64,000 nt of DNA from assembly GCA_017464135.1 (NCBI GenBank), contig JAFUEB010000002.1, forward strand, positions 62,001 to 126,000, read 5' to 3'. Positions 1-64,000 of the stretch are shown piece by piece (positions within the stretch are counted from its first letter, which is position 1; each line of letters starts with the position of its first letter). Source of the DNA: Candidatus Saccharimonadota bacterium (lineage in GTDB: Bacteria > Patescibacteriota > Saccharimonadia > Saccharimonadales > Saccharimonadaceae). Position numbers and translations under genes: made by a program. The notes beneath the pieces were generated by a model, which worked only from the letters and a program-made list of their open reading frames with translations, was not told the DNA's origin and ran no database searches.

Positions 1-170
1 TGTTTTTGTTAAAGTTTTTCATAAAAGACTCCTTTAATTAAATTATTAGAGTCATTTATGTGAGCCTCTGTTTTATTGGCTCGTAGTAATAAGGCAAAAT
101 GACAATACCTTACTACCTTAAACTTTTCTCTTTACCAGTGACCGAAGTATAGCAAGAGACACTTCTATTT

Positions 171-188
171 TACCACATGTGGTATAAT
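171..188 (+). promoter_or_regulatory. Promoter with palindromic operator-like site
   Basis: A perfect 14-bp palindrome (TACCACATGTGGTA, 171-184) runs into an extended -10 box (TGGTATAAT, TATAAT at 183-188). No good -35 hexamer is visible, as expected for an extended -10 promoter. The overlap suggests a regulator could block polymerase here; that is inference. Bases 1-170 are AT-rich and hold no gene I can support. Confidence 0.55.
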
Positions 189-225
189 AGTAACCCTGGG
201 AGTACATTAAAAAGGAGGTGTCAAT

Positions 226-1071
226 ATGGAGAGAGCAGTCTCTGCTATCGATGACCTAAAGAAACTTGGTGATAGGTTAATGGTCTTTGAGGATGACGAC
301 GTAAGTCCACCGTCACTTACCATTGTAAAATTCCCCGAAAACCGTGGGACTATGCTCTATAAAGGCGTTCTTTACGATTGGTACGGACGCGAAGTTGAGC
401 TTGGAAAAGACGTTAAACGCATCATTGAACCATTTGGGCATTACACGGACGGCATCGATTTGTCACACTGTCACGACAATTTTGTCATCGAACTCGTAGA
501 TGGCACTTTTGCGATTAGTGGTATTAAATATTATCGTTTGCCAAAATCCGAACTTTTAGGTTATTCCGGTCTAAAATATGCCATCACAGGCGGAGCCCTA
601 AAAATGACACCACACATATACATTGATGAGACCTTACCGCATTATGAAAGAATCGAACTTGACGTCTTAAAAGGCACTTGTTTTGAAATCTTTAAGCGCT
701 GGAATGGTCCCCATGAATATGCTTTTGGTGTTAACCCAATCTTCTATGGTTCAGCCGATAAAGGCGTCACCCATCTTATCTGCGGCGAACTCGCCGGCGG
801 CAATGGCAGGTGTTGGTTTTCTATTGCAGAGAACCGCGAAATACTCTTAAAAACCACCAAGACTAAACTCGGTCGCATGGAAGAACCCCCACTTTATCTC
901 AGCATGGACGAAATCTTTGGCGAAATTACAGTCTCAAAAGACGGTAATAAACTTACTGCCATAATCCCCAAAAAACATTTTGCCAAAGAATCTATCCGTA
1001 TCTCTACTGATGCCGAAGTTTTGGATCACATGAAAGAATCCCACTTTTGGTGGTACCTTGACCCAATCTAA
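226..1071 (+). CDS. Hypothetical soluble protein, 281 aa
   Basis: I do not recognise this protein. It has no signal peptide, membrane segment or catalytic motif that I can assign. Its N-terminal third is acidic, a short His/Cys/Asp cluster (SHCHDNF) lies near residue 80, and it ends in an aromatic tail (HFWWYLDPI), so it reads as a soluble cytosolic protein. The start is fixed by a strong Shine-Dalgarno sequence (AAAGGAGGTG, 211-220) five bases before the ATG, which is uncommon in this window where many genes have no leader. It is monocistronic, with its own palindrome-bearing promoter and a terminator at 1081-1106. Its regulated look suggests a conditional gene, but no function can be assigned. 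Confidence 0.85.
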   Translation: MERAVSAIDDLKKLGDRLMVFEDDDVSPPSLTIVKFPENRGTMLYKGVLYDWYGREVELGKDVKRIIEPFGHYTDGIDLSHCHDNFVIELVDGTFAISGIKYYRLPKSELLGYSGLKYAITGGALKMTPHIYIDETLPHYERIELDVLKGTCFEIFKRWNGPHEYAFGVNPIFYGSADKGVTHLICGELAGGNGRCWFSIAENREILLKTTKTKLGRMEEPPLYLSMDEIFGEITVSKDGNKLTAIIPKKHFAKESIRISTDAEVLDHMKESHFWWYLDPI

Positions 1072-1080
1072 TCCCAGGTT

Positions 1081-1106
1081 CCCCGTTTTTACAACGGGGA
1101 TTTTTT
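1081..1106 (+). terminator. Rho-independent terminator
   Basis: A 7-bp stem (CCCCGTT / AACGGGG) with a 5-nt loop is followed by ATTTTTT. It ends the 226-1071 transcript immediately before the dus promoter. Confidence 0.85.
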
Positions 1107-1110
1107 ATGT

Positions 1111-1116
1111 TATAAT
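1111..1116 (+). promoter_or_regulatory. -10 box for dus (leaderless)
   Basis: TATAAT sits seven bases upstream of the dus ATG and directly follows the preceding terminator. Transcription would begin at or within a base or two of the start codon. Confidence 0.7.
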
Positions 1117-1123
1117 ATTTCTT

Positions 1124-2062
1124 ATGATTTGGAACGATTTAAAGAGACCATTTCTGATTTTAGCTCCGATGGAAGGCGTCACCGACGTGGTTTTTCGCCA
1201 AGTTGTCGCGCGCGCCGGTCGCCCGGACCTCTTTTTCACGGAATTTACCAATGTTTCGAGCTACGCCTCCGAAAAAGGCCGCGCGAATGCTCTGGAACGT
1301 CTCGAAATCGCTCCAACCGATTCTCCGATTATCGCTCAAATCTGGGGCAAAAACCCTGAACATTTCGCAAAAACTTGCGAAGCTCTTGAAAGTCTTGGTT
1401 TTGTCGGCATCGATCTAAACTTTGGTTGCCCAGACAAACACGTCAACAAAGCCGGTGGTGGTGCCGCTATGATTAAAACTCCAGAGCTCGCCGTCGAATG
1501 CTTCCGCAATGCCGTGAAATCCACTAATCTCCCAGTTTCGATTAAAACTCGTCTCGGCTGGGCTAAACTCGACGAATACAAGGATTGGTTATCTACCCTC
1601 TTAAATGAGCACCCAGCTGCCCTCACTGTTCATCTCCGCACTAAAAAAGAAATGAGCAAAGTTCCGGCTCACTATGAATTAATTCCAGAGATTATTAAAC
1701 TTCGCGACACGCTTAGCCCAGAAACTAAACTAATCATTAATGGAGATATTAAAGATAAGGCTGCTGCACTCAAACTTCACGAAACTTATCCTGAGGTTGA
1801 CGGCTTCATGATTGGCCGCGGCGTCTTCGCTAATCCATATTGTTTTACCGACCACACGCCAACTCGCGAGGAGCTCATGGATTTACTCCGTTTTCACCTT
1901 GATTTACACGAAGCCGAATCGAAGAAGCATTATCTTTCTTACGAACCATTAAAGCATTTCTTCAAGATTTACATCAACAACTTCCCTGGCGCTTCGGACC
2001 TCCGCACTAAACTCATGGAAACCCATTCCGTATCTGAAGCGCGTGCTATAATAGAGTCATGA
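1124..2062 (+). CDS. dus: tRNA-dihydrouridine synthase (Dus family)
   Basis: This FMN enzyme reduces uridine to dihydrouridine in the tRNA D-loop using NADPH. The 312-residue protein shows the family signatures in order: LAPMEGVTDVVFR near the N terminus, the catalytic-cysteine segment NFGCPDKHVNKAGGGAAMI, the FMN/tRNA segment SIKTRLGW, and DGFMIGRGVFANPYCF near the C terminus. The start at 1124 was preferred over an upstream ATG at 1058, because 1058 lies inside the previous gene and the TATAAT at 1111-1116 sits seven bases before 1124, giving a leaderless message that begins at the family's usual N terminus. It overlaps murD by ATGA. The Dus subfamily (A/B/C) cannot be settled by eye, although the motif order resembles DusB. 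Confidence 0.93.
   Translation: MIWNDLKRPFLILAPMEGVTDVVFRQVVARAGRPDLFFTEFTNVSSYASEKGRANALERLEIAPTDSPIIAQIWGKNPEHFAKTCEALESLGFVGIDLNFGCPDKHVNKAGGGAAMIKTPELAVECFRNAVKSTNLPVSIKTRLGWAKLDEYKDWLSTLLNEHPAALTVHLRTKKEMSKVPAHYELIPEIIKLRDTLSPETKLIINGDIKDKAAALKLHETYPEVDGFMIGRGVFANPYCFTDHTPTREELMDLLRFHLDLHEAESKKHYLSYEPLKHFFKIYINNFPGASDLRTKLMETHSVSEARAIIES
2047..2052 (+). promoter_or_regulatory. -10 box for murD inside the dus coding sequence
   Basis: A consensus TATAAT inside the last codons of dus lies exactly six bases before the murD ATG, the same spacing as at many other genes here. MurD may thus be made both by ATGA coupling and from its own leaderless transcript. Confidence 0.6.
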
Positions 2063-3285
2063 AAATCGCATTATTAGGTTACGGCAAAGAAGGCAAAGCT
2101 GCCGAAAAATATTTTAAAGCTAAATTCGACGCGGAGCTCGAAATCTTTGAGAACTTCACGCGCGATGAAATCGAGAAAAAAGATTTCTCTAGTTTTGACT
2201 TAGTTTTGCGTAGTCCTTCCGTCCCGCCACTCCATCTTAAAAATGAATCCAGTTTAACCCGTTATTTCTTTGAGCACTGCCCTTGCCCAATCATCGGCGT
2301 CACCGCCACTAAAGGTAAAGGTACTACCTGCTCATTTATTAAGTCCCTGCTCGATGCACTCGGTGAAGACGCCCACCTCGTCGGCAACATCGGTACTCCG
2401 GCTATCGAATCACTTGACGATTTGAAACCAAATTCCGTCGTTGTCTACGAAATGAGTAGTTTCCAACTCTGGGATCTCGAAAAATCCCCACACGTCGCCG
2501 TCGTTGGCACCATCGAACCGGATCACTTAAACGTCCATAATGGTTTTGATGATTATGTGAACGCCAAAGCCAATATTTGTCGCCATCAAAAAGCTGAAGA
2601 CTATCTAGTTTATTATTCCGAAAATCCTGATACCAAGAAAATCGCTGACACCTCAAGCGCCAAGAAACTTACTTATCCGTTCGATTTGCCGTCCGATGTG
2701 CTAGAAGCTATCGTCATCCCTGGAAAACACAACCAAATGAACGCCATGGCCGCCATTGCTGCTGTCGCCTGCTACAAAAATATCTCACCAGACGAATATT
2801 TAAGCACCTATAAAAATGAAGTTATTAAAGGCCTCGAGAATTTCAAAGGTCTACCACACCGCCTCGAATACGTCCGAGAGCTAAACGGCGTTAAGTACTA
2901 TGATGATAATTTCTCGACTAACCCAGCTTCCACTCGCGTCGCCATTGAAGCTTTCCCAGACAATAATGTCGTCGCGATTATTGGCGGTCGCGACAAAACC
3001 GATAACGAAGATCTCCCAGAAATCTACGAAGTTATTTCCACAAAGAATGTGAAAAAAGTCATCCTAATGGGCGAGTCCGGTCATGAAATCGCAAAACGTT
3101 GGCAAGACGACCGTTTTATCGTCGTAGAATCGTTAAAAGAAGCCGTCGATACAGCTAGACAAGAAGCCGAAAAACTGGCTAGCGCCATCGTTTTGATGTC
3201 CCCCTCCGCTGCCAGCTTTGATATGTTTGAAAATGTTTATGACCGAGGTAGTCAGTTCCAGGCTCTAATTAAAAGCCTCTCTTAA
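2059..3285 (+). CDS. murD: UDP-N-acetylmuramoylalanine--D-glutamate ligase MurD
   Basis: MurD adds D-glutamate to UDP-MurNAc-L-Ala in the cytosol, using ATP. Visible are the P-loop of Mur ligases (GVTATKGKGTTCSF, about residue 80), the MurD segment VVYEMSSFQLW, the ligase-domain motif IIGGRDKTDN, and the C-terminal MurD signature LMSPSAASFDMFENVYDRGS. At 408 residues it is somewhat shorter than typical MurD (about 440-450). It begins at the ATGA overlap with dus and also has a private -10 box at 2047-2052. Its 3' end overlaps the convergent surface-protein gene by 21 bases. It consumes D-Glu made by MurI, encoded at 21650-22321. Confidence 0.95.
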   Translation: MKIALLGYGKEGKAAEKYFKAKFDAELEIFENFTRDEIEKKDFSSFDLVLRSPSVPPLHLKNESSLTRYFFEHCPCPIIGVTATKGKGTTCSFIKSLLDALGEDAHLVGNIGTPAIESLDDLKPNSVVVYEMSSFQLWDLEKSPHVAVVGTIEPDHLNVHNGFDDYVNAKANICRHQKAEDYLVYYSENPDTKKIADTSSAKKLTYPFDLPSDVLEAIVIPGKHNQMNAMAAIAAVACYKNISPDEYLSTYKNEVIKGLENFKGLPHRLEYVRELNGVKYYDDNFSTNPASTRVAIEAFPDNNVVAIIGGRDKTDNEDLPEIYEVISTKNVKKVILMGESGHEIAKRWQDDRFIVVESLKEAVDTARQEAEKLASAIVLMSPSAASFDMFENVYDRGSQFQALIKSLS

Positions 3286-4302
3286 TTCTTCCTCGCTCAC
3301 TGGCTTAGAAGTATCAACCGTACTTACCGGAGTCACGACAGTGCCCGTTCCTGGGGTTGCTGCTTCATTCTTAAATGGGTTTTCTTTCTCTGGTTCGGAC
3401 GGAGTTTCGCCGTCACCGCCATTGTCTTTCTTACCTTTACCAAGTTTCTTAATTATTAAGAATAGTAAGCCAAGTATAATTAAGGCACCTTCCGAAATTG
3501 CCACAATCATCCAAATCAAAGAGTTATCTTCTTTTTCTTCACATTTCTTACAGGTTTCACAAACTGGACATTCGAGGCTTGCTCTCGTCACTTCCACGAT
3601 ATAGTCTTTTCTCGTACCATCTTCAGCCGTCACAATTACGACAAATTTATTAAGGCCAACTTTCAAAATCTGCTTTCCGACTGCACCAGTTACAGTTGCT
3701 TTACTATCGGTCGCCGTTACTTTGAGGTCGATTTCCGAAACATCATTGTCGACAGTAATCTTGTAGTTATCACCATCAAGTTTCGCTTCCTTTTCACCAA
3801 TCATAATTGATTTTACGCTCGTATCACTACTCTTCGCTGCAGTATCCGGCACTGGTGTGTCTGGAGTTGGCGTTGGGGTAGGTGTAGGAGTTGGCGTTGG
3901 GGTAGGTGTAGGAGTTGGCGTTGGCGCTGGATCCTTTACAGTTAACCGCACCATACGCGTCTTTCCAGTAATTGCTATATCATCGTAAGTCGTCATATCT
4001 GTAGCAGTCACCGTAATCACCGCCGTGCCAGACACTAAACCCTTTACCGTCACGACCGCGCTACTTTTATCAAGAAATTCCTTTGTTGTCGAAATTGAAG
4101 CTACACCAGGATTACTAATTGAAATATCCACGCGTCCAGCTGCATTATCTGCCGTAACTGTAAATGTGCCAGTCTTGCCCTTTTCAATCGTTAGTGTCTC
4201 CGGTGACACTCTCATATCGCCAGTTGCATAAGTTAATCCAGATGGCAAAACCATCGATAGTGCTAGGGCAATTGCCAGCAGAATGCTTTTAGTCTTTTTC
4301 AT
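3265..4302 (-). CDS. Membrane-anchored surface protein: Big2, Pro-Thr linker, cadherin-like domain
   Basis: Visible in order are a signal peptide (KKTKSILLAIALALSMVLPS), a Big2-type Ig-like domain (about residues 30-125), a Pro-Thr repeat linker, a cadherin-like beta-sandwich module (about 155-240), a cysteine cluster (CPVCETCKKC), one transmembrane helix and a basic then Pro/Thr-rich C-terminal tail. The tail would lie in the cytosol, so most of the protein faces outward. The start at 4302 is preferred over an ATG twelve bases upstream because GGAG lies at proper distance and TAATG overlaps the preceding stop. Its Big2 domain is clearly related to that of the next gene (shared TGTF and NAAGRVDI segments). 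It is the last gene of a three-gene operon and may anchor or display its partners; that role is inferred. Confidence 0.88.
   Translation of the reverse strand: MKKTKSILLAIALALSMVLPSGLTYATGDMRVSPETLTIEKGKTGTFTVTADNAAGRVDISISNPGVASISTTKEFLDKSSAVVTVKGLVSGTAVITVTATDMTTYDDIAITGKTRMVRLTVKDPAPTPTPTPTPTPTPTPTPTPTPDTPVPDTAAKSSDTSVKSIMIGEKEAKLDGDNYKITVDNDVSEIDLKVTATDSKATVTGAVGKQILKVGLNKFVVIVTAEDGTRKDYIVEVTRASLECPVCETCKKCEEKEDNSLIWMIVAISEGALIILGLLFLIIKKLGKGKKDNGGDGETPSEPEKENPFKNEAATPGTGTVVTPVSTVDTSKPVSEEELREAFN
3863..3926 (-). repeat. 24-bp tandem repeat encoding the Pro-Thr linker
   Basis: Two full copies and one partial copy of a 24-bp unit (3863-3886, 3887-3910, partial 3911-3926) encode alternating Pro-Thr. 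Such a tract can change length by slippage, altering the reach of the surface protein without breaking frame. Confidence 0.85.
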
Positions 4303-5126
4303 TACGGTCTCCATTCTCCAGTCCCGTCCATAATGTATAGTCTGACTTTCACATAGTCACCCGAAGTTACTTGATCATCTTTCGTAATATCCGCCGCAAA
4401 CCAAATTGCTGAACCTTCATCAATCGTTTCGGTTTCCATGATGTGCTTCTTAATCTTAATATAATCAGCCGAATTAATCGAACCATCGCGGTTTACATCG
4501 CCAAGGAATGCCAAAGTATAATCAAAGTTTACGCCAGAAATCGTGATTCTCAATTTATCGCCGGTCATAACAGTATCATTATCGGCCTCAGACCCATCAC
4601 CTCTTAAATGTGAAATCGTAGCCGAATCACCAGCTTCAACTCTGTCTTCAATATCACCGAAATCGCCACTGTTTAGGAGGAGGATATTATCAGTAACGAA
4701 TTCAAGTTGTGCATCTTCTACGATCGTCGGGCCAACGACTACGTCCACTGTATAAGTCGTAGACGAGGAGAGTTGTTCTTCGTCGAATGTTACTACGTCG
4801 GTCAACGTCACCGTAATGGTGGCCGTACCAACACCTGCGCCAGTTACCGTGATTGTCTTGACGCCTTCGTTTTCGATACCAGAGTCGAGAAACACGCTAG
4901 TATCTGAAATCGTCGCGATATCCGTATCACTAGAAGCGATGTCGACACGTCCAGCTGCATTCGTCGCAGTAATACTAAATGTCCCGGTTCCACCATACGC
5001 CACGCTGAGATTATCGGTCGAAACTGCCACACTCCCAACCGCTAGCGCCGTATGCGAAAAGAGCGCAAGCATAAGCGCCACCGCTGCTAGTGTTGTTCCG
5101 ATTAATCTTTGTTTTAGTCTTTTCAT
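4302..5126 (-). CDS. Secreted Big2 protein with C-terminal dockerin-like module
   Basis: This 274-residue exported protein has a signal peptide ending near ALA, a Big2-type domain (about residues 30-130), a spacer module, and a C-terminal pair of calcium-loop segments, GDVNRDGSINSADYIKIKKH and AADITKDDQVTSGDYVKVRL, the arrangement of a type I dockerin. It has no C-terminal membrane helix, so it would be secreted or held by partners. It starts four bases inside the protease gene (ATGA) and ends at a TAATG junction with the anchored protein, so the three are probably co-translated. Dockerins classically bind cohesins. No cohesin is recognisable in this window, so the partner is unknown, and a general stalk role for the dockerin-like module is an alternative. 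Confidence 0.87.
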   Translation of the reverse strand: MKRLKQRLIGTTLAAVALMLALFSHTALAVGSVAVSTDNLSVAYGGTGTFSITATNAAGRVDIASSDTDIATISDTSVFLDSGIENEGVKTITVTGAGVGTATITVTLTDVVTFDEEQLSSSTTYTVDVVVGPTIVEDAQLEFVTDNILLLNSGDFGDIEDRVEAGDSATISHLRGDGSEADNDTVMTGDKLRITISGVNFDYTLAFLGDVNRDGSINSADYIKIKKHIMETETIDEGSAIWFAADITKDDQVTSGDYVKVRLYIMDGTGEWRP

Positions 5127-8100
5127 GAATCTCCTCCATTCATAATATAGTTTCTTACTTTTATATAATCCATAGACGAAACCAGCGTGTCGTCATTTAG
5201 ATCCGCAGCCAAGAAGTACGGCGTTGAAACAGCGATTGTTTCAATCGTCATGATGTGCTTCTTTATATCAACATAGTCTCCCGACGAAACGTCGCCATCG
5301 CCGTTTACGTCGCCAGAAACCACCATCAAATAATCATAATGCCAACTGTCATCGACCGACATCCTCACCGTATCGCCGGTCCTAATCTCATCATATACTG
5401 CCTCGTTGCTATTCTTGTCGAAATGCATATAAGTTACTTCGGCATCATTAGACATCTCAAGATGGCTCGTCACATCCGTGATGCCACCCTCATGCATCTT
5501 TAAGACTCCCGAGCCGCTTTCCGCGACCACGCCATCCGAAGTATCTACCACTGGACCTACAACGGTTACAGTCATATCGCGTTCATTACCATCGTATTGT
5601 AGTAGCAAATGAATCGTCGCTACGCCTGGCTTCACGCCTACGATTTTAATGTCTTCTGGATAGTAATTATTATCCGCATTCTTTTCGTCAATCACTTCCA
5701 CTGCACCGCCACCAGAATCCGTCACGGTATAGGTAACTCTCGCTGCATCCATAATCGGCTCAATATAGTTCATAAGAGACATCGTCTCGCCCTGCTTTAG
5801 TTCAATATCCGTATCAATCGTCGAAAATTCAAATAATGAAGCATTAGCAACCTTTGCGAGCAGTGGTGTTCTGGCTACGCCGTCCACCGTTCTCGTCGTC
5901 CAACCAATTCCGGCCTTATAATTATTAATCTCATTTTCATAAAACTTACCGCGCTTAATCAGTGCCGATGCGATGTAATTCGTGAGATTAATGTCTGTAT
6001 TATCTTCTTTACCGACGATTTGGTTGTGATAATCGGTATAAGTATCATCAGCTTTAGCCTTCGCAGTGATCGTACCGGCATTTTGCATAAACTTCAAAGT
6101 CAAGCCACCATAAGGTCCCACACTGCCAAACATACCGCTAGATTCTTGCCCAGACACATCCGCCGAAGAGTAGACATATTGGAATGAGATATTATTTGCA
6201 CCTTCAGCGAAGGTCGTCTTGCCGATTATGGCGCCGGCATTTCCTCCGGTTGACTCAACCGAACCACCTATAATATATACGTCCTTAAATTGTGGCGTAG
6301 TATTCATTGGGTTATAGAAACAACCAATCAACCCCGCATTTTGCGAGCCTTTAATATCCATATTGTCGATGAATATTGATATTAATGGATAGTACGAGCC
6401 GCCACCACCCTGCATATAACCAAACATGCCTGCACATTCATCATCGCTAGTCACTTTCAAATTCGAAATCTTATGACCACCACCAGAAAGTTTACCCGTA
6501 AATGGCGTCATCGCTGTACCGATTGGCGTAAATGGCTTCGTTAACTCGATATCATTACTGAGCTCAAACAAAGCATACGGATATGCTCTCATCGCCGAGA
6601 ATTCACTTTCCTTAGAAATCAGATACGGATCACCATCCACGCCCGTGCCACCAGCTACCGAAATACCCGAAATCGTAATATCCACATCGTCACAACTATT
6701 CTGATAGCAAATCTTGAGTGTAAAATCGCCAGACCCAATATTGGTGTTAATTGCAACGTAGGCATTAATTTTGTTGGCACCCACACCATTATTCGTTACA
6801 GTTAGATTACCAGATGTAATATCCGTACTACCATTCCACAAAGAATAAGTTGGCGTCGCGCCAGAAGGAATGTTCTTGGTGTAAGTCATTACTTTAAGAT
6901 CGTGTGTCGAGTTTTGTGGAATAATACCCACATTGATTTCAACGTCATCCGTGCTGGAATGTGGCGTATCGGTGACATTTGAAGTAAAGACACCGATCGC
7001 ATTCTTAAGCATTATTTTGGAGCTAGTCACACTTACCGTAAATGCATCGCTATCTAGGACAATATTCTGGTCCGAAACATCAACCGTAAAGACGCCCGGC
7101 CAGATTACTGTATCATTAAACACAGTCCGATTATTAGTACCATCCGATACGGTAATTGTGTAATTTGTATTGTATGAATAAGAAATCAGTTTAATGAGTT
7201 CAAGTTTCTCTGCCCCCGGTACTTTGCGCTGTACTGTGATTGAGTCTGAAAAACCAGAGCCACTACCATGATACCAGTGATTTCTGTGATAATTATTGTC
7301 CCAAGTTCTTTCACTCATCAGCGACATATCGGTCGAGAAGTTAATTTGCATCGTTGAACGATTCGAATCGTATGCAATGTAAATATAATCACGGCCATCG
7401 CTTCTGACACCCCAAGAGTTTCTCACGATCCACGCGCCCACGCCGGATACTCTTTCGCCGCTATCGCAGTTTCCATAAACATTTGGTGCCAAATGTTGAG
7501 AACCAAAGCGGCAGAATGCCCAAGAATAATTATCATCCCAACCGATAATCTGCATCGAGTGGGCACCGAACGCGGCATCTTGTTGGCAAGATACTTCGTC
7601 AAAGATAATTGGACGACCGTTCCAATCAGAACCACAAGAACCAGTTGGTGAACCCGTTGAAACTTCCGCACCGCCATAGCGCATAATGCCATCTTTGGCA
7701 TATTTAACATAGTCGCTCTGTGTCAAAGCCGCCTTTGGTAGCATAATTGCACGGTTTAGTTCATAGATTGGCTGTACGTAATTTAAGATGTATGCCATTT
7801 CGCGTGGATTCACATCACTGGTTGTGTACGGGAAGAACGATTCCGGTGCGTATGCCAAGCCATTCGCTGCAATCCACGATGCCATAAAGAAATTACCGCC
7901 CTTTGTGAGTAGACGTGAGCCGTCTTCGTTTACATAGTTATTAAAACCATTCGTACTTGTTGCATAGTCCATTTGGCGGATTGAGAATTGTTGTGTTGTG
8001 AGCGCATTGTATGGTTGATTATTCTTTCTCATTAAATAGCTCTCGGCCTGTTCGTTAAAAGCGAAATCCCAGCAAAGACCATAAGAACCTTGGTTTTTTA

Positions 8101-8584
8101 ATGGTGTAATATATGATTTACCATTCACATTGCGAAGGTCAAACGATGTCGGAAATACCTCATCCTTACTTAAATATTCGTTAAATGTCATACTTTCGGT
8201 CGTCTCAGTTGCTGGGCTCTTTTTACTACTACCTCGTTTAGCTGGCTCAGCTTCTTTGGTTTCGCTCAGAGCATAAGCCATTGGGATTACGTCAACTTCC
8301 GCTTTTTCTTCATCGCTAAGTTCAAGATATCTTACATATTCTGGATTAAGATAAAGTTCGCCAGGTTTCTGATTCTTTTCGGTCAAAATCAATGAGTTGT
8401 TTTCTTCATAATTCTTACGGATAAATTCCTTTGCGACATCCGGAAGATAACTGTAATCGTCGGACTTAAGAATAATTTCAATCGTATCAAGCGCGTAGGC
8501 TTTCTGGAAACCAAAAAAACCAGCACATATAATAGCTGCTACAATCACTAAAATATATCTGTTTTTTAGCTTTGACCTAAGCAT
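5123..8584 (-). CDS. Secreted papain-family (C1) cysteine protease with dockerin-like C terminus
   Basis: The 1153-residue protein starts with a signal peptide or anchor (about residues 8-30) and a 110-residue propeptide-like stretch. The C1A protease domain follows: oxyanion Gln165 and catalytic Cys171 in KNQGSYGLCWDFAF, catalytic His in AHSMQIIGWDD (about 343) and Asn in GAWIVRNSWG (about 390). Next come beta-rich modules, a GLUG-like repeat region (about 690-850), a Big-like module, and a terminal dockerin pair (GDVNGDGDVSSGDYVDIKKH and AADLNDDTLVSSMDYIKVRN). The promoter has TTGATT, a 17-bp spacer, and TATAAT seven bases before the ATG. It heads the operon with the two Big2 proteins. Likely substrates are host or environmental proteins; this is inference. 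Confidence 0.93.
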   Translation of the reverse strand: MLRSKLKNRYILVIVAAIICAGFFGFQKAYALDTIEIILKSDDYSYLPDVAKEFIRKNYEENNSLILTEKNQKPGELYLNPEYVRYLELSDEEKAEVDVIPMAYALSETKEAEPAKRGSSKKSPATETTESMTFNEYLSKDEVFPTSFDLRNVNGKSYITPLKNQGSYGLCWDFAFNEQAESYLMRKNNQPYNALTTQQFSIRQMDYATSTNGFNNYVNEDGSRLLTKGGNFFMASWIAANGLAYAPESFFPYTTSDVNPREMAYILNYVQPIYELNRAIMLPKAALTQSDYVKYAKDGIMRYGGAEVSTGSPTGSCGSDWNGRPIIFDEVSCQQDAAFGAHSMQIIGWDDNYSWAFCRFGSQHLAPNVYGNCDSGERVSGVGAWIVRNSWGVRSDGRDYIYIAYDSNRSTMQINFSTDMSLMSERTWDNNYHRNHWYHGSGSGFSDSITVQRKVPGAEKLELIKLISYSYNTNYTITVSDGTNNRTVFNDTVIWPGVFTVDVSDQNIVLDSDAFTVSVTSSKIMLKNAIGVFTSNVTDTPHSSTDDVEINVGIIPQNSTHDLKVMTYTKNIPSGATPTYSLWNGSTDITSGNLTVTNNGVGANKINAYVAINTNIGSGDFTLKICYQNSCDDVDITISGISVAGGTGVDGDPYLISKESEFSAMRAYPYALFELSNDIELTKPFTPIGTAMTPFTGKLSGGGHKISNLKVTSDDECAGMFGYMQGGGGSYYPLISIFIDNMDIKGSQNAGLIGCFYNPMNTTPQFKDVYIIGGSVESTGGNAGAIIGKTTFAEGANNISFQYVYSSADVSGQESSGMFGSVGPYGGLTLKFMQNAGTITAKAKADDTYTDYHNQIVGKEDNTDINLTNYIASALIKRGKFYENEINNYKAGIGWTTRTVDGVARTPLLAKVANASLFEFSTIDTDIELKQGETMSLMNYIEPIMDAARVTYTVTDSGGGAVEVIDEKNADNNYYPEDIKIVGVKPGVATIHLLLQYDGNERDMTVTVVGPVVDTSDGVVAESGSGVLKMHEGGITDVTSHLEMSNDAEVTYMHFDKNSNEAVYDEIRTGDTVRMSVDDSWHYDYLMVVSGDVNGDGDVSSGDYVDIKKHIMTIETIAVSTPYFLAADLNDDTLVSSMDYIKVRNYIMNGGDS

Positions 8585-8591
8585 TAGCTTA

Positions 8592-8620
8592 ATTATACTT
8601 TTTTATCTGAAAAAAATCAA
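8592..8620 (-). promoter_or_regulatory. Promoter of the protease-dockerin operon
   Basis: On the minus strand TTGATT (8615-8620), a 17-bp spacer and TATAAT (8592-8597) lie seven bases before the protease ATG. It is one of the few promoters here with both hexamers near consensus. Confidence 0.75.
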
Positions 8621-8637
8621 TAATTAAGCATATGTTT

Positions 8638-9909
8638 TTAGAAATTTAAATGCGTTTCGAGTCCCGAAATTACGGCTTTTTCCACAGAGGAAACGGTCGC
8701 AAAACCTTTAATGCCAGACCCGGCAAATTCACGCGCGAGTTCAATCATTTTCGCTTTATCAATTCCTTTAATAAGATTTGGCATGTCGTCGTATCTTTCG
8801 ATCGTTTCGTTCGTGAAATAATTCTCGGCGTAATAATCGGCGATTTGGCCCACCGTCTGTGCACCCATTTGGAATCTGCCGAGCGCATACGAACGTGCCG
8901 CTTCAAAATCTTCATCCGAGATTTCGCCGTTTAATGCTTTCACCATTTCGGTTTGAATTAATTCAAATAGTTCCATCGCATTTTCGATGTTCACTTCCCC
9001 ATCAAAATCCCAATACGAATTCGTGGCGTTGCTCGCAATTGAGCTACCCATGCCATAAACTAATCCACGTTTTCTAGCCGCACCAAAGATTTTCGAATTC
9101 ATCGTACCATTTAAAATGTGATTTAAGCAACTCATCGCAAACACTTCATTTGGTTCTAAATGTCTTGGCGTGACGAGTGAAAATCCAAACGTAATATTCG
9201 AAGCATCTTTTCTTCTAATTGACACAGCTTCGGACGAATGCAAATCCGAACGTGGAATCTCGAATTTCTCACCTTCTTTTAGATCCCAATTTTCGAGTTC
9301 GTGAATGATTTTGTGTTTCCTACCATGAATCTTTCCAGCAATAATAAACAACATATTCTTCGCTGTATGGGTCCTGCGATAATGTTCACGGATGTCTTTT
9401 AATTCAATGTTTGGAATTGTTTTAAGTCTCTCTGGCAAATCCAGAATATCTTCGCCCACGGCTTGTTGAACGCGTGGCCATAGCAAACGATAATAATCAT
9501 TCATATAGCCCGTGAGCTCCGACTTCACATTGGCTTTTTCGGATTTCAATTCTTCTTCATTAAACTTCGGCTCGCAAATGGAAAGTTTCTGCAAGTCCAT
9601 AATGCGATCCCATTCAAAATCGGCGCATTCCGTTTCATAACACACTGAAATATCCGAAGTCCACGCATTGTGGTAAGCACCATTTTTCGTAAACTCCGCT
9701 TCAAACGCTTGCTCGTCTTTAAACTTCGAGTTCGCGCCAAAAGCGAGATGCTCCACCACGTGTGGTATTTCGTACACTTCGTGGCTTTTCGCATACATCA
9801 TGCCGGCCCGAAACTGAATCCTGGTCGACATTACTGACGCACCCGGAATATCGATTAATAGCCCTTTAGCGCCATTTTTTAGCGTGATTTCTTCAACTGA
9901 ATGCTTCAT
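8638..9909 (-). CDS. M16 family zinc metallopeptidase
   Basis: The inverted zinc motif HXXEH is present as His50-Val-Val-Glu53-His54 (HVVEHLAFG), with a downstream glutamate-rich segment (EEELKSEKANVKSEL) that can supply the third ligand, as in pitrilysin/PqqL-type peptidases. At 423 residues it is a single-unit M16 protein of the mitochondrial-processing-peptidase-like size, which usually works as a dimer. No signal peptide is visible, so it probably acts in the cytosol. It begins three bases after the secA stop with no Shine-Dalgarno sequence, so its translation probably depends on secA. The substrate is unknown; peptide turnover is the usual role. Confidence 0.9.
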   Translation of the reverse strand: MKHSVEEITLKNGAKGLLIDIPGASVMSTRIQFRAGMMYAKSHEVYEIPHVVEHLAFGANSKFKDEQAFEAEFTKNGAYHNAWTSDISVCYETECADFEWDRIMDLQKLSICEPKFNEEELKSEKANVKSELTGYMNDYYRLLWPRVQQAVGEDILDLPERLKTIPNIELKDIREHYRRTHTAKNMLFIIAGKIHGRKHKIIHELENWDLKEGEKFEIPRSDLHSSEAVSIRRKDASNITFGFSLVTPRHLEPNEVFAMSCLNHILNGTMNSKIFGAARKRGLVYGMGSSIASNATNSYWDFDGEVNIENAMELFELIQTEMVKALNGEISDEDFEAARSYALGRFQMGAQTVGQIADYYAENYFTNETIERYDDMPNLIKGIDKAKMIELAREFAGSGIKGFATVSSVEKAVISGLETHLNF

Positions 9910-9912
9910 AAA

Positions 9913-12669
9913 TTACTTGCGTTTCTTGGAAGACTTCTTCTTTGAGCCAGATTTTTTCTTCGACTTCTTCGTTGGAGCTTTCTTACCAGTTGCACCCGGA
10001 GTCTTCTTCTTAAATTCGGAATCGAGATTCTTTTCGCCCTTCTGAATTTCATTCACACCCCGTTCGGTCTGTTTACCAGCCATCTTGGTGAGTTCAGATT
10101 CATATTCTTCACCATCAGTCACATTGTCATCGCGAGCTTCTGCCGGCGTAATTGTGAGCAAGATGTGAAGCACTTCTTCGCGCAGATTTCTTTGCAAACC
10201 ATCAAAGAGTTTTTGCGATTCGGAACGATATTCTACGAGTGGATCGCGCTGACCAACCGAACGCCAGTGAATACCTTCACGGAGATGTTGCATGTTTTCG
10301 AGATGTTGCATCCATAAAGTATCAAGCACCTTGAGATACACTTCACGCTCAATCTTGCGCATGATTTCTGGCGTAAATTCATCTTCCTTCAGTTTGTAAG
10401 CTTGTTCAACTGCCTCGAGTGCTAATTTTTCACGATCTTTTTCTTTGCGCTTCAAACCGATTTCGGAAATCAAGTCATCATCAAAATCAAAGACAGCCTT
10501 AAATTCTTCGTTGAAATTCTTGTTCACGCGTGACGAGAATTCGGTCAGCATCTTCGTCTCATCTACCATCAAGCGATGAATCTCTTTATAAATATCTTCA
10601 CCTTCAAGAATCTTACGACGAATCATGTAGACCACTTTACGATGGCGGTTAATCACGTTATCGTATTGCACCACATTTTTACGTGAATCGAAGTTAAATC
10701 CTTCAATTCTTTTCTGAGCTGCTTCTAGAGTCTTTGAAATCGTCTTCGTTTGGATTGGCATATCATCATCCACGCCGAGTCTAGTAAGAATCATCTTCAC
10801 ACGATCACCTTGGAAAATACGCATCAAATCATCTTCACACGATACGAAGAATTGTGTTGTACCTGGGTCGCCTTGACGGCCACCACGACCGCGGAGCTGG
10901 TTGTCTACGCGACGTGAATCATGACGTTCTGAACCAATCACGACGAGACCGCCGAGTTCTTTCACGCCTTCACCAAGTTTAATATCGGTACCACGACCAG
11001 CCATGTTAGTAGCGAGCGTAATTGCACCTTTTTCGCCAGCTTTCGCAATAATCGCGGCTTCACGTTCATTGTTCTTGGCGTTCAAGATTTCGTACGGCAA
11101 ACCAAATTGATCGAGATATCTTGCAATCTCTTCGTTGTTTGCAATCGAGCCAGAACCAACTAGCACCGGTTGACCCTTCTCGTGATATTTCTTCACTTCC
11201 TCGGCAATTGCCTTGAGCTTGCCAGCCTTGGTTTTGTAAATCAAATCGTCCTTATCCACACGGGCAATCGGCTTGTTTGGTGGAATTTGAATTACGTCAA
11301 GTGCATAAATCTGTTGGAATTCTTCCGCTTCTGTAAAGGCGGTACCGGTCATACCCGAAAGTTTCCTGTAAAGTCTAAAGAAATTCTGGAACGAAATTGT
11401 TGCGAGCGTCATCGACTCTTGCTTTACGACCACACCTTCCTTGGCTTCAATCGCCTGGTGCAGACCTTCGTTGTAACGACGACCTTGCATCAAACGGCCA
11501 GTATGCTCATCCACAATAATCACTTCACCAGAGTTTGTCACCACGTAATCCTTGTCGCGCTTAAAGACGACTTCAGCGCGGAGCGCTTGTTCCATGTGAT
11601 ACACGAGGCGCGTATTCTTGGTTGAATACAAATTATCGACACCGAGAATCTTCTGAACTTTATCAATACCAGCGTCAGTCAAAGTTACCGAGCGGCGCTT
11701 TTCATCAAAGACGTAATCATCCGGCGTAAGTCTACTAGCTACCTTGGCGAACTGGTAGTAGGATTCCGGATTGTCACCGGCTGGTGCCGAGATAATGAGT
11801 GGCGTTCTCGCTTCATCAATTAAGATTGAGTCCACCTCATCCACGATAGCAAAGTTTAATTCGCGTTGACGGAGATATTGGACTTCCGAGGTCATGTTGT
11901 CGCGGAGATAATCGAAACCGAACTCGTTGTTCGTGCCATAAGTAATATCAGCGTTGTAAGCTTCTTTTCTAGTAGCCGGACGGAGATGGCGAAATCTCTC
12001 ATCGTCGTGCTCTTCGTTTTCGTATTCACGATCGTAAATGAATGAAGCCTCGTTAATAATCACACCGACCGAAATACCGAGGAAATCGTAGATTGGACCG
12101 TTCCAACCGGCATCACGTTGAGCGAGATAATCGTTCACGGTGACAATATGTACACCACGACCAGTCAAAGCATTAAGGTATGCCGGGAGCATTGCTACGA
12201 GCGTTTTACCTTCACCCGTCTTCATCTCGGCTACATTGCCTTCATGGAGTGCCATACCACCGATGAGCTGCACGTCGTATGGGCGCATCTTAAGTACGCG
12301 CTTTGATACTTCCCTTGCTACCGCAAACACATCTGGCAGTAACTCGTTCAAAATCTTCGTGTCATCAGTCTCAACACGCTTCTTGGATTTCTTTGTCTTC
12401 TTAGACTTCTTAGTATCTACCTTTTTCTCTTCGAGATTCGCAGTCTTCAATGCTTTCTCGATTTTTTTCTTAAAAACGTCAGTCTGAGCCGCGAGTTCTT
12501 TGTTGCTCATCTTTTCGTATTTCGGCTCGAGTTTATTAATTTCTTGCGCACGCTTCCAGTATTTCTTCAGAATCTTCTTCTGGGCGTCACCAAACACGCC
12601 CTGCAAAAATTTAGTAAGGGCAGTTCTGTCAGCCAATTTATCAGTCGGCTTCTTTTCTTTTTTCGCCAT
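9913..12669 (-). CDS. secA: Preprotein translocase ATPase SecA
   Basis: SecA drives Sec-dependent export through SecYEG. Visible are Walker A (MKTGEGKTLVA), the DEAD-like Walker B (FAIVDEVDSILIDEARTPL), the helicase segment TLATNMAGRGTDIKLGEG, and the helical scaffold with the two-helix finger. Two departures stand out. A lysine-rich insertion near residues 95-118 interrupts the N-terminal region, and the C terminus is a Lys/Ser-rich tail rather than the zinc-binding CXCXSG motif. The start has GGAG upstream of ATG and a TAGAAT-like -10 about 35 bases upstream. It is followed directly by the M16 peptidase. The many exported proteins in this window would be its clients. Confidence 0.97.
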   Translation of the reverse strand: MAKKEKKPTDKLADRTALTKFLQGVFGDAQKKILKKYWKRAQEINKLEPKYEKMSNKELAAQTDVFKKKIEKALKTANLEEKKVDTKKSKKTKKSKKRVETDDTKILNELLPDVFAVAREVSKRVLKMRPYDVQLIGGMALHEGNVAEMKTGEGKTLVAMLPAYLNALTGRGVHIVTVNDYLAQRDAGWNGPIYDFLGISVGVIINEASFIYDREYENEEHDDERFRHLRPATRKEAYNADITYGTNNEFGFDYLRDNMTSEVQYLRQRELNFAIVDEVDSILIDEARTPLIISAPAGDNPESYYQFAKVASRLTPDDYVFDEKRRSVTLTDAGIDKVQKILGVDNLYSTKNTRLVYHMEQALRAEVVFKRDKDYVVTNSGEVIIVDEHTGRLMQGRRYNEGLHQAIEAKEGVVVKQESMTLATISFQNFFRLYRKLSGMTGTAFTEAEEFQQIYALDVIQIPPNKPIARVDKDDLIYKTKAGKLKAIAEEVKKYHEKGQPVLVGSGSIANNEEIARYLDQFGLPYEILNAKNNEREAAIIAKAGEKGAITLATNMAGRGTDIKLGEGVKELGGLVVIGSERHDSRRVDNQLRGRGGRQGDPGTTQFFVSCEDDLMRIFQGDRVKMILTRLGVDDDMPIQTKTISKTLEAAQKRIEGFNFDSRKNVVQYDNVINRHRKVVYMIRRKILEGEDIYKEIHRLMVDETKMLTEFSSRVNKNFNEEFKAVFDFDDDLISEIGLKRKEKDREKLALEAVEQAYKLKEDEFTPEIMRKIEREVYLKVLDTLWMQHLENMQHLREGIHWRSVGQRDPLVEYRSESQKLFDGLQRNLREEVLHILLTITPAEARDDNVTDGEEYESELTKMAGKQTERGVNEIQKGEKNLDSEFKKKTPGATGKKAPTKKSKKKSGSKKKSSKKRK

Positions 12670-12701
12670 ATTATCTCCAATCTTCTCTATATTCTAGCAC
12701 A

Positions 12702-13067
12702 CTAGCGTCTCTTAATAAAGAGATTTTTGAGGCTTCTTCTTTGGCGATGTGGTTGAGTTTCTAGTTTATAACGACGGATTTGTCCAGTGAGTTTTGCTTC
12801 CACCAAATCCACGCCTGCAAACACGTTTGAACATTCATCTTTCGCTGCTACGACCTTGCCACCAGGAATATCCATCGCCACCGAAATCTCGTATTTGTCG
12901 CCTTTACTCTTACCGATTTCCGTCACAATTACTTTTGCAATCACATCTTTTTTTGAACCACGTGGCAAATAGCGATCGAGTTTACCAATTCTCTTTTCGA
13001 CGTACTTACGAAAGCCATCCTCAACCTTATAGCCATTGTTTCCAGTGACTTCAATTTTTTCAATCAT
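12702..13067 (-). CDS. hpf: Ribosome hibernation factor, HPF/RaiA family (short form)
   Basis: A 121-residue protein with the beta-alpha-beta-beta-beta-alpha pattern of the family (MIEKIEVTGNNGYKVEDGFR at the N terminus, then KYEISVAMDIPGG and VFAGVDLVEAKLTGQIRRYK). It binds the 30S decoding region and blocks translation when growth stops. It lacks the C-terminal dimerisation domain of long HPF, but has a strongly basic tail (about residues 105-121). Its Shine-Dalgarno sequence (GGAGGAAATC) lies within the last codons of serS and the serS stop is one base before its ATG, so it is probably translated by re-initiation after serS. Confidence 0.9.
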   Translation of the reverse strand: MIEKIEVTGNNGYKVEDGFRKYVEKRIGKLDRYLPRGSKKDVIAKVIVTEIGKSKGDKYEISVAMDIPGGKVVAAKDECSNVFAGVDLVEAKLTGQIRRYKLETQPHRQRRSLKNLFIKRR

Positions 13068-13068
13068 T

Positions 13069-14313
13069 TTAGATTTCCTCCTTATTGTTTAGATATGGCC
13101 TGAGTACCTCTGGTACCTTGAGTTTACCACCTTCAGTTGCGTAGTTTTCGAGAAGCACTACGAGCGCTCTAGCTAGCGGGATTGCAGTACCGTTCAAAGT
13201 ATGGACGAACTCAATCGTGCCATCCTTACGACGGACTCTACAGTTTACTGCTCTAGCCTGGAAATCTGTACAGTTTGAACAACTGGTGATTTCCTGGTAC
13301 TTCTGATTCACTGGCGACCAGTACTCCATATCATATTTCTTCGCCGCTGGCGCACCAAGATCGCCGGCCGCAATGTTAATTATATGATAAGGAATGCCAA
13401 GTCCTTGCCAAATATCTTCTTCAATCGCGAGAATCTTTTCGTGAATCTCTTTTGATTGTTCTGGCAAACAAAATGCGTACATCTCGAGTTTGTTAAATTG
13501 GTGTACGCGGAACAAACCACGTGTGTATTTACCATACGTACCTGCCTCTTTTCTAAAGCATGGCGAATAACCAGCATAGAACAAAGGAAGTTTATCTTCG
13601 TCAATAATCTCATCCATATGATAGCCGGTGAGTGACATCTCGGCCGTCGCGATTAATGCTAAATCTTCACCTTCAATGTAATATTCATCAGATTGATCCG
13701 AAGTACGTGGGTTAAAACCACAACCTTCGAGTACTCTCGAGCACACCATGTCTGGTACCGTCATGAAGGTGAAACCGTGTTCCAATACTTTTGACAAACC
13801 ATATTGCAGTAATGCGTTCTCGAGTAAAGCCATTTCACCTTTGAGATAGTAGAATTTCGCACCAGCGACCTTCGCACCACGCTCGAAATCTACCCAGTCA
13901 CGACTCACGGCATAGTCCAAATGATCGACACCTTTTTCATGATGTTTGCCCCAAGTCTTAACTTCCTTCGAACATTCCTCACCACCAAGTGGCACATCGT
14001 CAAAAATGATGTTTGGTACGGTCTTTAGTAATGCGTTGAGTTTCGTCTCGGCTTCAGTTAATTCCGCCTCGCATTCTGCGAGCTCGGCTTTTACTTTCTT
14101 GCCCTCTTCAACGAGTTCCGGAGCTGGCTTACCGCCTTTCATTTTACCGGCGATTTCATTACGCTTTTGTCTCAGCGCCTCCACGCGCGAAAGAATAGAT
14201 TTTCGTTCATCATCCAGTCGCACAACATCGTCTACATTAATTTTATAGCCTTTTTCTTTGGTGGATTTCTTCACCAAATCGAGATTATCTCTGATAAACT
14301 TCACATCTAACAT
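13069..14313 (-). CDS. serS: Seryl-tRNA synthetase
   Basis: SerRS charges tRNA-Ser. The 414-residue protein has an N-terminal two-helix coiled-coil arm (about residues 30-105) that recognises the long variable arm. The class II catalytic core follows, with motif 2 (FRKEAGTYGKYTRGLFRVHQ) and motif 3 (NGTAIPLARALVVLLEN). Length and domain order are standard. A TATAAT (14323-14328) lies nine bases before the ATG, so the message is nearly leaderless. It is the first gene of a serS-hpf unit whose stop and start codons are separated by a single base. Confidence 0.96.
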   Translation of the reverse strand: MLDVKFIRDNLDLVKKSTKEKGYKINVDDVVRLDDERKSILSRVEALRQKRNEIAGKMKGGKPAPELVEEGKKVKAELAECEAELTEAETKLNALLKTVPNIIFDDVPLGGEECSKEVKTWGKHHEKGVDHLDYAVSRDWVDFERGAKVAGAKFYYLKGEMALLENALLQYGLSKVLEHGFTFMTVPDMVCSRVLEGCGFNPRTSDQSDEYYIEGEDLALIATAEMSLTGYHMDEIIDEDKLPLFYAGYSPCFRKEAGTYGKYTRGLFRVHQFNKLEMYAFCLPEQSKEIHEKILAIEEDIWQGLGIPYHIINIAAGDLGAPAAKKYDMEYWSPVNQKYQEITSCSNCTDFQARAVNCRVRRKDGTIEFVHTLNGTAIPLARALVVLLENYATEGGKLKVPEVLRPYLNNKEEI

Positions 14314-14360
14314 ATTAAAACTATTATAACACTAAATAGTTAAAAATCGATTAAAATAGG

Positions 14361-15113
14361 TTAGTTTAGCTTGCGCCACAGGTTGAAATAATCGCCGAGA
14401 TGTAGGTCGGCCGGACGGGCATCCAAACTAAGCTGAAGCTCGTTGAAAATATCCGTAAGCTTTTCTTTGCTCGCAAATGGCGCTAGATTATGGATCAATT
14501 TCTTTCTTGGCGCCGAAAACGCATGTGCTATTACTCTAAAGATTTCGTCTGGGAAAATCGGACCGGAGGAATGCGGTGCAAGTACAATCACGCGGCTATC
14601 CACCTTTGGTGGCGGTGTAAACTCAGCCTTCTTCACGACTGGACCAAGTGCAACACTGGCGCGGTTCTTTACAAATAATGACAGCATCGATTCTTTTTCA
14701 TCCGCAATTCTTTCGGCCACTTCCTTTTGAACTAGAAGCACAATCTTTGCCGGCACGTTCTTAGTTGTTAATAATTTCTCAATAATTGGACTCGTAATAT
14801 AATATGGTATATTTCCGGCCACTGCATAACGTTCCGAAATTTCATCAAAATCAAATTTCAAAATATCTTTATTAATCACTTCGAGATTCTTGCCCGGGAA
14901 TGATTTTGGTAGATTCGTTGCAAGATGCGAATCATATTCTACTGCCACCACGCGTTGGAAATTCCTGAGTAAACTCGAAGTTAGAGTCCCAAGACCCGGC
15001 CCGATCTCTACCACCAGTGCTACGTCATCCGGAGTTTTCGCAAGCTCCGCAATTTCATCGAGCACTATACGATTATTAAGCCAATGTTGTCCTAGTGATT
15101 TGATATTTTTCAT
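14361..15113 (-). CDS. rsmA: 16S rRNA dimethyladenosine transferase RsmA (KsgA)
   Basis: RsmA dimethylates two adjacent adenines in helix 45 of 16S rRNA late in 30S assembly. The 250-residue protein has the SAM-binding motif VEIGPGLGTLTSSLL, the acidic ribose-binding motif VAVEYD, and the base-flipping motif NIPYYITSPII, followed by the small C-terminal domain. GGAG lies six bases before the ATG, and the upstream G5/3D gene ends immediately before it. Firmicutes have a similar yabE-rnmV-ksgA neighbourhood, so the pairing with a 3D protein looks like conserved gene order. It must be kept apart from the second, Erm-like family member at 16508-17065. Confidence 0.95.
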   Translation of the reverse strand: MKNIKSLGQHWLNNRIVLDEIAELAKTPDDVALVVEIGPGLGTLTSSLLRNFQRVVAVEYDSHLATNLPKSFPGKNLEVINKDILKFDFDEISERYAVAGNIPYYITSPIIEKLLTTKNVPAKIVLLVQKEVAERIADEKESMLSLFVKNRASVALGPVVKKAEFTPPPKVDSRVIVLAPHSSGPIFPDEIFRVIAHAFSAPRKKLIHNLAPFASKEKLTDIFNELQLSLDARPADLHLGDYFNLWRKLN

Positions 15114-16199
15114 TTATACTCCATCGCGCCGAGTCCAGTCGGTCGCAAGATCAAATTGCTCAGGGTTCGCTGCCGCAAACGAACCGGTATCATATACTTT
15201 GCCAAGTCCAAGGCTCGTTTCTACCACCGAGCAACGCGGATAACGGCTTAGGTTCGCCGCCACTAGTACGTACCCTTCCGCATCTACCTTCACACCATCA
15301 GAACGCACCGAATAGGTCGCTGGCACGCCACATTCACGGGCGGCAATTCTCATCACGCCACTCATATTAAGATCGTAATAAGTTTCTTGGCGCTCCACCT
15401 TCTGGCCATTCGCCTTCGTCACGGTATAACGATTGCGTCCCTTTGATTTGGTCAGCGGAGTTTGAAGGGTCGCACTAGCACCCACTGCCACGATTCTCGT
15501 GACCGGCTCTTTCTTCACTTCTTCCGAGACTAACTTTCTCGTCGCCTCAGCCCCATCGACATAGTGAACTTCATAAGTCTTCACTTTAACTCCGACCTCA
15601 CCAAACTGGCGCACTTCTTCTTTGCCTGGCGCGACATTGTAATCCTTCACTCTCTGTTCGCTAAATGGAATCTCTTCCTCTTCAGTTATCGTCGAACCGC
15701 CATTTCTCTTAATGTCATAAATCTCCACCATTCCAAGCTCTAGAAACAGCGTATTTATCACCGGCTTTACCTCATCACCGTCATATACTTCAAATCCAGC
15801 GGCTCTCGCAATCGTTTTAAGATCGTAGCTCGCTGTCATCACATATTTATTATTGTCGCCATCACGCACCAGTGCCGGACGGGCCCGATAAATATTAATA
15901 AAATAATTATCGGCGTTCACGACAGTCTCAAGTGCTGGCTCGACAATATCGCCGGTGGAAAGTTCCACACCGGAGCGTTCCAGAATCTCAGCCACAGTCG
16001 CTTCTTTAGATTTAACTGTCAACTTATCCGAGCCATCAAAAATATTCACAAAATATTCCGATAAAAGAGTGGCTGGTTCTTCTTCGCCCGCGGCAAAGGT
16101 CCTCTGTAAAGTTAGCGTAAAAATTGAACCTGCCAAAAGTAGGACAACACTAATCACTAATAAAATCAGAGCCTGATCGAGGTTTTTCGAAAGTCTCAT
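15114..16199 (-). CDS. Exported G5/3D-domain cell-wall protein (YabE/RpfB-like architecture)
   Basis: The 361-residue protein has an N-terminal signal anchor (LILLVISVVLLLAGSIFTLT), two DUF348-like beta modules (about residues 50-170), a G5 domain (about 185-265) and a C-terminal 3D-like domain (GLGKVYDTGSFAAA, then FDLATDW) with the aspartates typical of lytic-transglycosylase-like 3D folds. Related proteins remodel peptidoglycan in resuscitation or sporulation; the exact activity here is inferred. The start at 16199 is chosen over 16217 because TATAAT (16206-16211) lies six bases before it and the longer version would place the -10 inside the gene. It precedes rsmA directly. A candidate small RNA with terminator lies just upstream and could control read-through. 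Confidence 0.85.
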   Translation of the reverse strand: MRLSKNLDQALILLVISVVLLLAGSIFTLTLQRTFAAGEEEPATLLSEYFVNIFDGSDKLTVKSKEATVAEILERSGVELSTGDIVEPALETVVNADNYFINIYRARPALVRDGDNNKYVMTASYDLKTIARAAGFEVYDGDEVKPVINTLFLELGMVEIYDIKRNGGSTITEEEEIPFSEQRVKDYNVAPGKEEVRQFGEVGVKVKTYEVHYVDGAEATRKLVSEEVKKEPVTRIVAVGASATLQTPLTKSKGRNRYTVTKANGQKVERQETYYDLNMSGVMRIAARECGVPATYSVRSDGVKVDAEGYVLVAANLSRYPRCSVVETSLGLGKVYDTGSFAAANPEQFDLATDWTRRDGV

Positions 16200-16218
16200 A
16201 TTACTATTATACCACATA

Positions 16219-16348
16219 ATAAAAACCCGGCGGGGACCGGGTTCTCAATAATCTCTAGGTGGAAAACAATTTAGCCAAATTAACTCAACGCTCTCCACCC
16301 AATAAAACTTGATTCCAGTCCCTCTCAACGTTAGATTGACTTGAATCT
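16219..16348 (-). ncRNA. Candidate small RNA or leader RNA upstream of the G5/3D gene
   Basis: On the minus strand a promoter (TTGACA, 16-bp spacer, TAAAAT) would start an RNA near 16348. The transcript contains a hairpin TAGATT...AATCTA, a second stem GGTGGA...TCCACC enclosing AATTT-GGCT-AAATT, and ends in a strong terminator, AACCCGG...CCGGGTT followed by TTTTT (16219-16243). There is no open reading frame of note. The terminator lies a few bases before the -10 box of the 3D gene, so it may be a stand-alone small RNA or an attenuator. I could not match it to a known riboswitch. The rest of the gap (16383-16507) is AT-rich with nothing I can support. Confidence 0.6.
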
Positions 16349-16354
16349 ACCTTT

Positions 16355-16382
16355 ATTTTAGCATAGCCAATTTGTATGTCAA
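16355..16382 (-). promoter_or_regulatory. Promoter of the candidate small RNA
   Basis: TTGACA (16377-16382) and TAAAAT (16355-16360) are separated by 16 bp on the minus strand. The perfect -35 is unusual in this window and points to a promoter with a defined 5' end away from any start codon. Confidence 0.65.
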
Positions 16383-16507
16383 TATTGATTTTTATCTTTT
16401 TTGATGTTTTTTATGAAACAAAGTTTTCCACAAGCAAACAGGGGCACAAATGCAAAAACCGAACACTTTTCGCTTGACAAATTTTAACTTTATTTTACAA
16501 AATATTT

Positions 16508-17065
16508 TTACAAATTGATTCGTTTGGCTTCAAAAAGTACGGTTGGCACAGCCGGAGGTGGTGTAAAATCAGTTGGTTTTAACGGCAAGCGGATTTTTGT
16601 ATTGTAATCCTGGATCAATTTCAGCCCGAGTTGCGAGGTATAATGCCGCTCTGTATTAATCAGTTTCAGCGCCATCTGCTTCTGCAATATCAGATAAAAG
16701 GATTCCGGTGGGTTCTCTGCCTCAATTAATTTATGAATAATCGCTGAACTTAGGTGAAACGGTGGATTTGAGAATACTTTGTACGGTCCTTCCGGAAGCT
16801 CCACATTCATAAAATCGTCTTCAATAATTTCGACGTTCTTAATCCCCCGTTTATTCAGATTTGCCCGAAGTTTCACCGCCGTAGCATGATCCGGCTCTAC
16901 TGCTATCACCTTCGTCACCCTATTCGCTAGAGCGCTCGTAATCACCCCTGAGCCTGCGCCAATCTCTAGCACAGTATCCCGTTTCTTGAGATTCGAATGA
17001 CCAATGAGGATTAATGCCAGCTTTGGCGACCTTAAAAAGTGTTGTGATAAATTCGGATCTCTCAT
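16508..17065 (-). CDS. Erm/KsgA-family rRNA adenine N6-methyltransferase, short
   Basis: A second member of the rRNA adenine dimethylase family. It keeps the N-terminal SQHFL segment, the SAM motif VLEIGAGSGVITSAL, the acidic VIAVEPD, an EDDF segment, and the flipping motif as Asn100-Pro-Pro-Phe (FSNPPFHLSSAIIHKLI). The last is closer to Erm than to RsmA but has Pro in place of the usual Ile. At 185 residues it is shorter than Erm (about 240-250) and seems to lack most of the C-terminal helical domain. If active it would modify 23S rRNA and could confer macrolide-lincosamide resistance; that is inference. It is probably co-transcribed with the upstream thiol-redox genes, with one base between stop and start. 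Confidence 0.82.
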   Translation of the reverse strand: MRDPNLSQHFLRSPKLALILIGHSNLKKRDTVLEIGAGSGVITSALANRVTKVIAVEPDHATAVKLRANLNKRGIKNVEIIEDDFMNVELPEGPYKVFSNPPFHLSSAIIHKLIEAENPPESFYLILQKQMALKLINTERHYTSQLGLKLIQDYNTKIRLPLKPTDFTPPPAVPTVLFEAKRINL

Positions 17066-17066
17066 T

Positions 17067-17756
17067 TTACGATTTCAGGCCGGCGTCGAAGAATAGTTTC
17101 ACGTATTCCCAACCCCAGTTCAAATCAAAGCCACTTGGCGTATAATTGTTAAACTTGAAATGTGGCATCCCATCCACCAACTTCGCCATCTTTTGTGCAT
17201 TCTTCACTATGTCTGCCAATGGCTCTTCATTCTCTACGCAAGCCTCAAAGGTCTCTCCGAGCCCCACTTCTTTACCAGCCTTAATATAATACTCTTTTTC
17301 AATCTTATTAAATTCATTATAGGCGGCTTTACCGGACTCTTTGAACCAACCGTTCCAAACCTTTACAATCAGATTATTATAATAGTCCCAGAATTTACCT
17401 TCGTTCTTTGCACAGTAAATCGCCTCAGCCGAATAGCGCGACTGGATTGACTGGCTCTGGCCATATTCATACATAAAGTCCGATAAACGCACCTCAACTA
17501 AGATGTCGTTTTTCTCAATGTATTCTTTAAATTCTTCCTCATGCTCGACGATGGCATTTTCAAATGCTAAACAATACGGACAAGCAATATCTGAATAGAT
17601 AATGAAATAGTTTTTGGCATCCATATTGCCAACCGTCATGTCTTTGTCCCAGACAATCTCTGAATTTGGCGTTTTATGCGTCATACTTGTCACGATCGCT
17701 GCAATCAAAATACCAAGCACGGCTACCACACCAATAATTCTAAATACTTTCCCCAC
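17067..17756 (-). CDS. Membrane-anchored DsbA-like thiol oxidoreductase
   Basis: An N-terminal transmembrane anchor (about residues 5-24) precedes a thioredoxin-fold DsbA-like domain with the redox motif Cys59-Pro-Tyr-Cys62 (DIACPYC). A helical insertion follows, then a segment with the expected cis-Pro (DGMPHFKFNN, about residue 197). It should form or isomerise disulfides in exported proteins outside the membrane. It overlaps the preceding membrane-protein gene by 17 bases. The nearby cysteine-containing surface proteins are plausible substrates. No DsbB or VKOR gene is visible in the window, so the adjacent membrane protein with an intramembrane CXXC is the obvious candidate for re-oxidation; this is inference. 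Confidence 0.88.
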   Translation of the reverse strand: MGKVFRIIGVVAVLGILIAAIVTSMTHKTPNSEIVWDKDMTVGNMDAKNYFIIYSDIACPYCLAFENAIVEHEEEFKEYIEKNDILVEVRLSDFMYEYGQSQSIQSRYSAEAIYCAKNEGKFWDYYNNLIVKVWNGWFKESGKAAYNEFNKIEKEYYIKAGKEVGLGETFEACVENEEPLADIVKNAQKMAKLVDGMPHFKFNNYTPSGFDLNWGWEYVKLFFDAGLKS

Positions 17757-18366
17757 GCTCCTCCTTCTTCCTCTTCATATATTTTTCATTCACTATTATA
17801 ACATACGTTTCTTCGCCAAGTCTCTTGAGTGAAAGAACTGCAATTATAATTGCAAGCGCCGTCACGATCCCCGAAATCACCCCTACCATCGCAAGGCCAC
17901 CAGTTGAAAATAGGGCACCAAGCAGTGGCGTAAGTAGCGTCGTACCACAAGTCGGACATCCCGCGCCGAGTGCGATCAATCCGGTAATAATTCCCGCCTT
18001 CTCGACATTCGCCGAATTCGAACTCTCTTTACCATTTTCGGTACGTTTCTTGTGCCAGAGCAAGACAATAAGGCCAATCAAAATCCCCTGGAGTAGTGCC
18101 AAGAAAAATACCGGCAGCCAATCGAGGAAAATCATATTAATCCCAAATACTCCGATTAAAGCATCAAGGATAATCTTCATACTCCCACTAAAGCCCACCA
18201 TCCCCATCAGTTCAAATTTTGAAAAGCCACCAGTAAGGAGGTTCATCAGCGTGCCAAAGAACAAAAAAGCAATAATAAATCCGACCCAAAATCTCTTTTC
18301 CTTCGTCGCTAGCAAAATACCTTTGCCCGCGAGGACGAGCTCATCTAGCCACTTCCTCCAATTCAT
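17740..18366 (-). CDS. Polytopic membrane protein with intramembrane GCPTCG motif
   Basis: A 208-residue protein with about five hydrophobic helices. The conspicuous motif GAGCPTCGTTLL (Cys137, Cys140) opens a hydrophobic segment, so the CXXC sits near the membrane face. I recognise no named family. The message is probably leaderless, with TAAAAT (18373-18378) six bases before the ATG. Its 3' end overlaps the DsbA-like gene by 17 bases, and the pair makes one operon with the Erm-like gene. The dicysteine and the neighbour together suggest an electron-transfer partner for the DsbA-like protein, analogous to DsbB, VKOR or CcdA but not visibly homologous. Confidence 0.82.
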   Translation of the reverse strand: MNWRKWLDELVLAGKGILLATKEKRFWVGFIIAFLFFGTLMNLLTGGFSKFELMGMVGFSGSMKIILDALIGVFGINMIFLDWLPVFFLALLQGILIGLIVLLWHKKRTENGKESSNSANVEKAGIITGLIALGAGCPTCGTTLLTPLLGALFSTGGLAMVGVISGIVTALAIIIAVLSLKRLGEETYVIIVNEKYMKRKKEERGESI

Positions 18367-18394
18367 GGAACTATTTTAGCACAAGTAAAAAGAT

Positions 18395-19666
18395 TTAGTT
18401 AAACTTTTTGATTTCGTAAGTACCGGATTTTGCTTCGTTTTCACCAACCACAATACCATTTTCAGCTAGTTTTGCAGCGTAAGTCAGTTTATCGCCTAAT
18501 CTTTTATCGGTCGCCACAATCGTCACTTTTTCACCCTGATCACGACGATCCTTCGCTACCCTCATAGCAAACTCAATCTCATTTTCTGTAATCGGAATCA
18601 CTGCCGTATCAATCGGTTTACCTTCTTGACTTTTCACCAAATTATTTTCATTTAGAACATAAAATAGCCGCGTAAGTCCAATCGAACCCCCGACACCTGG
18701 TAGTTCTTGCTCGGTAAAGAAACCGGCCAAATTCTCATAGCGGCCACCGCCACAAACTGAACCAACCTGCTTGTATTCCGGCAAAACAAATTCAAACACG
18801 GTACCCGTGTAATAATCGAGTCCGCGCACAATCAACATGTCAGCTTCGATATCCGTACCACGGCCATCCATTTCAAGTGCGAGCATCACTTTCTCGAGTT
18901 CCGCGATACCTTTCTTGTAAGTATCATTAAGATCGCCAAACTCACGAAGTGCCTGCGTCACACTAGCCCTACCACCATGAATGCCGATAAACTTAACTAA
19001 CTGATTAATCTTTGCATTTTCAATCCCAAGTTCCGCAAATGCCTCACGCGTCGCTTCCGGCGACACTTTCTCGGCGTGATCGATTATGCCAAAAATTTTT
19101 CCCGAAAGTTCAGATAAACCCATCGCCTCGACGAAACCAGACAAGATTTTGCGGTTATTGATTCTCGCGAGCACTGGCGTACCGAGCTCAAAGCCTTTAA
19201 ACGCATCAAGCAAAGTTGCAATCACGTCGGCATCATAATAAATCGGCAAGCTGCCTCTACCAATCACGTCCACATCGCACTGATAGAACTCGCGGAAACG
19301 TCCCTTTTGTGCTCTCTCGCCACGGAAGTTACGTCCGATTTGCGTTACCTTAAATGGAAAAGTCAACTCATTTTCGTGTTCAACCACATAGCGCGCTAGT
19401 GGCACAGTGTGGTCAAAGCGAAGTGCCTGGTCGGCATCATCCTCAGACTCAGCCGTCTTAATCACTTTGTAAATTTGTTTTTCAGTATCACCACCCGCCT
19501 TGGCTAAAAGGATTTCGTTGCGGTCAATAATCGGAGTTTCAATGCTAAGAAAGCCATGGTTATGATAAACTTCACTGATTACGTTTTTGTATCGATCAAA
19601 AATTGCTTGTGTTTCTGGTAGCAACTCTTGCATGCCAGAGATTGGTGAAGTATTCATCTTTTTCAT
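18395..19666 (-). CDS. hisS: Histidyl-tRNA synthetase
   Basis: HisRS charges tRNA-His. The 423-residue protein has class II motif 2 (QIGRNFRGERAQKGRFREFY), the histidine-specific HisA motif (VRGLDYYTGTVFE), a Gly-rich motif (CGGGRYENLAGF) and a C-terminal anticodon-binding domain (about residues 330-423). The start is set by TATAAT (19673-19678) exactly six bases upstream, a leaderless arrangement. An internal ATG three codons later is possible. It is divergent from the membrane protein at 19704, the two -10 boxes being 13 bases apart. Confidence 0.96.
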   Translation of the reverse strand: MKKMNTSPISGMQELLPETQAIFDRYKNVISEVYHNHGFLSIETPIIDRNEILLAKAGGDTEKQIYKVIKTAESEDDADQALRFDHTVPLARYVVEHENELTFPFKVTQIGRNFRGERAQKGRFREFYQCDVDVIGRGSLPIYYDADVIATLLDAFKGFELGTPVLARINNRKILSGFVEAMGLSELSGKIFGIIDHAEKVSPEATREAFAELGIENAKINQLVKFIGIHGGRASVTQALREFGDLNDTYKKGIAELEKVMLALEMDGRGTDIEADMLIVRGLDYYTGTVFEFVLPEYKQVGSVCGGGRYENLAGFFTEQELPGVGGSIGLTRLFYVLNENNLVKSQEGKPIDTAVIPITENEIEFAMRVAKDRRDQGEKVTIVATDKRLGDKLTYAAKLAENGIVVGENEAKSGTYEIKKFN

Positions 19667-19672
19667 AGATTA

Positions 19673-19697
19673 ATTATAACACTAAAAATGGTATAAT
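19673..19697. promoter_or_regulatory. Divergent leaderless promoters hisS / 19704 gene
   Basis: A minus-strand TATAAT (19673-19678) and a plus-strand TATAAT (19692-19697) each lie six bases before the start codon they serve. Only 37 bases separate the two ATGs, so the two transcription units must compete for or share polymerase. Confidence 0.7.
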
Positions 19698-19703
19698 ATA
19701 AGC

Positions 19704-20264
19704 ATGAGCGAAGACGAGCAAGAAGTCATAGCAGAAGAAGTAGTCGAAGAGACTCCAGAAGTCGAAAACGCCGTTCTCGAAGAAGACCCGGACGAAGAAA
19801 TCAAAATCTCCGTACCGATTGCTTCAATCTGTCTTTCAGTATTACCTTTTGTTTTGTACACGATTTGCCTCAACACTTCCGGTGGCAGTCTTAAACAAGA
19901 AGGCGGTGCTCAGCAGTGGTGGATTCTAGCGGCTTATTACATCACAACCATCGGCTTTATTCTGGGTGTACTTTCATTATCCTTTGCTTTTGCTGCTCTT
20001 CGCACTCGCTACAAAGGTATGGCGATTATTAGCCTACTCATTAAAGCCACCTATATTATTATCCTAGGCCTCACGCCATTCCTTGGTCCAGAGGTTTTCT
20101 ATGAATTCCTATTTAATTATCATTTGCTAATCATCGCCGGCATCGGCATTGCCCTTAGTGTCATGCTCTACGGCATCGTCGGCATTCACGAACTCAACAA
20201 ACTCAAAAAAGAAGAAGTCCTCGCTAGTGCCGAGAGCGAAATCGAAACTGAAACTGAAGAATAA
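19704..20264 (+). CDS. Small polytopic membrane protein with acidic ends
   Basis: I do not recognise the family. The 186-residue protein has a very acidic N terminus (about residues 1-32, mostly Glu/Asp/Val), four predicted transmembrane helices (about 35-55, 72-98, 108-128, 137-160) and an acidic Glu/Thr tail. Symmetric acidic tails on a four-helix core suggest a cytosol-facing scaffold or a DUF4190-like protein, but this is weak. It is leaderless from TATAAT at 19692-19697 and ends at a strong bidirectional terminator shared with the tRNA operon on the other strand. Confidence 0.82.
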   Translation: MSEDEQEVIAEEVVEETPEVENAVLEEDPDEEIKISVPIASICLSVLPFVLYTICLNTSGGSLKQEGGAQQWWILAAYYITTIGFILGVLSLSFAFAALRTRYKGMAIISLLIKATYIIILGLTPFLGPEVFYEFLFNYHLLIIAGIGIALSVMLYGIVGIHELNKLKKEEVLASAESEIETETEE

Positions 20265-20295
20265 CAGAAAATCCCCCGAGAACGGGGGTTTTCTG
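20265..20295. terminator. Bidirectional terminator
   Basis: CAGAAAATCCCCC / GGGGGTTTTCTG forms a long stem with T-rich and A-rich shoulders. It serves the plus-strand membrane-protein gene and the minus-strand tRNA operon that converge here. Confidence 0.8.
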
Positions 20296-20332
20296 GTAAC
20301 AACTACAAGAAAGGAACAACCATATGAACATA

Positions 20333-20409
20333 TGGTGGGCGATACAGGAGTCGAACCTGTGACCTCGTCTACGTCAAAGACGCGCTCTAGCCAACTGAGC
20401 TAACCGCCC
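20333..20409 (-). tRNA. tRNA-Val (GAC)
   Basis: The cloverleaf folds with acceptor GGGCGGT / ATCGCCC (one G-T pair), D-stem GCTC/GAGC and anticodon stem CGTCT/AGACG with loop TTGACGT. CCA is encoded. It is the last tRNA of the Phe-Lys-Val operon. Confidence 0.95.
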
Positions 20410-20414
20410 TGATT

Positions 20415-20491
20415 TGGTGAGTCGGGAGGGGCTCGAACCCTCGACACCGGGCTTAAAAGGCCCGTGCTCTAACCTGCTGAGCTACCGACCC
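20415..20491 (-). tRNA. tRNA-Lys (TTT)
   Basis: Acceptor GGGTCGG/CCGACTC, anticodon stem CGGGC/GCCCG and loop CTTTTAA give anticodon UUU. CCA is encoded. It lies five bases from tRNA-Val in the same transcript. Confidence 0.95.
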
Positions 20492-20528
20492 AAGTTGTTA
20501 ATTGTGGTGGCGCCGTTGGCGAAGCATT

Positions 20529-20604
20529 TGGTGGCGCCGACTGGACTTGAACCAGTGACACAAGGCTCTTCAGGCCTCTGCTCTACCAACTGAGCTACAG
20601 CGCC
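20529..20604 (-). tRNA. tRNA-Phe (GAA)
   Basis: Acceptor GGCGCTG/CGGCGCC, anticodon stem GAGGC/GCCTT with loop CTGAAGA (anticodon GAA), T-loop TTCAAGT, encoded CCA. It is the first tRNA of the operon. Confidence 0.95.
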
Positions 20605-20614
20605 AGTACTTGCT

Positions 20615-20643
20615 ATTATACCACAATTTGCCGACTTTTGTCT
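20615..20643 (-). promoter_or_regulatory. Promoter of the Phe-Lys-Val tRNA operon
   Basis: A minus-strand TATAAT (20615-20620) is preceded by TAGACA with an 18-bp spacer. It lies ten bases before the tRNA-Phe 5' end. Confidence 0.65.
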
Positions 20644-21394
20644 ATTTTTTTCTTAAATACGCTAAATAGTAACCACCACCGACGAGTACGGCCCCACCGA
20701 TGATATTCCCGATCGTCACTGGAAGTAAATTCTCCACCAAGAACGATTGTACGGATAAACCAGCCGTTGCTGCACCATTAAACCAATTCATAAATAACCC
20801 CGCTGGCACATAATACATATTAGCGACTGAGTGTTCAAAGCCACATAAAACGAAAAGAAACACCGGGAAAAACACTGCCGCAATTTTACCACCCACCGTC
20901 TTTGCGCCAAACGCCATCCAAACTGCAATACAAACTAGAAAATTACAAAGCACACCCCTCAGTATCGCGACCGGAAAGCCCATGCTCACCTTCGCGCTCG
21001 CCGTCGCTACGACTGAATCCGAAATCGGATCGAGCACACCACTAGAAGTGACAATGAGAGCCACAAGCAATGCGCCGATAAAGTTCCCAATAAACACAAA
21101 CAACCAGTTCTTTAATAACCTAAGTGGTCCAATCTCCCGGCTAAGAAGCGCCGTCACCATCAAACAATTCCCCGTAAACAATTCACTTCCTGCCACTACC
21201 ACCATTGCGAGCCCGGCCGGAAATATTAAAGCACCAGCGATTTTCCCGACATACACATTCCCAAAGGTGGCACCCACACCTGCTAGCGCAATAAACGCCC
21301 CCGCAAACATTCCGAGTAAAATCATTTTAAATATACTGAGATTTGCTTTCTTAATCCCAGCGCTCACCGCTTTTGTTGCTATTTCGTCTGGCAT
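20642..21394 (-). CDS. Formate/nitrite transporter family channel (FocA/NirC)
   Basis: A six-helix FNT channel of 250 residues. Family hallmarks are the GSELFTGNCLMV segment after helix 2, the RGVLCNFLVCIAVWMA segment, and FEHSVANMYYVP containing the conserved pore histidine. FNT channels form pentamers in the inner membrane and carry formate, nitrite, lactate or hydrosulfide with protons. Substrate cannot be read from the sequence, but in a fermentative organism with PGK and PK a formate or lactate exit is likely. It lies just downstream of yggU on the same strand with a seven-base gap, so the two are probably co-transcribed. No leaderless -10 is seen. Confidence 0.94.
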   Translation of the reverse strand: MPDEIATKAVSAGIKKANLSIFKMILLGMFAGAFIALAGVGATFGNVYVGKIAGALIFPAGLAMVVVAGSELFTGNCLMVTALLSREIGPLRLLKNWLFVFIGNFIGALLVALIVTSSGVLDPISDSVVATASAKVSMGFPVAILRGVLCNFLVCIAVWMAFGAKTVGGKIAAVFFPVFLFVLCGFEHSVANMYYVPAGLFMNWFNGAATAGLSVQSFLVENLLPVTIGNIIGGAVLVGGGYYLAYLRKK

Positions 21395-21401
21395 AAACCT
21401 C

Positions 21402-21626
21402 CTATTTGCCGATAATTTCTATCGTTTTTTGGTGAGACCTTCCACCCGACCGAATCTCAACGCAACTTTTCGCCACATCATAATAATCCGCCAGTAGACG
21501 CACCAAAGCATCATTTGCTTCACCGTCATGCGGTTTTTCCCGCAAATACACGGTGACACCTTCTGCTGTTTCCTCCACTAACGGACCCTTTTTCGATCCA
21601 GGCTTCACTAAAACTTTAATTAACAT
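21402..21626 (-). CDS. YggU/DUF167 family small protein
   Basis: A 74-residue protein matching the DUF167/YggU family: it begins LIKVLVKPGSKK, then EGVTVYLREKPHDGEANDAL and a C-terminal SGGRSHQKTIEI. The function of the family is not established. The start is placed at 21626, not 21650, because TATAAT (21634-21639) lies seven bases before it and the longer version would run over the murI start. It diverges from murI with overlapping -10 boxes and precedes the formate channel gene. Confidence 0.88.
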   Translation of the reverse strand: MLIKVLVKPGSKKGPLVEETAEGVTVYLREKPHDGEANDALVRLLADYYDVAKSCVEIRSGGRSHQKTIEIIGK

Positions 21627-21633
21627 CACATCT

Positions 21634-21643
21634 ATTATATAAT
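21634..21643. promoter_or_regulatory. Overlapping divergent -10 boxes, yggU / murI
   Basis: The minus-strand TATAAT (21634-21639) and the plus-strand TATAAT (21638-21643) share two bases. Each lies six or seven bases before its start codon, so the two promoters cannot be occupied at the same time. Confidence 0.7.
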
Positions 21644-21649
21644 AAACCA

Positions 21650-22321
21650 ATGATTATTGGTGTATTTGATTCAGGAAAAGGCGGCACGACCGTCTCGGAA
21701 GCTATCACTAAGATGAATCCCGGTATTCACGTGATTTATGTTTCTGATGCCAAACATTGTCCGTACGGCGAAAAAGACGACGAAACTCTCTATGGACTCG
21801 TTTCTAGAATCGTCCGGGGCTTCGTTAATGCTAATCTCGATATGGTCGTCATTGCTTGTAACACCGCCACCACTCGTTGCATCAAAAGACTCCGTGAAGA
21901 TTTCCCAGACATGCCTTTTATCGGCACTGAACCAGCAGTAAAACTCGCCGCGGGTTCCGATGCCAAAAAGATTCTCGTTCTCGCCACTCCTGGCACCATT
22001 CATTCCGAACGCCTCGAAACACTCGTAAAAGACAACCAGAAAAAAGGCCAAACCATTGATCTTTTGGCTTGCCCCGGCCTTGCCGATACGATTGAATTCA
22101 ACCTCGACGAAGATAATTCTAAAATCGAGCAAAAACTGGGCGAACTCTTAAAAGATACTGATAAAGATTACGATGCTATCGTCCTTGGCTGTACTCACTA
22201 TTCATTAATTAAACCGATGATCCAAAAGTTTTTCCCTACTGCAAAACTCATTGACGGGAACGAAGGTATCGCGAGAAGAGTGGGCGCCATCGCCGAAGAA
22301 ATCAGAAAAAGAGAAGCCTAA
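21650..22321 (+). CDS. murI: Glutamate racemase MurI
   Basis: MurI converts L-Glu to D-Glu for peptidoglycan, without a cofactor. The 223-residue protein shows the N-terminal GVFDSGKGGTTVSEAI, the first catalytic cysteine in VVIACNTATTRC and the second in VLGCTHYSLI. It is shorter than most MurI proteins (about 260-270), mainly by trimmed loops. The start follows TATAAT (21638-21643) by six bases. The product feeds MurD (2059-3285). A bidirectional terminator follows the gene. Confidence 0.94.
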   Translation: MIIGVFDSGKGGTTVSEAITKMNPGIHVIYVSDAKHCPYGEKDDETLYGLVSRIVRGFVNANLDMVVIACNTATTRCIKRLREDFPDMPFIGTEPAVKLAAGSDAKKILVLATPGTIHSERLETLVKDNQKKGQTIDLLACPGLADTIEFNLDEDNSKIEQKLGELLKDTDKDYDAIVLGCTHYSLIKPMIQKFFPTAKLIDGNEGIARRVGAIAEEIRKREA

Positions 22322-22350
22322 AAAATCCCCCTTTTACAGGGGGAATTTTT
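22321..22350. terminator. Bidirectional terminator after murI
   Basis: CCCCC-TTTTACA-GGGGG flanked by AAAAAT and AATTTTT. It lies between the convergent murI and 22361-22798 genes. Confidence 0.85.
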
Positions 22351-22360
22351 GACAACCCGA

Positions 22361-22798
22361 TTATTTCTTCTCAGCAAGCTTGTCAGTATTGCGCCAAATG
22401 CGGCAAAGTACCATGAGAAGCTCGAAGATGAGACGAAGTACGAGTGGGTATAGCAAGAGTTGTTCGAAGAAGCTGATAAGACCTTGAGCAACCATACCAA
22501 CTGAACAGTAAGTAATAAGATTATTGATAGAAGTTAATACATAGTAAATAACAAATGCATAGTAGAACATCTTGATAAGTGCTTCAACATGCATAGTTTT
22601 AAATGAAAGATAATCGCGAAGGTTCTTTGCGAAACCTTTGAAATCAGCTTTCGACTTCACGAATAGGAAGTAAACCAAAATTGCGCCAGTAATTGCTAGA
22701 ATTGCAGCGATGATGGTCCAAATCATGATACCAGTCATCGTGTTAGCAGTGCTAGTATAGCTACTAGAAATACCGCTCATTAATGATTGTAAGTCCAT
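22361..22798 (-). CDS. Hypothetical membrane protein, 145 aa
   Basis: I recognise no family. The protein has three predicted membrane segments: residues 20-47, 68-95 (including AFVIYYVLTSINNLITYC) and 105-130. A basic stretch follows helix 1 and the C-terminal tail is charged (RIWRNTDKLAEKK). A Ser/Thr-rich N terminus precedes helix 1. It has a Shine-Dalgarno sequence (AAAGGAG) about a dozen bases before the ATG, so unlike most neighbours it is not leaderless. It is alone between the murI terminator and the divergent rarA gene. Confidence 0.8.
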   Translation of the reverse strand: MDLQSLMSGISSSYTSTANTMTGIMIWTIIAAILAITGAILVYFLFVKSKADFKGFAKNLRDYLSFKTMHVEALIKMFYYAFVIYYVLTSINNLITYCSVGMVAQGLISFFEQLLLYPLVLRLIFELLMVLCRIWRNTDKLAEKK

Positions 22799-22884
22799 AT
22801 TTTTTAATAACTCCTTTTATTATTATTAACTTAATAATACCATAAATAATTTTATTTTGTAAATAAATCTTATATAATAGTGCC

Positions 22885-24075
22885 ATGAATAGAGTTCCCC
22901 TGGCCGAGAGAATGCGACCAACTAAATTATCAGAGGTTTTGGGCCAAAACGAGATTATTGGCGAAGGCAAAATTTTGACGGAAATCGTCAAAAAAGGCGA
23001 GCCAGTTAACCTGATTTTTTGGGGTCCACCAGGTACCGGCAAAACTACTCTCGCTAGAATCTTGGCTAAAGAATTTAAAGCCGACTTCGTTGAGATTTCC
23101 GCCGTTACCGCCGGGAAGAAAGATGTTGAAGAAGTCGTTGAGCGCGCCAAAGTTAACTGGAATTTAAAAACTAGAACCGTACTCTTTGTAGATGAAATTC
23201 ATCGTTTTAACAAAGCTCAGCAAGACGCCTTCTTGCCGCACGTCGAATCTGGTTTAATCACCTTGATTGGCGCCACTACTGAGAACCCAAGTTTTGAAGT
23301 GATTTCGCCACTGCTTTCTCGTTCCCGTGTAGTTGTCATTAAAGGTCTTGATCGTAATTCCATTATCGAAGTTTTAAAGCGTGCCATCAAAGCCGAAAAA
23401 GCCACTAAACGCGTCACCAAGAAAGCGATTGAAATGATTGCCGATTTATCTGGTGGCGATGCTCGCTCGGCCTTAGGCGACCTAGAACTCGCGCTTTCCC
23501 TTGCCGAAAAGGTTGATGAAAAAGTCGTCGAAGAAGCCGCTGGTCGCAAGATGCCGGGCTACGACAAAAAAGGCGACAAACATTACGACACAATTTCTGC
23601 ATTTATCAAGTCAATGCGCGGCTCCGACACCGATGCGGCACTTTATTACTTAGCTCGCATGGTTGAGGCCGGTGAGGATCCAAAATTCATTGCTCGTCGC
23701 ATGGTGATTTTTGCTTCGGAAGATATCGGCCTTGCCGGAAATGGTGCTCTTTCTCTTGCCACCGCCTGTTTCCAAGCCGTCGAACGCGTTGGTATGCCAG
23801 AATCCGGTCTAATCCTTGCCCATACTTGCATTGCTCTTAGCAAATCCAAGAAAAACCGCGACTCCGCCGATGCTTGGTATAAGGCCCTGGATCTCGCCCA
23901 TAAAACACCAAACGAACCGGTACCAATCTGGCTCCGCAACGCCCCAACCAAACTCATGAAAGACCTCGGTTTTGGCAAAGGTCAAAAATGGGAATCTGGT
24001 TTTCATCTTGATAAAAATTATTTACCGGATTCAATCAAAAACGAAAAAATCTATCACAATACAAAGACCGATTAA
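22885..24075 (+). CDS. rarA: Replication-associated recombination protein RarA (MgsA), AAA+ ATPase
   Basis: RarA is a clamp-loader-like AAA+ ATPase that acts at stalled replication forks. The 396-residue protein begins with PLAERMRPTKLSEVLGQNE, then Walker A (FWGPPGTGKTTLARIL), Walker B (VLFVDEIHRFNKAQQDAFLP) and sensor 1 (LIGATTENPSFEV). The C-terminal tetramerisation region is present (GLAGNGALSLATACFQAVER). TATAAT (22873-22878) is six bases before the ATG, so it is leaderless. Its stop codon overlaps that of the convergent ABC transporter. Confidence 0.95.
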   Translation: MNRVPLAERMRPTKLSEVLGQNEIIGEGKILTEIVKKGEPVNLIFWGPPGTGKTTLARILAKEFKADFVEISAVTAGKKDVEEVVERAKVNWNLKTRTVLFVDEIHRFNKAQQDAFLPHVESGLITLIGATTENPSFEVISPLLSRSRVVVIKGLDRNSIIEVLKRAIKAEKATKRVTKKAIEMIADLSGGDARSALGDLELALSLAEKVDEKVVEEAAGRKMPGYDKKGDKHYDTISAFIKSMRGSDTDAALYYLARMVEAGEDPKFIARRMVIFASEDIGLAGNGALSLATACFQAVERVGMPESGLILAHTCIALSKSKKNRDSADAWYKALDLAHKTPNEPVPIWLRNAPTKLMKDLGFGKGQKWESGFHLDKNYLPDSIKNEKIYHNTKTD

Positions 24076-25847
24076 TCTTTATCGTCAAGAAAAGCGCCAC
24101 TCTGCCTAGACCATAATTTGGCATATTCGCCTTTTCTCGCAAGTAATTTTTTATGCGTACCTTGTTCTACAACTTTCCCCTCATTTAAAACCACAATTTC
24201 ATCTAGGCCAGCAATTGTCGAAAGACGGTGCGCTACTACAATCGAAGTACGATTTTTCATTAGGTTTTTTAATGCATCCTGAATTAGCGCTTCGGATTCT
24301 GAATCCAAAGCCGACGTTGCCTCGTCAAGCACTAAAATTGGAGCATTTTTAAGAATTGCTCTTGCTATGGCAATTCTCTGTCTTTGACCGCCCGAAAGCT
24401 TTATTCCGCGCTCGCCCACCAGTGTTTCGTAACCATTTGGCAAGTCACGAATGAAACCGTCCGCATTTGCAAGCTTGGCCGCTTCTACAACTTCCTCTTT
24501 ACTTGCCCCGGGCTTACCATAAGAAATGTTTTCAAACACCGAACGATGAAACAAAGATGATTCTTGCGGTACATAAGCAATTGCTTCACGTAATGATTTC
24601 TGTGTTACATTGCGAATATCTTGACCGTCAATGGTGATTCCTCCACCAGTCACATCCGCAAAACGAAGTAACAACTTTGTTAATGTAGTTTTTCCGGAAC
24701 CGGATATTCCTACCAGCCCTACACTTTTTCCGGCCGGAATTATTAAATTGAAATTATCAAATAAAGCTGTCTTTTGCTCGGCGTGCTTAAAATTAATCTT
24801 ATTAAATATAATCTCAGCTTTTTCAACTTTCAAGGGTTTATCGGTTTTATCGTCAATAATATATGGCATATCTAAAATCTCCACCATTTCCTTAGCATCA
24901 CCGAATGCTCGATTCATTGTCCTAAGAATATGACCAAGCATCCACAAATGATCCATTAGTGACATAGATATTGTATACAAGAACACGGTATTCGCCACAC
25001 TAAGACCAAACCATTGCTGACTACAGATAATTAATATTACTATTACTACGAACGTAATTGTTTCAACCGTATTGAGGGCCGAATTTCTTACGAGCGACGC
25101 TTTTGCCATTCCAAATGTCGCATCGTGAGTTCGTTTAGTCGCTTTAGCAAAGCGTTTTCTCTCAAAACTCTCACGCGCGTACGACTTCACGCTTAAAACA
25201 TTCGTCACAGAATCGGCTAACTGTCCAGTTTGCTTATTTTCTGCCTCCGCTAACTCTTCTTCACGATAAGCATCACGGCGAAACATATAAAACGCAATAA
25301 ATACGAAGAAAATCGAGAATAGCACTAACACCAATGCAAACGGCGGACAAATCAAGAACGCCGTAATAATCGAATAAAATGCAATTAGAATTAGTGGAAA
25401 AACATCCCAAACGAAATTCGATTTAAAGTTAATAAATGCACCTGACAGCTTATTTGCCTGAGATGTAAGCGAACCGGAAAAATGATTACTATGAAAAGTC
25501 ATCGACTGATTAATCACCGCATTGAAAGCCAGTTGCGCTAAAAATTCTCCACCTTTAGCGTCAAGCGACCAATCTAGCCAATCAAGGATTCTAATTAAGA
25601 CAAGATTATTAAATGCCGCCGGTAGTAGCGTCAATAAAAGAATTCCGATATAATTATTTATTTCAAAATCACCAGCGCTAATTTGCCCGATAATTTCACT
25701 AGTTCCACGAGGCACTATTACATGTGCAATAAAAATCCAAATCGGAATTAAAAGAAGAATTAAAAATGTCCGAACTTTATTTTGCATCAATGCCATCCAA
25801 AAATAATGGAGTGTTCGTTTCAGATTAAACTTTTTCTTCTTCGCCAT
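24072..25847 (-). CDS. ABC exporter, fused permease-ATPase half-transporter
   Basis: A 591-residue half-transporter: an N-terminal six-helix exporter domain (about residues 1-320) and a C-terminal nucleotide-binding domain with Walker A (GISGSGKTTLTKLLLRF), signature (LSGGQRQRIAIARA), Walker B (ILVLDEATSALDSES) and H-loop (VAHRLSTI). It should dimerise and export a lipid, peptide or drug; the MsbA/MDR-like layout does not fix the substrate. The start at 25847 is preferred over 25865 because TATAAT (25854-25859) is six bases upstream and the protein then begins with a basic MAKKKKF. It converges on rarA with overlapping stops. Confidence 0.93.
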   Translation of the reverse strand: MAKKKKFNLKRTLHYFWMALMQNKVRTFLILLLIPIWIFIAHVIVPRGTSEIIGQISAGDFEINNYIGILLLTLLPAAFNNLVLIRILDWLDWSLDAKGGEFLAQLAFNAVINQSMTFHSNHFSGSLTSQANKLSGAFINFKSNFVWDVFPLILIAFYSIITAFLICPPFALVLVLFSIFFVFIAFYMFRRDAYREEELAEAENKQTGQLADSVTNVLSVKSYARESFERKRFAKATKRTHDATFGMAKASLVRNSALNTVETITFVVIVILIICSQQWFGLSVANTVFLYTISMSLMDHLWMLGHILRTMNRAFGDAKEMVEILDMPYIIDDKTDKPLKVEKAEIIFNKINFKHAEQKTALFDNFNLIIPAGKSVGLVGISGSGKTTLTKLLLRFADVTGGGITIDGQDIRNVTQKSLREAIAYVPQESSLFHRSVFENISYGKPGASKEEVVEAAKLANADGFIRDLPNGYETLVGERGIKLSGGQRQRIAIARAILKNAPILVLDEATSALDSESEALIQDALKNLMKNRTSIVVAHRLSTIAGLDEIVVLNEGKVVEQGTHKKLLARKGEYAKLWSRQSGAFLDDKD

Positions 25848-25907
25848 ATCAAAATTATAGCACATCCACTTATCTCTATTAGGATAAGAGTATGATATAA
25901 TATTTTT

Positions 25908-27260
25908 ATGAGCAAATTAGAGGATATAGTAAGTTTATGCAAGCGCCGTGGATTTATTTTTCCAGGGAGCGATGTCTATGGCGGTATGGCCGGTACGTGG
26001 GACTTTGGTCCACTCGGTGTTACGCTAAAAAAGAAAATAATGGATGCTTGGTGGGAGTTCTTCGTCGAGAACCGCGATGATATGTATGGCGTTGATGCTG
26101 CTATCATCATGAACCCAAGAACTTGGGTTGCTTCTGGTCACGTGGCCACTTTTGCCGATCCACTAGTTGAGTGTAAAGAATGTAAATCCCGTTTTCGTGC
26201 TGACAAAATCGCTGACGGCATCACTGAATCCGTCACTACAGAAGAATTCTTAGCCACTCATACCAAATGTCCAGTCTGTGGCAAAGAAAACTGGGGCCCG
26301 ATTCGCAAATTTAATATGATGTTCTCTACTCACGTGGGTGCTGTACTTCCAGAGGATACTTCCGAAAACAAAGAACTCGCCGAGAAATCAATTGCTTACC
26401 TTCGTCCAGAAACTGCTCAGGGCATTTTCACGAATTACAAAAATATCATTGATACGATTTATCCAAGCCTACCATTTGGTATCGCTCAACAAGGTAAGGC
26501 CTTCCGCAACGAAATTTCGCCACGCGACTTTATCCTCCGCGACCGCGAATGTAGCCAAATGGAAATTGAATATTTCGTCGCCCCTACTACTTGGGAAGAA
26601 AACTTCGAAAAGATGCGCCAGCTTCAGCACGAATTCCTCGAAAAAATCGTTGGGCTTCCGGCTAAAAATATCCACGAATACGATGTCCCAGCCGAAGATC
26701 GTGCTCACTACAGTAAACGCACTATAGATTTTATGTTTGATTATCCAAACGGCGAAGAAGAATTAATGGGCCTCGCCTATCGTACTGATTTTGACCTCTC
26801 AAATATCGCTCGCGAATCTGGCAAATCCATGGATTACCGCGACAAAGTTACTGGTGAAGTCTTTATCCCACACGTGATTGAACCTTCAATCGGCGTTGAG
26901 CGTCTCTTCCTCGCTGTTCTCTCGACCGCTTATTCCGAAGACGAAGTTAATGGCGAAAAGCGCGTCGTTCTTAAACTTGCCGAGAATCTCGCACCATATC
27001 GTTTCTGCGTTTCCCCACTTCTAAAGAACAAGCCAGAACTCGTCGAAAAAGCGAAGACCGTTTATGACCAGCTTCGCAAGAAGTATGGTAACGTCACTTG
27101 GGACGATTCCGGCAACATCGGTAAGCGCTATCGCAAGCAAGATGAAATCGGTACGCCAAAATGTGTCGTAATCGACTTCGACACTCTCGAAGATGACACC
27201 GTCACCGTGCGCGACCGCGACACAACCGAACAAACTCGTGTTAAAATCGCTGATTTATAA
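25908..27260 (+). CDS. glyS: Glycyl-tRNA synthetase, homodimeric class II type
   Basis: This is the alpha2-type GlyRS (as in Mycoplasma, Actinobacteria and eukaryotes), not the alpha2-beta2 bacterial type. The 450-residue protein starts with the characteristic RRGFIFPGSDVYGGMAGTWD, has a small Cys-pair insertion (VECKECKSRF ... TKCPVCGKENW) that may bind zinc, motif 2 (GKAFRNEISPRDFILRDREC), motif 3 (IEPSIGVERLFLAVL) and a C-terminal anticodon-binding domain. TATAAT (25896-25901) is six bases before the ATG. It must charge tRNA-Gly, including the unusual tRNA-Gly(GCC) at 59691-59767. Confidence 0.96.
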   Translation: MSKLEDIVSLCKRRGFIFPGSDVYGGMAGTWDFGPLGVTLKKKIMDAWWEFFVENRDDMYGVDAAIIMNPRTWVASGHVATFADPLVECKECKSRFRADKIADGITESVTTEEFLATHTKCPVCGKENWGPIRKFNMMFSTHVGAVLPEDTSENKELAEKSIAYLRPETAQGIFTNYKNIIDTIYPSLPFGIAQQGKAFRNEISPRDFILRDRECSQMEIEYFVAPTTWEENFEKMRQLQHEFLEKIVGLPAKNIHEYDVPAEDRAHYSKRTIDFMFDYPNGEEELMGLAYRTDFDLSNIARESGKSMDYRDKVTGEVFIPHVIEPSIGVERLFLAVLSTAYSEDEVNGEKRVVLKLAENLAPYRFCVSPLLKNKPELVEKAKTVYDQLRKKYGNVTWDDSGNIGKRYRKQDEIGTPKCVVIDFDTLEDDTVTVRDRDTTEQTRVKIADL

Positions 27261-27295
27261 CTATTTATGGTAAAATAATATTAATAGGAGGTAAA

Positions 27296-27841
27296 ATGAC
27301 TGAAGAAGTTAGAGAAAAAAAGAAGCTTAATAAGAATTTGTTGGTTGCAATTATTGGCGTTGCTGCTGCCGCTATCACAGTTTTAGTACTAGTCCTAGTG
27401 CTTGGTCGCGGAAATGGCGAATTAAATGAAAGCTGGTTCAAGTCTGATGGCTCAAAATTAGTCTTAACCATCGAATCCGATCCATCCATGGTGGCGGAAA
27501 ACGAACAAACTCCAATTAATTCCCACCTTGTCTACACCTATTCTGGCGAAACTGTTACTGGTCTCAAGGTTTACTACCAATACGAGAACCCAGTTAAGGC
27601 CCAATCTGCTTACGAAACTTTGCATGATTCCAACAATGGCCAATACAAAGATGTGTTAATTGATGGTCGCTATGTCATTCTCGTTGCTGTCGACTCTGAA
27701 TATGAGCACCTCAAAGCATCCGATGTGAAGCAACAAATCGACTTCATGGAAATGATGAAGGGTACCACTTCTGTCGATCCATCCGATAGTAGCGAAGCAG
27801 CTCCAATTGAACCCGTCGAAGCCCCAGCTGAAGCTGAGTAA
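27296..27841 (+). CDS. Single-pass membrane protein with YFKSDG-like domain (paralogue 1)
   Basis: A basic N terminus, one transmembrane helix (about residues 17-40) and an extracytoplasmic domain starting ESWFKSDGSKLVLTIESD, followed by a Pro/Glu/Ala tail. The same order, including YTYSGETVTGLKVYYQYENP and an alpha segment, recurs in the protein at 28583-29077 (SSYFKSDGMKLVLSMNKD, YYTGNTINNVRVFFAYDT), so the two are paralogues. I know no name for this domain. It has a good Shine-Dalgarno sequence (AGGAGGT) and a TAAAAT at 27271-27276. Its terminator is shared with ppa, which lies between the two copies. Function unknown. Confidence 0.85.
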   Translation: MTEEVREKKKLNKNLLVAIIGVAAAAITVLVLVLVLGRGNGELNESWFKSDGSKLVLTIESDPSMVAENEQTPINSHLVYTYSGETVTGLKVYYQYENPVKAQSAYETLHDSNNGQYKDVLIDGRYVILVAVDSEYEHLKASDVKQQIDFMEMMKGTTSVDPSDSSEAAPIEPVEAPAEAE

Positions 27842-27847
27842 AACAAA

Positions 27848-27879
27848 AAAAATACTCCCTTTCGGGAGTATTTTTTTAA
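27848..27879. terminator. Bidirectional terminator
   Basis: AATACTCCC-TTTC-GGGAGTATT flanked by A-rich and T-rich runs. It separates the convergent 27296-27841 gene and ppa. Confidence 0.88.
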
Positions 27880-27885
27880 TATCTA

Positions 27886-28524
27886 TTATTTAGCTTCGTT
27901 GATAGCTTTTTTAGCTGCATCAACCGCATCGCTTAAAGCTTCTTTAGCTTCTTCTACGGCACCTTTTACGCTCTTCTTAACTTTAAGTTCTGGATGAGCG
28001 TCTTCGTAACGTTCAATGGAAGCAGCAATAACTTTCTTAGCTGATTCTACATCTTCAAATCCCTTAACCTCAGTCGTGCCAGGTTTCTTCAAATCCTTAT
28101 AATGATTAAAGTGGAATTCAATTTGTTTCAAAGTTTGCTTTGGCAAGTCTTCAAGCTTTTCATAGCAATCACCATTGTTACGATCGTCGGCTGGTACACA
28201 GATGATTTTATCATCAACTTCACCACCATCCACAAATTTCATCACGCCAAGGATTCTTGCCTTCATCCAAATGCCAGTCGTAAGTGGTTGATCGGTAATC
28301 ATTAAGACATCAAGCTCATCGCCATCTTCATCAATCGTTTGTGGAATAAAGCCGTAGTTGCATGGCTTTGCAAATGCCATTGGCTCAACACGATCGAGCA
28401 TAAAGCAAGCGTGCTCGCGGTCCCATTCAATCTTGTGGTTTGAGCCGGTTGGAATTTCAATCACGACGTTGAGTTCGCCCTTTTTGTAATCCCCTGGTGT
28501 CAATACTTTATTAAAGTCTGCCAT
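27886..28524 (-). CDS. ppa: Inorganic pyrophosphatase (family I) with C-terminal extension
   Basis: Hydrolyses pyrophosphate to phosphate, pulling biosynthetic reactions forward. The core (about residues 10-165) has the family I metal-binding signature DEDGDELDVLMI and conserved EIPTGSNHKIEWD and CNYGFIPQT segments. About 40 residues past the usual end lies an Ala/Lys/Glu-rich helix (VKKSVKGAVEEAKEALSDAV and onwards), not normal for the family and perhaps a coiled-coil or tether. It has a Shine-Dalgarno sequence (AGGAGATATT) and a TATAAT further upstream, so it has a true leader. It sits between two paralogous membrane proteins. Confidence 0.95.
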   Translation of the reverse strand: MADFNKVLTPGDYKKGELNVVIEIPTGSNHKIEWDREHACFMLDRVEPMAFAKPCNYGFIPQTIDEDGDELDVLMITDQPLTTGIWMKARILGVMKFVDGGEVDDKIICVPADDRNNGDCYEKLEDLPKQTLKQIEFHFNHYKDLKKPGTTEVKGFEDVESAKKVIAASIERYEDAHPELKVKKSVKGAVEEAKEALSDAVDAAKKAINEAK

Positions 28525-28582
28525 AATATCTCCTATGTTTTTATATAGGTTATATTATAACATATTTTACAGAATATTCAGT

Positions 28583-29077
28583 TTAGTTTTCACTGAGCTC
28601 GATTGCGCCACCGGCTGCCGTCATACTAGCGATATTGTCTTTGACTTTTTCCGTGGTTAAATCACTATACTGATCAGAACTTAATTCAAAAATCACATAT
28701 TTACCTTGAAGTTTTTTCTTGAGCGCCCAGTTTTTACCATCCATCGAAATGTTATTATAGGCCGTTCTCGCTTCATTTTTAGTATCATAAGCAAAGAAAA
28801 CTCTGACATTATTAATCGTATTCCCAGTATAGTAATACACGACATGCGTGACATCCGCTTCGTAATCACTGTCATCAAATGATGCGATATCTTTATTCAT
28901 CGAAAGCACCAGTTTCATGCCATCGGATTTAAAATAGGAACTATCCAGTCTATTGATGGCTTGTAGATTCATACCTACGCCAACCATCACTGCCACTAAA
29001 ATAAAAACACTCGTGATAATCATCGCAATTGCAAAATCTTCACGAAACTCTATTGTGCGCTTCGGTAATACGCTCAT
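28583..29077 (-). CDS. Single-pass membrane protein with YFKSDG-like domain (paralogue 2)
   Basis: 164 residues: a short basic N terminus, one transmembrane helix (about residues 15-38) and an extracytoplasmic domain beginning SSYFKSDGMKLVLSMNKD. Paralogue of 27296-27841, with matching motifs in the same order but without the acidic Pro/Ala tail. A TAAAAT (29084-29089) is six bases before the ATG, so it is leaderless, whereas its paralogue uses a Shine-Dalgarno sequence. It is downstream of recO on the same strand. Function unknown. Confidence 0.84.
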   Translation of the reverse strand: MSVLPKRTIEFREDFAIAMIITSVFILVAVMVGVGMNLQAINRLDSSYFKSDGMKLVLSMNKDIASFDDSDYEADVTHVVYYYTGNTINNVRVFFAYDTKNEARTAYNNISMDGKNWALKKKLQGKYVIFELSSDQYSDLTTEKVKDNIASMTAAGGAIELSEN

Positions 29078-29097
29078 GCTTTTATTTTATCATACTT

Positions 29098-29772
29098 TTA
29101 CTGTTTCGCGATAATTCTTGCAAATTTTAAAAGTAGCGACGCGTAGCTATCGTAACCTTTTACTCTTGCTGCAATTTCTAATTTATTTGTCATCATAAGT
29201 CGGAGCATCTTGATTTCATCCGCCCCGAATTCGCCATTCTCTTTTTTGCAAAAAGCCGACTCCGACACATCCCACACGTAATTCTCGTCCGGCGATAATT
29301 TCTCACCTTTTTCGTCACGATACAAATTAATATCCTCGCCAGTTTCTTTCGTGAGGTTAATTAAAAACCACGCCTCGACAAGCGCCGGACTCGCTCCGTC
29401 GTTTAAAGCCTTCAGACTTTCGTCTGTAATTTCAAAGAATCTCGGCGAGTCCGAATGCTCCGCCGCTAAACTAATCTTTTTTAAAATCATCGATGCCAGT
29501 TCCATTCGGTTGTAATCCTTTAGCAGATTTTCATAGAACCGGAGCATTTTTGCGCTCGTAATCGTGCCGAATTCACCCTTACCTTTATGGATAGTCAGCT
29601 CTGCAAGTGAGAACATCTCCACTCCACCCGCGAGTTTCGATTTTTCTTTTCTTACACCTTTTGCAATCGCCGAGATTTTCCCAACCGGCGTAATTAAATT
29701 GAGAATCCGATCCGCTTCGCCATAATTCGTTCGACGAAGCACATAACTCTTAGTTTTAATCTCATTTTGCAT
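29098..29772 (-). CDS. recO: DNA repair protein RecO
   Basis: RecO helps load RecA on SSB-coated DNA. The 224-residue protein has the N-terminal OB-fold (KSYVLRRTNYGEADRILNLI, then GKISAIAKGVRKEKSKLAGG) and an alpha-helical C-terminal part. Only one cysteine is present, so the four-cysteine zinc site of many RecO proteins is missing. It overlaps the response-regulator gene by 11 bases. Gene order is histidine kinase, regulator, recO, all minus strand. Confidence 0.9.
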   Translation of the reverse strand: MQNEIKTKSYVLRRTNYGEADRILNLITPVGKISAIAKGVRKEKSKLAGGVEMFSLAELTIHKGKGEFGTITSAKMLRFYENLLKDYNRMELASMILKKISLAAEHSDSPRFFEITDESLKALNDGASPALVEAWFLINLTKETGEDINLYRDEKGEKLSPDENYVWDVSESAFCKKENGEFGADEIKMLRLMMTNKLEIAARVKGYDSYASLLLKFARIIAKQ

Positions 29773-30106
29773 AGTACTTCACCAATGCTTTAATATCCTT
29801 CGGTGTCATGTCATCCTTTGAGAGCACTTTCACCACGCCATACACTGACAAATCTTTATCCGACAAATCTAGCGACGTCACAATTACCACCGGAATTTTC
29901 GCCGTGTCATCATAAGAAATCATCTCATTTAAAAAAGTGAAGCCGTCCGGCCCATCAAGCAAAATATCGAGAAAGATTAATTTCGGAATATTCCCCTTGA
30001 TAATCTCATCCATCGCTTCAATCGCGTTCGAGAAAACTTTCGCATCTCCAGCCGCGTTCGCAATGCACTCAGCCATTATTTCATCATCATCAATTACAAA
30101 AATCAT
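29762..30106 (-). CDS. Single-domain response regulator
   Basis: A 114-residue receiver domain: acidic pocket VIDDDE (residues 4-9), phospho-acceptor Asp in IFLDILLDGPDGFTF (about residue 47), switch Thr in VVIVTSLD and conserved Lys in VLSKDD. No DNA-binding or output domain follows, so it should act like CheY or Spo0F, by protein contact or as a relay. AGGAG lies upstream of the ATG within the gap after the kinase gene. Output is unknown, and overlap with recO does not imply a repair role. Confidence 0.92.
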   Translation of the reverse strand: MIFVIDDDEIMAECIANAAGDAKVFSNAIEAMDEIIKGNIPKLIFLDILLDGPDGFTFLNEMISYDDTAKIPVVIVTSLDLSDKDLSVYGVVKVLSKDDMTPKDIKALVKYYAK

Positions 30107-30114
30107 CTTCGCTC

Positions 30115-30795
30115 CTAAAACAAACTAGCCTGCTTCGATTTCATTAAATCGACATAAAAACTCGTCCCATCCCGATGACGAATCGCACCCACCTCAGCAT
30201 TCATGTAATGTGAAAATTTTGAAGCAATAAATAATCCGAGCCCCGATGAACCTGGGCGCATCGCAATCGAAGTTGGTTTCTCCATAAATCCGCGATTCAT
30301 TTCTCGCCACACATCCGTTGGAAGTTCTGGCCCAAAATCTCTCACTACCACGCGCACACGGTCATTTTTATCCTTCACCATGAGTTCCGAGCGCGTTTCT
30401 GCCCCGGAATAATGCATTGCATTGAGTAGAAAGTTATAAATCACACCATGAAGTAACTCGCGATTTGCAATCACGAGTTGCGAACGATTGGAATACTTAA
30501 TCGATAAATCTCTCTTGTTGTATTTAAAGAGATGCATGAGTTCTCTAGTTACATCATCACAAATTGGACGCACTGCTACCGGCTCCATCACAAAGAGTCC
30601 ATCTTCTAGTCTTCGCACCTTGGTTAGATCATTAACTTGCCGAATCGCACGTTCAGAAACACTCACCATTTCATCCCTGATTCGTTCGTCACTTGCACCC
30701 ACACCTTCAAACGAGAGGGCTAGCTGGCGTAGTACCGCGAGCGGAGCTTTGAGCTCATGCGCCGCTACCAAAATACCATCTACCTCCACATTCAT
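30115..30795 (-). CDS. Soluble sensorless histidine kinase
   Basis: 226 residues with no membrane segment or sensor domain: it begins directly at the dimerisation/H-box helix (VAAHELKAPLAVLRQLAL, His near residue 13), then the N box (GVIYNFLLNAMHYSG), G1 (VVVRDFGPELP) and G2 (PGSSGLGLFIASKF). It probably senses through partner proteins or not at all. TATAAT (30802-30807) is six bases before the ATG, so it is leaderless. It is followed by its likely partner, the single-domain regulator. Confidence 0.92.
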   Translation of the reverse strand: MNVEVDGILVAAHELKAPLAVLRQLALSFEGVGASDERIRDEMVSVSERAIRQVNDLTKVRRLEDGLFVMEPVAVRPICDDVTRELMHLFKYNKRDLSIKYSNRSQLVIANRELLHGVIYNFLLNAMHYSGAETRSELMVKDKNDRVRVVVRDFGPELPTDVWREMNRGFMEKPTSIAMRPGSSGLGLFIASKFSHYMNAEVGAIRHRDGTSFYVDLMKSKQASLF

Positions 30796-30812
30796 ATCTT
30801 GATTATAGCATA

Positions 30813-31586
30813 CTAAGCGTTGAAGGTGACTGAATCGAGAATCTTGTTGAAGTCTGACTCAAAGAGAATCGAATCGGTTTGAAGAATCGCAGTTTTATCG
30901 CGAATCTTAAAAACGACAATGTAACCACTGAATTCAGTATTTGGAATTGTGCCAGTGTATTTGTTAGCAGTAGCGCCATTCTTGAGCGTGATAGATTCAA
31001 CTGACAAATTCGAATTCTTCTTCTCGAGTGCTTTCTGGTATTCTGCTACGACTGTTTCGAAAGCTTTGTCGCGAATCTTGACGCGAAGACCATAAAGCGA
31101 GTTTTTACTAGCAGTTGATTCGACTTCGCTCGGATTAAGATAGGCTTCAAAATCACCCGAAGTTTTAAGCAAATCGCTTGCGATATAAACGCTCCAGGTC
31201 TTTGGATATTTGAACGAAAGTTCGCCATAATCTACCGGACCAGCAAACGTCTTATACGGATACTTTTCGCGTTCCGCAAAGTCTTTTTGATCCTTCTGAT
31301 ATTGTTCATCTTTCGCATCAGCCACTGCTACATCAATCTGACTTTGAACATCAGTGTTAATCTCATTGTATTGATTCAAGAAGTAAATAAATAGACAAAT
31401 AAATGCAACGGTCGTAAGACCAAGAATCACAATCGCAATCGTCTTAATTAAACTATTTGGATCTCCATATTTTTTCGGCCCCACATCCGGTGGTAAAACT
31501 GGCTGCGGTGGCGTAATTGGAGATAAGACTGGTGATTGCATTACGGGTACATTTTGTTGTACTGGTGGCATCATTTGATTATCCAT
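30813..31586 (-). CDS. Single-pass membrane protein with Pro-rich cytosolic tail
   Basis: Not recognised by name. The 257-residue protein has a Met/Gln/Pro/Val-rich N terminus (about residues 1-45, repeated PP and PV pairs), one transmembrane helix (about 48-72), a charged helical spacer and a C-terminal extracytoplasmic domain containing GELSFKYPKTWSVYIASD, reminiscent of PsbP/DUF1795-like folds. The Pro-rich tail would be cytosolic. TATAAT (31593-31598) is six bases before the ATG. It lies between xseB and the histidine kinase and could be a cell-surface input to the kinase, but there is no direct evidence. Confidence 0.82.
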   Translation of the reverse strand: MDNQMMPPVQQNVPVMQSPVLSPITPPQPVLPPDVGPKKYGDPNSLIKTIAIVILGLTTVAFICLFIYFLNQYNEINTDVQSQIDVAVADAKDEQYQKDQKDFAEREKYPYKTFAGPVDYGELSFKYPKTWSVYIASDLLKTSGDFEAYLNPSEVESTASKNSLYGLRVKIRDKAFETVVAEYQKALEKKNSNLSVESITLKNGATANKYTGTIPNTEFSGYIVVFKIRDKTAILQTDSILFESDFNKILDSVTFNA

Positions 31587-31601
31587 AAGTTTATTATACC
31601 A

Positions 31602-31799
31602 TTATTTACTAAAATCTTCAGACAAAACTTCGATTTCGTTCTTTAATTCGTTTAAATCTTTCTTGATATCGTTTGCGAGCGCCATCGCATCCTTGTAACG
31701 CTCTGCCGATTCTTCCAATTTGAAATCATCCGAATAGAACCAACCCGTCTTCTTGTCGAGTTCTTCCATCTTCTTATTTAGTGACATTTTTTCGCTCAT
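31602..31799 (-). CDS. xseB: Exodeoxyribonuclease VII small subunit
   Basis: 65 residues, almost wholly helical, with the XseB pattern (MEELDKKTGWFYSDDFKLEE, then SAERYKDAMALANDIKKDL). It assembles with XseA into the single-strand exonuclease VII. It overlaps the 3' end of xseA by 26 bases, so translation is coupled. Confidence 0.9.
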   Translation of the reverse strand: MSEKMSLNKKMEELDKKTGWFYSDDFKLEESAERYKDAMALANDIKKDLNELKNEIEVLSEDFSK

Positions 31800-32925
31800 G
31801 TATCTCCTTTACTTCAGCCGTTATCTCTTTATCAAATGTTGTAATATTAATAGCACTACCCGGAGAAACTTTGCCCGACAAAATCGCATAGCCTTGCCTT
31901 AATACTTTTTCCGGATTTAAAGCCTCGAGAATCTTGACTTTCTGAAATAGCATGTTGTGATAAAAATCAATTTTCTGCTTTAAAAATCTACGAATATTAT
32001 CAAATGGCTGATCTACTCTCTCAAGTGCCGCATCAATCTTGTTATAAATAATCGATTCGGCTCGCGAGACGGACATATCTACCGTATAACCGACTGCTTC
32101 TCGGTCTGGCGTCAACATCTCGGCTGCATTTGATGGCGTTGAAGCTCGCACATCAGCCGCAAGATCCGCAAGACTTTCATCGACTTCGTGTCCAATTCCC
32201 GTAATCACCGGAATCTTCGAAGCCGCAATTGCACGCACCAACTCTTCGTCGTTAAAACAAGACAAATCATCCGCCGAGCCACCACCACGCAAAATGGCAA
32301 TTACTTGCACTTCTGAACGTTCATTGAAATACTTAAGTGCCCGAATGATTTGATCCGGCGCATCCATCCCCTGCACCTGTGTGTGCGCTACTTGGACATG
32401 AATACCACCCCACCTCGCGTTCAGAATCTTCACGAAATCCGCATAGCCAGCCGCGCCCGTGCTCGAAATCACACCAAGTTTTATTAGGTCTTTCGGCAGT
32501 TCACGCTTTTTCTCCGGCGCAAACAAACCTTCATCCGATAATTTCTTCTTTAATAATTCAAACGCCTTCTTAATACTACCATCGCCCACCGGTTTAATTG
32601 CCGAAACCGTAAACGAGAACTTTCCCCATTTCGTGACTTTCGGTACACCCCGTACTACAATTTTCATACCATCTTCAAGCGGCACACGAAGCTGGTAAAT
32701 CGACATAAAACAAGAAATGCTCGACTCCTCGTCTTTTAGATCAAAAAACACCCATTTGCCTTGGTTTACTTTATAACTCGCCACTTCACCAACAAGAAGC
32801 GCACCCTCGTAGGCATATTCCAAAGTCTGATTCATTGCCGCAATCAAGGTGGACGGCGTGAACCTTGGCGGTTCACCCGGAATCGGGATATCAGCTTTTG
32901 CTGTCTTTAGCGGACTTATCGTCAT
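31774..32925 (-). CDS. xseA: Exodeoxyribonuclease VII large subunit
   Basis: 383 residues with an N-terminal OB-fold (LIAAMNQTLEYAYEGALLVG, then KGKWVFFDLKDEESSISCFM-like segment; the sequence reads QGKWVFFDLKDEESS) and a catalytic core with LGVISSTGAAGYADFVKIL, AILRGGGSADDLSCFNDE and GIGHEVDESLADLAADVRAS. XseA with XseB degrades single-stranded DNA in both directions. Its start lies within the flippase-like gene (35-base overlap) and its end within xseB, a compressed three-gene operon from the promoter at 33968-33973. It is shorter than typical XseA (about 400-450). Confidence 0.94.
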   Translation of the reverse strand: MTISPLKTAKADIPIPGEPPRFTPSTLIAAMNQTLEYAYEGALLVGEVASYKVNQGKWVFFDLKDEESSISCFMSIYQLRVPLEDGMKIVVRGVPKVTKWGKFSFTVSAIKPVGDGSIKKAFELLKKKLSDEGLFAPEKKRELPKDLIKLGVISSTGAAGYADFVKILNARWGGIHVQVAHTQVQGMDAPDQIIRALKYFNERSEVQVIAILRGGGSADDLSCFNDEELVRAIAASKIPVITGIGHEVDESLADLAADVRASTPSNAAEMLTPDREAVGYTVDMSVSRAESIIYNKIDAALERVDQPFDNIRRFLKQKIDFYHNMLFQKVKILEALNPEKVLRQGYAILSGKVSPGSAINITTFDKEITAEVKEIHERKNVTK

Positions 32926-33961
32926 GTTCTTTTCCTCTAATCACTTTATAATACGGAAGTGTCCCGGTGACAATCGTAAGAATTAACGTGAGCACCCTCG
33001 TCATCACCGTCACAATCGTTGCGGTTGGGAAATCCACACCGAGCGCAATCATCACACCCGCCATCCCGAGCTCATATAGGCCATAAGGCACGATTCCATC
33101 AAACACTGAGCCAATCGCCTCACCGACCAAAATAAATGGCAACAGTTCTGGGCGACCAAGCGAAATCGCCACAATCCAATAAGTTGCAACTTCAAAGAAA
33201 CTATAGACAAATCCCCAGTATAATGGGTATTTGAGATACTTTTTGTTTGCCCTCGCAATCATCACACTCTCGTGGATATCGTCGAAATAATGCTTAATTT
33301 TATCTTCTTTAATCGTTTTCTTCTTGTGGCCAAAAGTTAAAATCTTAATTACAGCATTAATAAATCTGGTCGCCTTCAAAGTAAAAAATTCGATGCGCTT
33401 CTTGCTACTTGCAATAAACACGATGAGCGAAAGCCCGATAAACACTCCAAAATTCATAATAAGTGACACTGGAATCACCCACATCGCCTCACCCGGAATC
33501 AGATTTAGACACAGTAACACTGCAATCGCGACGAGCGCCTGGAAATAATTAATCACCGTCGTGACTGCATAGCGGAAAATATAAAGGAATCCAGATTGTC
33601 CTGCCGTCACATTGTACGGACGGAGACGATAAGTAAGATAAGCTAGGCCACCAAGACCACCGGCCGGCACGGCGTGATTCACAAAATTAAGCTCTGTCGA
33701 AATCGTGAGAATCTCCCTCTTCGAAAACTCTTTCACTTCCTTGCTATTTTTAAGATACGAGAAAAAGATCTGCCCACAAGCAAAATACATAAATAATTGC
33801 TCTGGAATCAGAAGCAAAAGCACCGGAATATTAGTGTCGCTTAAATGATGAAAAGTCTCCACCATATCTGGCCAGTTTTGGTAAACCACATAACCAACAA
33901 GTATCACTGTACCGACAGACAAAATAGTCCGAAAAGAAATGCCAAAGCGCTTTTTTGCCAT
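32891..33961 (-). CDS. Flippase-like polytopic membrane protein (LPG synthase TM / UPF0104 family)
   Basis: 356 residues with about eight transmembrane helices, and the family segment NHAVPAGGLGGLAYLTYRLR together with GEAIGSVFDGIVPYGLYELG. Such proteins belong to the lysylphosphatidylglycerol-synthase membrane-domain superfamily, which moves or modifies lipids; substrate is not predictable. The soluble catalytic domain of MprF is absent. TATAAT (33968-33973) is six bases before the ATG, the first gene of the operon with xseA and xseB. Confidence 0.87.
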   Translation of the reverse strand: MAKKRFGISFRTILSVGTVILVGYVVYQNWPDMVETFHHLSDTNIPVLLLLIPEQLFMYFACGQIFFSYLKNSKEVKEFSKREILTISTELNFVNHAVPAGGLGGLAYLTYRLRPYNVTAGQSGFLYIFRYAVTTVINYFQALVAIAVLLCLNLIPGEAMWVIPVSLIMNFGVFIGLSLIVFIASSKKRIEFFTLKATRFINAVIKILTFGHKKKTIKEDKIKHYFDDIHESVMIARANKKYLKYPLYWGFVYSFFEVATYWIVAISLGRPELLPFILVGEAIGSVFDGIVPYGLYELGMAGVMIALGVDFPTATIVTVMTRVLTLILTIVTGTLPYYKVIRGKEHDDKSAKDSKS

Positions 33962-33977
33962 AAGAACATTATATCAT

Positions 33978-34000
33978 AAAAAAGAGCCCCGCTTGGGGCT
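33978..34000 (-). terminator. Terminator after rpmA
   Basis: Minus-strand AGCCCC-AAGC-GGGGCT followed by C and six Ts, five bases past the rpmA stop codon. It ends the tyrS operon just before the flippase-like promoter. Confidence 0.88.
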
Positions 34001-34005
34001 GATTT

Positions 34006-34278
34006 TTAGCGAACTTCTACGCGGATCCTTGGCAATGATTTGCCAGAGAAATGGGTTTTCTTAGTCTTAACAAATGTAACTACACCATCTTTCGCAGCAT
34101 GAATAGTAAAGTTGCGTGACATGTAGGTACCAGGGCCTGCAAGTTTAGTAGCACCAGTTTGGCGAACAATTACTTCACCATTTTTAACTTTTTGGCCACC
34201 AAAGCGCTTGACGCCGAGGCGCTGGCCAGCATTGTTATGGACGTTCTTGGCGGTACCGCCAGCTTTTACGTGTGACAT
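34006..34278 (-). CDS. rpmA: 50S ribosomal protein bL27
   Basis: 90 residues: the N terminus SHVKAGGTAKNVHNNAGQRL corresponds to the bL27 arm reaching the peptidyl transferase centre, and GVKRFGGQKVKNGEVIVRQT is the family signature. The ATG directly follows the methyltransferase stop (TAAATG), with GGAAAG as ribosome-binding site. The partner bL21 gene, usually adjacent, is not here. It is the last gene of the tyrS-methyltransferase-rpmA operon. Confidence 0.95.
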   Translation of the reverse strand: MSHVKAGGTAKNVHNNAGQRLGVKRFGGQKVKNGEVIVRQTGATKLAGPGTYMSRNFTIHAAKDGVVTFVKTKKTHFSGKSLPRIRVEVR

Positions 34279-35466
34279 TTAATCTTTCCTTAATATTATT
34301 AAATCTCTCGCAACAATCTGCCCCTCTCGATGATAAAGAAGCCCCTCGCGAGATTTATTGTAAACATTATACCCCATATCAGTAATTTCGTCAAGGATTT
34401 CTAACCTTGAATACGAGCCGTCTTCTCTAAGCCAAGCTGGCATCGCCACCACCACTGGCGTCCCGGATTTAATCTGTGAAGCTAAGTTTTTTAAGAACCC
34501 CACCATAATCGCCTTGCACTCTTGTTTCTCGGTTTTCAGCTTAATCTCCACCGGTACCGCCGACATTGGCCTCCCGAGGTACCCTTCACACGCCACCGCA
34601 TCAATCGGCTCGGTCCATTGGAAAGTAGTAGCGTCGCCTTGTGAAATCTGAAAAGTGCTCTTATCGAGGGAATCCGGAGCCTGGCAAGGCGAGGACGAGC
34701 GCCGGTCACCCGTGGCGACGGGCTGACCGGACGCGGCCCGAGAAAGAGTACTTTCAGATTTCACGAGCCATTCTAAGTTCTTTTCACTGTATTCAACCAT
34801 TCTTTCGTTAATGTCCGTCCCGTACGCTTGATGTCCCATCAAAATGGCTTCCTGCAAGACCACTCCCGTTCCGCAAAATGGATCGAGAATTCTCGCACTT
34901 CTCGGCAAATCCCCACATAGATTAATCAAAATCTGTGCCAGTTTTGGTGGGAGCATCCCTACTTTCGCATCTCTCGCTGGTCTGGCTTGATCGCGCTTTG
35001 TGTAAGCATCAATATCCTGCACGCCAATCACTTTGTACCACTCATCGTTCACTTTAATGAGTTCAACTTTACGTTCATTTTTACCAGAAAGACCATTGTG
35101 AAGCGAAGTCGCCGTCGAAATCACCGCATCTTTATTTTCAACCACCCGCACCGAACGCCCGTGCCTTACCAAAATCTTTTTTAGTTTCAGCGATTCAATC
35201 GTTGCGGTTTTCTTGGATGCACCGCGTGAAAAATCGGACACACCGAGCGTAATCTTTCCTTCCGCTAGTTCTCTTAGATAATCCAGAGGTTTAACTTCGA
35301 TTAGTTCAGCGAGTTTCAAGCTTCCGCCCAGCCGATCAATTTCTGGTTTTTTATCCGCACGAAAAACTGCGAGCTTCCCCGTGATTTGTTTCACTTCACC
35401 AAAAAGCGCTTCGAGCTCTGCGACAGATATTTCCGGTTGACGACCTAAAACCGCTAGATATTTCAT
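34279..35466 (-). CDS. Putative tRNA guanine-N2 methyltransferase (Trm11/TrmG10-like)
   Basis: 395 residues: an N-terminal THUMP-like region (about 1-150), a linker with LHNGLSGKN and YTKRDQARPARDAKVGMLPP, and a Rossmann SAM-binding core with ILDPFCGTGVVLQEAILMGH. The catalytic DPPY motif of this class is not evident; ACEGYLGRPM takes its place, so substrate or activity may differ. Between residues about 235 and 272 lies an anomalous Ser/Pro/Arg/Ala segment encoded by a GC-rich insert framed by a 22-bp inverted repeat (34641-34764), part of a repeat family. It starts by ATGA overlap with tyrS and ends against rpmA. Confidence 0.85.
   Translation of the reverse strand: MKYLAVLGRQPEISVAELEALFGEVKQITGKLAVFRADKKPEIDRLGGSLKLAELIEVKPLDYLRELAEGKITLGVSDFSRGASKKTATIESLKLKKILVRHGRSVRVVENKDAVISTATSLHNGLSGKNERKVELIKVNDEWYKVIGVQDIDAYTKRDQARPARDAKVGMLPPKLAQILINLCGDLPRSARILDPFCGTGVVLQEAILMGHQAYGTDINERMVEYSEKNLEWLVKSESTLSRAASGQPVATGDRRSSSPCQAPDSLDKSTFQISQGDATTFQWTEPIDAVACEGYLGRPMSAVPVEIKLKTEKQECKAIMVGFLKNLASQIKSGTPVVVAMPAWLREDGSYSRLEILDEITDMGYNVYNKSREGLLYHREGQIVARDLIILRKD
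34641..34764 (-). repeat. Palindromic element copy A, in frame inside the methyltransferase gene
   Basis: Inverted arms (34641-34662 and 34743-34764, about 20 of 22 matching, outermost 13 perfect: GTGAAATCTGAAA) enclose a GC-rich core of about 80 bp (34663-34742) in an AT-rich gene. The core shares segments in the same order with copy B at 51384-51487: GCCCGTC, CACGGG, GTCCTCG and CGGATTCCCTCG (minus strand). It adds about 30-40 residues without stop or frameshift. Interpretation as a mobile or formerly mobile element is inference. Confidence 0.75.
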
Positions 35467-36728
35467 TTTACAATTACAAACTTATTCTTACCCTTTTTCA
35501 CGATGGCAGTTTGATTTAGGTCAATTTCTTCCGTTACTTTCGTACCATTTACAGTGATTGCACCACCGGCGATAAATTCGCGAGCTTTCTTCTTTGAATC
35601 GGCGAGGCCAGTATTACAAAGTGCATCAACGAGTGCCGTACCCTTCGAAACTACCGGGAGATATGCAGCAAATTCCGTGATTTCATCAGCTGTAAAATCG
35701 GCAAAATCCGTATTCTTATCAAAGAGTACAGCCGTGAGATTTTCAACGGCGGCAGCATTATCTTTGCCATGTACTACTTCCGTCACACCACGTGCAAGTG
35801 CCTTTTGCGCGATACGCTTTTCTGGCGCTTCTTTATGGCGTTTCAAAATATCCTCAATTTCTTCTTTAGAAAGAAGCGTATAAATCTTAATCAAGTATTC
35901 AACGGATTCATCCGGCTGATTCATCCAGAATTGGTAGAAATCAAAGATTGAAGTATAGTTGCCAGAACCATTATCAGTTGCGGCGAGCCAGACGGCGTTA
36001 CCTTCAGACTTACCGAATTTGCGTCCAGTCACTGGATCAATCACGAGTGGCGTTGACCACACATCGGCTTCGCCATTCTCAAGTCTCTTAATCAAATGGA
36101 TGCCAGACGAACAGTTACCAAACTGATCAACACCACAAAGTTGCATCGCCACACCGTAAGTACGATAGAGATACAAGAAATCATAGCCCTGAATCAGTGA
36201 GTATGAGAACTCAGCGTACGAAATGCCCGAGCCACCTTCACCGATACGATTCTGCACGAATTCGCGGTCGAGCAGTTGTGTCATCGAAAATGCCTTACCG
36301 ACTTCACGTAGGAAGTCCAAGTAATGCATGTCTTTAAACCAATCATAGTTGTCGACCATCTTGAGGCCTGGCGTCGTATGATCCTTGGCATCGCCATCAC
36401 CAGCATTAATCACGCGTTCAATTTGCTCGCGAATGCATTTCTTGTTATGGTCGATTTCTTCGAGCGATTTCAGATCGCGCTCGCCATTATCCTTCGGGTC
36501 ACCAATTTGCCCCGTGGCACCACCAACCAAAAGATATGGTTCGTAACCATGACGTACAAAGCAAGCACACATCATGATGGCTGCTAGGTTACCAATCGTA
36601 AGCGAATCGGCCGACGGATCCGCGCCCCAATAGAACTTTTTATTCTCTCTGGAATCAAGGTCCGCAGGATTTTCTATGGTTGTTTCGGCTTTAAAGCCAC
36701 GATAAATTAGTTCCTCTGATAGTTTCAT
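35463..36728 (-). CDS. tyrS: Tyrosyl-tRNA synthetase
   Basis: Class I TyrRS, 421 residues: the HIGH-like segment GADPSADSLTIGNLAA, tyrosine-binding YAEFSYSLIQGYDFLYLY and GVDQFGNC, the KMSKS variant KFGKSEGNAVWL, and a C-terminal S4 RNA-binding domain (KKAREFIAGGAITVNGTKVT). TATATT (36735-36740) is six bases before the ATG, so it is leaderless with a weaker -10 box. It is the first gene of an operon with the tRNA methyltransferase and rpmA. Confidence 0.96.
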   Translation of the reverse strand: MKLSEELIYRGFKAETTIENPADLDSRENKKFYWGADPSADSLTIGNLAAIMMCACFVRHGYEPYLLVGGATGQIGDPKDNGERDLKSLEEIDHNKKCIREQIERVINAGDGDAKDHTTPGLKMVDNYDWFKDMHYLDFLREVGKAFSMTQLLDREFVQNRIGEGGSGISYAEFSYSLIQGYDFLYLYRTYGVAMQLCGVDQFGNCSSGIHLIKRLENGEADVWSTPLVIDPVTGRKFGKSEGNAVWLAATDNGSGNYTSIFDFYQFWMNQPDESVEYLIKIYTLLSKEEIEDILKRHKEAPEKRIAQKALARGVTEVVHGKDNAAAVENLTAVLFDKNTDFADFTADEITEFAAYLPVVSKGTALVDALCNTGLADSKKKAREFIAGGAITVNGTKVTEEIDLNQTAIVKKGKNKFVIVK

Positions 36729-36769
36729 ATATATAATATATCATAATTTCAGAGAAACGCTAGATTCTA

Positions 36770-37198
36770 TCAGATTTCAGCGCCTTCACGCGCCTTGTTG
36801 GCCCAAATGTCTGCCATCTCGTTTAGTTCAGTACCAACATGTCCGCGCACCCACACGATTTTCACATCATGTGATTCGTATAAATCATATAATTCTTTTA
36901 CTAGATCTAAATTCTTAATTGGTCCGGATTTCTTGACCCAGCCATTTGCCTTCCAAGTCGGCGCCCACTTCGTGAGCACATTAATCCAGAATTCCGAATC
37001 GGAATGAATTTCGCATCCTTCATCGCCAGCATATTTAATCGCCGCAATCATCGCGCATCCTTCCATGCGAATGTTCGTCGTATCTTTGTCACGACCCAGC
37101 GCCACTGGCTTCGCTTCATTTTCAGTTTGTTCAATCACGGCAAAACCGCCCGGTCCCGGGTTTGGTGATGCACTGCCATCAGTCCATAAAATCTTCAT
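36770..37198 (-). CDS. rnhA: Ribonuclease HI
   Basis: 142 residues with the catalytic acidic residues in order: Asp in LWTDGSASPNPGPGGF, Glu in NIRMEGCAMIAAIKY, Asp in EIHSDSEFWINVL and Asp in NEMADIWANKA, plus the conserved His in WVRGHVGTELNEM. It removes RNA from RNA-DNA hybrids. TATAAT (37205-37210) is six bases before the ATG. It is a solo gene between tyrS and pcrA. Confidence 0.95.
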   Translation of the reverse strand: MKILWTDGSASPNPGPGGFAVIEQTENEAKPVALGRDKDTTNIRMEGCAMIAAIKYAGDEGCEIHSDSEFWINVLTKWAPTWKANGWVKKSGPIKNLDLVKELYDLYESHDVKIVWVRGHVGTELNEMADIWANKAREGAEI

Positions 37199-37214
37199 AG
37201 CTTAATTATACCAT

Positions 37215-39233
37215 CTATTCAAAAACCGGTAAGTCCTCTGGGAACGGATCGAAATTATCGCCACCAAAATCGTCGCTAAAATCATCCGTAAAGCCATCGC
37301 CATCCTCATCTTTGAACCCAGCCGAACCATACGGATTATAGCCAAGCTCCGTCAAGAATCTCGACGGCATATTGTAGTTGCGACTTCCAAATGAATAACG
37401 AGATAGTGCGTAGGTTAGGAATAGTCTCTTCATCGCGCGCGTCATACCGACATACGCCAGGCGTCTTTCTTCTTCCAGTCCCGCCTCGTCATCCATACAT
37501 CTTGCACTTGGGAACAAACCTTCTTCCATCCCCACAATGAATACTACCGGAAATTCCAAACCTTTCGCCGCATGGAGCGTCATGAGCGTCACCGAATTCT
37601 TACCAGCACTTTCATCCGCCGACGACATCAAACTTGCATCCGCGAGAAAATCTTCCAAATTCTCATACGTCTCGGCGTTCCCGGCTAAGACTTCCAAGTT
37701 CTTCATTCTTTCATCGCTGCTTGGCGTGCCATCGTCTGTCAGTTTCTGGAAATCAAAGTAGTCTACGACTTTTTTAATAATCTCGCTTGGGTTCGTCCCC
37801 ACGGCTGTTTCACGAACAAAACGCACCAATCTCGTTAAGGCATTCTTCGCTTTGGCGGTCGTCAAAACTTCTGGCAAATCTAAGCTTCGCATCGGATCGA
37901 CGCTTTCCGGCATTGAATCCATCGCCACTAAAATCTTTGCGAGCGACGCTTCGCCAATTCCGGACAACACATTCTCGACCACGCGTTCCAAACTTACTTT
38001 ATCGCGACCATTCACGATTAGTCTTAAGATAGCGAGCACATCCTTCACCTCCTTACGGTCATAGAATCTCACACCGCCCACAATCTTGTACGGGATATGC
38101 ATATTCATGAAGGCTTTTTCAAATGTGTACGACTGCGCATTCGTGCGATATAACACTGCAAAACTCGAAAAATCCGGAAAGTCTTTCAGAAGTCTAAGAA
38201 TCGACATCGCCACAAAACTGGCTTCGGATTCCTCATCACGAAGCGACTCGATATCTACCGGTTCGCCATTCCCCGCCTCTGTAAACAAAGTCTTTTCGGT
38301 CCGCGTTTTATTCTTATTAATCACTTTTTGTGAAGCTGTGAGAATATTTCCAGTCGAACGATAATTTTGTTCAAGTTTAATCACCTTCGCGCCCGGAAAA
38401 TCTCTTTCAAAATGTAAAATATTCGTAAAATCCGCTCCGCGCCACGAATAAATCGACTGCCAGTCGTCGCCCACCACTGCAATGTTATTCTTTTCGTTCA
38501 CGAGTAACTTCACTAAATGATACTGCACCATGTTCGTATCCTGGTACTCGTCAATCAAAATGTATTTAAACTTGTCTTGCCATTTTTTTCGAACTTCCGG
38601 ATGTTTCGAGAATAATTCCAAAGTTTTAATTAGAAGGTCGTCAAAATCCAGCGCCTCAGCTTTATTCTTTTCTTCTTCATATTTCTTAAAAACCTTCGCG
38701 ATGTCGCGTTGATTCGGATAGAGCGCCTTCGCTTCATAGTCGCTCGGATTATTCCCCATGTTTTTCTCAGTCGAAATAATTCCCTGAATCGACTTTGGTT
38801 TCAGCGCCTTATTATCATTTAAATTAAGATTCTTCATCACGCGACGAACCAGCGAAATTTGGTCATCCATATCATAAATCACAAAATTTTTGTCGAGCCC
38901 AGCCGCACCCGCTTCTTGGCGGAGAATCTTCACGCAAATCCCGTGGAACGTCCCCATATACGGCATAAACGAGCGTGGCGCTTCGGCGTCCTTTTCTACT
39001 CCCGGCGTCAGAATTCTAAACAACCGGTCGCGCATCTCTTTGGCGGCTTTATTTGTAAATGTGACCGCGAGAATATTAGACGGTTTCACGCCATGCGCAA
39101 TTAAATTCGCAATGCGATGCGTCAAAGTTTTCGTCTTGCCCGAACCAGCACCCGCCAAAATCAGAAGCGGACCATCGAGCGTCTCTACAGCCTCTTTTTG
39201 CGCTGCATTTAAACCATCTAAAATCGGATTCAT
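37215..39233 (-). CDS. pcrA: UvrD/PcrA-type ATP-dependent DNA helicase
   Basis: 672-residue superfamily 1A helicase. Visible are the Q motif (GLNAAQKEAVETLDGPLLIL), Walker A (AGAGSGKTKTLTHRI), Walker B (YILIDEYQDTNMVQYHL), motif III (VVGDDWQSIYSWRGAD), motif IV (EQNYRSTGNI), motif V (LMTLHAAKGLEFPVVFIVG) and motif VI (EERRLAYVGMTRAMKRLFLT). It unwinds DNA in nucleotide excision and replication restart. It is shorter than PcrA (about 720-740) with a Asp/Gly/Phe-rich tail. TATAAT (39240-39245) overlaps the murA stop codon and lies six bases before the ATG. Confidence 0.95.
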   Translation of the reverse strand: MNPILDGLNAAQKEAVETLDGPLLILAGAGSGKTKTLTHRIANLIAHGVKPSNILAVTFTNKAAKEMRDRLFRILTPGVEKDAEAPRSFMPYMGTFHGICVKILRQEAGAAGLDKNFVIYDMDDQISLVRRVMKNLNLNDNKALKPKSIQGIISTEKNMGNNPSDYEAKALYPNQRDIAKVFKKYEEEKNKAEALDFDDLLIKTLELFSKHPEVRKKWQDKFKYILIDEYQDTNMVQYHLVKLLVNEKNNIAVVGDDWQSIYSWRGADFTNILHFERDFPGAKVIKLEQNYRSTGNILTASQKVINKNKTRTEKTLFTEAGNGEPVDIESLRDEESEASFVAMSILRLLKDFPDFSSFAVLYRTNAQSYTFEKAFMNMHIPYKIVGGVRFYDRKEVKDVLAILRLIVNGRDKVSLERVVENVLSGIGEASLAKILVAMDSMPESVDPMRSLDLPEVLTTAKAKNALTRLVRFVRETAVGTNPSEIIKKVVDYFDFQKLTDDGTPSSDERMKNLEVLAGNAETYENLEDFLADASLMSSADESAGKNSVTLMTLHAAKGLEFPVVFIVGMEEGLFPSARCMDDEAGLEEERRLAYVGMTRAMKRLFLTYALSRYSFGSRNYNMPSRFLTELGYNPYGSAGFKDEDGDGFTDDFSDDFGGDNFDPFPEDLPVFE

Positions 39234-39240
39234 TGTTTCA

Positions 39241-40791
39241 TTATATACCAGTTAACGGTACAATGTCAGCCCCTAAATGGCGAAGTCTCGCGGCAAAGTC
39301 TTGGTAACCACGATTAATCGGATAAACATTGCGAAGAATTGATGTGCCTGGTGCTACGAGCATACCAATCAGTACCACCACCGCCGGACGAAGCGCCTGT
39401 GGCGCCACCAGTTCTGCCGGACGCCAGTTAGTTGGTCCTTCAATATATACACGATGTGCGTCAAGAAGTTCTACCTTAACGTTTAAATTTGAAAGCTCCG
39501 TAATGTAGACAGCTCGATTCTCGAATACCCAGTCATGAATCAAGGTTCTGCCCTTTGCCATCGCCGCAATTACCGAGAAAAATGGCAAATTATCAATATT
39601 AAGACCTGGGAACGGCATCGGATGAATTTTATCAACCGGTGCTACAAGCTCGGATTTTTTAATTGTAAGATCGACCAGTCGCGTCCGACCATTCGCTGAT
39701 AAATATTCCGGTGATTTTTCAAACTTCGCATTCATGTTTTTTAAAACTTCAAGCTCAATTTCAAGAAACTCAATCGGCGCTCGGATTAGCTTAATTTCAG
39801 AATGCGTTGCAAGAGCTACCGCAATAAAGCTCATCGCTTCAATTGGATCTTCCGACACATTGTATTCGACATCATCATTAATTCGCGAACGTCCACGCAC
39901 TACAAGCGTTGTTGTACCAATACCCGAAATCTTCACTCCAAGTTTTTCGAGAAAGAAACATACATCTTGCACCATATAATTCGGTGAAGCGCCCACAATC
40001 GTCGTCTTGCCTGGCGAAAGCGCCGCTGCCATTAACACGTTTTCTGTCACTGTATCGCCACGCTCGGTTAACACAATATAACGATCGGTGTATTTGCTGA
40101 GCGTTTCTTGATTCACTTCTACTTCGTAAAAACCGGAATTCTTCGTTGCATCGACTTTGAGACCAAATGATTTTAAGGCAAGTAGATGTGGCTCAATCGT
40201 ACGCGTACCCAGCGAACAACCACCGGCATAAGGTAGTTGGAATTTTTGGTAGCGATGAAGAAGCGGGCCTAAGAACATAATAATCGAACGCGTCTTTCTG
40301 GCTGCTTCAATGTCTAATTCGTCAAGCTTCAATTCGCGTGGTGATATAATCTCCAAATCACGATGACGGTTTTGCCAATGGCATTTCACGCCAATCGATT
40401 CCAATACTTCAATAATCCTAAAGACTTCTTCAATTCTCGCAACTCGGTGAAGCACCGTTTTGCCGGAGTTTAGAAGCGCGGCACAAAGTAGACCAACCGC
40501 CGCATTTTTAGAAGTATTAATCGTAATTTCACCACTTAATTCTTTGCCGCCACGGATGCGAAAACTCTGCGAAACCGAATCATTAATAGAGAGGATTTGG
40601 TTGCCAAGTGCCTCCGAAAGTTTTTTCACCATTTCCAGTGAAATGTTTTGGCCCCCTTTTTCAATACGATGAATCGCGGACTGGCTCGAGCCTACGGCTT
40701 CAGCCAAATCACCCTGCGTCCAGCCTTTTTCTAGACGCATCTGCTCAATCGTTTCCCCGATCACCTGCTGATAAGTCTTTGCCTTTTTCAT
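39241..40791 (-). CDS. murA: UDP-GlcNAc 1-carboxyvinyltransferase (MurA) fused to an N-terminal HTH
   Basis: Residues 6-65 are an XRE-type helix-turn-helix (EKGWTQGDLAEAVGSSQSAI, then HRIEKGGQNISLE). Residues about 73-516 are MurA, which adds enolpyruvate to UDP-GlcNAc, the first committed peptidoglycan step. The catalytic Lys95-Asn96 (INTSKNAAVGLL) and the PEP-binding Cys192 (YAGGCSLGTRTIE) are kept, so it should be active and fosfomycin-sensitive by this criterion. The fused HTH suggests self-regulation or gene control by a cell-wall enzyme; this is inference. TATAAT (40798-40803) is six bases before the ATG. Confidence 0.93.
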   Translation of the reverse strand: MKKAKTYQQVIGETIEQMRLEKGWTQGDLAEAVGSSQSAIHRIEKGGQNISLEMVKKLSEALGNQILSINDSVSQSFRIRGGKELSGEITINTSKNAAVGLLCAALLNSGKTVLHRVARIEEVFRIIEVLESIGVKCHWQNRHRDLEIISPRELKLDELDIEAARKTRSIIMFLGPLLHRYQKFQLPYAGGCSLGTRTIEPHLLALKSFGLKVDATKNSGFYEVEVNQETLSKYTDRYIVLTERGDTVTENVLMAAALSPGKTTIVGASPNYMVQDVCFFLEKLGVKISGIGTTTLVVRGRSRINDDVEYNVSEDPIEAMSFIAVALATHSEIKLIRAPIEFLEIELEVLKNMNAKFEKSPEYLSANGRTRLVDLTIKKSELVAPVDKIHPMPFPGLNIDNLPFFSVIAAMAKGRTLIHDWVFENRAVYITELSNLNVKVELLDAHRVYIEGPTNWRPAELVAPQALRPAVVVLIGMLVAPGTSILRNVYPINRGYQDFAARLRHLGADIVPLTGI

Positions 40792-40825
40792 AGCAAAATT
40801 ATATCACAAAATGAATATTTGTTAA

Positions 40826-41884
40826 CTATTTTGTTTCAAGCACAGTAATGCCAGGAAGATCCTTGCCGAGCAAGAATTCGAGCGCCGCTCCGCCACCAGT
40901 CGAAATCAAGGAGTACTGGAGATTTGGATGCTCTTTTACGAGATTTTCCACGAATCCGGTCGTATCACCACCGCAAACTACGGTTTCCGAACCAAGCTTC
41001 TCGCCCATCATCTCTGCCACAATCGTGGAAGCCGTCGAATAAGCTGGGTCTTCCGCCTTGCCCATTAATCCATTCCAGATGATTGTCTTTGCATCGGCAA
41101 TGTAGCCAGCGATTTTGCCCGTCGACACTGGTCCCACATCGAGCCTATTTCCCTCGCCATCTTCATCAAAATCATCGGCAACGAAAACCTTACCAGAACC
41201 CTTGTAGCCATCGGCAGCAATCTTGCCACCTACCACAATTTGATCCGCAAATTTCTCAAACTTTTCGATTAGCGGCTGCTTGTCGTCCACTTTTGCACCA
41301 CCAATAATTAGAAGTAGCGGGCGATCTGGCTTCTCGGTCACTTTGCTTAAGTTCACAATTTCCTTTTCAAGCAGCAACCCAGCATAAACCGGTAGATGAT
41401 TTGCTACGGCATTTGTCGAAGCATGCGCACGGTGCACTACGGCAAAACCATCCTGTACGAATACTTCTGCGCCAACGGCATCGATAATCTCACGAATAAA
41501 ATCGTCAGAATTTTTTTCTTCGCCTGGATAAAAACGCAAGTTTTCGAGTAGCAATATTCCGCCTTTATTAACGTGATTAACCGCCTCTTCGACGTCTGGT
41601 CCGGAAACATCATCCACGAATGAAACGTTCGGAATTAATTTGCCGAGCCTCTCAGCCACCGGTGCAAGCGATAAACTCTTGTCTCTGCCTTCCGGACGAC
41701 CAAGGTGCGAAATCAAAATGATTTTCTTGGCTCCACCATCACGTAAGAATTGCAACGTCGGTAGGCTCGCTCGAATTCTTAAATCATCGGTAATTTTACC
41801 GTCCTTCATCGGCACGTTATAATCCACGCGTACCAAAACAACCTGGCCCTTAAAATTAATATCTTTAATGGTCTTGTAATCCAT
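40826..41884 (-). CDS. pgk: Phosphoglycerate kinase
   Basis: PGK makes ATP from 1,3-bisphosphoglycerate. The 352-residue protein has VVLVRVDYNVPM, SHLGRPEGRDKSLSL, LLLENLRFYPGEEKN, HRAHASTNAVANHLP, NGLMGKAEDPAYSTAS and CGGDTTGFVENL. It is about 40 residues shorter than usual bacterial PGK and the NGPMG motif is NGLMG, but the layout is complete. The start at 41884 follows a GAGG ribosome-binding site; an ATG at 41902 is less likely because it would begin almost at the pyk stop. It is the second gene of the pyk-pgk pair, both ATP-forming steps of glycolysis. Confidence 0.94.
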   Translation of the reverse strand: MDYKTIKDINFKGQVVLVRVDYNVPMKDGKITDDLRIRASLPTLQFLRDGGAKKIILISHLGRPEGRDKSLSLAPVAERLGKLIPNVSFVDDVSGPDVEEAVNHVNKGGILLLENLRFYPGEEKNSDDFIREIIDAVGAEVFVQDGFAVVHRAHASTNAVANHLPVYAGLLLEKEIVNLSKVTEKPDRPLLLIIGGAKVDDKQPLIEKFEKFADQIVVGGKIAADGYKGSGKVFVADDFDEDGEGNRLDVGPVSTGKIAGYIADAKTIIWNGLMGKAEDPAYSTASTIVAEMMGEKLGSETVVCGGDTTGFVENLVKEHPNLQYSLISTGGGAALEFLLGKDLPGITVLETK

Positions 41885-41905
41885 ATTCCTCTTTCTGCCC
41901 ACCCT

Positions 41906-43339
41906 TTAAACGTTACGTACTCTTATCGTATCTGAACCAAATTTATTCTTATCCCCCGAAACGATGACCGCAAGAAGATCTTTCTCACCTTCCTTAGTTT
42001 TCAGATATTCCTTTTCTTTTAATTCTTCAGCCAATTTATAACCAAATTCATCCGCATATAGACGTACGAAAGCCGAGTTTGCATAAATCAGTGCGAGTTG
42101 GTTTGCTACACGTTGATTCGAAGTTACCGACACAATCGGAAGATTCGGGCGCTGTGCTGCCATCGCAAAAGCGGTTGCACCAGAAGCCGTCTGACAAATA
42201 ATTACATCGGCATCAATTCTTTCCGCTAATCTTGCCGCAGCATCCGAAATCGCATCATAAACCGCTTTTTCACCTTCTGGCTCTCTCGAAATCGAAGCAA
42301 TCCGTGAGTGATTTTGCGTATAAAGAATTACTTTCTTCATCTCGGCTACAGTTTCTACTGGATAGTTACCATTGGCCGTCTCATCCGAAAGCATCACCAC
42401 ATCAGCACCTTGAACCACTGCCGTCGCGACATCCGAGACCTCTGCGCGAGTTGGTTCTGGCGAATCCACCATTGATGAAAGCATTTGTGTTGCCACAATA
42501 CAGAGTTTCGAGTGCGCACGACACATTGCAATGAGTTTCCGTTGCACGATTGGCACGACTTCAGCACCGGCCTCTACGGCCATGTCGCCACGTGCCACCA
42601 TGATACCATCGGAAGCTTTCACGATTTCTTCGAGATGCTCATCGGATTGAATCGCTTTCTTGGTTTCAATCTTCGCAATTACTTTTGCCGTGGAGCCAAG
42701 CGACAAAAGCATTTGTTTTAATCTCTCGATGTCCGCTGCACTTTGCACAAACGAAAGCGACACATAGTCATAGTCACAATTTGCACCATATTCAATATCA
42801 GCAATATCCTTTGGCGTTAAAATGTCGCCGCCAAAATCGGTATCCGGAAGATTTAGCCCCTTCTTTGACATAATAAATCCGTCATTCTGGATTTCCACGC
42901 GAATTGCAGTATCCGAAACAATCTCTGTAATCACGCTCTTAATCTTGCCGTCAAACATCGAAAGCGGTTCCCCAACTTTCACTTTCTCAGCCAAGTTATA
43001 TTGCACCGGCACAGTCATACCACCATCGTGCTCAAAACCTTCCTTCGCCTCAAGTACTAGTTCGTCACCTTTTTTTAGATCTAAATGATTGTCTTTGATT
43101 TCGCCAAGACGGATTTTTGGACCTTGTAAATCTTGCAAAATCGCAACCGAACGACCTTTCTTCTCGGCCGCCATGCGAATCCATTTAATCTGCTGATCGC
43201 GTTCTTCATTTGAGCCGTGAGAGCAGTTGAGCCTACAGCCGTTAACACCAGCCATAATCACTTCTTCAATCTTTTCCTTAGAATTTGTCGATGGCCCAAT
43301 CGTCGCCAAAATCTTGGTTCGTTTAAAAAGCTTACTCAT
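41906..43339 (-). CDS. pyk: Pyruvate kinase
   Basis: 477 residues. Visible are the N-terminal KILATIGPSTNSKEKIEEVI, the NGCRLNCSHGSNEERDQQI segment, the catalytic KIETKKAIQSDEHLEEI region, the MVARGDMAVEAGAEVVPIVQ signature and C-terminal allosteric-domain residues. It converts PEP and ADP to pyruvate and ATP. The MurA-like or PEP-utilising C-terminal extension of some PKs is absent. The start at 43339 (MSKLFKRTK) is preferred over the much earlier ATG at 43438, whose 33 extra residues are hydrophobic, not conserved and would overlap the divergent promoter. A TAATAT -10 lies eight bases upstream. Confidence 0.95.
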   Translation of the reverse strand: MSKLFKRTKILATIGPSTNSKEKIEEVIMAGVNGCRLNCSHGSNEERDQQIKWIRMAAEKKGRSVAILQDLQGPKIRLGEIKDNHLDLKKGDELVLEAKEGFEHDGGMTVPVQYNLAEKVKVGEPLSMFDGKIKSVITEIVSDTAIRVEIQNDGFIMSKKGLNLPDTDFGGDILTPKDIADIEYGANCDYDYVSLSFVQSAADIERLKQMLLSLGSTAKVIAKIETKKAIQSDEHLEEIVKASDGIMVARGDMAVEAGAEVVPIVQRKLIAMCRAHSKLCIVATQMLSSMVDSPEPTRAEVSDVATAVVQGADVVMLSDETANGNYPVETVAEMKKVILYTQNHSRIASISREPEGEKAVYDAISDAAARLAERIDADVIICQTASGATAFAMAAQRPNLPIVSVTSNQRVANQLALIYANSAFVRLYADEFGYKLAEELKEKEYLKTKEGEKDLLAVIVSGDKNKFGSDTIRVRNV

Positions 43340-43347
43340 ATATTTAT

Positions 43348-43379
43348 ATATTACCATATTAAAGTTTTTATGGTAATAT
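43348..43379. promoter_or_regulatory. Symmetric divergent promoter, pyk / 43386 gene
   Basis: A perfect 10-bp inverted repeat (ATATTACCAT at 43348-43357, ATGGTAATAT at 43370-43379) encloses 12 bp and carries one TAATAT -10 box per strand. The plus-strand box is six bases before the 43386 ATG, the minus-strand box eight before the pyk ATG. Confidence 0.65.
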
Positions 43380-43385
43380 GAAACT

Positions 43386-43883
43386 ATGAAGACTGCAAAA
43401 AAGAAAAAAGCCAGTTCTACTTTGCATACATCCCGCACTCGCGTTGAATCTTCCAGAATCGCTCACGACAAAAAAATTGAACGTATCAAAGCCGATACTG
43501 CTCAAACCGCCATCATTGGCGTAATTTTAGGTGCCATGCTCGTCGTAGTGGTTGGCGTTGTCGCTATTCATTTCGCTAAACCAGAGCGCCAAGTCGCCGA
43601 CAAAGTCAGCGCACTTGCTACAAATTATTACGAGAATTCACTCTATAAATCCGTCACCGACGAAGGTGTCAACAAAGACGTTTTGAAAAAATACGCCGAA
43701 ACCGGTTTCGCACCAGTCACTCTTCGCCAACTGCTTCTCTTTAAGAGCTACACAGACACCAAAGAATCTAAATACCTAAATAAGTACTGTAGCGACGAAG
43801 CCACTCGGGTGACCTATTATCCAAAAGAACCATACGGTGTTAAAGATTATACGGTTGAATATCAATACTCCTGCTCATTTTAA
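43386..43883 (+). CDS. Hypothetical single-pass membrane protein, 165 aa
   Basis: Not recognised. A basic Ser/Thr/Lys-rich N terminus (about 40 residues), one transmembrane helix (TAIIGVILGAMLVVVVGVVA, about residues 42-63) and an extracytoplasmic domain of about 100 residues with two cysteines (KYCSDEA and YSCSF at the end) that could form a disulfide. TAATAT (43374-43379) is six bases before the ATG, a leaderless arrangement mirrored with pyk. The inner domain ends in YPKEPYGVKDYTVEYQYS. It is followed by tRNA-Glu. Topology suggests a surface or envelope-associated protein. Confidence 0.8.
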   Translation: MKTAKKKKASSTLHTSRTRVESSRIAHDKKIERIKADTAQTAIIGVILGAMLVVVVGVVAIHFAKPERQVADKVSALATNYYENSLYKSVTDEGVNKDVLKKYAETGFAPVTLRQLLLFKSYTDTKESKYLNKYCSDEATRVTYYPKEPYGVKDYTVEYQYSCSF

Positions 43884-43915
43884 TCCTAGCCCTTGCGAAG
43901 AATTCATTTTTTTGC

Positions 43916-43921
43916 TATAAT
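43916..43921 (+). promoter_or_regulatory. -10 box of tRNA-Glu
   Basis: TATAAT eight bases before the tRNA-Glu 5' end, in the AT-rich gap after the 43386 gene. Confidence 0.6.
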
Positions 43922-43929
43922 AATTCTGC

Positions 43930-44004
43930 GGTCTCGTAGTATAGCGGTTAGTACATCGGGTTTTCATCCCGACAATGCGGGTTCGACTCCCGCCGAGATC
44001 ACCA
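43930..44004 (+). tRNA. tRNA-Glu (TTC)
   Basis: Acceptor GGTCTCG/CGAGATC, anticodon stem TCGGG/CCCGA with loop TTTTCAT, T-loop TTCGACT, encoded CCA. It is the only tRNA of its transcript. Confidence 0.95.
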
Positions 44005-44005
44005 T

Positions 44006-44033
44006 AAAAATGAAGGGGTCTAGGACTCCCTTC
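44006..44033 (-). terminator. Terminator of the minus-strand candidate RNA
   Basis: Minus-strand GAAGGG(A)GTC-CTA-GACCCCTTC (one bulged A) followed by ATTTTT. On the plus strand it lacks a T-run, so it works on the minus strand only. Confidence 0.7.
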
Positions 44034-44045
44034 GAAAAGTGCGTT

Positions 44046-44080
44046 AATCAGATTAGCTATTCGCTAACCTGATTTTTCTT
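44046..44080 (+). terminator. Terminator of the tRNA-Glu transcript
   Basis: AATCAGATTAGC / GCTAACCTGATT (12-bp stem with one G-T) then TTTCTT on the plus strand. Confidence 0.65.
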
Positions 44081-44159
44081 TGGGCTGCCCTTCCTGCGAG
44101 TGCCAAAGTTGAGGATGATTAACCCGACTTGAAGCAAGGTACTCCTTTCCGAGACTCTG

Positions 44160-44165
44160 ATTATA
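44160..44165 (-). promoter_or_regulatory. -10 box of the candidate small RNA
   Basis: TATAAT on the minus strand, pointing away from the HD gene. The -35 region is weak (TCATTA at 17-bp spacing), so expression needs testing. Confidence 0.5.
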
Positions 44166-44395
44166 CCTAGAATAAACCTTTTTAATGAGCCCCACCGCCA
44201 CCACGAACCCACTACAGTTCATGGATTAATGACCCACTAATCTCCCAAAGAACAACGCTGCGCCAATGTAACATGCGCCAAAGAATAATACAACCCCCTA
44301 TTCATATGTCCAAACAGCTCTCGCTTTGTAAAAATCAAAATTTATGTTATATTATAAGCGGAATTAAAATCATTCTGCACATTAGGAGGGTTAAT

Positions 44396-45049
44396 ATGAA
44401 CACATATGTTTGTCCAAAAGTGCGCGCCTACATTGAAAACGAGATTTTACCACGCTACAATGCGCTTCCCGGTCACACTGGCGACCACATCAATAATGTC
44501 ATTGAGCGTAGCCTCAAGATCGTTTCTCTGCTCGAGAACACCGATACCAAAGTCGACGTGAATATGGTTTACGTCATCGCCGCTTATCACGACCTCGGCC
44601 GCGAAATCGCCAACAAAACGCATCACGAATGGTCTGCCTATCTGCTCCGTCGCGATGAAAAGCTGAACAAGCTCTTTCTTCCGGAAGAAATCGAAATCAT
44701 GGCAGAAGCCGTGGAAGACCACCGCGCTTCATCGGAGCGTCCGGAGCCTCGTAGCATTTACGGTAAAATCGTCTCTTCTGCCGACCGTTCGTATAGTGTC
44801 GATGAAATTCTGGCTCGCGCCTACGATTACAACAAGACACTTCATCCGGACTACACGGAAGACGAGCTCATCGAAGCGGTTCGCAGGATTCTTCGTCGCA
44901 AGTACTCGCCGGACGGATACGCCGCAACCAAAATCTATTTCCTGAAAGAAGAATATTACGAATTCTTAAAAGAAGTTGACCGCCTCACTCGCGACCCCGA
45001 ACAGTTCAAGAAAACCCAACAAGAGTTCAATAAAAAACGAGGACTCTAA
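44396..45049 (+). CDS. HD-domain phosphohydrolase
   Basis: 217 residues with the HD metal-binding pattern: first His in GHTGDHINNVIERS, the HD pair in AAYHDLGREIA, His residues in KTHHEWSAYLLRR and EDHRASSERPEPRS, and the final Asp in VSSADRS. It should hydrolyse a phosphoester, perhaps a nucleotide; the substrate is not identifiable. The start at 44396 rests on a strong Shine-Dalgarno sequence (AGGAGGG) and a TATATT-like -10, with a true leader of about 45 bases; 44273, in frame upstream, is rejected for lack of signals. It is monocistronic with a strong terminator at 45057-45083. Confidence 0.9.
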   Translation: MNTYVCPKVRAYIENEILPRYNALPGHTGDHINNVIERSLKIVSLLENTDTKVDVNMVYVIAAYHDLGREIANKTHHEWSAYLLRRDEKLNKLFLPEEIEIMAEAVEDHRASSERPEPRSIYGKIVSSADRSYSVDEILARAYDYNKTLHPDYTEDELIEAVRRILRRKYSPDGYAATKIYFLKEEYYEFLKEVDRLTRDPEQFKKTQQEFNKKRGL

Positions 45050-45056
45050 ACAAAAA

Positions 45057-45083
45057 ATCTCCCACTATGTGGGAGATCTTTTC
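45057..45083 (+). terminator. Terminator after HD gene
   Basis: ATCTCCCAC-TAT-GTGGGAGAT followed by CTTTTC, 8 bases past the stop codon. Confidence 0.88.
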
Positions 45084-45113
45084 ATCGCAACTACTCTGTA
45101 TTAAAATAGATCT

Positions 45114-48005
45114 ATGAATGATTTTAGGGCAGATCTAGAAAAAGCTATCAGTACTAGTCTTATTGACTATCGCGAGAACTCAATCGAAGACTATAGGCCA
45201 AAACTAATTGTAAATAATTACAAAAAAGGGTCAAAAGTTATTAATTATTTAATAAAAGAGCTCTCAAATTGCGAAGAGTTCTGTTTTTCAGTTGCGTTTA
45301 TTACAAATAGCGGTCTAAACCTACTTCTAAATGTATTAAAAGAGCTCGAAGAAAAAGACATTCATGGAAAAGTTCTCACCACAAACTATCTCTACTTTAA
45401 CGAGCCAAGCGCATTGAGAAGATTATTGCAATTCAAAAACCTTGAAGTAAAGATATATGATGATGGCAACTTCCATTCGAAAGGTTACATTTTCAAAAAC
45501 AACAATAATTATAATTTCATCGTTGGCAGTTCAAACTTGACTCAAGAAGCAATGACTCTAAATGAGGAATGGAACATTAAAATTACTTCCCTTGCAGATG
45601 GTGAACTTCTTCGTGACACTTTAGACGAATTTAATGATGCCTGGGCACAAGCGAATATCCTCACAGAAGAATGGATTGACAATTACGAAATCGAATATCG
45701 TAATTCTAAAATGCTAACACCAACAGCAATGAAGCAACTTATTGAACCAGCTATCTTTGGCCCAAACAAAATGCAAAAAGAGGCAATGGAAAGCTTAAAA
45801 CAGCTTCGTAAAAACGGCAAAGACAAGGCATTATTGATATCCGCCACCGGAACTGGCAAAACGTTTTTATCCGCATTTGATGTTAAGCAGTTTAATCCAA
45901 AAAGAATGCTATTCATCATCCATCGCGAACAGATCGCGCAAGCCGCAAAAGATAGTTTCAAAACAATATTTGGCAACAAGAAAACTATGGGGCTTTACTC
46001 TGGCAATAAAAAAGAAGCTGATTGCGATTTTGTTTTCTCAACAATTCAGACATTGTCAAAAGATACCTCACTTGAACAATTCACGCCAGATTATTTTGAT
46101 TACATTATATTTGATGAAGTTCATCACATAGGCGCCGAAACATATCAAAAAGTGTTTAACTATTTTAAACCAAAGTTTCTTCTCGGTATGACTGCAACGC
46201 CAGAGCGTTCTGATGGCTATGATATCTACAAACTATTTGATTACAATATCGCCTACGAGATTAGACTGCAACACGCACTAGAAAATGATATGTTATGCCC
46301 GTTCCATTATTTCGGAGTTAGCGAAATAAAAGATGAAAACGGTAAATTACTTGATGATAATTCTTCGTTTAATCTATTAGTATCAGATGAGCGCATTAAA
46401 CACATTATAGAAAAAACCAAATTCTACGGGCATTCCGGCGAGAGAGTGAAAGGGCTTATCTTCTGTAGTAGAAATGATGAAGCCGCTAAACTATCGGAAG
46501 AATTTAATAAACAAGGTTACAATACTGTCGCATTATCCGGCGCCACATCGCAAAACGACCGCGAAATTGCCGTAGAAAGACTATCGCAAGATTCAAGATT
46601 TAATGGGTTGGATTATATTTTCACCGTCGACATTTTTAATGAAGGCGTAGACATTCCAAAGATTAATCAAATTGTCATGCTACGCCCAACCGAATCTGCG
46701 ATCATATTCGTCCAGCAGCTCGGTCGTGGTTTAAGGAAAAATCCAGAAAAAGACTATGTTGTAGTGATCGATTTTATTGGCAACTACCAAAAGAATTTCA
46801 TGATTCCGGTTGCCCTGTCTGGTAGTAAGAAATTCAAAAAAGACGAACTAAGGCAAATGATATTTCATGGAACCGCTCTAATTCCTGGCTGCTCATCAAT
46901 AATGTTTGATCAAGTAGTCAAAGAACAAATCTATGACTCAATTAATAAAACGAATTTCTCTACCCTTAAATTCCTACGTGATAATTATATCGAACTCAAA
47001 AACAAAATCGGTAGAGTCCCGACCGTGTACGATTTTTACAAATACGGCGCAATAGATCCTCAACTTATCTTTGATTATTCCGAAAGTCTTCCAGACTTTA
47101 TTATTAGAGTAGACTCAGAATCCTACAAACAACGGTTCACTAACACTCAAAAAGACTACATAAGATTTATCTCGAAATATATTTCAAATTGCAAACGGCC
47201 TCATGAAATGCTCGCAATTAAACTATTCCTCGAAAAAGATACTATTACATATAAAGAGCTTAACGAATTACTACAAGAATACAATATTAAAGAAGACTGG
47301 CCAGGGATCGAATCTGCATTTAGTGTATTAAGTGGCGGTTATTACATTAAAAGTGTCTGGGCAAAGTATCACAACAAAACTATTGCAACATACGATGGAT
47401 ACAAACTAAATAGGACTGATGATTTTTCAAATTCATTAAATGACAAATTCATTAATAATGTAAAAGATTTGCTGGACTACGCGTTAGAAAACTGGAAAGA
47501 CAACTATAACAAACGTTATCTAAATACAAATCTTTCACTCTATCAACAGTATTCAAGATTGGATATCCTTCGTCTTCTTAATTGGGAAAAGGACGAATCG
47601 ATGACTATTTTTGGCGACCCAGGATATCAAAGAGCAATCAGAACTCACACCTATCCAATTATCATCAACTACGATAAAAAAGATAATATTGCTGAAAGTA
47701 TTAAATACGAAGATCAGTTTATCAATAGAGAGACGTTCAGCTGGTATACACAGAATAATGTTGAAATAAATTCGGACGAAGTTAAACTATTTCAGAACCT
47801 AGAATCAAAAAATGTTGAGGTTCAATTATTCATCCGAAAAAGTAGCGATGTATCAGACGGCTACTATTATCTAGGCAACATGAAACCAATCAGCTTCAGA
47901 GAAAAGCAGATGAAAAAAAATAATAAATACGTTCCGGTCGTCAACATCGAATTCAAAATGGAAACACCGGTTCGCGAAGATATATATAATTATATTACTG
48001 AGTAA
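45114..48005 (+). CDS. PLD-nuclease/SF2 helicase fusion with DUF3427-like C terminus
   Basis: 963 residues. N-terminal phospholipase-D-like nuclease half: His121-Ser-Lys123 in NFHSKGYIFKN and Asn/Ser in IVGSSNLTQEAM (about 138-147). Then an SF2 helicase: Walker A ALLISATGTGKTFLSAF (about residue 240), DEVHH box (YIIFDEVHHIGAET), motif III GMTATPERSDGYD and motif VI FVQQLGRGLRKNPEKDYVVV. The C-terminal 350 residues match the DUF3427 style. This family is found with restriction or defence genes in other bacteria, but function is not established. TAAAAT (45102-45107) is six bases before the ATG. It looks horizontally mobile: AT-rich and differing in style from its neighbours. Confidence 0.9.
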   Translation: MNDFRADLEKAISTSLIDYRENSIEDYRPKLIVNNYKKGSKVINYLIKELSNCEEFCFSVAFITNSGLNLLLNVLKELEEKDIHGKVLTTNYLYFNEPSALRRLLQFKNLEVKIYDDGNFHSKGYIFKNNNNYNFIVGSSNLTQEAMTLNEEWNIKITSLADGELLRDTLDEFNDAWAQANILTEEWIDNYEIEYRNSKMLTPTAMKQLIEPAIFGPNKMQKEAMESLKQLRKNGKDKALLISATGTGKTFLSAFDVKQFNPKRMLFIIHREQIAQAAKDSFKTIFGNKKTMGLYSGNKKEADCDFVFSTIQTLSKDTSLEQFTPDYFDYIIFDEVHHIGAETYQKVFNYFKPKFLLGMTATPERSDGYDIYKLFDYNIAYEIRLQHALENDMLCPFHYFGVSEIKDENGKLLDDNSSFNLLVSDERIKHIIEKTKFYGHSGERVKGLIFCSRNDEAAKLSEEFNKQGYNTVALSGATSQNDREIAVERLSQDSRFNGLDYIFTVDIFNEGVDIPKINQIVMLRPTESAIIFVQQLGRGLRKNPEKDYVVVIDFIGNYQKNFMIPVALSGSKKFKKDELRQMIFHGTALIPGCSSIMFDQVVKEQIYDSINKTNFSTLKFLRDNYIELKNKIGRVPTVYDFYKYGAIDPQLIFDYSESLPDFIIRVDSESYKQRFTNTQKDYIRFISKYISNCKRPHEMLAIKLFLEKDTITYKELNELLQEYNIKEDWPGIESAFSVLSGGYYIKSVWAKYHNKTIATYDGYKLNRTDDFSNSLNDKFINNVKDLLDYALENWKDNYNKRYLNTNLSLYQQYSRLDILRLLNWEKDESMTIFGDPGYQRAIRTHTYPIIINYDKKDNIAESIKYEDQFINRETFSWYTQNNVEINSDEVKLFQNLESKNVEVQLFIRKSSDVSDGYYYLGNMKPISFREKQMKKNNKYVPVVNIEFKMETPVREDIYNYITE

Positions 48006-48391
48006 CTAAAACTTAGATTTCATCTTTTCGGCAACTTCAACGTCGGCCGGACACCAATCCATCGAATCAAGTTCATCCTTGTGAAGCCACTTTGCATTAT
48101 GATGTTCAAGCAATTCAAACTTTCCGTCTGGGAGTGAACAAATATAACATTTCATACTCAAATGAAATGTCGGATAATCATATTCTACAGTCGTAAGGTA
48201 TTCATCAACCTCAATGTCTGCATTCATCTCTTCTTTAATTTCACGTTTTAATGCTTCTTCTGGAGTTTCGTCTGGCTCAACCTTACCACCAGGAAATTCC
48301 CATTTATCAACTAAATCGCCATATCCGCGCTGAGTTGCAAGAACCTCATCTCCGGATTTAATAATTGCGGCCACTACGTTAATCGTTTTCA

Positions 48392-48392
<1 letters not shown>
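48006..48392 (-). CDS. Nudix hydrolase, MutT-like
   Basis: 128 residues with a complete Nudix box, GGKVEPDETPEEALKREIKE then EM (GX5EX7REUXEEXGU pattern), and AAIIKSGDEVLATQRGYGD before it. MutT-like enzymes remove oxidised (deoxy)nucleoside triphosphates. Its ATG overlaps the ligA stop (TAATG), so it is translated with ligA. It converges on the PLD-helicase, the two stop codons being adjacent. Confidence 0.93.
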
Positions 48393-51507
<3,115 letters not shown>

Positions 51508-51527
<20 letters not shown>

Positions 51528-52386
51528 GTTCCAGCCTCTCAATCCTCTTCTCAATCGGTGGGTGCGTACTAAACAAACTACTTAAGAACCCTTTTCTTAA
51601 AGGATCATTAATATACATCGAGGCTGCTGCCGTATTTTGACTCTTCAAAGGTTGCGAATGTGCCTGAAGTTTTTTGAGAGCATTAATCATCCCATCCGGA
51701 TAGCGTGTGATATTTACCGCCGATGCATCCGCAAGATATTCACGCTCACGCGAAACTGCCATTTGAATAATTGACGCTAAGATAGGTGACAAAATCCCAG
51801 CGATAAGGAGCATCACTAGGCCCACCGGGCTACCTTCATTATCACGACGACGGCTACCATAAAACACCATCCTCGTACCAATATCTGCAATCAAACCAAC
51901 CACGCAACAAAGTCCAAACACAATGAGTGACACCCGAATATCATAATTCTTTACGTGCGACATCTCATGCGCCATCACGGCCTCAAGTTCTTTGTTATCC
52001 ATAATATCAATTAGGCCAGTCGTCGCCGCAACCATCGCATGCTTCGGATCACGTCCCGTTGCAAACGCATTCGGCGCCGGATCATCAATGAGATAAACCT
52101 TCGGCATCGGCAGACCCGTCGTAATACTTAAGTTCTCTACCGTATTATATAGTTTCGGGCAATCCTTTTTTGTAATCTCACTTGCACCCGTGAGCATCAT
52201 CGTCGCTAAGCCAGAAATAAAGTATTGAATTACTGCATAAACTACCGCAACAATTGCTACCCATAGCACAATCCACCAATCTCCAAGATAAGCGGCCAGT
52301 GCTACGCCCAGCAATGAAATGAGCACGACAAAACCAAGCATAATATATATGGTTCGTCTTTTATTCTGTGCGATTTGCTTATACAT
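51508..52386 (-). CDS. htpX: HtpX-type membrane zinc metalloprotease
   Basis: 292 residues: N-terminal MYKQIAQNKRRTIYIMLGFV with two transmembrane helices, then the HEXXH zinc site VMAHEMSHVKNYDIRV with the downstream glutamate in SREREYLADASAVNI, and further helices. HtpX degrades misfolded membrane proteins. The start at 52386 (MYKQIAQ, with AGGA before it) is preferred over the longer GTG start at 52401, which lies within the hairpin region and is not supported by family length. It is downstream of lemA, the usual partner in many bacteria. Confidence 0.95.
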
Positions 52387-52400
52387 TTTTCCTGATGACA

Positions 52401-52427
52401 CTACGCCCCGCTCCCCGCGAGGCGTAG
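52401..52427 (-). repeat. GC-rich hairpin between lemA and htpX
   Basis: CTACGCC (52401-52407) and GGCGTAG (52421-52427) form a 7-bp stem with a 13-nt GC-rich loop. No T-run follows on the transcribed strand, so it is not a normal terminator; mRNA processing or differential stability in the lemA-htpX operon is possible. Confidence 0.5.
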
Positions 52428-52436
52428 CAAATTAAA

Positions 52437-53021
52437 TTAGAATTTTACGTCTGGAGCTTTTTCGATTTTGGCTTGCTCAGCTTCGGAAACTTCGAAGTAA
52501 TCACGCTTCTTGAAGTGACCAAACATGTTGTTTACCACGTTGGCTGGGAAAGTTTTAATCTTAGTATTGAGCTCTTTTGCGCCGGCATTGTAAAAACGGC
52601 GAGCAGCTTGAATTTTGTCTTCACAATCCTGGAGTTGACCTTGAAGAGTTTGGAAATTCGTATTTGCTTTGAGCTCTGGATAAGCCTCAGCAATGGCAAA
52701 GATGCGGCCAAGTGCATTCTGCATTTGGTTCTCTGCTTCAGCCGCTTGCTTAACGGTCTTTGCACCCATGGCAGCCGTACGAGCTTCCGTCACCATTTTG
52801 AAGGTTTCGTTCTCGTGCTTGGCATAGCCCTTAACAGTCTCAACCACATTTGGGATGAGATCTGCACGATACTTGAGCTGAACAGTAATGTCAGACCAAG
52901 CTTCGTTTACGCGCTCATTGAGCCCGACTAAACTGTTGTAGATCGCAATAATCGTACCGATGACGATTAATAGAATCGCGCCGACAACTATTAATGCTAT
53001 TAATCCTGGATTCATTTCCAC
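52437..53021 (-). CDS. lemA: LemA family membrane protein
   Basis: 194 residues: an N-terminal transmembrane helix (about residues 8-30, LIALIVVGAILLIVIGTIIA) and a helical-bundle LemA domain with NSLVGLNERVNEAWSDITVQ, LKYRADLIPNVVETVKGYAKH and ARRFYNAGAKELNTKI. LemA proteins sit in the inner membrane with the bulk outside or inside, and are commonly paired with HtpX, as here. Function is not established, although LemA-HtpX pairs have been linked to envelope stress. It has AAGGAG before the ATG and a TATAAT about 30-40 bases upstream. It heads the lemA-htpX-membrane-ligA-nudix cluster. Confidence 0.94.
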   Translation of the reverse strand: MEMNPGLIALIVVGAILLIVIGTIIAIYNSLVGLNERVNEAWSDITVQLKYRADLIPNVVETVKGYAKHENETFKMVTEARTAAMGAKTVKQAAEAENQMQNALGRIFAIAEAYPELKANTNFQTLQGQLQDCEDKIQAARRFYNAGAKELNTKIKTFPANVVNNMFGHFKKRDYFEVSEAEQAKIEKAPDVKF

Positions 53022-53068
53022 TCCTTATATTATATATATAATCATTATAGCACAAAAAACTGCTAAAA

Positions 53069-53713
53069 CTAAATCTCGGGCGCTGCTTCGTTCGCCGGAT
53101 GCACCATCGTATATTTCACTTTTCCAGTGTAACTACCAGATGGTTGGGTACCAGAAATATTTACCGCATAGCTCGATATTACCGCCGCTCCGGATTCCGG
53201 AGTCGTGCGCGCTGTATAGGTAATTACTTTCGTATAGTTTGCCGGAATCACTTTGTAATTTTGGTAGCCACTTTCAATCCCAAGATTTGACGGCACATAC
53301 GAGTCCATATCCTTCACGAGTTTCATCGACCAGTTCGAAGTTGTTTCGTTAGCACCCGTACCAGTCGCAATCGTATAGCCATTTGCATTCACCATATTGG
53401 TATTCCCATAAGTATCACCAGAAAAACCAATCGCATAAATCACAAATCCGGAAGCATCATTACAGATTGCCGTGAGTTTAGTTTTACCTAGATCTTCTTG
53501 ATAAGAATTCACACTTAGAGCATAAAGATGCGTCGTTATGGAAGCCGTCGACATCGTACAAGCTGCCGTCACATTCACGGACGCCTCCTTCGATTCCGCA
53601 CTTACAAATCGTAAATTAATCACGGAAAAAGCCGAAAACAGTATCAATAAGGATGGGCCAATCATAAAATAGAAATCACTTTTTCCCGTCTTTATTTTTG
53701 TCTGACTTTTCAT
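53069..53713 (-). CDS. Exported protein with cysteine-pair domain (CNDA family)
   Basis: 214 residues: signal anchor (about residues 15-38, FMIGPSLLILFSAFSVINLR), then a beta-rich secreted domain with AACTMSTAS and TAICNDASGFVIYAIGFSGD. The latter motif recurs in the protein at 58062-59369 (TAVCNDAGGYAIYAIGYSGD), as does YTGKVKYTMVHP versus YTGKVQYVLVNP, so the two are paralogues. The two cysteines may bridge. TATAAT (53721-53726) lies seven bases before the ATG. Its C-terminal tail is short and lacks the FISUMP-like part of the paralogue. Function unknown; surface or pseudopilin-like. Confidence 0.82.
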   Translation of the reverse strand: MKSQTKIKTGKSDFYFMIGPSLLILFSAFSVINLRFVSAESKEASVNVTAACTMSTASITTHLYALSVNSYQEDLGKTKLTAICNDASGFVIYAIGFSGDTYGNTNMVNANGYTIATGTGANETTSNWSMKLVKDMDSYVPSNLGIESGYQNYKVIPANYTKVITYTARTTPESGAAVISSYAVNISGTQPSGSYTGKVKYTMVHPANEAAPEI

Positions 53714-53737
53714 ACTTATGATTATACCATGCTAAGA

Positions 53738-56700
53738 TTAATACCTCGGAGCAAGTTCGTGCGTATATACTGCAGTAAGATTCCGATGTTTGTTGTCAGG
53801 ATCAGCTTTTGCTCTTCCCCAAAGGATAGTTGACACATCATAATTTACAACTTCTGCCGGTACTTTAGAATTAACGCCAGTAGCCGCTCCATACGTACGA
53901 TTAAGAAATAGTTTATTAGCCATAATCGATCCATTAATCTTAAGTTGATGAGAATTAAGTCTAAGGTTAATATTTTCAGATGCACAAGTATTTACATCCT
54001 CTTCCGCGATGATAATGGCATCGATTCTGCTTACCGCACAACCTATAGTGATATTTCTACCATAAATAATTAGCTTCTGAATATCCGACAAATTCGTAAA
54101 TGCCATGTCTTGATAGGTAATATTTCCGGCTATTGTTATATCGCCAGTCGCGTTAACTATATGTGTTCTTCCCACGCTGATGGTACTGCTATTTAGCACA
54201 ACGTCACCCTTCACATTGTATCTCACGACGTTTTTAGGCGTCCCATTGTTAAATACAATCGTCGTATTTCCAGTATATTCATTTACCAGAGAGTCTTCGT
54301 TTGGCAATCTAGCGATGATGGAGTCTCTATTTATTGTAGCAACAGAAATACCAGAACTACCGGTCATTTGCGCACTTGGGCAAATTCCCGAAACAATACT
54401 ATTTGAATAATTGCCAATTGAAAGTGGCACACGGTATTTACAATAATCTGCATTTACCTCCAAACTTCCACCACCCGCGATATTATTAGCTAGCCCAGAA
54501 GCGGCACCAGATGCCAAAGCAATCACGCGACCTTTGGCCGTTACACTCTGTTCCACCCAAGAACTAAATACGAACGTTCCCGTAAATTTCGGTAGCCCAC
54601 TTAATGTTTTCTTGTGCATGGCAGAAGTCGTAATTACGCCACCAGAATAAGCACTCCCGCCCCACACTTGGAAAGTTGGACGCTTAGCAATAATATAACA
54701 TTTAGAGTCCGAGATACGCCATCGATGGTTCCCTTCAGGATCGCTGAAATTCGTGTATTCACCACTATTGCTTGGATATGTTGCTACGGCAACACAAATC
54801 TTAGAACCGGCAGGAATGTCTGGGACGATATAGCTTAATTTGTATTTGTCACTACTACCATTTCTATTACCGCTAGCATTAAGTATCTGATTCTTTTCGT
54901 TATCATATTTACAAGTGCTTCCATTATTTGTGAGGTCATAATAACGACATAAGTCATCTGTTTTAGAACTGCCATAATTTGATGTTCCACCTTTTTCACC
55001 ACCAGAACTCGGGCGATAAATAATTAACTTCGAAATCGAATCTGGCACGATTGTAGCATACGCATCCTTTTCATCCCCGTTGGTAGTTTCTGGATTCACC
55101 CTTTTTTCGACATTAACGATATAACTGAATTCATCCTCTTCTCCAGAATAGAGGATTTGTTTATCTTCCGGAACAATTACCTCTACCTTAGTATCAAAAT
55201 TATATGGCACTCTTGCTTCCGCAGCACTACTCTTAGTTGCAGTAATCACATTGGCATTGATATTACTACCAGACGCCGTGAATGTAACCTGGCTTGGCGT
55301 TGTCTTAGTTGTATTATTTAAATTAGTCTGAGCGGTTTCAACCAGTTTTTTACCGACCTTCGAGCTCACGACGGTATAATCATTGGTTTCTTTTCTTTTC
55401 AAAGTATTCCCGACACTATAAGAATAATTCTGCGAGAACGAAAAGTTCTCATTTGATCTAATCGAGAATGCATTTTTCCATGTATACGTATTCTTATTAT
55501 CAAACAAACTATATAGATAATACCCATTATTGGTAATAGTAGCTCCTCCATCTATTTGCATGGTCTGAGGAATTATCGAATAGCTATATTGCAAAATCGG
55601 ATTATACGTACCACGGTAAGTCAAAATATCTCCAGGCTTTGCATATACTATTTTTTGGAACTTCTTATACTTATCTGCACCGGAATTATTTTTGACACGC
55701 ATATCAAGAAATGCATTGCTTAAATCATCATCTTCCATAACGGCAGAATCCGTCGGATCTGGTGGTTGTGCATTGCCGGTTGCCATTACACAGTATTTAA
55801 TATCAGCCGCCGGCTTAACATCTATCACGTTATTCGAAGGCTTGAATGTTAATATCTCGCACACCATTTGTCCAGGAACCAAGGTAATATTATTATCATC
55901 AGCTTCTTTAACTCCGGTGTTATTTGGAAGATTAATAAAATATTCCGTGACATTATTCTTTAAAACGCTATTTGGAACAACAGAATAATTCGATGTACGT
56001 TTAATCGTATAATCCGTAAACCCAATTCCGGATGTCCTACGAAGATAGTGCTGGAAATTTACGGTGCAAGGCTTAGCGTAAGTACAGGATGTTAAGATTT
56101 TGCTTTGCGAATCATTACTTGATTTCCAACCAGTGTCACCAGTAGCACCTCCAGAAACACCAATCCTCCCTTGGAAAGACGATTCTTTCGCTCGCGCACA
56201 CGCCTCAGCAGCCGATATTTTATCATTCGAATAGCTACCATAAGGTTGAAAGGCAATACTAAAACAATAAGTTTCTCCCGGATGCAATGTATCTGATGCA
56301 TAATTACGATAAAAAGTATCGCCACTAGCATAATAATATGATTGAATATCTAAGAGTGTTCCAGAAGTAGATGGAGAAAAAGGACTAAGTGGCGATGTTA
56401 TTAAGTAAAAGAGCAGTCCATTTTTTCTGATTCGTCCGGTATAATAAGCTAGTCCAGAACCCTTTTCTCTCTTCATGGCTAGATCGAACGAACCACGACA
56501 TCCATCGTTCGGACATTCCATGTCTATAGAAACAGTTTTATCGTATTCAACATATCCGGTGCTCGCATTATTCGCGCTATCTGTTCCTTCTCCCTCAAAA
56601 ACTCTCGCCCGTCCAGAAAATTCATCTCTTTCATAAACCGCATATATAGTAGTATCTGATTCTATATACCCAGCATCATAACACAAACTAGTATCATCCC

Positions 56701-57394
56701 ACCAAGTGTAAGACGAAGTACTTCTGCCCCACTTAATCTTCGTATAGCCATTTGCTGTTCCTATACATGCTTGTGCCCTACCACCAGGGTCCACCTCAAC
56801 CGTAGCGTCTGGAATTATGGAAGATAGCGACCATCCATTCGTATCAATAGCCTTAATCGTAAGAGTATTCGATACTCGCTCTTCAACTGTGATTTCAATA
56901 TCATCTAGAAAATCGCCCCAACCATCTTCGCGCGGCCAGTCGGACCCCCACCAATCATAGTGATCTACTTCAACCCATAGAGACCAAACTTCGTAGTTAC
57001 CTCTCCTAGTAGAATAACCATAGCGCTTAATATCGTCTTTTGAAATAGAGAAATTATAAACATTGTATTTTGGGCTATAATCCTGTAGCTCTTGTGACCA
57101 CGACACTCTATTACCAAGGAAGAAATCCTGGCTGCCTCGATAATCTGAAGTAATTCTTGTGTATAAAGGAACTACATCTGTCCAATTCGGATTAGTATTA
57201 TATGTGATACCTGCATAGATATTCACGGAGCAATCATATTTTGTGCTTCGCTCTTTACAACTCAAATCTCCATCAACCCACCCCTCAAGCGAATAAGCAT
57301 TCACGTTATTAGCGAGAAAGAAAAGCCCAAACAACAATGAACCTGTCAGTCCAAACAGAAACATGAATAGTTTGTTGAAGATATTAACCTTCAT
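53738..57394 (-). CDS. Very large exported protein, 1218 aa
   Basis: The largest secreted protein of the window. A signal peptide (MFLFGLTGSLLFGLFFLANN, cleavage near NAYS), a beta-rich repeat-like body with many paired cysteines (for example CPNDGC, ACIGTANGY, CTYAKPCTVNF), and a C-terminal part with regular beta-strand turns (GDITIAGNITYQDM, ITIGCAVSRIDAIII) reminiscent of beta-helix or bactofilin-like folds. It has no C-terminal membrane helix or LPXTG. The start at 57394 is set by GGAG six bases upstream, inside the preceding gene. It is translationally coupled to 57384-57824. Adhesion or host contact is likely but inferred. Confidence 0.86.
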   Translation of the reverse strand: MKVNIFNKLFMFLFGLTGSLLFGLFFLANNVNAYSLEGWVDGDLSCKERSTKYDCSVNIYAGITYNTNPNWTDVVPLYTRITSDYRGSQDFFLGNRVSWSQELQDYSPKYNVYNFSISKDDIKRYGYSTRRGNYEVWSLWVEVDHYDWWGSDWPREDGWGDFLDDIEITVEERVSNTLTIKAIDTNGWSLSSIIPDATVEVDPGGRAQACIGTANGYTKIKWGRSTSSYTWWDDTSLCYDAGYIESDTTIYAVYERDEFSGRARVFEGEGTDSANNASTGYVEYDKTVSIDMECPNDGCRGSFDLAMKREKGSGLAYYTGRIRKNGLLFYLITSPLSPFSPSTSGTLLDIQSYYYASGDTFYRNYASDTLHPGETYCFSIAFQPYGSYSNDKISAAEACARAKESSFQGRIGVSGGATGDTGWKSSNDSQSKILTSCTYAKPCTVNFQHYLRRTSGIGFTDYTIKRTSNYSVVPNSVLKNNVTEYFINLPNNTGVKEADDNNITLVPGQMVCEILTFKPSNNVIDVKPAADIKYCVMATGNAQPPDPTDSAVMEDDDLSNAFLDMRVKNNSGADKYKKFQKIVYAKPGDILTYRGTYNPILQYSYSIIPQTMQIDGGATITNNGYYLYSLFDNKNTYTWKNAFSIRSNENFSFSQNYSYSVGNTLKRKETNDYTVVSSKVGKKLVETAQTNLNNTTKTTPSQVTFTASGSNINANVITATKSSAAEARVPYNFDTKVEVIVPEDKQILYSGEEDEFSYIVNVEKRVNPETTNGDEKDAYATIVPDSISKLIIYRPSSGGEKGGTSNYGSSKTDDLCRYYDLTNNGSTCKYDNEKNQILNASGNRNGSSDKYKLSYIVPDIPAGSKICVAVATYPSNSGEYTNFSDPEGNHRWRISDSKCYIIAKRPTFQVWGGSAYSGGVITTSAMHKKTLSGLPKFTGTFVFSSWVEQSVTAKGRVIALASGAASGLANNIAGGGSLEVNADYCKYRVPLSIGNYSNSIVSGICPSAQMTGSSGISVATINRDSIIARLPNEDSLVNEYTGNTTIVFNNGTPKNVVRYNVKGDVVLNSSTISVGRTHIVNATGDITIAGNITYQDMAFTNLSDIQKLIIYGRNITIGCAVSRIDAIIIAEEDVNTCASENINLRLNSHQLKINGSIMANKLFLNRTYGAATGVNSKVPAEVVNYDVSTILWGRAKADPDNKHRNLTAVYTHELAPRY

Positions 57395-57824
57395 CTTCGC
57401 TCCAGTGCACTTTAGATTTACCCTCTTTCCCGGATTCACCTGAATCGTTCTTTTCTACGCAAGAAGACATAATACTAGCCGTCAGCTGCTTCATTTCGCC
57501 AGATTGATCTAACTCATTTGCGAGATTAAGGTCACGCTCAATCATTTCGCATAAGTCAGTATCGGTTTCAAGCATATATTTCTTTAATTCATACGCCCGA
57601 TCAATATAAAGGTTCATTCTTGCTACGTCGTCAGTAGATTTATCATCTATTTTGGTTTGATATCGTGACACGATTTGTTCGACTTCAGACTTTTTTTCAG
57701 GAACTATCTCCTGTTTTTTTATAAAATGGACGGCAACTATTGCACCCGCGAGACTAATGCCTAAAAGAACCAAAAAGCAAAATGCAATTTTGAGAACACG
57801 TCCCTGGGTGTTATCACGCTCCAT
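57384..57824 (-). CDS. Small single-pass membrane protein, operon partner
   Basis: 146 residues, not recognised: a short charged N terminus, one transmembrane helix (LKIAFCFLVLLGISLAGAIV, about residues 11-33) and an outward or inward helical domain rich in Asp/Glu/Lys (about 40-130), ending in an acidic tail (HWSEDEG). Two cysteines lie in the helical part. TATAAT (57832-57837) is seven bases before the ATG. The stop overlaps the start of the giant exported protein by 11 bases, so it may help export or anchor it. Confidence 0.78.
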   Translation of the reverse strand: MERDNTQGRVLKIAFCFLVLLGISLAGAIVAVHFIKKQEIVPEKKSEVEQIVSRYQTKIDDKSTDDVARMNLYIDRAYELKKYMLETDTDLCEMIERDLNLANELDQSGEMKQLTASIMSSCVEKNDSGESGKEGKSKVHWSEDEG

Positions 57825-58061
57825 AATCTATATTATACATAAGTTTTTTGAAAAAAACATAACAATTATTTAACTACGCAGAAAGCAATAAAAAAACCAA
57901 TATCCGTGCAATAAAAAATGTATTTTTAAGCTAGCACATCATTCCATATTGTGCGCCAGCGGCTTTTCAGCGTCCTTTCGCTTGAGGCTTAAGGGCGCTT
58001 TATTCCGGAGAGTCGAGTACGGGGAAGAAACATACGGAACGAAGGAAAAGGGAGTCACAAC
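57825..58061. other. Intergenic region with a hairpin
   Basis: 237 bases between two minus-strand genes. It holds the promoter of the 57824 gene at the left end, and a hairpin GCGTCCTT (57970-57977) / AAGGGCGC (57991-57998) with one G-T pair, which lacks a T-run on the minus strand. The right part (58000-58061), just past the 58062 stop, has unusual GC-rich composition. No reading frame or RNA family was recognised. Confidence 0.45.
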
Positions 58062-59369
58062 TTACTTCAGTACGCACCGTATAGCGTTCCCGTTGACGCG
58101 GTAGTCGCTAACGGCCGGACTGACAAGCGACGTATTGAGGTACAGGAGGTACATATTCGTGACACTGTTCCTAGTAGAAGACCAGTAGAAGCCGAGTGAC
58201 CCCTGACGCGCCGGAGCGGCATTGCTGAAGTCGCCAGCGAGAGCGATAGCAGCTCCGGAATTCTCAATTGATGCTCTCATAAGAGCGTTGGAGTTATACT
58301 CGGCATAAAGAGCCTGAAATTCTCCGGAGCTTCCGCCGGTTGGGAGACGCCATCCGGCAGGGCAGATATCGTAACTGGCATTGTTGCTGTTACTGGTACC
58401 CGAAATGGTCCCGGCAGATGCGGCATAGTAATTGTAGAGAGTGCCATAGGCTGTGCCGGAAGTGGAGTCTGTGCCAGAGACACTGATGTATTCACCAGCA
58501 TCATAGGTAGCGGAGCCGGATGTTTTCTTCCAGCCATTGAAGGTTTCTGCAGTAACGGTTGTAGCGAGGTTGGTATTAGAAGAGGTTAGGTCTGTAGTAA
58601 TGGCGGTACGTCCTAAATCCAAGTTTTCCATCATCCAGCATTTGCCGTCTTTGAGACGTTGGATTGTGTAGACATGACCATCACGTGTGTCCTTCACCTG
58701 CGATGGAGTGGTGGTACACTGTGAGGCAGAGAGATTTTGCATAGCAGCGATGGTAGATGGTGCAGCGGCACCGGATGGGTTTACGAGTACATATTGGACC
58801 TTGCCAGTATAAGTACCAGCTGGTTGTCCTTCGCCAAAGTGGATCTGGTAATGCGGGACAATGGAACCACTGGTAGTGTATTCATTGTATGATGCTACTT
58901 TGGCCCAGGTAGCTGGAATCTGCTGGTAGGCGGTGTAAGGGCTGGTGGCAGTAGCTTGGCCAGATGCGGTAAAGGACATCTTCCAATATGATTCCTGGTA
59001 ACTGCCATCCGTCTTGATATTGAAGTTTTCATTACTCGTGCTGATAAGATCAGTATTGTTTCCGGAGGTGGAATCACCGGAATATCCTATAGCATAAATG
59101 GCATAGCCACCGGCATCATTACAGACAGCCGTGATAGTATTGCCGGTAATTGTTCCAGTACTTCCTGGATTCATGGATTTGGTGTAGCTTCCGCCTCCAG
59201 TGATTAGGCTACAGTTTGAATCCACTGTAACCGTTAACGTATCCTGTACGGCTGCTGGATTAGTGGCGTTTACGTTTGCCACACTCCCAATTGCGACAAA
59301 ACTTAAAAGAGCCAAGACGGGAAAGACTTTCGTCGCCCAACCGGCTCTCACAATAGTTTTGTTTTTCAT
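58062..59369 (-). CDS. Exported protein: CNDA domain plus FISUMP-like C terminus
   Basis: 435 residues: signal peptide (VLALLSFVAIGSVANVNA), a secreted domain homologous to 53069-53713 (TAVCNDAGGYAIYAIGYSGD, about residues 75-205), then a C-terminal domain with DTRDGHVYTIQRLKDGKCWM, MENLDLGRT, DICPAGWRLPTGG and NAIRCVLK, the pattern of the Fibrobacter succinogenes major paralogous domain (FISUMP). This organisation is typical of extracellular adhesive or lectin-like proteins. Base use (more G in third positions on the coding strand's complement) differs from its neighbours, suggesting transfer or rapid evolution. The start at 59369 is chosen over 59429 on the basis of the signal peptide; the longer ORF adds 20 residues of doubtful value. 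Confidence 0.84.
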   Translation of the reverse strand: MKNKTIVRAGWATKVFPVLALLSFVAIGSVANVNATNPAAVQDTLTVTVDSNCSLITGGGSYTKSMNPGSTGTITGNTITAVCNDAGGYAIYAIGYSGDSTSGNNTDLISTSNENFNIKTDGSYQESYWKMSFTASGQATATSPYTAYQQIPATWAKVASYNEYTTSGSIVPHYQIHFGEGQPAGTYTGKVQYVLVNPSGAAAPSTIAAMQNLSASQCTTTPSQVKDTRDGHVYTIQRLKDGKCWMMENLDLGRTAITTDLTSSNTNLATTVTAETFNGWKKTSGSATYDAGEYISVSGTDSTSGTAYGTLYNYYAASAGTISGTSNSNNASYDICPAGWRLPTGGSSGEFQALYAEYNSNALMRASIENSGAAIALAGDFSNAAPARQGSLGFYWSSTRNSVTNMYLLYLNTSLVSPAVSDYRVNGNAIRCVLK

Positions 59370-59563
59370 TTTATACCCTTTTGCACTATGCTTTTTTGTG
59401 TATAACAATATCTGTTTCAAGCATAGCAAATCTCAAAAAGAATAAAAAGACTTGTAATGTCTGGAAAATATGGCATAACCATATTAACCAGAGGTGATTA
59501 TACATCGTTTCCCTTGATTTTCCCTACCATCCTCACAAAATCGCTCTTATTACAATCATTTTC

Positions 59564-59719
59564 TGGTGCGAATGAAGAGGCTCTAACTCTCGTTGGCGTA
59601 GCCCGAGAGTTAGCGAAGCACAAAAAATGGTGCGAATGAAGAGACTCTAACTCTCGTTGGCGTAGCCCGAGAGTTAGCGAAGCACAAAAATGGTGCGAAT
59701 GAAGAGACTCTAACTCTCG
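59564..59719 (-). repeat. Tandem copies of the tRNA-Gly 3' end
   Basis: The 29-nt sequence covering the tRNA-Gly T-arm, acceptor 3' strand and CCA occurs at 59691-59719 (in the gene) and again at 59628-59656 and 59564-59592, at 63-64-nt spacing. Copy 59564 differs at one base. The spacers (about 34 nt) each carry CTAACTCTCG, which pairs with CGAGAGTTAG of the next copy into a 10-bp hairpin. The bases 59370-59563 left of this hold only the upstream region of the 58062-59369 gene. Confidence 0.88.
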
Positions 59720-59767
59720 ACCTCTTCCTTGGCAAGGAAGCGCTCTAAACAACTGAGCTACATTCGC
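59691..59767 (-). tRNA. tRNA-Gly (GCC), unusual D-/T-loop
   Basis: Acceptor GCGAATG/CATTCGC, D-stem GCTC/GAGC, anticodon stem CTTCC/GGAAG with loop TTGCCAA, T-stem GAGAG/CTCTT, encoded CCA. The D-loop AGTTGTTTA has T at position 19 (normally G) and the T-loop TTAGAGT has A at 56 (normally C), so the tertiary G19-C56 pair is replaced by a U-A pair. -10 TATAAT at 59779-59784. Whether it is a proteinogenic or special-purpose tRNA-Gly is open. Confidence 0.93.
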
Positions 59768-59815
59768 ACGTTTAATCTATTATAACACATATTTTTAAAC
59801 TAATAAAGATTTTCT

Positions 59816-59844
59816 TTGACAAATTAAAACTTATCTGCTAAAAT
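59816..59844 (+). promoter_or_regulatory. Promoter of the cation exchanger-EamA operon
   Basis: TTGACA (59816-59821), 17-bp spacer, TAAAAT (59839-59844). It leaves a leader of about 37-40 bases with no recognisable Shine-Dalgarno sequence before the ATG at 59888. Confidence 0.75.
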
Positions 59845-59887
59845 CATAAGCATAATAAAGCAAAAATAAACAGGCAAACAATAATAA

Positions 59888-60874
59888 ATGGAAATGTTTC
59901 TACAAATAGTGATGTTGGTTGCTGGCTTCGTACTTTTGATTAAAGGTGCGGACTGGTTAATCTCCGGCGCGTCTTCCGTCGCACAAAATTTCAAAGTATC
60001 AAAAATGTTAATCGGCCTTACGATTATCGCATTTGGCACCGGTGCTCCAGAGCTTGCAGTTTCCATTTCCTCTATGATTAGTGGCAATACCGACGTTCTC
60101 CTCGGTAACGTGGTTGGTAGCAACGTCGTAAACGTCTTACTTCTTCTTGGTGTCGGTGCAGCCATTACGCCAATCATCGTAAAAAGAAATACTGTGAAAA
60201 AAGAACTGCCAATTTTGCTTTTAATCTCTACTATACTCGTCGTCTTATTCCTTGATACTTCTTTGAACGATGCCACTGTTAGCAAAATCTCTCGTGCTGA
60301 CGCTCTTGTCTGTATCCTATTATTTGGTGTCTTTATTTACTACCTCGTCGCCATGGCCAAAAAGAAGAAAAACGCCAAAAACGAAGTCGAGAAACCAAAG
60401 TGGAAACTCGGCACATCCTTCCTCATCACCGCTATTGGTCTTGCCGGTGTCGTCGGCGGTAGTCAACTCGTCGTAAATGGCGCTACTTCCATTGCCCAGG
60501 CTTTCGGCGTATCCGAAAAAATGATTTCCCTCACTATCGTCGCCTTTGGTACTTCGCTCCCAGAGCTCGTCACAACTATTACTGCATCTAGACGAAAAGA
60601 GCACGATCTCTTAATTGGTAACATCATCGGCAGTAACATCTTTAATATTTGTGGTGTCATGGCCATCCCAGTACTATTCGGTGGTTCCATCACTGCTACG
60701 AACTTCGACCCAATCGACCTTATCATGCTCATCTTCTCTGCTCTTCTCGTTTGGCTCTTTACTATTAAAGACCACAAGATTAACCGCACGGAAGGCTGGG
60801 CCATGCTTGCCATCTTTGCCTTGTATTATACCTATGTCATCTACGTTGGAATAACTGGCGTTCAAGTCCTATGA
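59888..60874 (+). CDS. Calcium/sodium:cation antiporter (CaCA family, YrbG-like)
   Basis: 328 residues with about ten helices arranged as two inverted alpha repeats: repeat 1 has TIIAFGTGAPELAVSISSMI and GNVVGSNVVNVLLLLGVG; repeat 2 has TIVAFGTSLPELVTTITAS and GNIIGSNIFNICGVMAIP. These segments carry the ion-binding acidic and Asn/Ser residues of the family. A charged cytosolic loop lies between the repeats (about residues 155-180). It exchanges Ca2+ with Na+ or H+. The EamA-type gene follows with an ATGA overlap. Confidence 0.95.
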   Translation: MEMFLQIVMLVAGFVLLIKGADWLISGASSVAQNFKVSKMLIGLTIIAFGTGAPELAVSISSMISGNTDVLLGNVVGSNVVNVLLLLGVGAAITPIIVKRNTVKKELPILLLISTILVVLFLDTSLNDATVSKISRADALVCILLFGVFIYYLVAMAKKKKNAKNEVEKPKWKLGTSFLITAIGLAGVVGGSQLVVNGATSIAQAFGVSEKMISLTIVAFGTSLPELVTTITASRRKEHDLLIGNIIGSNIFNICGVMAIPVLFGGSITATNFDPIDLIMLIFSALLVWLFTIKDHKINRTEGWAMLAIFALYYTYVIYVGITGVQVL

Positions 60875-61797
60875 ATTGGCTAATTCTGGTTGCTATTGCG
60901 GTCGTCGCTGATGCAATCAGAGTTTTCGCCGATAACTACATTACCGACGTCTATTTCAAAGGTAAAGAATCCGTTTCGCAAAAGCATTTCTACGGCTGGT
61001 TTTTCGTTGTCATGGCCATCGTTATGCTTTTTATTTTTCCGGTCAACTTCGAGACGACTCCACTTTACCTCATTGGATTTCTCGTGCTCGCCGGCTGTCT
61101 TAATTCCCTCGCCGGCATTCCATATTATCGTGCCATGGAAATGGACGACACCACGAACATTTCAATCTTCGTCCAACTTGCACCGATTGTTTATTTAATC
61201 TTTGGCTGGATTGCTTTCCACGAAAGTTTCTCACCACATCAATTACTTGGCTTCGCCATTATTCTCTGTGGTCCATTTCTTGTGATTGCCACTTCTAGGA
61301 AAAACAGTCGCAAAATCAAAATCAAAGCCGCAATTCAGGCTGGCCTCTACGTCATCATTTCCGTCGTCGCCAATATGATTTTCGTCAAAGCGAGCGATAC
61401 TACTGAAATGTCATTTATCCAGGATATGACTTTCGTTTTTCTCGGTAAAGGTATCGGCAATATTATCATTTGCGCCTTCAAGCCGAGTTGGATTCTTCGC
61501 TTCAACAATGTCGTCAAAAAGACTAAAGGTAAAATGCTTCGTCCACTCATTATTAATGCTGTTATTGGGGTGACTAAGGATTTCACTTATCGCGCTGCTT
61601 TAACTCTCGCGCCAGCCGTCGCCATCGCTTCCGTCGCTACCGACTCGGCTTCACCAATCGTTGTTTTTTTCCTCGGTATTTTGTTTACCATCATCTGGCC
61701 AGCCTTCGGTCGCGAAAAACTCGACAAGAAATCCGTGCTCGTGCATCTCATCGCCACGGTCTTCGTCGTCGCCGGTATTATCATTCTGCAAAAATAG
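60871..61797 (+). CDS. EamA/DMT-superfamily transporter
   Basis: 308 residues with about ten helices in two EamA-like halves (residues about 1-140 and 155-305), containing GIPYYRAMEMDDTTNISIFV and LAPIVYLIFGWIAFHESFSP in the first half, and TYRAALTLAPAVAIASVATD, SASPIVVFFLGILFTIIWPA in the second. Proteins of this superfamily transport small metabolites; the substrate is unclear. It begins at the ATGA of the exchanger gene and is co-transcribed. tRNA-Cys follows on the same strand with its own -10. Confidence 0.86.
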   Translation: MNWLILVAIAVVADAIRVFADNYITDVYFKGKESVSQKHFYGWFFVVMAIVMLFIFPVNFETTPLYLIGFLVLAGCLNSLAGIPYYRAMEMDDTTNISIFVQLAPIVYLIFGWIAFHESFSPHQLLGFAIILCGPFLVIATSRKNSRKIKIKAAIQAGLYVIISVVANMIFVKASDTTEMSFIQDMTFVFLGKGIGNIIICAFKPSWILRFNNVVKKTKGKMLRPLIINAVIGVTKDFTYRAALTLAPAVAIASVATDSASPIVVFFLGILFTIIWPAFGREKLDKKSVLVHLIATVFVVAGIIILQK

Positions 61798-61806
61798 AAT
61801 CTATGC

Positions 61807-61812
61807 TATAAT
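61807..61812 (+). promoter_or_regulatory. -10 box of tRNA-Cys
   Basis: TATAAT, 10 bases before the tRNA 5' end. Confidence 0.6.
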
Positions 61813-61822
61813 AAACCAAGGT

Positions 61823-61896
61823 GGTGCTTTGGCGGAGTGGTTACGCAGCGGTCTGCAAAACCGCGTACACCGGTTCAATTCCGGTAGGCACCTCCA
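61823..61896 (+). tRNA. tRNA-Cys (GCA)
   Basis: Acceptor GGTGCTT/AGGCACC, anticodon stem GCGGT/ACCGC, loop CTGCAAA, T-loop TTCAATT, discriminator T then encoded CCA. Located between the EamA-type gene and the GT8 gene. Confidence 0.93.
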
Positions 61897-61958
61897 TTTT
61901 TCTTGCGAAAAATTCCGGGCCTTCCGCGTCCCAAGGGGCGGTAGGCACCTCCATTTTT
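61882..61958 (+). repeat. Duplicated 3' end of tRNA-Cys
   Basis: The 20-nt sequence CGGTAGGCACCTCCATTTTT occurs at 61882-61901 (tRNA 3' end plus trailer) and at 61939-61958, the second copy alone and preceded by a GC-rich hairpin-like stretch. This resembles the duplication left by a tRNA-targeted integrase. Confidence 0.85.
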
Positions 61959-61965
61959 TTTATGC

Positions 61966-62949
61966 CTACTTTTCCTTATCGACAAATTTAATAATTGGTT
62001 TCTTTACCGTTGCTAGTTCACCAGCCTTTTCAATTAAAGCAGCAACCTTCGCATGATCTTTCTCACGCATCTCGTCCGTAAATCCTTGGCGCGTACGCTG
62101 TAAATCACCATAAAAGCCCGTGCCCTTTGCCGCATTCCAGAAATATCTTTCACAAGCAACGTCCTTATAATGCCATGGCTTATTGAACAAATTAAAATGT
62201 AATAATTTCGCATCTTTTGGCAGTTCCTTAGACGGCTCCAAATTCCAGCTGTCATCCAGTGGCATAATCTTACCACGAAGAATCAAATTCAGATAATCCT
62301 GATCTGGTGCCACTAGGCTCACGTCAAAATCTTTCATCAAATCCGTCATCCGCGTAATATAGTGCAACTTGCGTAGTTTCTTTAAGTTCATCACTAGTAC
62401 ACCGGAGTTTACATATTCACTGGCTGGAATTCCTAATGCATTCTCCACATAGCCCTTAAATTCTGGCACATAAGTCACCTTCGGGTCAATTCTCGCTGCA
62501 ATGACTTTATCACCGAGGTCAATGTCATATAATTTACCAATGTCATCGAGCAAAATCGTATCACTATCAATGTATACAGCTTTGTCATATTGCGGGAAAA
62601 GTCTCGCGATAAAGGCGCGGTAATAATACACTGTCTTCGAAAAGAAATCGCCCGTACCAGTCTTAGTTGCGCAATAAGTGCGGATAATCTGTAGATGAAT
62701 ATTAAACTTCATCTTGCGAAACTCGATTGCCACATTCTTCGTCACCATATTGCGAAGACGCCAACGGTTCGGCAAACTGAGTCGGTCATACATAATAATC
62801 ACACGATAGTTGCGATTCGGATTGGTATGGCGCATAAGCGAACTAATCGCTACTGCCGCGTATTGCGCATAGTCATTCGAAATTGTCAAAAATACCGGGA
62901 CAACCTTATTTCCGTTTAGTAGATTTATGCCTGTATTGAAAATACTCAT
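61966..62949 (-). CDS. GT8 family glycosyltransferase
   Basis: 327 residues, GT-A fold: nucleotide-sugar-binding N terminus (VPVFLTISNDYAQYAAVAIS), the metal-binding DXD in KAVYIDSDTILLDDIGKLYD, NSGVLVMNLKKLRKL and the C-terminal PDQDYLNLILRGKIMPLDDS and HFNLFNKPWHY segments. GT8 enzymes transfer a hexose or a galacturonate residue from UDP-sugar, usually to lipopolysaccharide, glycolipid or teichoic polymers. Overlaps the acyltransferase gene by 44 bases and is part of a group of three with a second GT8 upstream. Confidence 0.93.
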   Translation of the reverse strand: MSIFNTGINLLNGNKVVPVFLTISNDYAQYAAVAISSLMRHTNPNRNYRVIIMYDRLSLPNRWRLRNMVTKNVAIEFRKMKFNIHLQIIRTYCATKTGTGDFFSKTVYYYRAFIARLFPQYDKAVYIDSDTILLDDIGKLYDIDLGDKVIAARIDPKVTYVPEFKGYVENALGIPASEYVNSGVLVMNLKKLRKLHYITRMTDLMKDFDVSLVAPDQDYLNLILRGKIMPLDDSWNLEPSKELPKDAKLLHFNLFNKPWHYKDVACERYFWNAAKGTGFYGDLQRTRQGFTDEMREKDHAKVAALIEKAGELATVKKPIIKFVDKEK

Positions 62950-63739
62950 ATGTACTCTTCTTACTCCATTTTACCATACTTTCATAAGCTTCTTTGGCGA
63001 GTTTTGCGCGGTTTTCGTCCTCAGTATTTTCTGGATCCGGATAGAATGGACCATCTACATACACCGTCATGTCTGGCCTTGCCTGCCCCTTCACCTTTGA
63101 TTTATGGTAAGTTGTAGTCATCGTGAAAATCGGTACATTATTCCTGACCGGATATTTAAAAGACTTGTCGCCGGCTGGGAATTTACGAATTTTTGTATAG
63201 TATGGCCATACATGTGCCTCTGGATAAATTACTAAGCACTTTTTTTGTTTAATTCTTTTATCTACTGCCTCATTCATGGCCTTCTTTTCAGCGTCATTGG
63301 TGCCAAGTGGAATTCCGCCAATCATCGGTAAGAATTTGCCAATGCCTGGCAATTTCAAATTCACTGGCGAAATAATTGTAAAGATTCTTTTATTGGCTAC
63401 CAACGCTGGCGAAAATGCATCGTGAAACGGATTCGTGTGATTAGCATACATCACATAGCCGGTGCCTTTGATTTTCTTGAATTTCTCGCGCCCCACAATG
63501 TCCATGTGGAGATAAAATCTCGCGTAAAATCTCGCGAAAACCTTAAAACACCTGAATAGTATCGCTGAATACATCCGGACAAACGGATTTTTCGGGATAA
63601 ATTCGTACCCTTCAGGCAAAAGAACTTTTTCTTTTTTCTCTTGTTCTTTAGTTTTAATCGGATCATCTTCTTCCGAATCGTAATAAAAAACGCGCTCTTC
63701 TTCCGGTAAATCTTTTTGGAACAGTTCCGCTTTTGCCAT
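62906..63739 (-). CDS. PlsC-like acyltransferase
   Basis: 277 residues: PlsC-type core (about 90-230). The catalytic block reads YANHTNPFHDAF, in which His and Asp are six positions apart (HX5D), one residue wider than the classical HX4D, so assignment as acyltransferase is moderate. The glycerol-phosphate-binding segment is GGIPLGTN and the substrate motif YPEAHVWPY takes the place of FPEG. Two hydrophobic stretches precede the core. It likely acylates a lysophospholipid or glycolipid at the inner face of the membrane. Stop and start codons of the partial GT8 upstream overlap by one base. Confidence 0.8.
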   Translation of the reverse strand: MAKAELFQKDLPEEERVFYYDSEEDDPIKTKEQEKKEKVLLPEGYEFIPKNPFVRMYSAILFRCFKVFARFYARFYLHMDIVGREKFKKIKGTGYVMYANHTNPFHDAFSPALVANKRIFTIISPVNLKLPGIGKFLPMIGGIPLGTNDAEKKAMNEAVDKRIKQKKCLVIYPEAHVWPYYTKIRKFPAGDKSFKYPVRNNVPIFTMTTTYHKSKVKGQARPDMTVYVDGPFYPDPENTEDENRAKLAKEAYESMVKWSKKSTYEYFQYRHKSTKRK

Positions 63740-64000
63740 TACAAATTCCCTTTCAGTTCTTCGTACTTCATTAATATATCATCATACTCGGTGATTTTCA
63801 AAACCTTGTGAATCTTTTCGATTTCAAACGGTTTTACTTTTTGCACTCTAAAATACGGCCAGAATTTAAAATTATTGGAAAAATGGTGAAGCACCGTATC
63901 CTCACGCGGTCTTTCACCTTGTTCATTATATTTTCGTGGCATGAGTTTTCGCTTTTTAATCGATTTATTTAAGGCTGCCTGGTCTGCCAGCATCATCCAT
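63739..64000 (-). CDS. GT8 family glycosyltransferase, C-terminal part (truncated by window edge)
   Basis: The last 86 or so codons of a gene continuing beyond the window: DQAALNKSIKKRKLMPRKYN then a C-terminal tail with VLHHFSNNFKFWPY. It resembles the C-terminal region of GT8 enzymes (DQD...LN, PLxxxWN or KYN, HHF..KPW), so this is probably a second glycosyltransferase next to the first. No start can be placed; an apparent ATG at 63996 is likely internal. Confidence 0.75.
   Translation of the reverse strand, partial: WMMLADQAALNKSIKKRKLMPRKYNEQGERPREDTVLHHFSNNFKFWPYFRVQKVKPFEIEKIHKVLKITEYDDILMKYEELKGNL

Follow-up and report, generated by a model that had tools for sequence, protein, structure and literature searches.

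In Staphylococcus, non-proteinogenic tRNA-Gly genes have altered D-loop and T-loop positions and occur as extra copies beside the proteinogenic ones. In E. coli, tandem units (rtT) lie downstream of the tRNA gene tyrT, each with a copy of the tRNA 3' end. The pair that joins the D-loop to the T-loop at the tRNA elbow, G19-C56, has been called universal or nearly so (PMC8318882, PMC10495418). It is held by A896 of the A-site finger in A-site tRNA and by A2309 of helix 84 together with Arg80 of uL5 in P-site tRNA (PMC8318882), with contacts also given in PMC10495418, and in precursor tRNA it is stacked into the T-loops of the RNase P S-domain (PMC9433436). A literature search, incomplete in its coverage, returned no account of A19-U56 or U19-A56, or of elbow variation in the Candidate Phyla Radiation.

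The window, by which we mean the whole 64,000-nucleotide stretch of DNA analysed, carries a tRNA gene that departs from this pair (Table 1). ARAGORN and Rfam RF00005 agree on the gene and on its GCC anticodon, both recognising a tRNA cloverleaf. Its letters are GCGAATG TA GCTC AGTTGTTTA GAGC G CTTCC TTGCCAA GGAAG AGGTC GAGAG TTAGAGT CTCTT CATTCGC A CCA. The D-loop reads A14 G15 U16 U17 G18 U19 U20 U20a A21 (G18 at 59750) and the T-loop U54 U55 A56 G57 A58 G59 U60. The canonical elbow contacts G18-U55 and U54-A58 are preserved, as is pairing in the stems, the sole further blemish being a G49-U65 wobble, and U19-A56 stands where G19-C56 is expected. These readings confirm the replacement claimed in the preliminary description and place the gene on the minus strand. 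Sequencing error at both positions, which would have explained the claim away, is excluded by more than 100 independent assemblies with a changed pair; every tRNA-Gly(GCC) that was read from the order shows either this state or its mirror image, which puts U19-A56 far beyond chance.

Table 1. Positions of the tRNA-Gly(GCC) gene, its changed elbow bases and the downstream repeat units in the window
Feature	Position	Strand	Basis
tRNA-Gly(GCC), 77 nt, encoded CCA, A73	59691..59767	minus	ARAGORN; Rfam RF00005 70.1 bits; sequence
U19 in D-loop, normally G19	59749	minus	sequence reading
A56 in T-loop, normally C56, complementary to U19	59711	minus	sequence and covariation
First repeat unit: inverted T-arm hairpin, then copy of tRNA 3' end (T-arm with A56, acceptor 3' strand, CCA)	59628..59690	minus	
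Second repeat unit, one mismatch	59564..59627	minus	

The genome that contains the window (668,675 bases in 4 contigs, 72% complete) gave 31 tRNA matches. Among its 30 distinct tRNAs, the window tRNA-Gly(GCC) is the only one that lacks both the D-loop GG and C56, and tRNA-Gly(CCC) of the same genome is canonical at 19-56. A search for another tRNA-Gly(GCC), proposed earlier as a check, found none in this 72% complete genome, nor in two essentially complete relatives, G352 of the same order (34 tRNAs) and G378 of the same class but another order (38 tRNAs). In both relatives the single tRNA-Gly(GCC) is A19-U56, and every other tRNA has the canonical pair. Where a genome has two tRNA-Gly(GCC) genes, both copies are changed. 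Since the gene is the sole tRNA-Gly(GCC) in its own genome and in the two essentially complete relatives, the U19-A56 tRNA must decode GGC and GGU, and the canonical proteinogenic tRNA-Gly(GCC) that accompanies a peptidoglycan-type gene was found in none of the three. Judged from sequence, the window gene is very probably an ordinary, essential elongator tRNA-Gly for GGC and GGU, with a class-ancestral alternative elbow whose pairing is under selection.

An identical 77-nt gene is present in three assemblies named Candidatus Saccharibacteria, which bears out the lineage assumed in the preliminary description, and from these and from kinship labels we infer that the class of the sampled genomes is Saccharimonadia. 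A tRNA-Gly(GCC) could be read in 133 of 149 genomes of the order, the other 16 being mostly fragmented assemblies, and all were U19-A56 or A19-U56; G19-C56 occurred in none. A tRNA-Gly(GCC) pattern with positions 19 and 56 left free accounted for 88 of the 149 genomes, with U19-A56 throughout except for A19-U56 in G440. A covariance model, built from an alignment whose rows are sequences read in this analysis, and direct reading added 45 genomes, again all U-A or A-U; the model revealed a form with a D-loop one base shorter in genomes that the pattern had missed. The genus member G258 and both class-level outgroups, G378 and G335 (loci L260 and L278), are A19-U56. A second pattern, demanding A or U at both positions, matched 5 of 145 genomes of a phylum sample, all 5 in the order of the window; it undercounts because it demands the 77-nt form, and in that form it had no match in the 136 phylum-sample genomes outside the order. 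In two other Patescibacteria lineages (L284, L285) tRNA-Gly(GCC) has G19-C56 with U73, a third (L286) has G19 with a T-loop badly framed by ARAGORN, and one marine Patescibacteria record combines A19-U56 with U73. Thus, the comparison of tRNA-Gly across Saccharibacteria called for at the outset gave only U19-A56 and A19-U56 in tRNA-Gly(GCC), and the lineage-specific elbow then suggested is strongly supported by fixation over the sampled class and perfect Watson-Crick covariation. The changed pair is ancestral to Saccharimonadia, where it is A-U or U-A.

A pattern allowing any base at 19 and any base but C at 56 had matches in 101 of the 149 order genomes, and those listed are tRNA-Gly(GCC) or tRNA-Ala only. 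Among the listed matches from the 149 genomes, A56 always comes with U19 and U56 always with A19, and G19 is found with no base other than C at 56. Apparent mismatches of non-G19 with C56, in 101 genomes, were rejected, as every match listed reads [CT]GG, the GG being shifted by one D-loop position; among these no true 19-56 mismatch was seen. In the same order, tRNA-Ala(UGC) and tRNA-Ala(GGC) vary: A19-U56 is frequent, while U19-A56 and the canonical pair each occur in some cases (for example in G001, G126, G175 and G200). As tRNA-Ala takes all three states, the machinery of the order tolerates G-C, A-U and U-A. Elsewhere in the elbow, tRNA-Cys(GCA) of G378 (L325) has the T-loop UGCAAAU, with G instead of U at position 55.

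A global scan of GTDB-based contigs, requiring A or U at 19 as well as at 56, gave at least 116 stretches and at least 117 tRNAs within the one D-arm type and one variable-loop length that the scan covered, many tRNA kinds falling outside this pattern. Of those listed, 82 are A-U and 35 U-A; A-A and U-U are both absent. Among the matches listed, the swapped pair occurs in tRNA-Arg of Bacteroidota, Melainabacteria, Campylobacterota, Acidobacteriota and Bacillota, in tRNA-Val(UAC) of Alphaproteobacteria, and in tRNA-Gly and tRNA-Ala of Saccharibacteria. The 19-56 pair is not absolutely fixed, since Watson-Crick swaps are sporadic in other bacteria; among these matches, Saccharimonadia alone show one isoacceptor fixed throughout a class, whereas elsewhere the swap is scattered.

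A tree of ribosomal proteins L23-L2-S19-L22-S3 from 38 class members and 3 outgroups recovered the class as one clade (support 100/99), in which the two deepest members are A-U. On this tree the U-A label requires 11 changes (bootstrap 10-12), 6 of the changes being forced by well supported branches. No class row is G-C, and reversions to G-C number zero. Going from A-U to U-A takes two transversions by way of a mismatch, whereas A-U to G-C takes two transitions by way of G-U or A-C. If G-C and the other weak pair are given equal odds, the probability of no reversion is about 0.0005 for 11 flips and about 0.016 for the 6 forced ones; the calculation assumes independent events, and the tree has many open forks. 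About 11 flips, always paired and without reversion although G-C is mutationally easier, point to selection for a Watson-Crick 19-56 pair and suggest, less certainly than for pairing, selection against G19-C56 in tRNA-Gly(GCC). If the 6 forced flips alone are counted, the argument from missing reversions is modest, and their absence could come in part from shared ancestry hidden by open forks. We are evenly divided on the full proposal, namely that G19-C56 is actively excluded from one essential tRNA, tRNA-Gly(GCC), while U-A/A-U exchange preserves pairing, so that the identity of the pair is information that some factor reads.

Neutral compensatory drift is the strongest alternative, and we regard it as a real possibility on the doubtful side of even: an ancestral double change became fixed, later flips were neutral, and G-C failed to come back by chance. 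Like active exclusion, it sees the gene as an ordinary tRNA of translation; the two readings part solely over selection against G-C. Drift would fit the sporadic Watson-Crick swaps in tRNA-Arg, tRNA-Ala and tRNA-Val of other bacteria and the movement of tRNA-Ala between pair states within the order; however, it has to accommodate about 11 two-transversion flips against no two-transition return, at the probabilities given above.

How a changed pair could work follows from where it docks. Because the A-site finger, helix 84 with uL5, and RNase P stack on or contact 19-56, another Watson-Crick pair should serve: the pair would keep its job by geometry, its stacking partners needing a flat pair that any Watson-Crick pair would supply. 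Under active exclusion, selection would keep the pair Watson-Crick and would probably also disfavour G19-C56 in tRNA-Gly(GCC), where a non-G-C elbow perhaps serves tuning or identity in a tRNA whose codon-anticodon pair is very strong. The two forms may differ in modification. The motif of TruB is given as 53-GUUYRANYC-61 (PMC7912444), with a pyrimidine at 56; A19-U56 members keep it and A56 of the window tRNA breaks it, so U55 of U19-A56 tRNA-Gly(GCC) may stay unmodified. Two candidate causes of the swap were rejected: loss of TruB, since TruB is present in the genome of the window and in most of the class, and the type of GlyRS, which is dimeric in all sampled Patescibacteria, with or without the swap.

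An effect on decoding is a rather unlikely explanation, less likely than drift. Here a weaker elbow would offset the very strong codon-anticodon pair of Gly GGY, Ala GCN and Arg CGN, making tRNAs uniform on the ribosome. Codons of the Gly GGN, Ala GCN and Arg CGN boxes are read by 89 of the 117 weak-pair tRNAs listed in the global scan, a raw share from a scan of one D-arm type. However, Arg(CCU/UCU) and Val(UAC) make up 26 of the 117, and some Ala tRNAs in the class are unchanged.

We consider it improbable that the changed elbow is an antideterminant that keeps a wrong partner, such as AlaRS, off tRNA-Gly(GCC), although several facts invite the idea. The C-Ala domain of AlaRS binds the D-loop and elbow, and in nematode tests it also bound a tRNA-Gly whose D-loop is the same (PMC10485164); tRNA-Gly(GCC) and tRNA-Ala have a D-arm type in common. 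U73 is the bacterial state and a shield against the deacylase DTD according to a review (PMC9976931), whereas every class tRNA-Gly(GCC) read has A73, the base preferred by AlaRS. A73 thus goes with the swap in the class, as U73 goes with G19 in the other Patescibacteria lineages read. Against this, tRNA-Gly(UCC) and tRNA-Gly(CCC) keep G19-C56 with A73, albeit on another D-arm, the marine record has A19-U56 with U73, and tRNA-Ala(UGC) shares U19-A56 with tRNA-Gly in G175, G200, G255 and G275.

Phages are another proposed source for the change. Directly 3' of the tRNA, 59564-59690 consists of two tandem units of 63-64 nt, each an inverted T-arm hairpin and then a copy of the last 29 nt of the tRNA with CCA. 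Folded together, the two units surpass all 200 shuffles in stability (z -4.84). In about nine of the genus loci read (such as L038, L043, L046, L047, L056, L095 and L179), tRNA-Gly(GCC) has similar units after it, with other hairpin loops and spacers. At L058, two full-length degenerate tRNA-Gly copies with insertions stand in tandem downstream of an intact tRNA-Gly(GCC). Many repeat-search matches for other tRNAs proved to be adjacent tRNA genes and were rejected as repeats. On the viral contig IMGVR_UViG_3300029969_000036 (L421:1095-2187), a tRNA-Gly(GCC) 3' half with A56 lies directly downstream of a tyrosine recombinase-like gene, named by eye. Because this 3' half stands beside a recombinase-like gene on a contig without a full tRNA, tRNA-Gly(GCC) probably serves phages as an attachment site, and the downstream units may be integration scars or remnants; they are unnecessary for the elbow claim. 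DNA similarity searches in phages and plasmids returned distant tRNA matches only. That integration at this site replaced the 3' half and brought A56, with U19 following later, agrees with the A56 of the viral half and with the partial 3' copies in the window and its relatives. Nevertheless, we think it very unlikely, as class-wide fixation and the frequent flips are older and more numerous than any visible insertion, and phages as a rule take their attachment sequence from the host instead of imposing it.

The surroundings of the gene vary. In the window, several secreted or surface-like proteins are encoded at 53069-59429 on the minus strand, between tRNA-Gly and a lemA-like gene (52437-53021), whereas at L040 a lemA-like gene directly follows the tRNA. 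An antiporter-like gene is divergent at 59888 in the window and stands on the same strand after the tRNA in L045, L051 and L056. All of these were named by eye.

Least credible is a special non-ribosomal tRNA-Gly like those for Staphylococcus peptidoglycan bridges, a use raised in the preliminary description and left unsupported here: it has in its favour a resemblance, D-loop and T-loop positions off consensus, whereas the gene is the sole tRNA-Gly(GCC) in essentially complete genomes, changed in both copies where there are two, and keeps G18-U55 and U54-A58.

The ribosome and RNase P dock on the 19-56 pair, yet one essential tRNA of a whole class does without G19-C56. This suggests that even a part of tRNA regarded as fixed can change, and that selection can keep it changed. 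About a dozen natural flips amount to a ready-made experiment on whether the role of the pair lies in pairing, base identity or U55 modification. In practical terms, valid tRNAs may be mis-scored wherever C56 is taken for granted, in tRNA finders or in engineered tRNAs.

Set beside known systems, the gene shares with canonical bacterial tRNA-Gly(GCC) its cloverleaf, anticodon, G18-U55, U54-A58, RNA family score and encoded CCA, but the class has U-A or A-U at 19-56, never G-C, and A73 in place of U73. The sporadically swapped tRNA-Arg, tRNA-Val and tRNA-Ala of other bacteria show the same Watson-Crick exchange, scattered over lineages, whereas that of Saccharimonadia is fixed class-wide in a single isoacceptor. 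Altered D-loop and T-loop positions are common to the Saccharibacterial gene and the extra tRNA-Gly copies of Staphylococcus, but the former is the only tRNA-Gly(GCC) seen in its genome. Like the rtT repeats of E. coli tyrT, the downstream units are tandem and each repeats the tRNA 3' end, but they are 63-64 nt long, carry an inverted T-arm hairpin and are unrelated in sequence.

Follow-up and report, generated by a model that had tools for sequence, protein, structure and literature searches.

The two short repeats that follow a tRNA-Gly(GCC) gene in the 64-kb stretch of DNA analysed here (the window; G000:C4:62001-126000) are probably the minimal form, with a short hairpin, of a group of RtT-like elements that spans the clade and whose members end in copies of tRNA tails, a reading to which we assign a probability of roughly two in three. 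The window belongs to a Saccharibacteria MAG (G000; 668,675 bases, 4 contigs). The genus-wide set consists of folded, non-coding elements behind many different tRNA genes, and their anatomy, covariation, tRNA-specific arms and tails, and recurrence through the genus are established. Each element lies immediately behind a tRNA gene, in the same orientation, and its end reproduces the 3' end of that tRNA as far as CCA. This copy begins in or just before the T-loop, giving usually 18-21 nt and, in the window units, 29 nt, and a matching upstream arm closes its start into a stem, which encloses either a small hairpin or the larger four-way junction.

All features of the tRNA-Gly array are read on the minus strand, which corrects the preliminary description. 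ARAGORN predicts a single tRNA-Gly(GCC) gene with an encoded CCA at the locus (59691..59767, minus strand; 70.1 bits with Rfam RF00005). The last 29 nt of this gene (59691-59719, minus strand), running from the T-arm to CCA, are the template of the copies, and this tail, CGAGAGTTAGAGTCTCTTCATTCGCACCA, occurs three times in the 64 kb with 0, 0 and 1 mismatch. A direct-repeat search placed the three in-register copies at starts 59564, 59628 and 59691, at steps of 64 and 63 nt; the three head-to-tail copies of the tRNA-Gly 3' half and the 63-64-nt steps that had been described are thus real. Unit 1 (63 nt; 59628..59690, minus strand) is composed of TTTTTGTGCTTCG, a hairpin and tail copy 1 (29 nt; 59628..59656, minus strand), which according to the direct-repeat search has no mismatch to the tRNA 3' end. 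Unit 2, delimited by the same search (64 nt; 59564..59627, minus strand), contains tail copy 2 (29 nt; 59564..59592, minus strand), with 1 mismatch to the tRNA-Gly tail. The order within the window units is a T-run, GTGCTTCG, CTAACTCTCG, GGCTACGCCAA and the 29-nt tail, and the spacers of the two units are near-identical. The 10-bp hairpin CTAACTCTCG/CGAGAGTTAG that had been assigned to the spacer is present, but only in part there: in both units the first 10 nt of the tail copy form the 3' arm, and the 10-nt arm ahead of the loop is their reverse complement. In unit 1 the hairpin (10 bp; 59647..59677, minus strand) has its arms at 59668-59677 and 59647-59656 and GGCTACGCCAA at its apex; in unit 2 (59583..59613, minus strand) the arms are at 59604-59613 and 59583-59592.

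The same locus was compared across a set holding one genome per species, mostly MAGs. The exact 20-nt tRNA-Gly end was present in 87 of the 174 genomes searched, and in 12 of these 87 the contig bears additional exact copies, at spacings of 63-165 nt in every case. The records that share the tail motif are without exception rumen or gut MAGs; apart from Ca. Nanosyncoccus alces, nearly all carry the label Candidatus Saccharibacteria. Other genomes of the genus hold from 0 to at least 3 units behind tRNA-Gly, with varying spacer and loop sequences, and two units, one with a different loop, are present in G051, the nearest relative. An assembly artefact, which had been considered, is contradicted by the 1-2 exact copies that this relative (G051/L072) and other genomes of the genus hold at the same place. 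The absence of an intervening element holds in every one of the 87 genomes carrying the tail: nothing is coded in the 63-165 nt between copies, and the tRNA-Gly copies never flank a coding element. Since copy number, spacing and loops vary between species and no gene is flanked, the array changes between species without flanking a gene at this locus. Of the proposal that static copies never flanking an insert would speak against integration, the second half is borne out; the copies are not static.

Two further observations concern the tRNA-Gly gene itself. In L017/L055 two pseudo-tRNA-Gly units, full-length at 118 nt but changed in the D and anticodon arms, follow the real tRNA-Gly. In addition, the tRNA-Gly(GCC) of the window (59691-59767) and of other loci in the genus is without the near-universal G19-C56 pair: 120 of the 122 fetched tRNA-Gly loci have U19/A56 (GTTTA, T-loop TTAGAGT), and the other 2 have A19/U56 (GATTA, TTTGAGT), a compensatory pair.

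The 28-29-nt repeats and 34-35-nt spacers of the window recall integron-like or CRISPR-like arrays, here anchored by a tRNA, and a 1.2-kb single-ORF stretch encoding a membrane protein lies between two hairpin-plus-tail copies at tRNA-Tyr of G026 (L201). However, the unique spacers of constant length that characterize CRISPR arrays are not what is found, as the window spacers are near-identical and the spacing across species ranges from 63 to 165 nt; the repeat, moreover, differs with each tRNA. Integrons carry cassettes between attC sites, and G026 is the one, doubtful, gene-bearing case seen, its gene also following a Tyr unit in L314. We dropped the integron-like reading for lack of gene cassettes, and consider arrays of either kind extremely improbable.

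In the window's own genome, copies of a tRNA's own 3'-end suffix are present within ~140 nt downstream of 8 of the 31 tRNA genes: Gly-GCC (29 nt), Pro-CGG (26), Tyr (21), Gln-TTG (18), Cys (15), Glu-CTC (13), Gly-CCC (11) and Phe (11). The 15-nt copy behind tRNA-Cys(GCA) (61823-61896) is located at 61939..61953 (G000:C4:123939-123953, plus strand) and has a hairpin with CGTCCCAAGGGG; the 11-nt copy behind tRNA-Phe (20529-20604) is located in a tRNA-operon spacer at 20505..20515 (minus strand). Upstream controls in this genome gave no tail copies except neighbouring tRNA genes. Chance does not account for the copies: a score of at least 10 behind the wrong tRNA was obtained in 2 of 3160 controls. 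Tail copies follow at least nine tRNAs in G051 (Gly-TCC, Thr, Glu, Ser, Pro, Cys, Ala, Asn and Gly-GCC) and 9 of 30 in G160, versus 0 of 947 control comparisons in the latter, and among the relatives they are found at most isoacceptors, with controls at ~0.1%. In another family of the same order, one genome has them at 2 of 29 tRNAs.

Where the T-loop is canonical, the short units begin at C56, which gives a tail of 21-22 nt. Their apical parts recur on arms of different tRNAs: Tyr, Asp, Ser and Ile arms share the loop module TTCTTCGAAT, Gly and Pro arms GGCTTCGCCAA, Gly, Ser and Asn arms GACC..CGGT, and Gly, Thr, His and Cys arms CGTCCCAAGGGG. Of 32 distinct short units, 26 have a stem of 3 bp or more immediately above the arm helix, compared with a mean of 9.7 and a maximum of 18 when the halves were permuted. 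The apical hairpins were also considered as dispersed repeats and rejected as such, since outside tRNA loci they do not exceed chance in the own genome.

Behind tRNA-Tyr and other tRNAs, a larger element of ~140 nt follows a terminator palindrome, and eight examples of it fold as a four-way junction. A covariance model, R1, detected this form in 148 of 170 genomes of the genus, at 1-19 copies each. In an alignment of 31 sequences paired cells amount to 95.3%, and 40 of the 45 pairs have changes on both sides. Double-change cells number 248, versus 31-48 when the partners were slid, a count that leans toward the model because the rows were fitted to it. The pairs comprise 1252 Watson-Crick, 60 G.T and 18 A.C, G.T exceeding A.C on the tRNA-sense strand. 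Among the 30 best R1 hits, 28 have a same-strand tRNA on the contig, nearly always a few tens of nt upstream, and in a second hit set the junction is mostly 36-48 nt behind the tRNA. The isotypes ahead of it are Tyr, Val, Ile, Arg, Glu, Gln, Lys, Ser, Leu, Asn, Pro and Ala, and most junctions are preceded by a strong terminator palindrome. An own-tRNA tail of at least 12 nt was found in 48 of 63 scored copies, versus 2 of 3388 comparisons with other isotypes; the tail mostly starts 18-19 nt from the tRNA end. The 5' arm likewise pairs with its own tRNA over a mean of 6.9 nt, versus 4.6 nt for other isotypes. Beyond the genus, strong R1 hits were confined to a sister genus within the family, and the hits elsewhere are sparse and for the most part weak or incomplete. 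In L313, L322 and L323 a single array contains short and long elements next to each other. The short-hairpin and four-way-junction forms are linked by shared anatomy and co-occurrence, rather than by demonstrated common descent.

These results bear on tandem duplication of tRNA 3' ends by replication slippage, followed by decay and without function. The window units are near-identical tandem copies and L017/L055 hold full pseudo-tRNA-Gly units, as slippage would leave them; yet it does not account for the dense compensatory change in the four-way junction, for the same apical modules on unrelated tRNAs or for the tRNA-specific tails of the larger form. As a full account slippage is already unlikely, and we regard it as very improbable as the origin of the elements.

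Comparison of cores indicates how the elements may have spread. Core identity averages 69% between genomes for the same isotype and 62% for different isotypes, whether in the same genome or not, and single pairs of cores from different isotypes reach 85-92%. For example, the cores of L333, located at a Glu tRNA, and L324, at a Val tRNA, are 92% identical, while the arm and tail of each match its own tRNA. So many matched arm changes with so little core change would be hard to reach by slow compensatory substitution, and we therefore infer that arms are rewritten on arrival. The cores would spread between tRNA genes as miniature elements, and at each new site both arms would be rewritten to match the tRNA there, perhaps through copying of its tail by foldback. 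A mover was sought in the RAYT proteins and rejected as a general one: the Y1/RAYT transposase is present in just 6 of 170 genomes and absent from 164, including the window's own. Viral contigs were scanned for the element cores as well: two scans gave no hit, and the 24 GC-rich hits of a third are due to chance and were rejected by the model.

The jumping of cores between tRNAs with arms and tail rewritten would also be expected of selfish miniature DNA elements that fold as single strands or cruciforms, insert only behind tRNA genes and make no functional RNA. The copy number per genome, the location of the large form past the terminator and the small number of wobble pairs agree with this. 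Against it, no enzyme was found beyond the sparse transposase just mentioned, element copies away from tRNA loci were not found, and the excess of G.T over A.C lies on the tRNA-sense strand. Purely selfish DNA is therefore, in our judgement, an unlikely explanation, though one of some weight.

The preliminary description saw the copies as footprints of integration at a tRNA 3' end. In its full form this would make them attR remnants of phages or islands that integrated there and were later deleted. The tRNA-Gly locus is indeed a genuine integration site: temperate-phage integrases adjoin att copies of tRNA-Gly running from the anticodon to CCA (L120, G067, G043), so that the gene is a real phage attB. 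In L120 (IMGVR_UViG_3300029969_000036; 1114-2187) a tyrosine integrase lies beside an att copy from anticodon stem to CCA, and relatives with 59-69% identity are present in G043, G067 and G084. The 29-nt copies do not fit as its footprint, however. The phage core spans ~47 nt from the anticodon stem and the direct repeat is therefore unequal to it; furthermore, tRNA-site integrative elements are marked by copies flanking a recombinase-bearing element, and the tRNA-Gly copies flank none in the 87 genomes with the tail.

Islands do occur at other tRNAs, which lends the attR reading some support, but their positions count against it. At tRNA-Leu(GAG) the own genome has a 4.4-kb island (L158 6370-10814; G000:C2:266370-270814) that encodes an HTH-type ORF besides several small ones, and G083 has an island of >6 kb with a type III restriction-modification-like pair. 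In G154 the tRNA is followed by the unit, whereas in the own genome and G083 the island lies between tRNA and unit. Both islands end in ...ACCGCGCACCA just ahead of the unit's terminator, and the right ends carry only GCGCACCA or less. As the true island sits between tRNA-Leu(GAG) and the older unit, the unit is not that island's attR; a comparison of island-free G154 with G083 and the own genome likewise ruled out the four-way junction as the right end of the 4.4-kb island. At tRNA-Tyr of G160 (L233/L234, G160:C1:43650-64184), an island of 20 kb is located between the tRNA and two units; it encodes a pair of large serine recombinases in tandem, a C5 methyltransferase-like ORF and a coupling-type ATPase-like ORF. 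Together, these positions indicate that islands enter at the tRNA end, ahead of existing units. In G088 and G173, Tyr copies separated by 34-41 kb turned out to be two full tRNA-Tyr genes. As attR remnants would in addition leave the conserved hairpins and four-way junctions unexplained, this reading is already largely refuted and has very little probability left. More generally, repeats of tRNA 3' ends need not be island footprints.

Returning to RtT-like tRNA-tail elements as the preferred reading, each would most likely act as a structured trailer, made by read-through from the tRNA gene and released at tRNA 3'-end processing, by analogy with E. coli RtT. Two observations count against this. 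Most four-way junctions are located past a strong terminator palindrome, so co-transcription with the tRNA needs read-through, and the small number of wobble pairs means that a palindrome acting at the DNA level would also fit. We further put forward, tentatively and as a possibility of rather less than even chance, that a mobile structured family colonises tRNA 3' ends across the genus, rewriting its closing-stem arms and terminal 18-19 nt from the host tRNA, for instance by self-primed foldback copying, and that enterobacterial RtT is an independent or ancient branch of the same class.

Several known systems resemble these elements in part. The att site of the temperate phage at tRNA-Gly (IMGVR_UViG_3300029969_000036) resembles the window units in taking in the 3' portion of this tRNA as far as CCA, but it has a ~47-nt core and an integrase gene alongside, and the window units have neither. 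REP/BIME sequences, which are moved by RAYT, are likewise short, palindromic, non-coding and numerous per genome, but lack tRNA-tail copies. The literature searched, whose coverage left most subscription papers outside, held no account of such elements in Saccharibacteria.

RtT is an odd, little-understood repeat of E. coli with a vague role. By its anatomy, it (RF00391) is the closest known kind. Like the Saccharibacteria elements, RtT lies behind tRNA genes on the same strand, in tandem at tyrT, and its 3' end copies the 3' end of the upstream tRNA with CCA, as do the window units (29 nt) and the four-way junctions (18-19 nt). The 178-bp repeats of tyrT, annotated rttR/tpr, each have a 19-nt tRNA-Tyr tail at the end and a matched 10-nt arm ~100 nt upstream. 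Tails of 18-19 nt also end the copies in the lysT operon and at lysV (Lys tRNA) and the RtT-like units of the argV-argQ cluster (Arg tRNA); in E. coli K-12 too the tail is tRNA-specific, L427, L429 and L430 (Arg, Lys) carrying that of their own tRNA. In the closing stem of RtT the upstream arm matches the tail start (GGGGAAGGAT in Tyr, GGGAGGAT in argV), as in Saccharibacteria. The window form differs in having no large body and a 29-nt tail, and in belonging to a different phylum. RF00391 gave no match at its gathering score in the window region or at the Saccharibacteria four-way-junction loci, and R1 scored E. coli RtT at 9.5 bits only; homology to RtT and RF00391 membership are therefore not shown. 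A GAGAACC...GGTTCG stretch beside the closing stem, which RtT and the Saccharibacteria elements have in common, is a lead and not proof. In E. coli and its relatives, RtT RNA is described as released from transcripts of tyrT and other tRNA operons (PMC4986893, citing Bosl and Kersten 1991), and it was detected on Northern blots in Actinobacillus (PMC4986893). That the RtT anatomy recurs in Saccharibacteria as a covarying, tRNA-specific family behind most isoacceptors suggests that it represents a general kind of tRNA-linked element.
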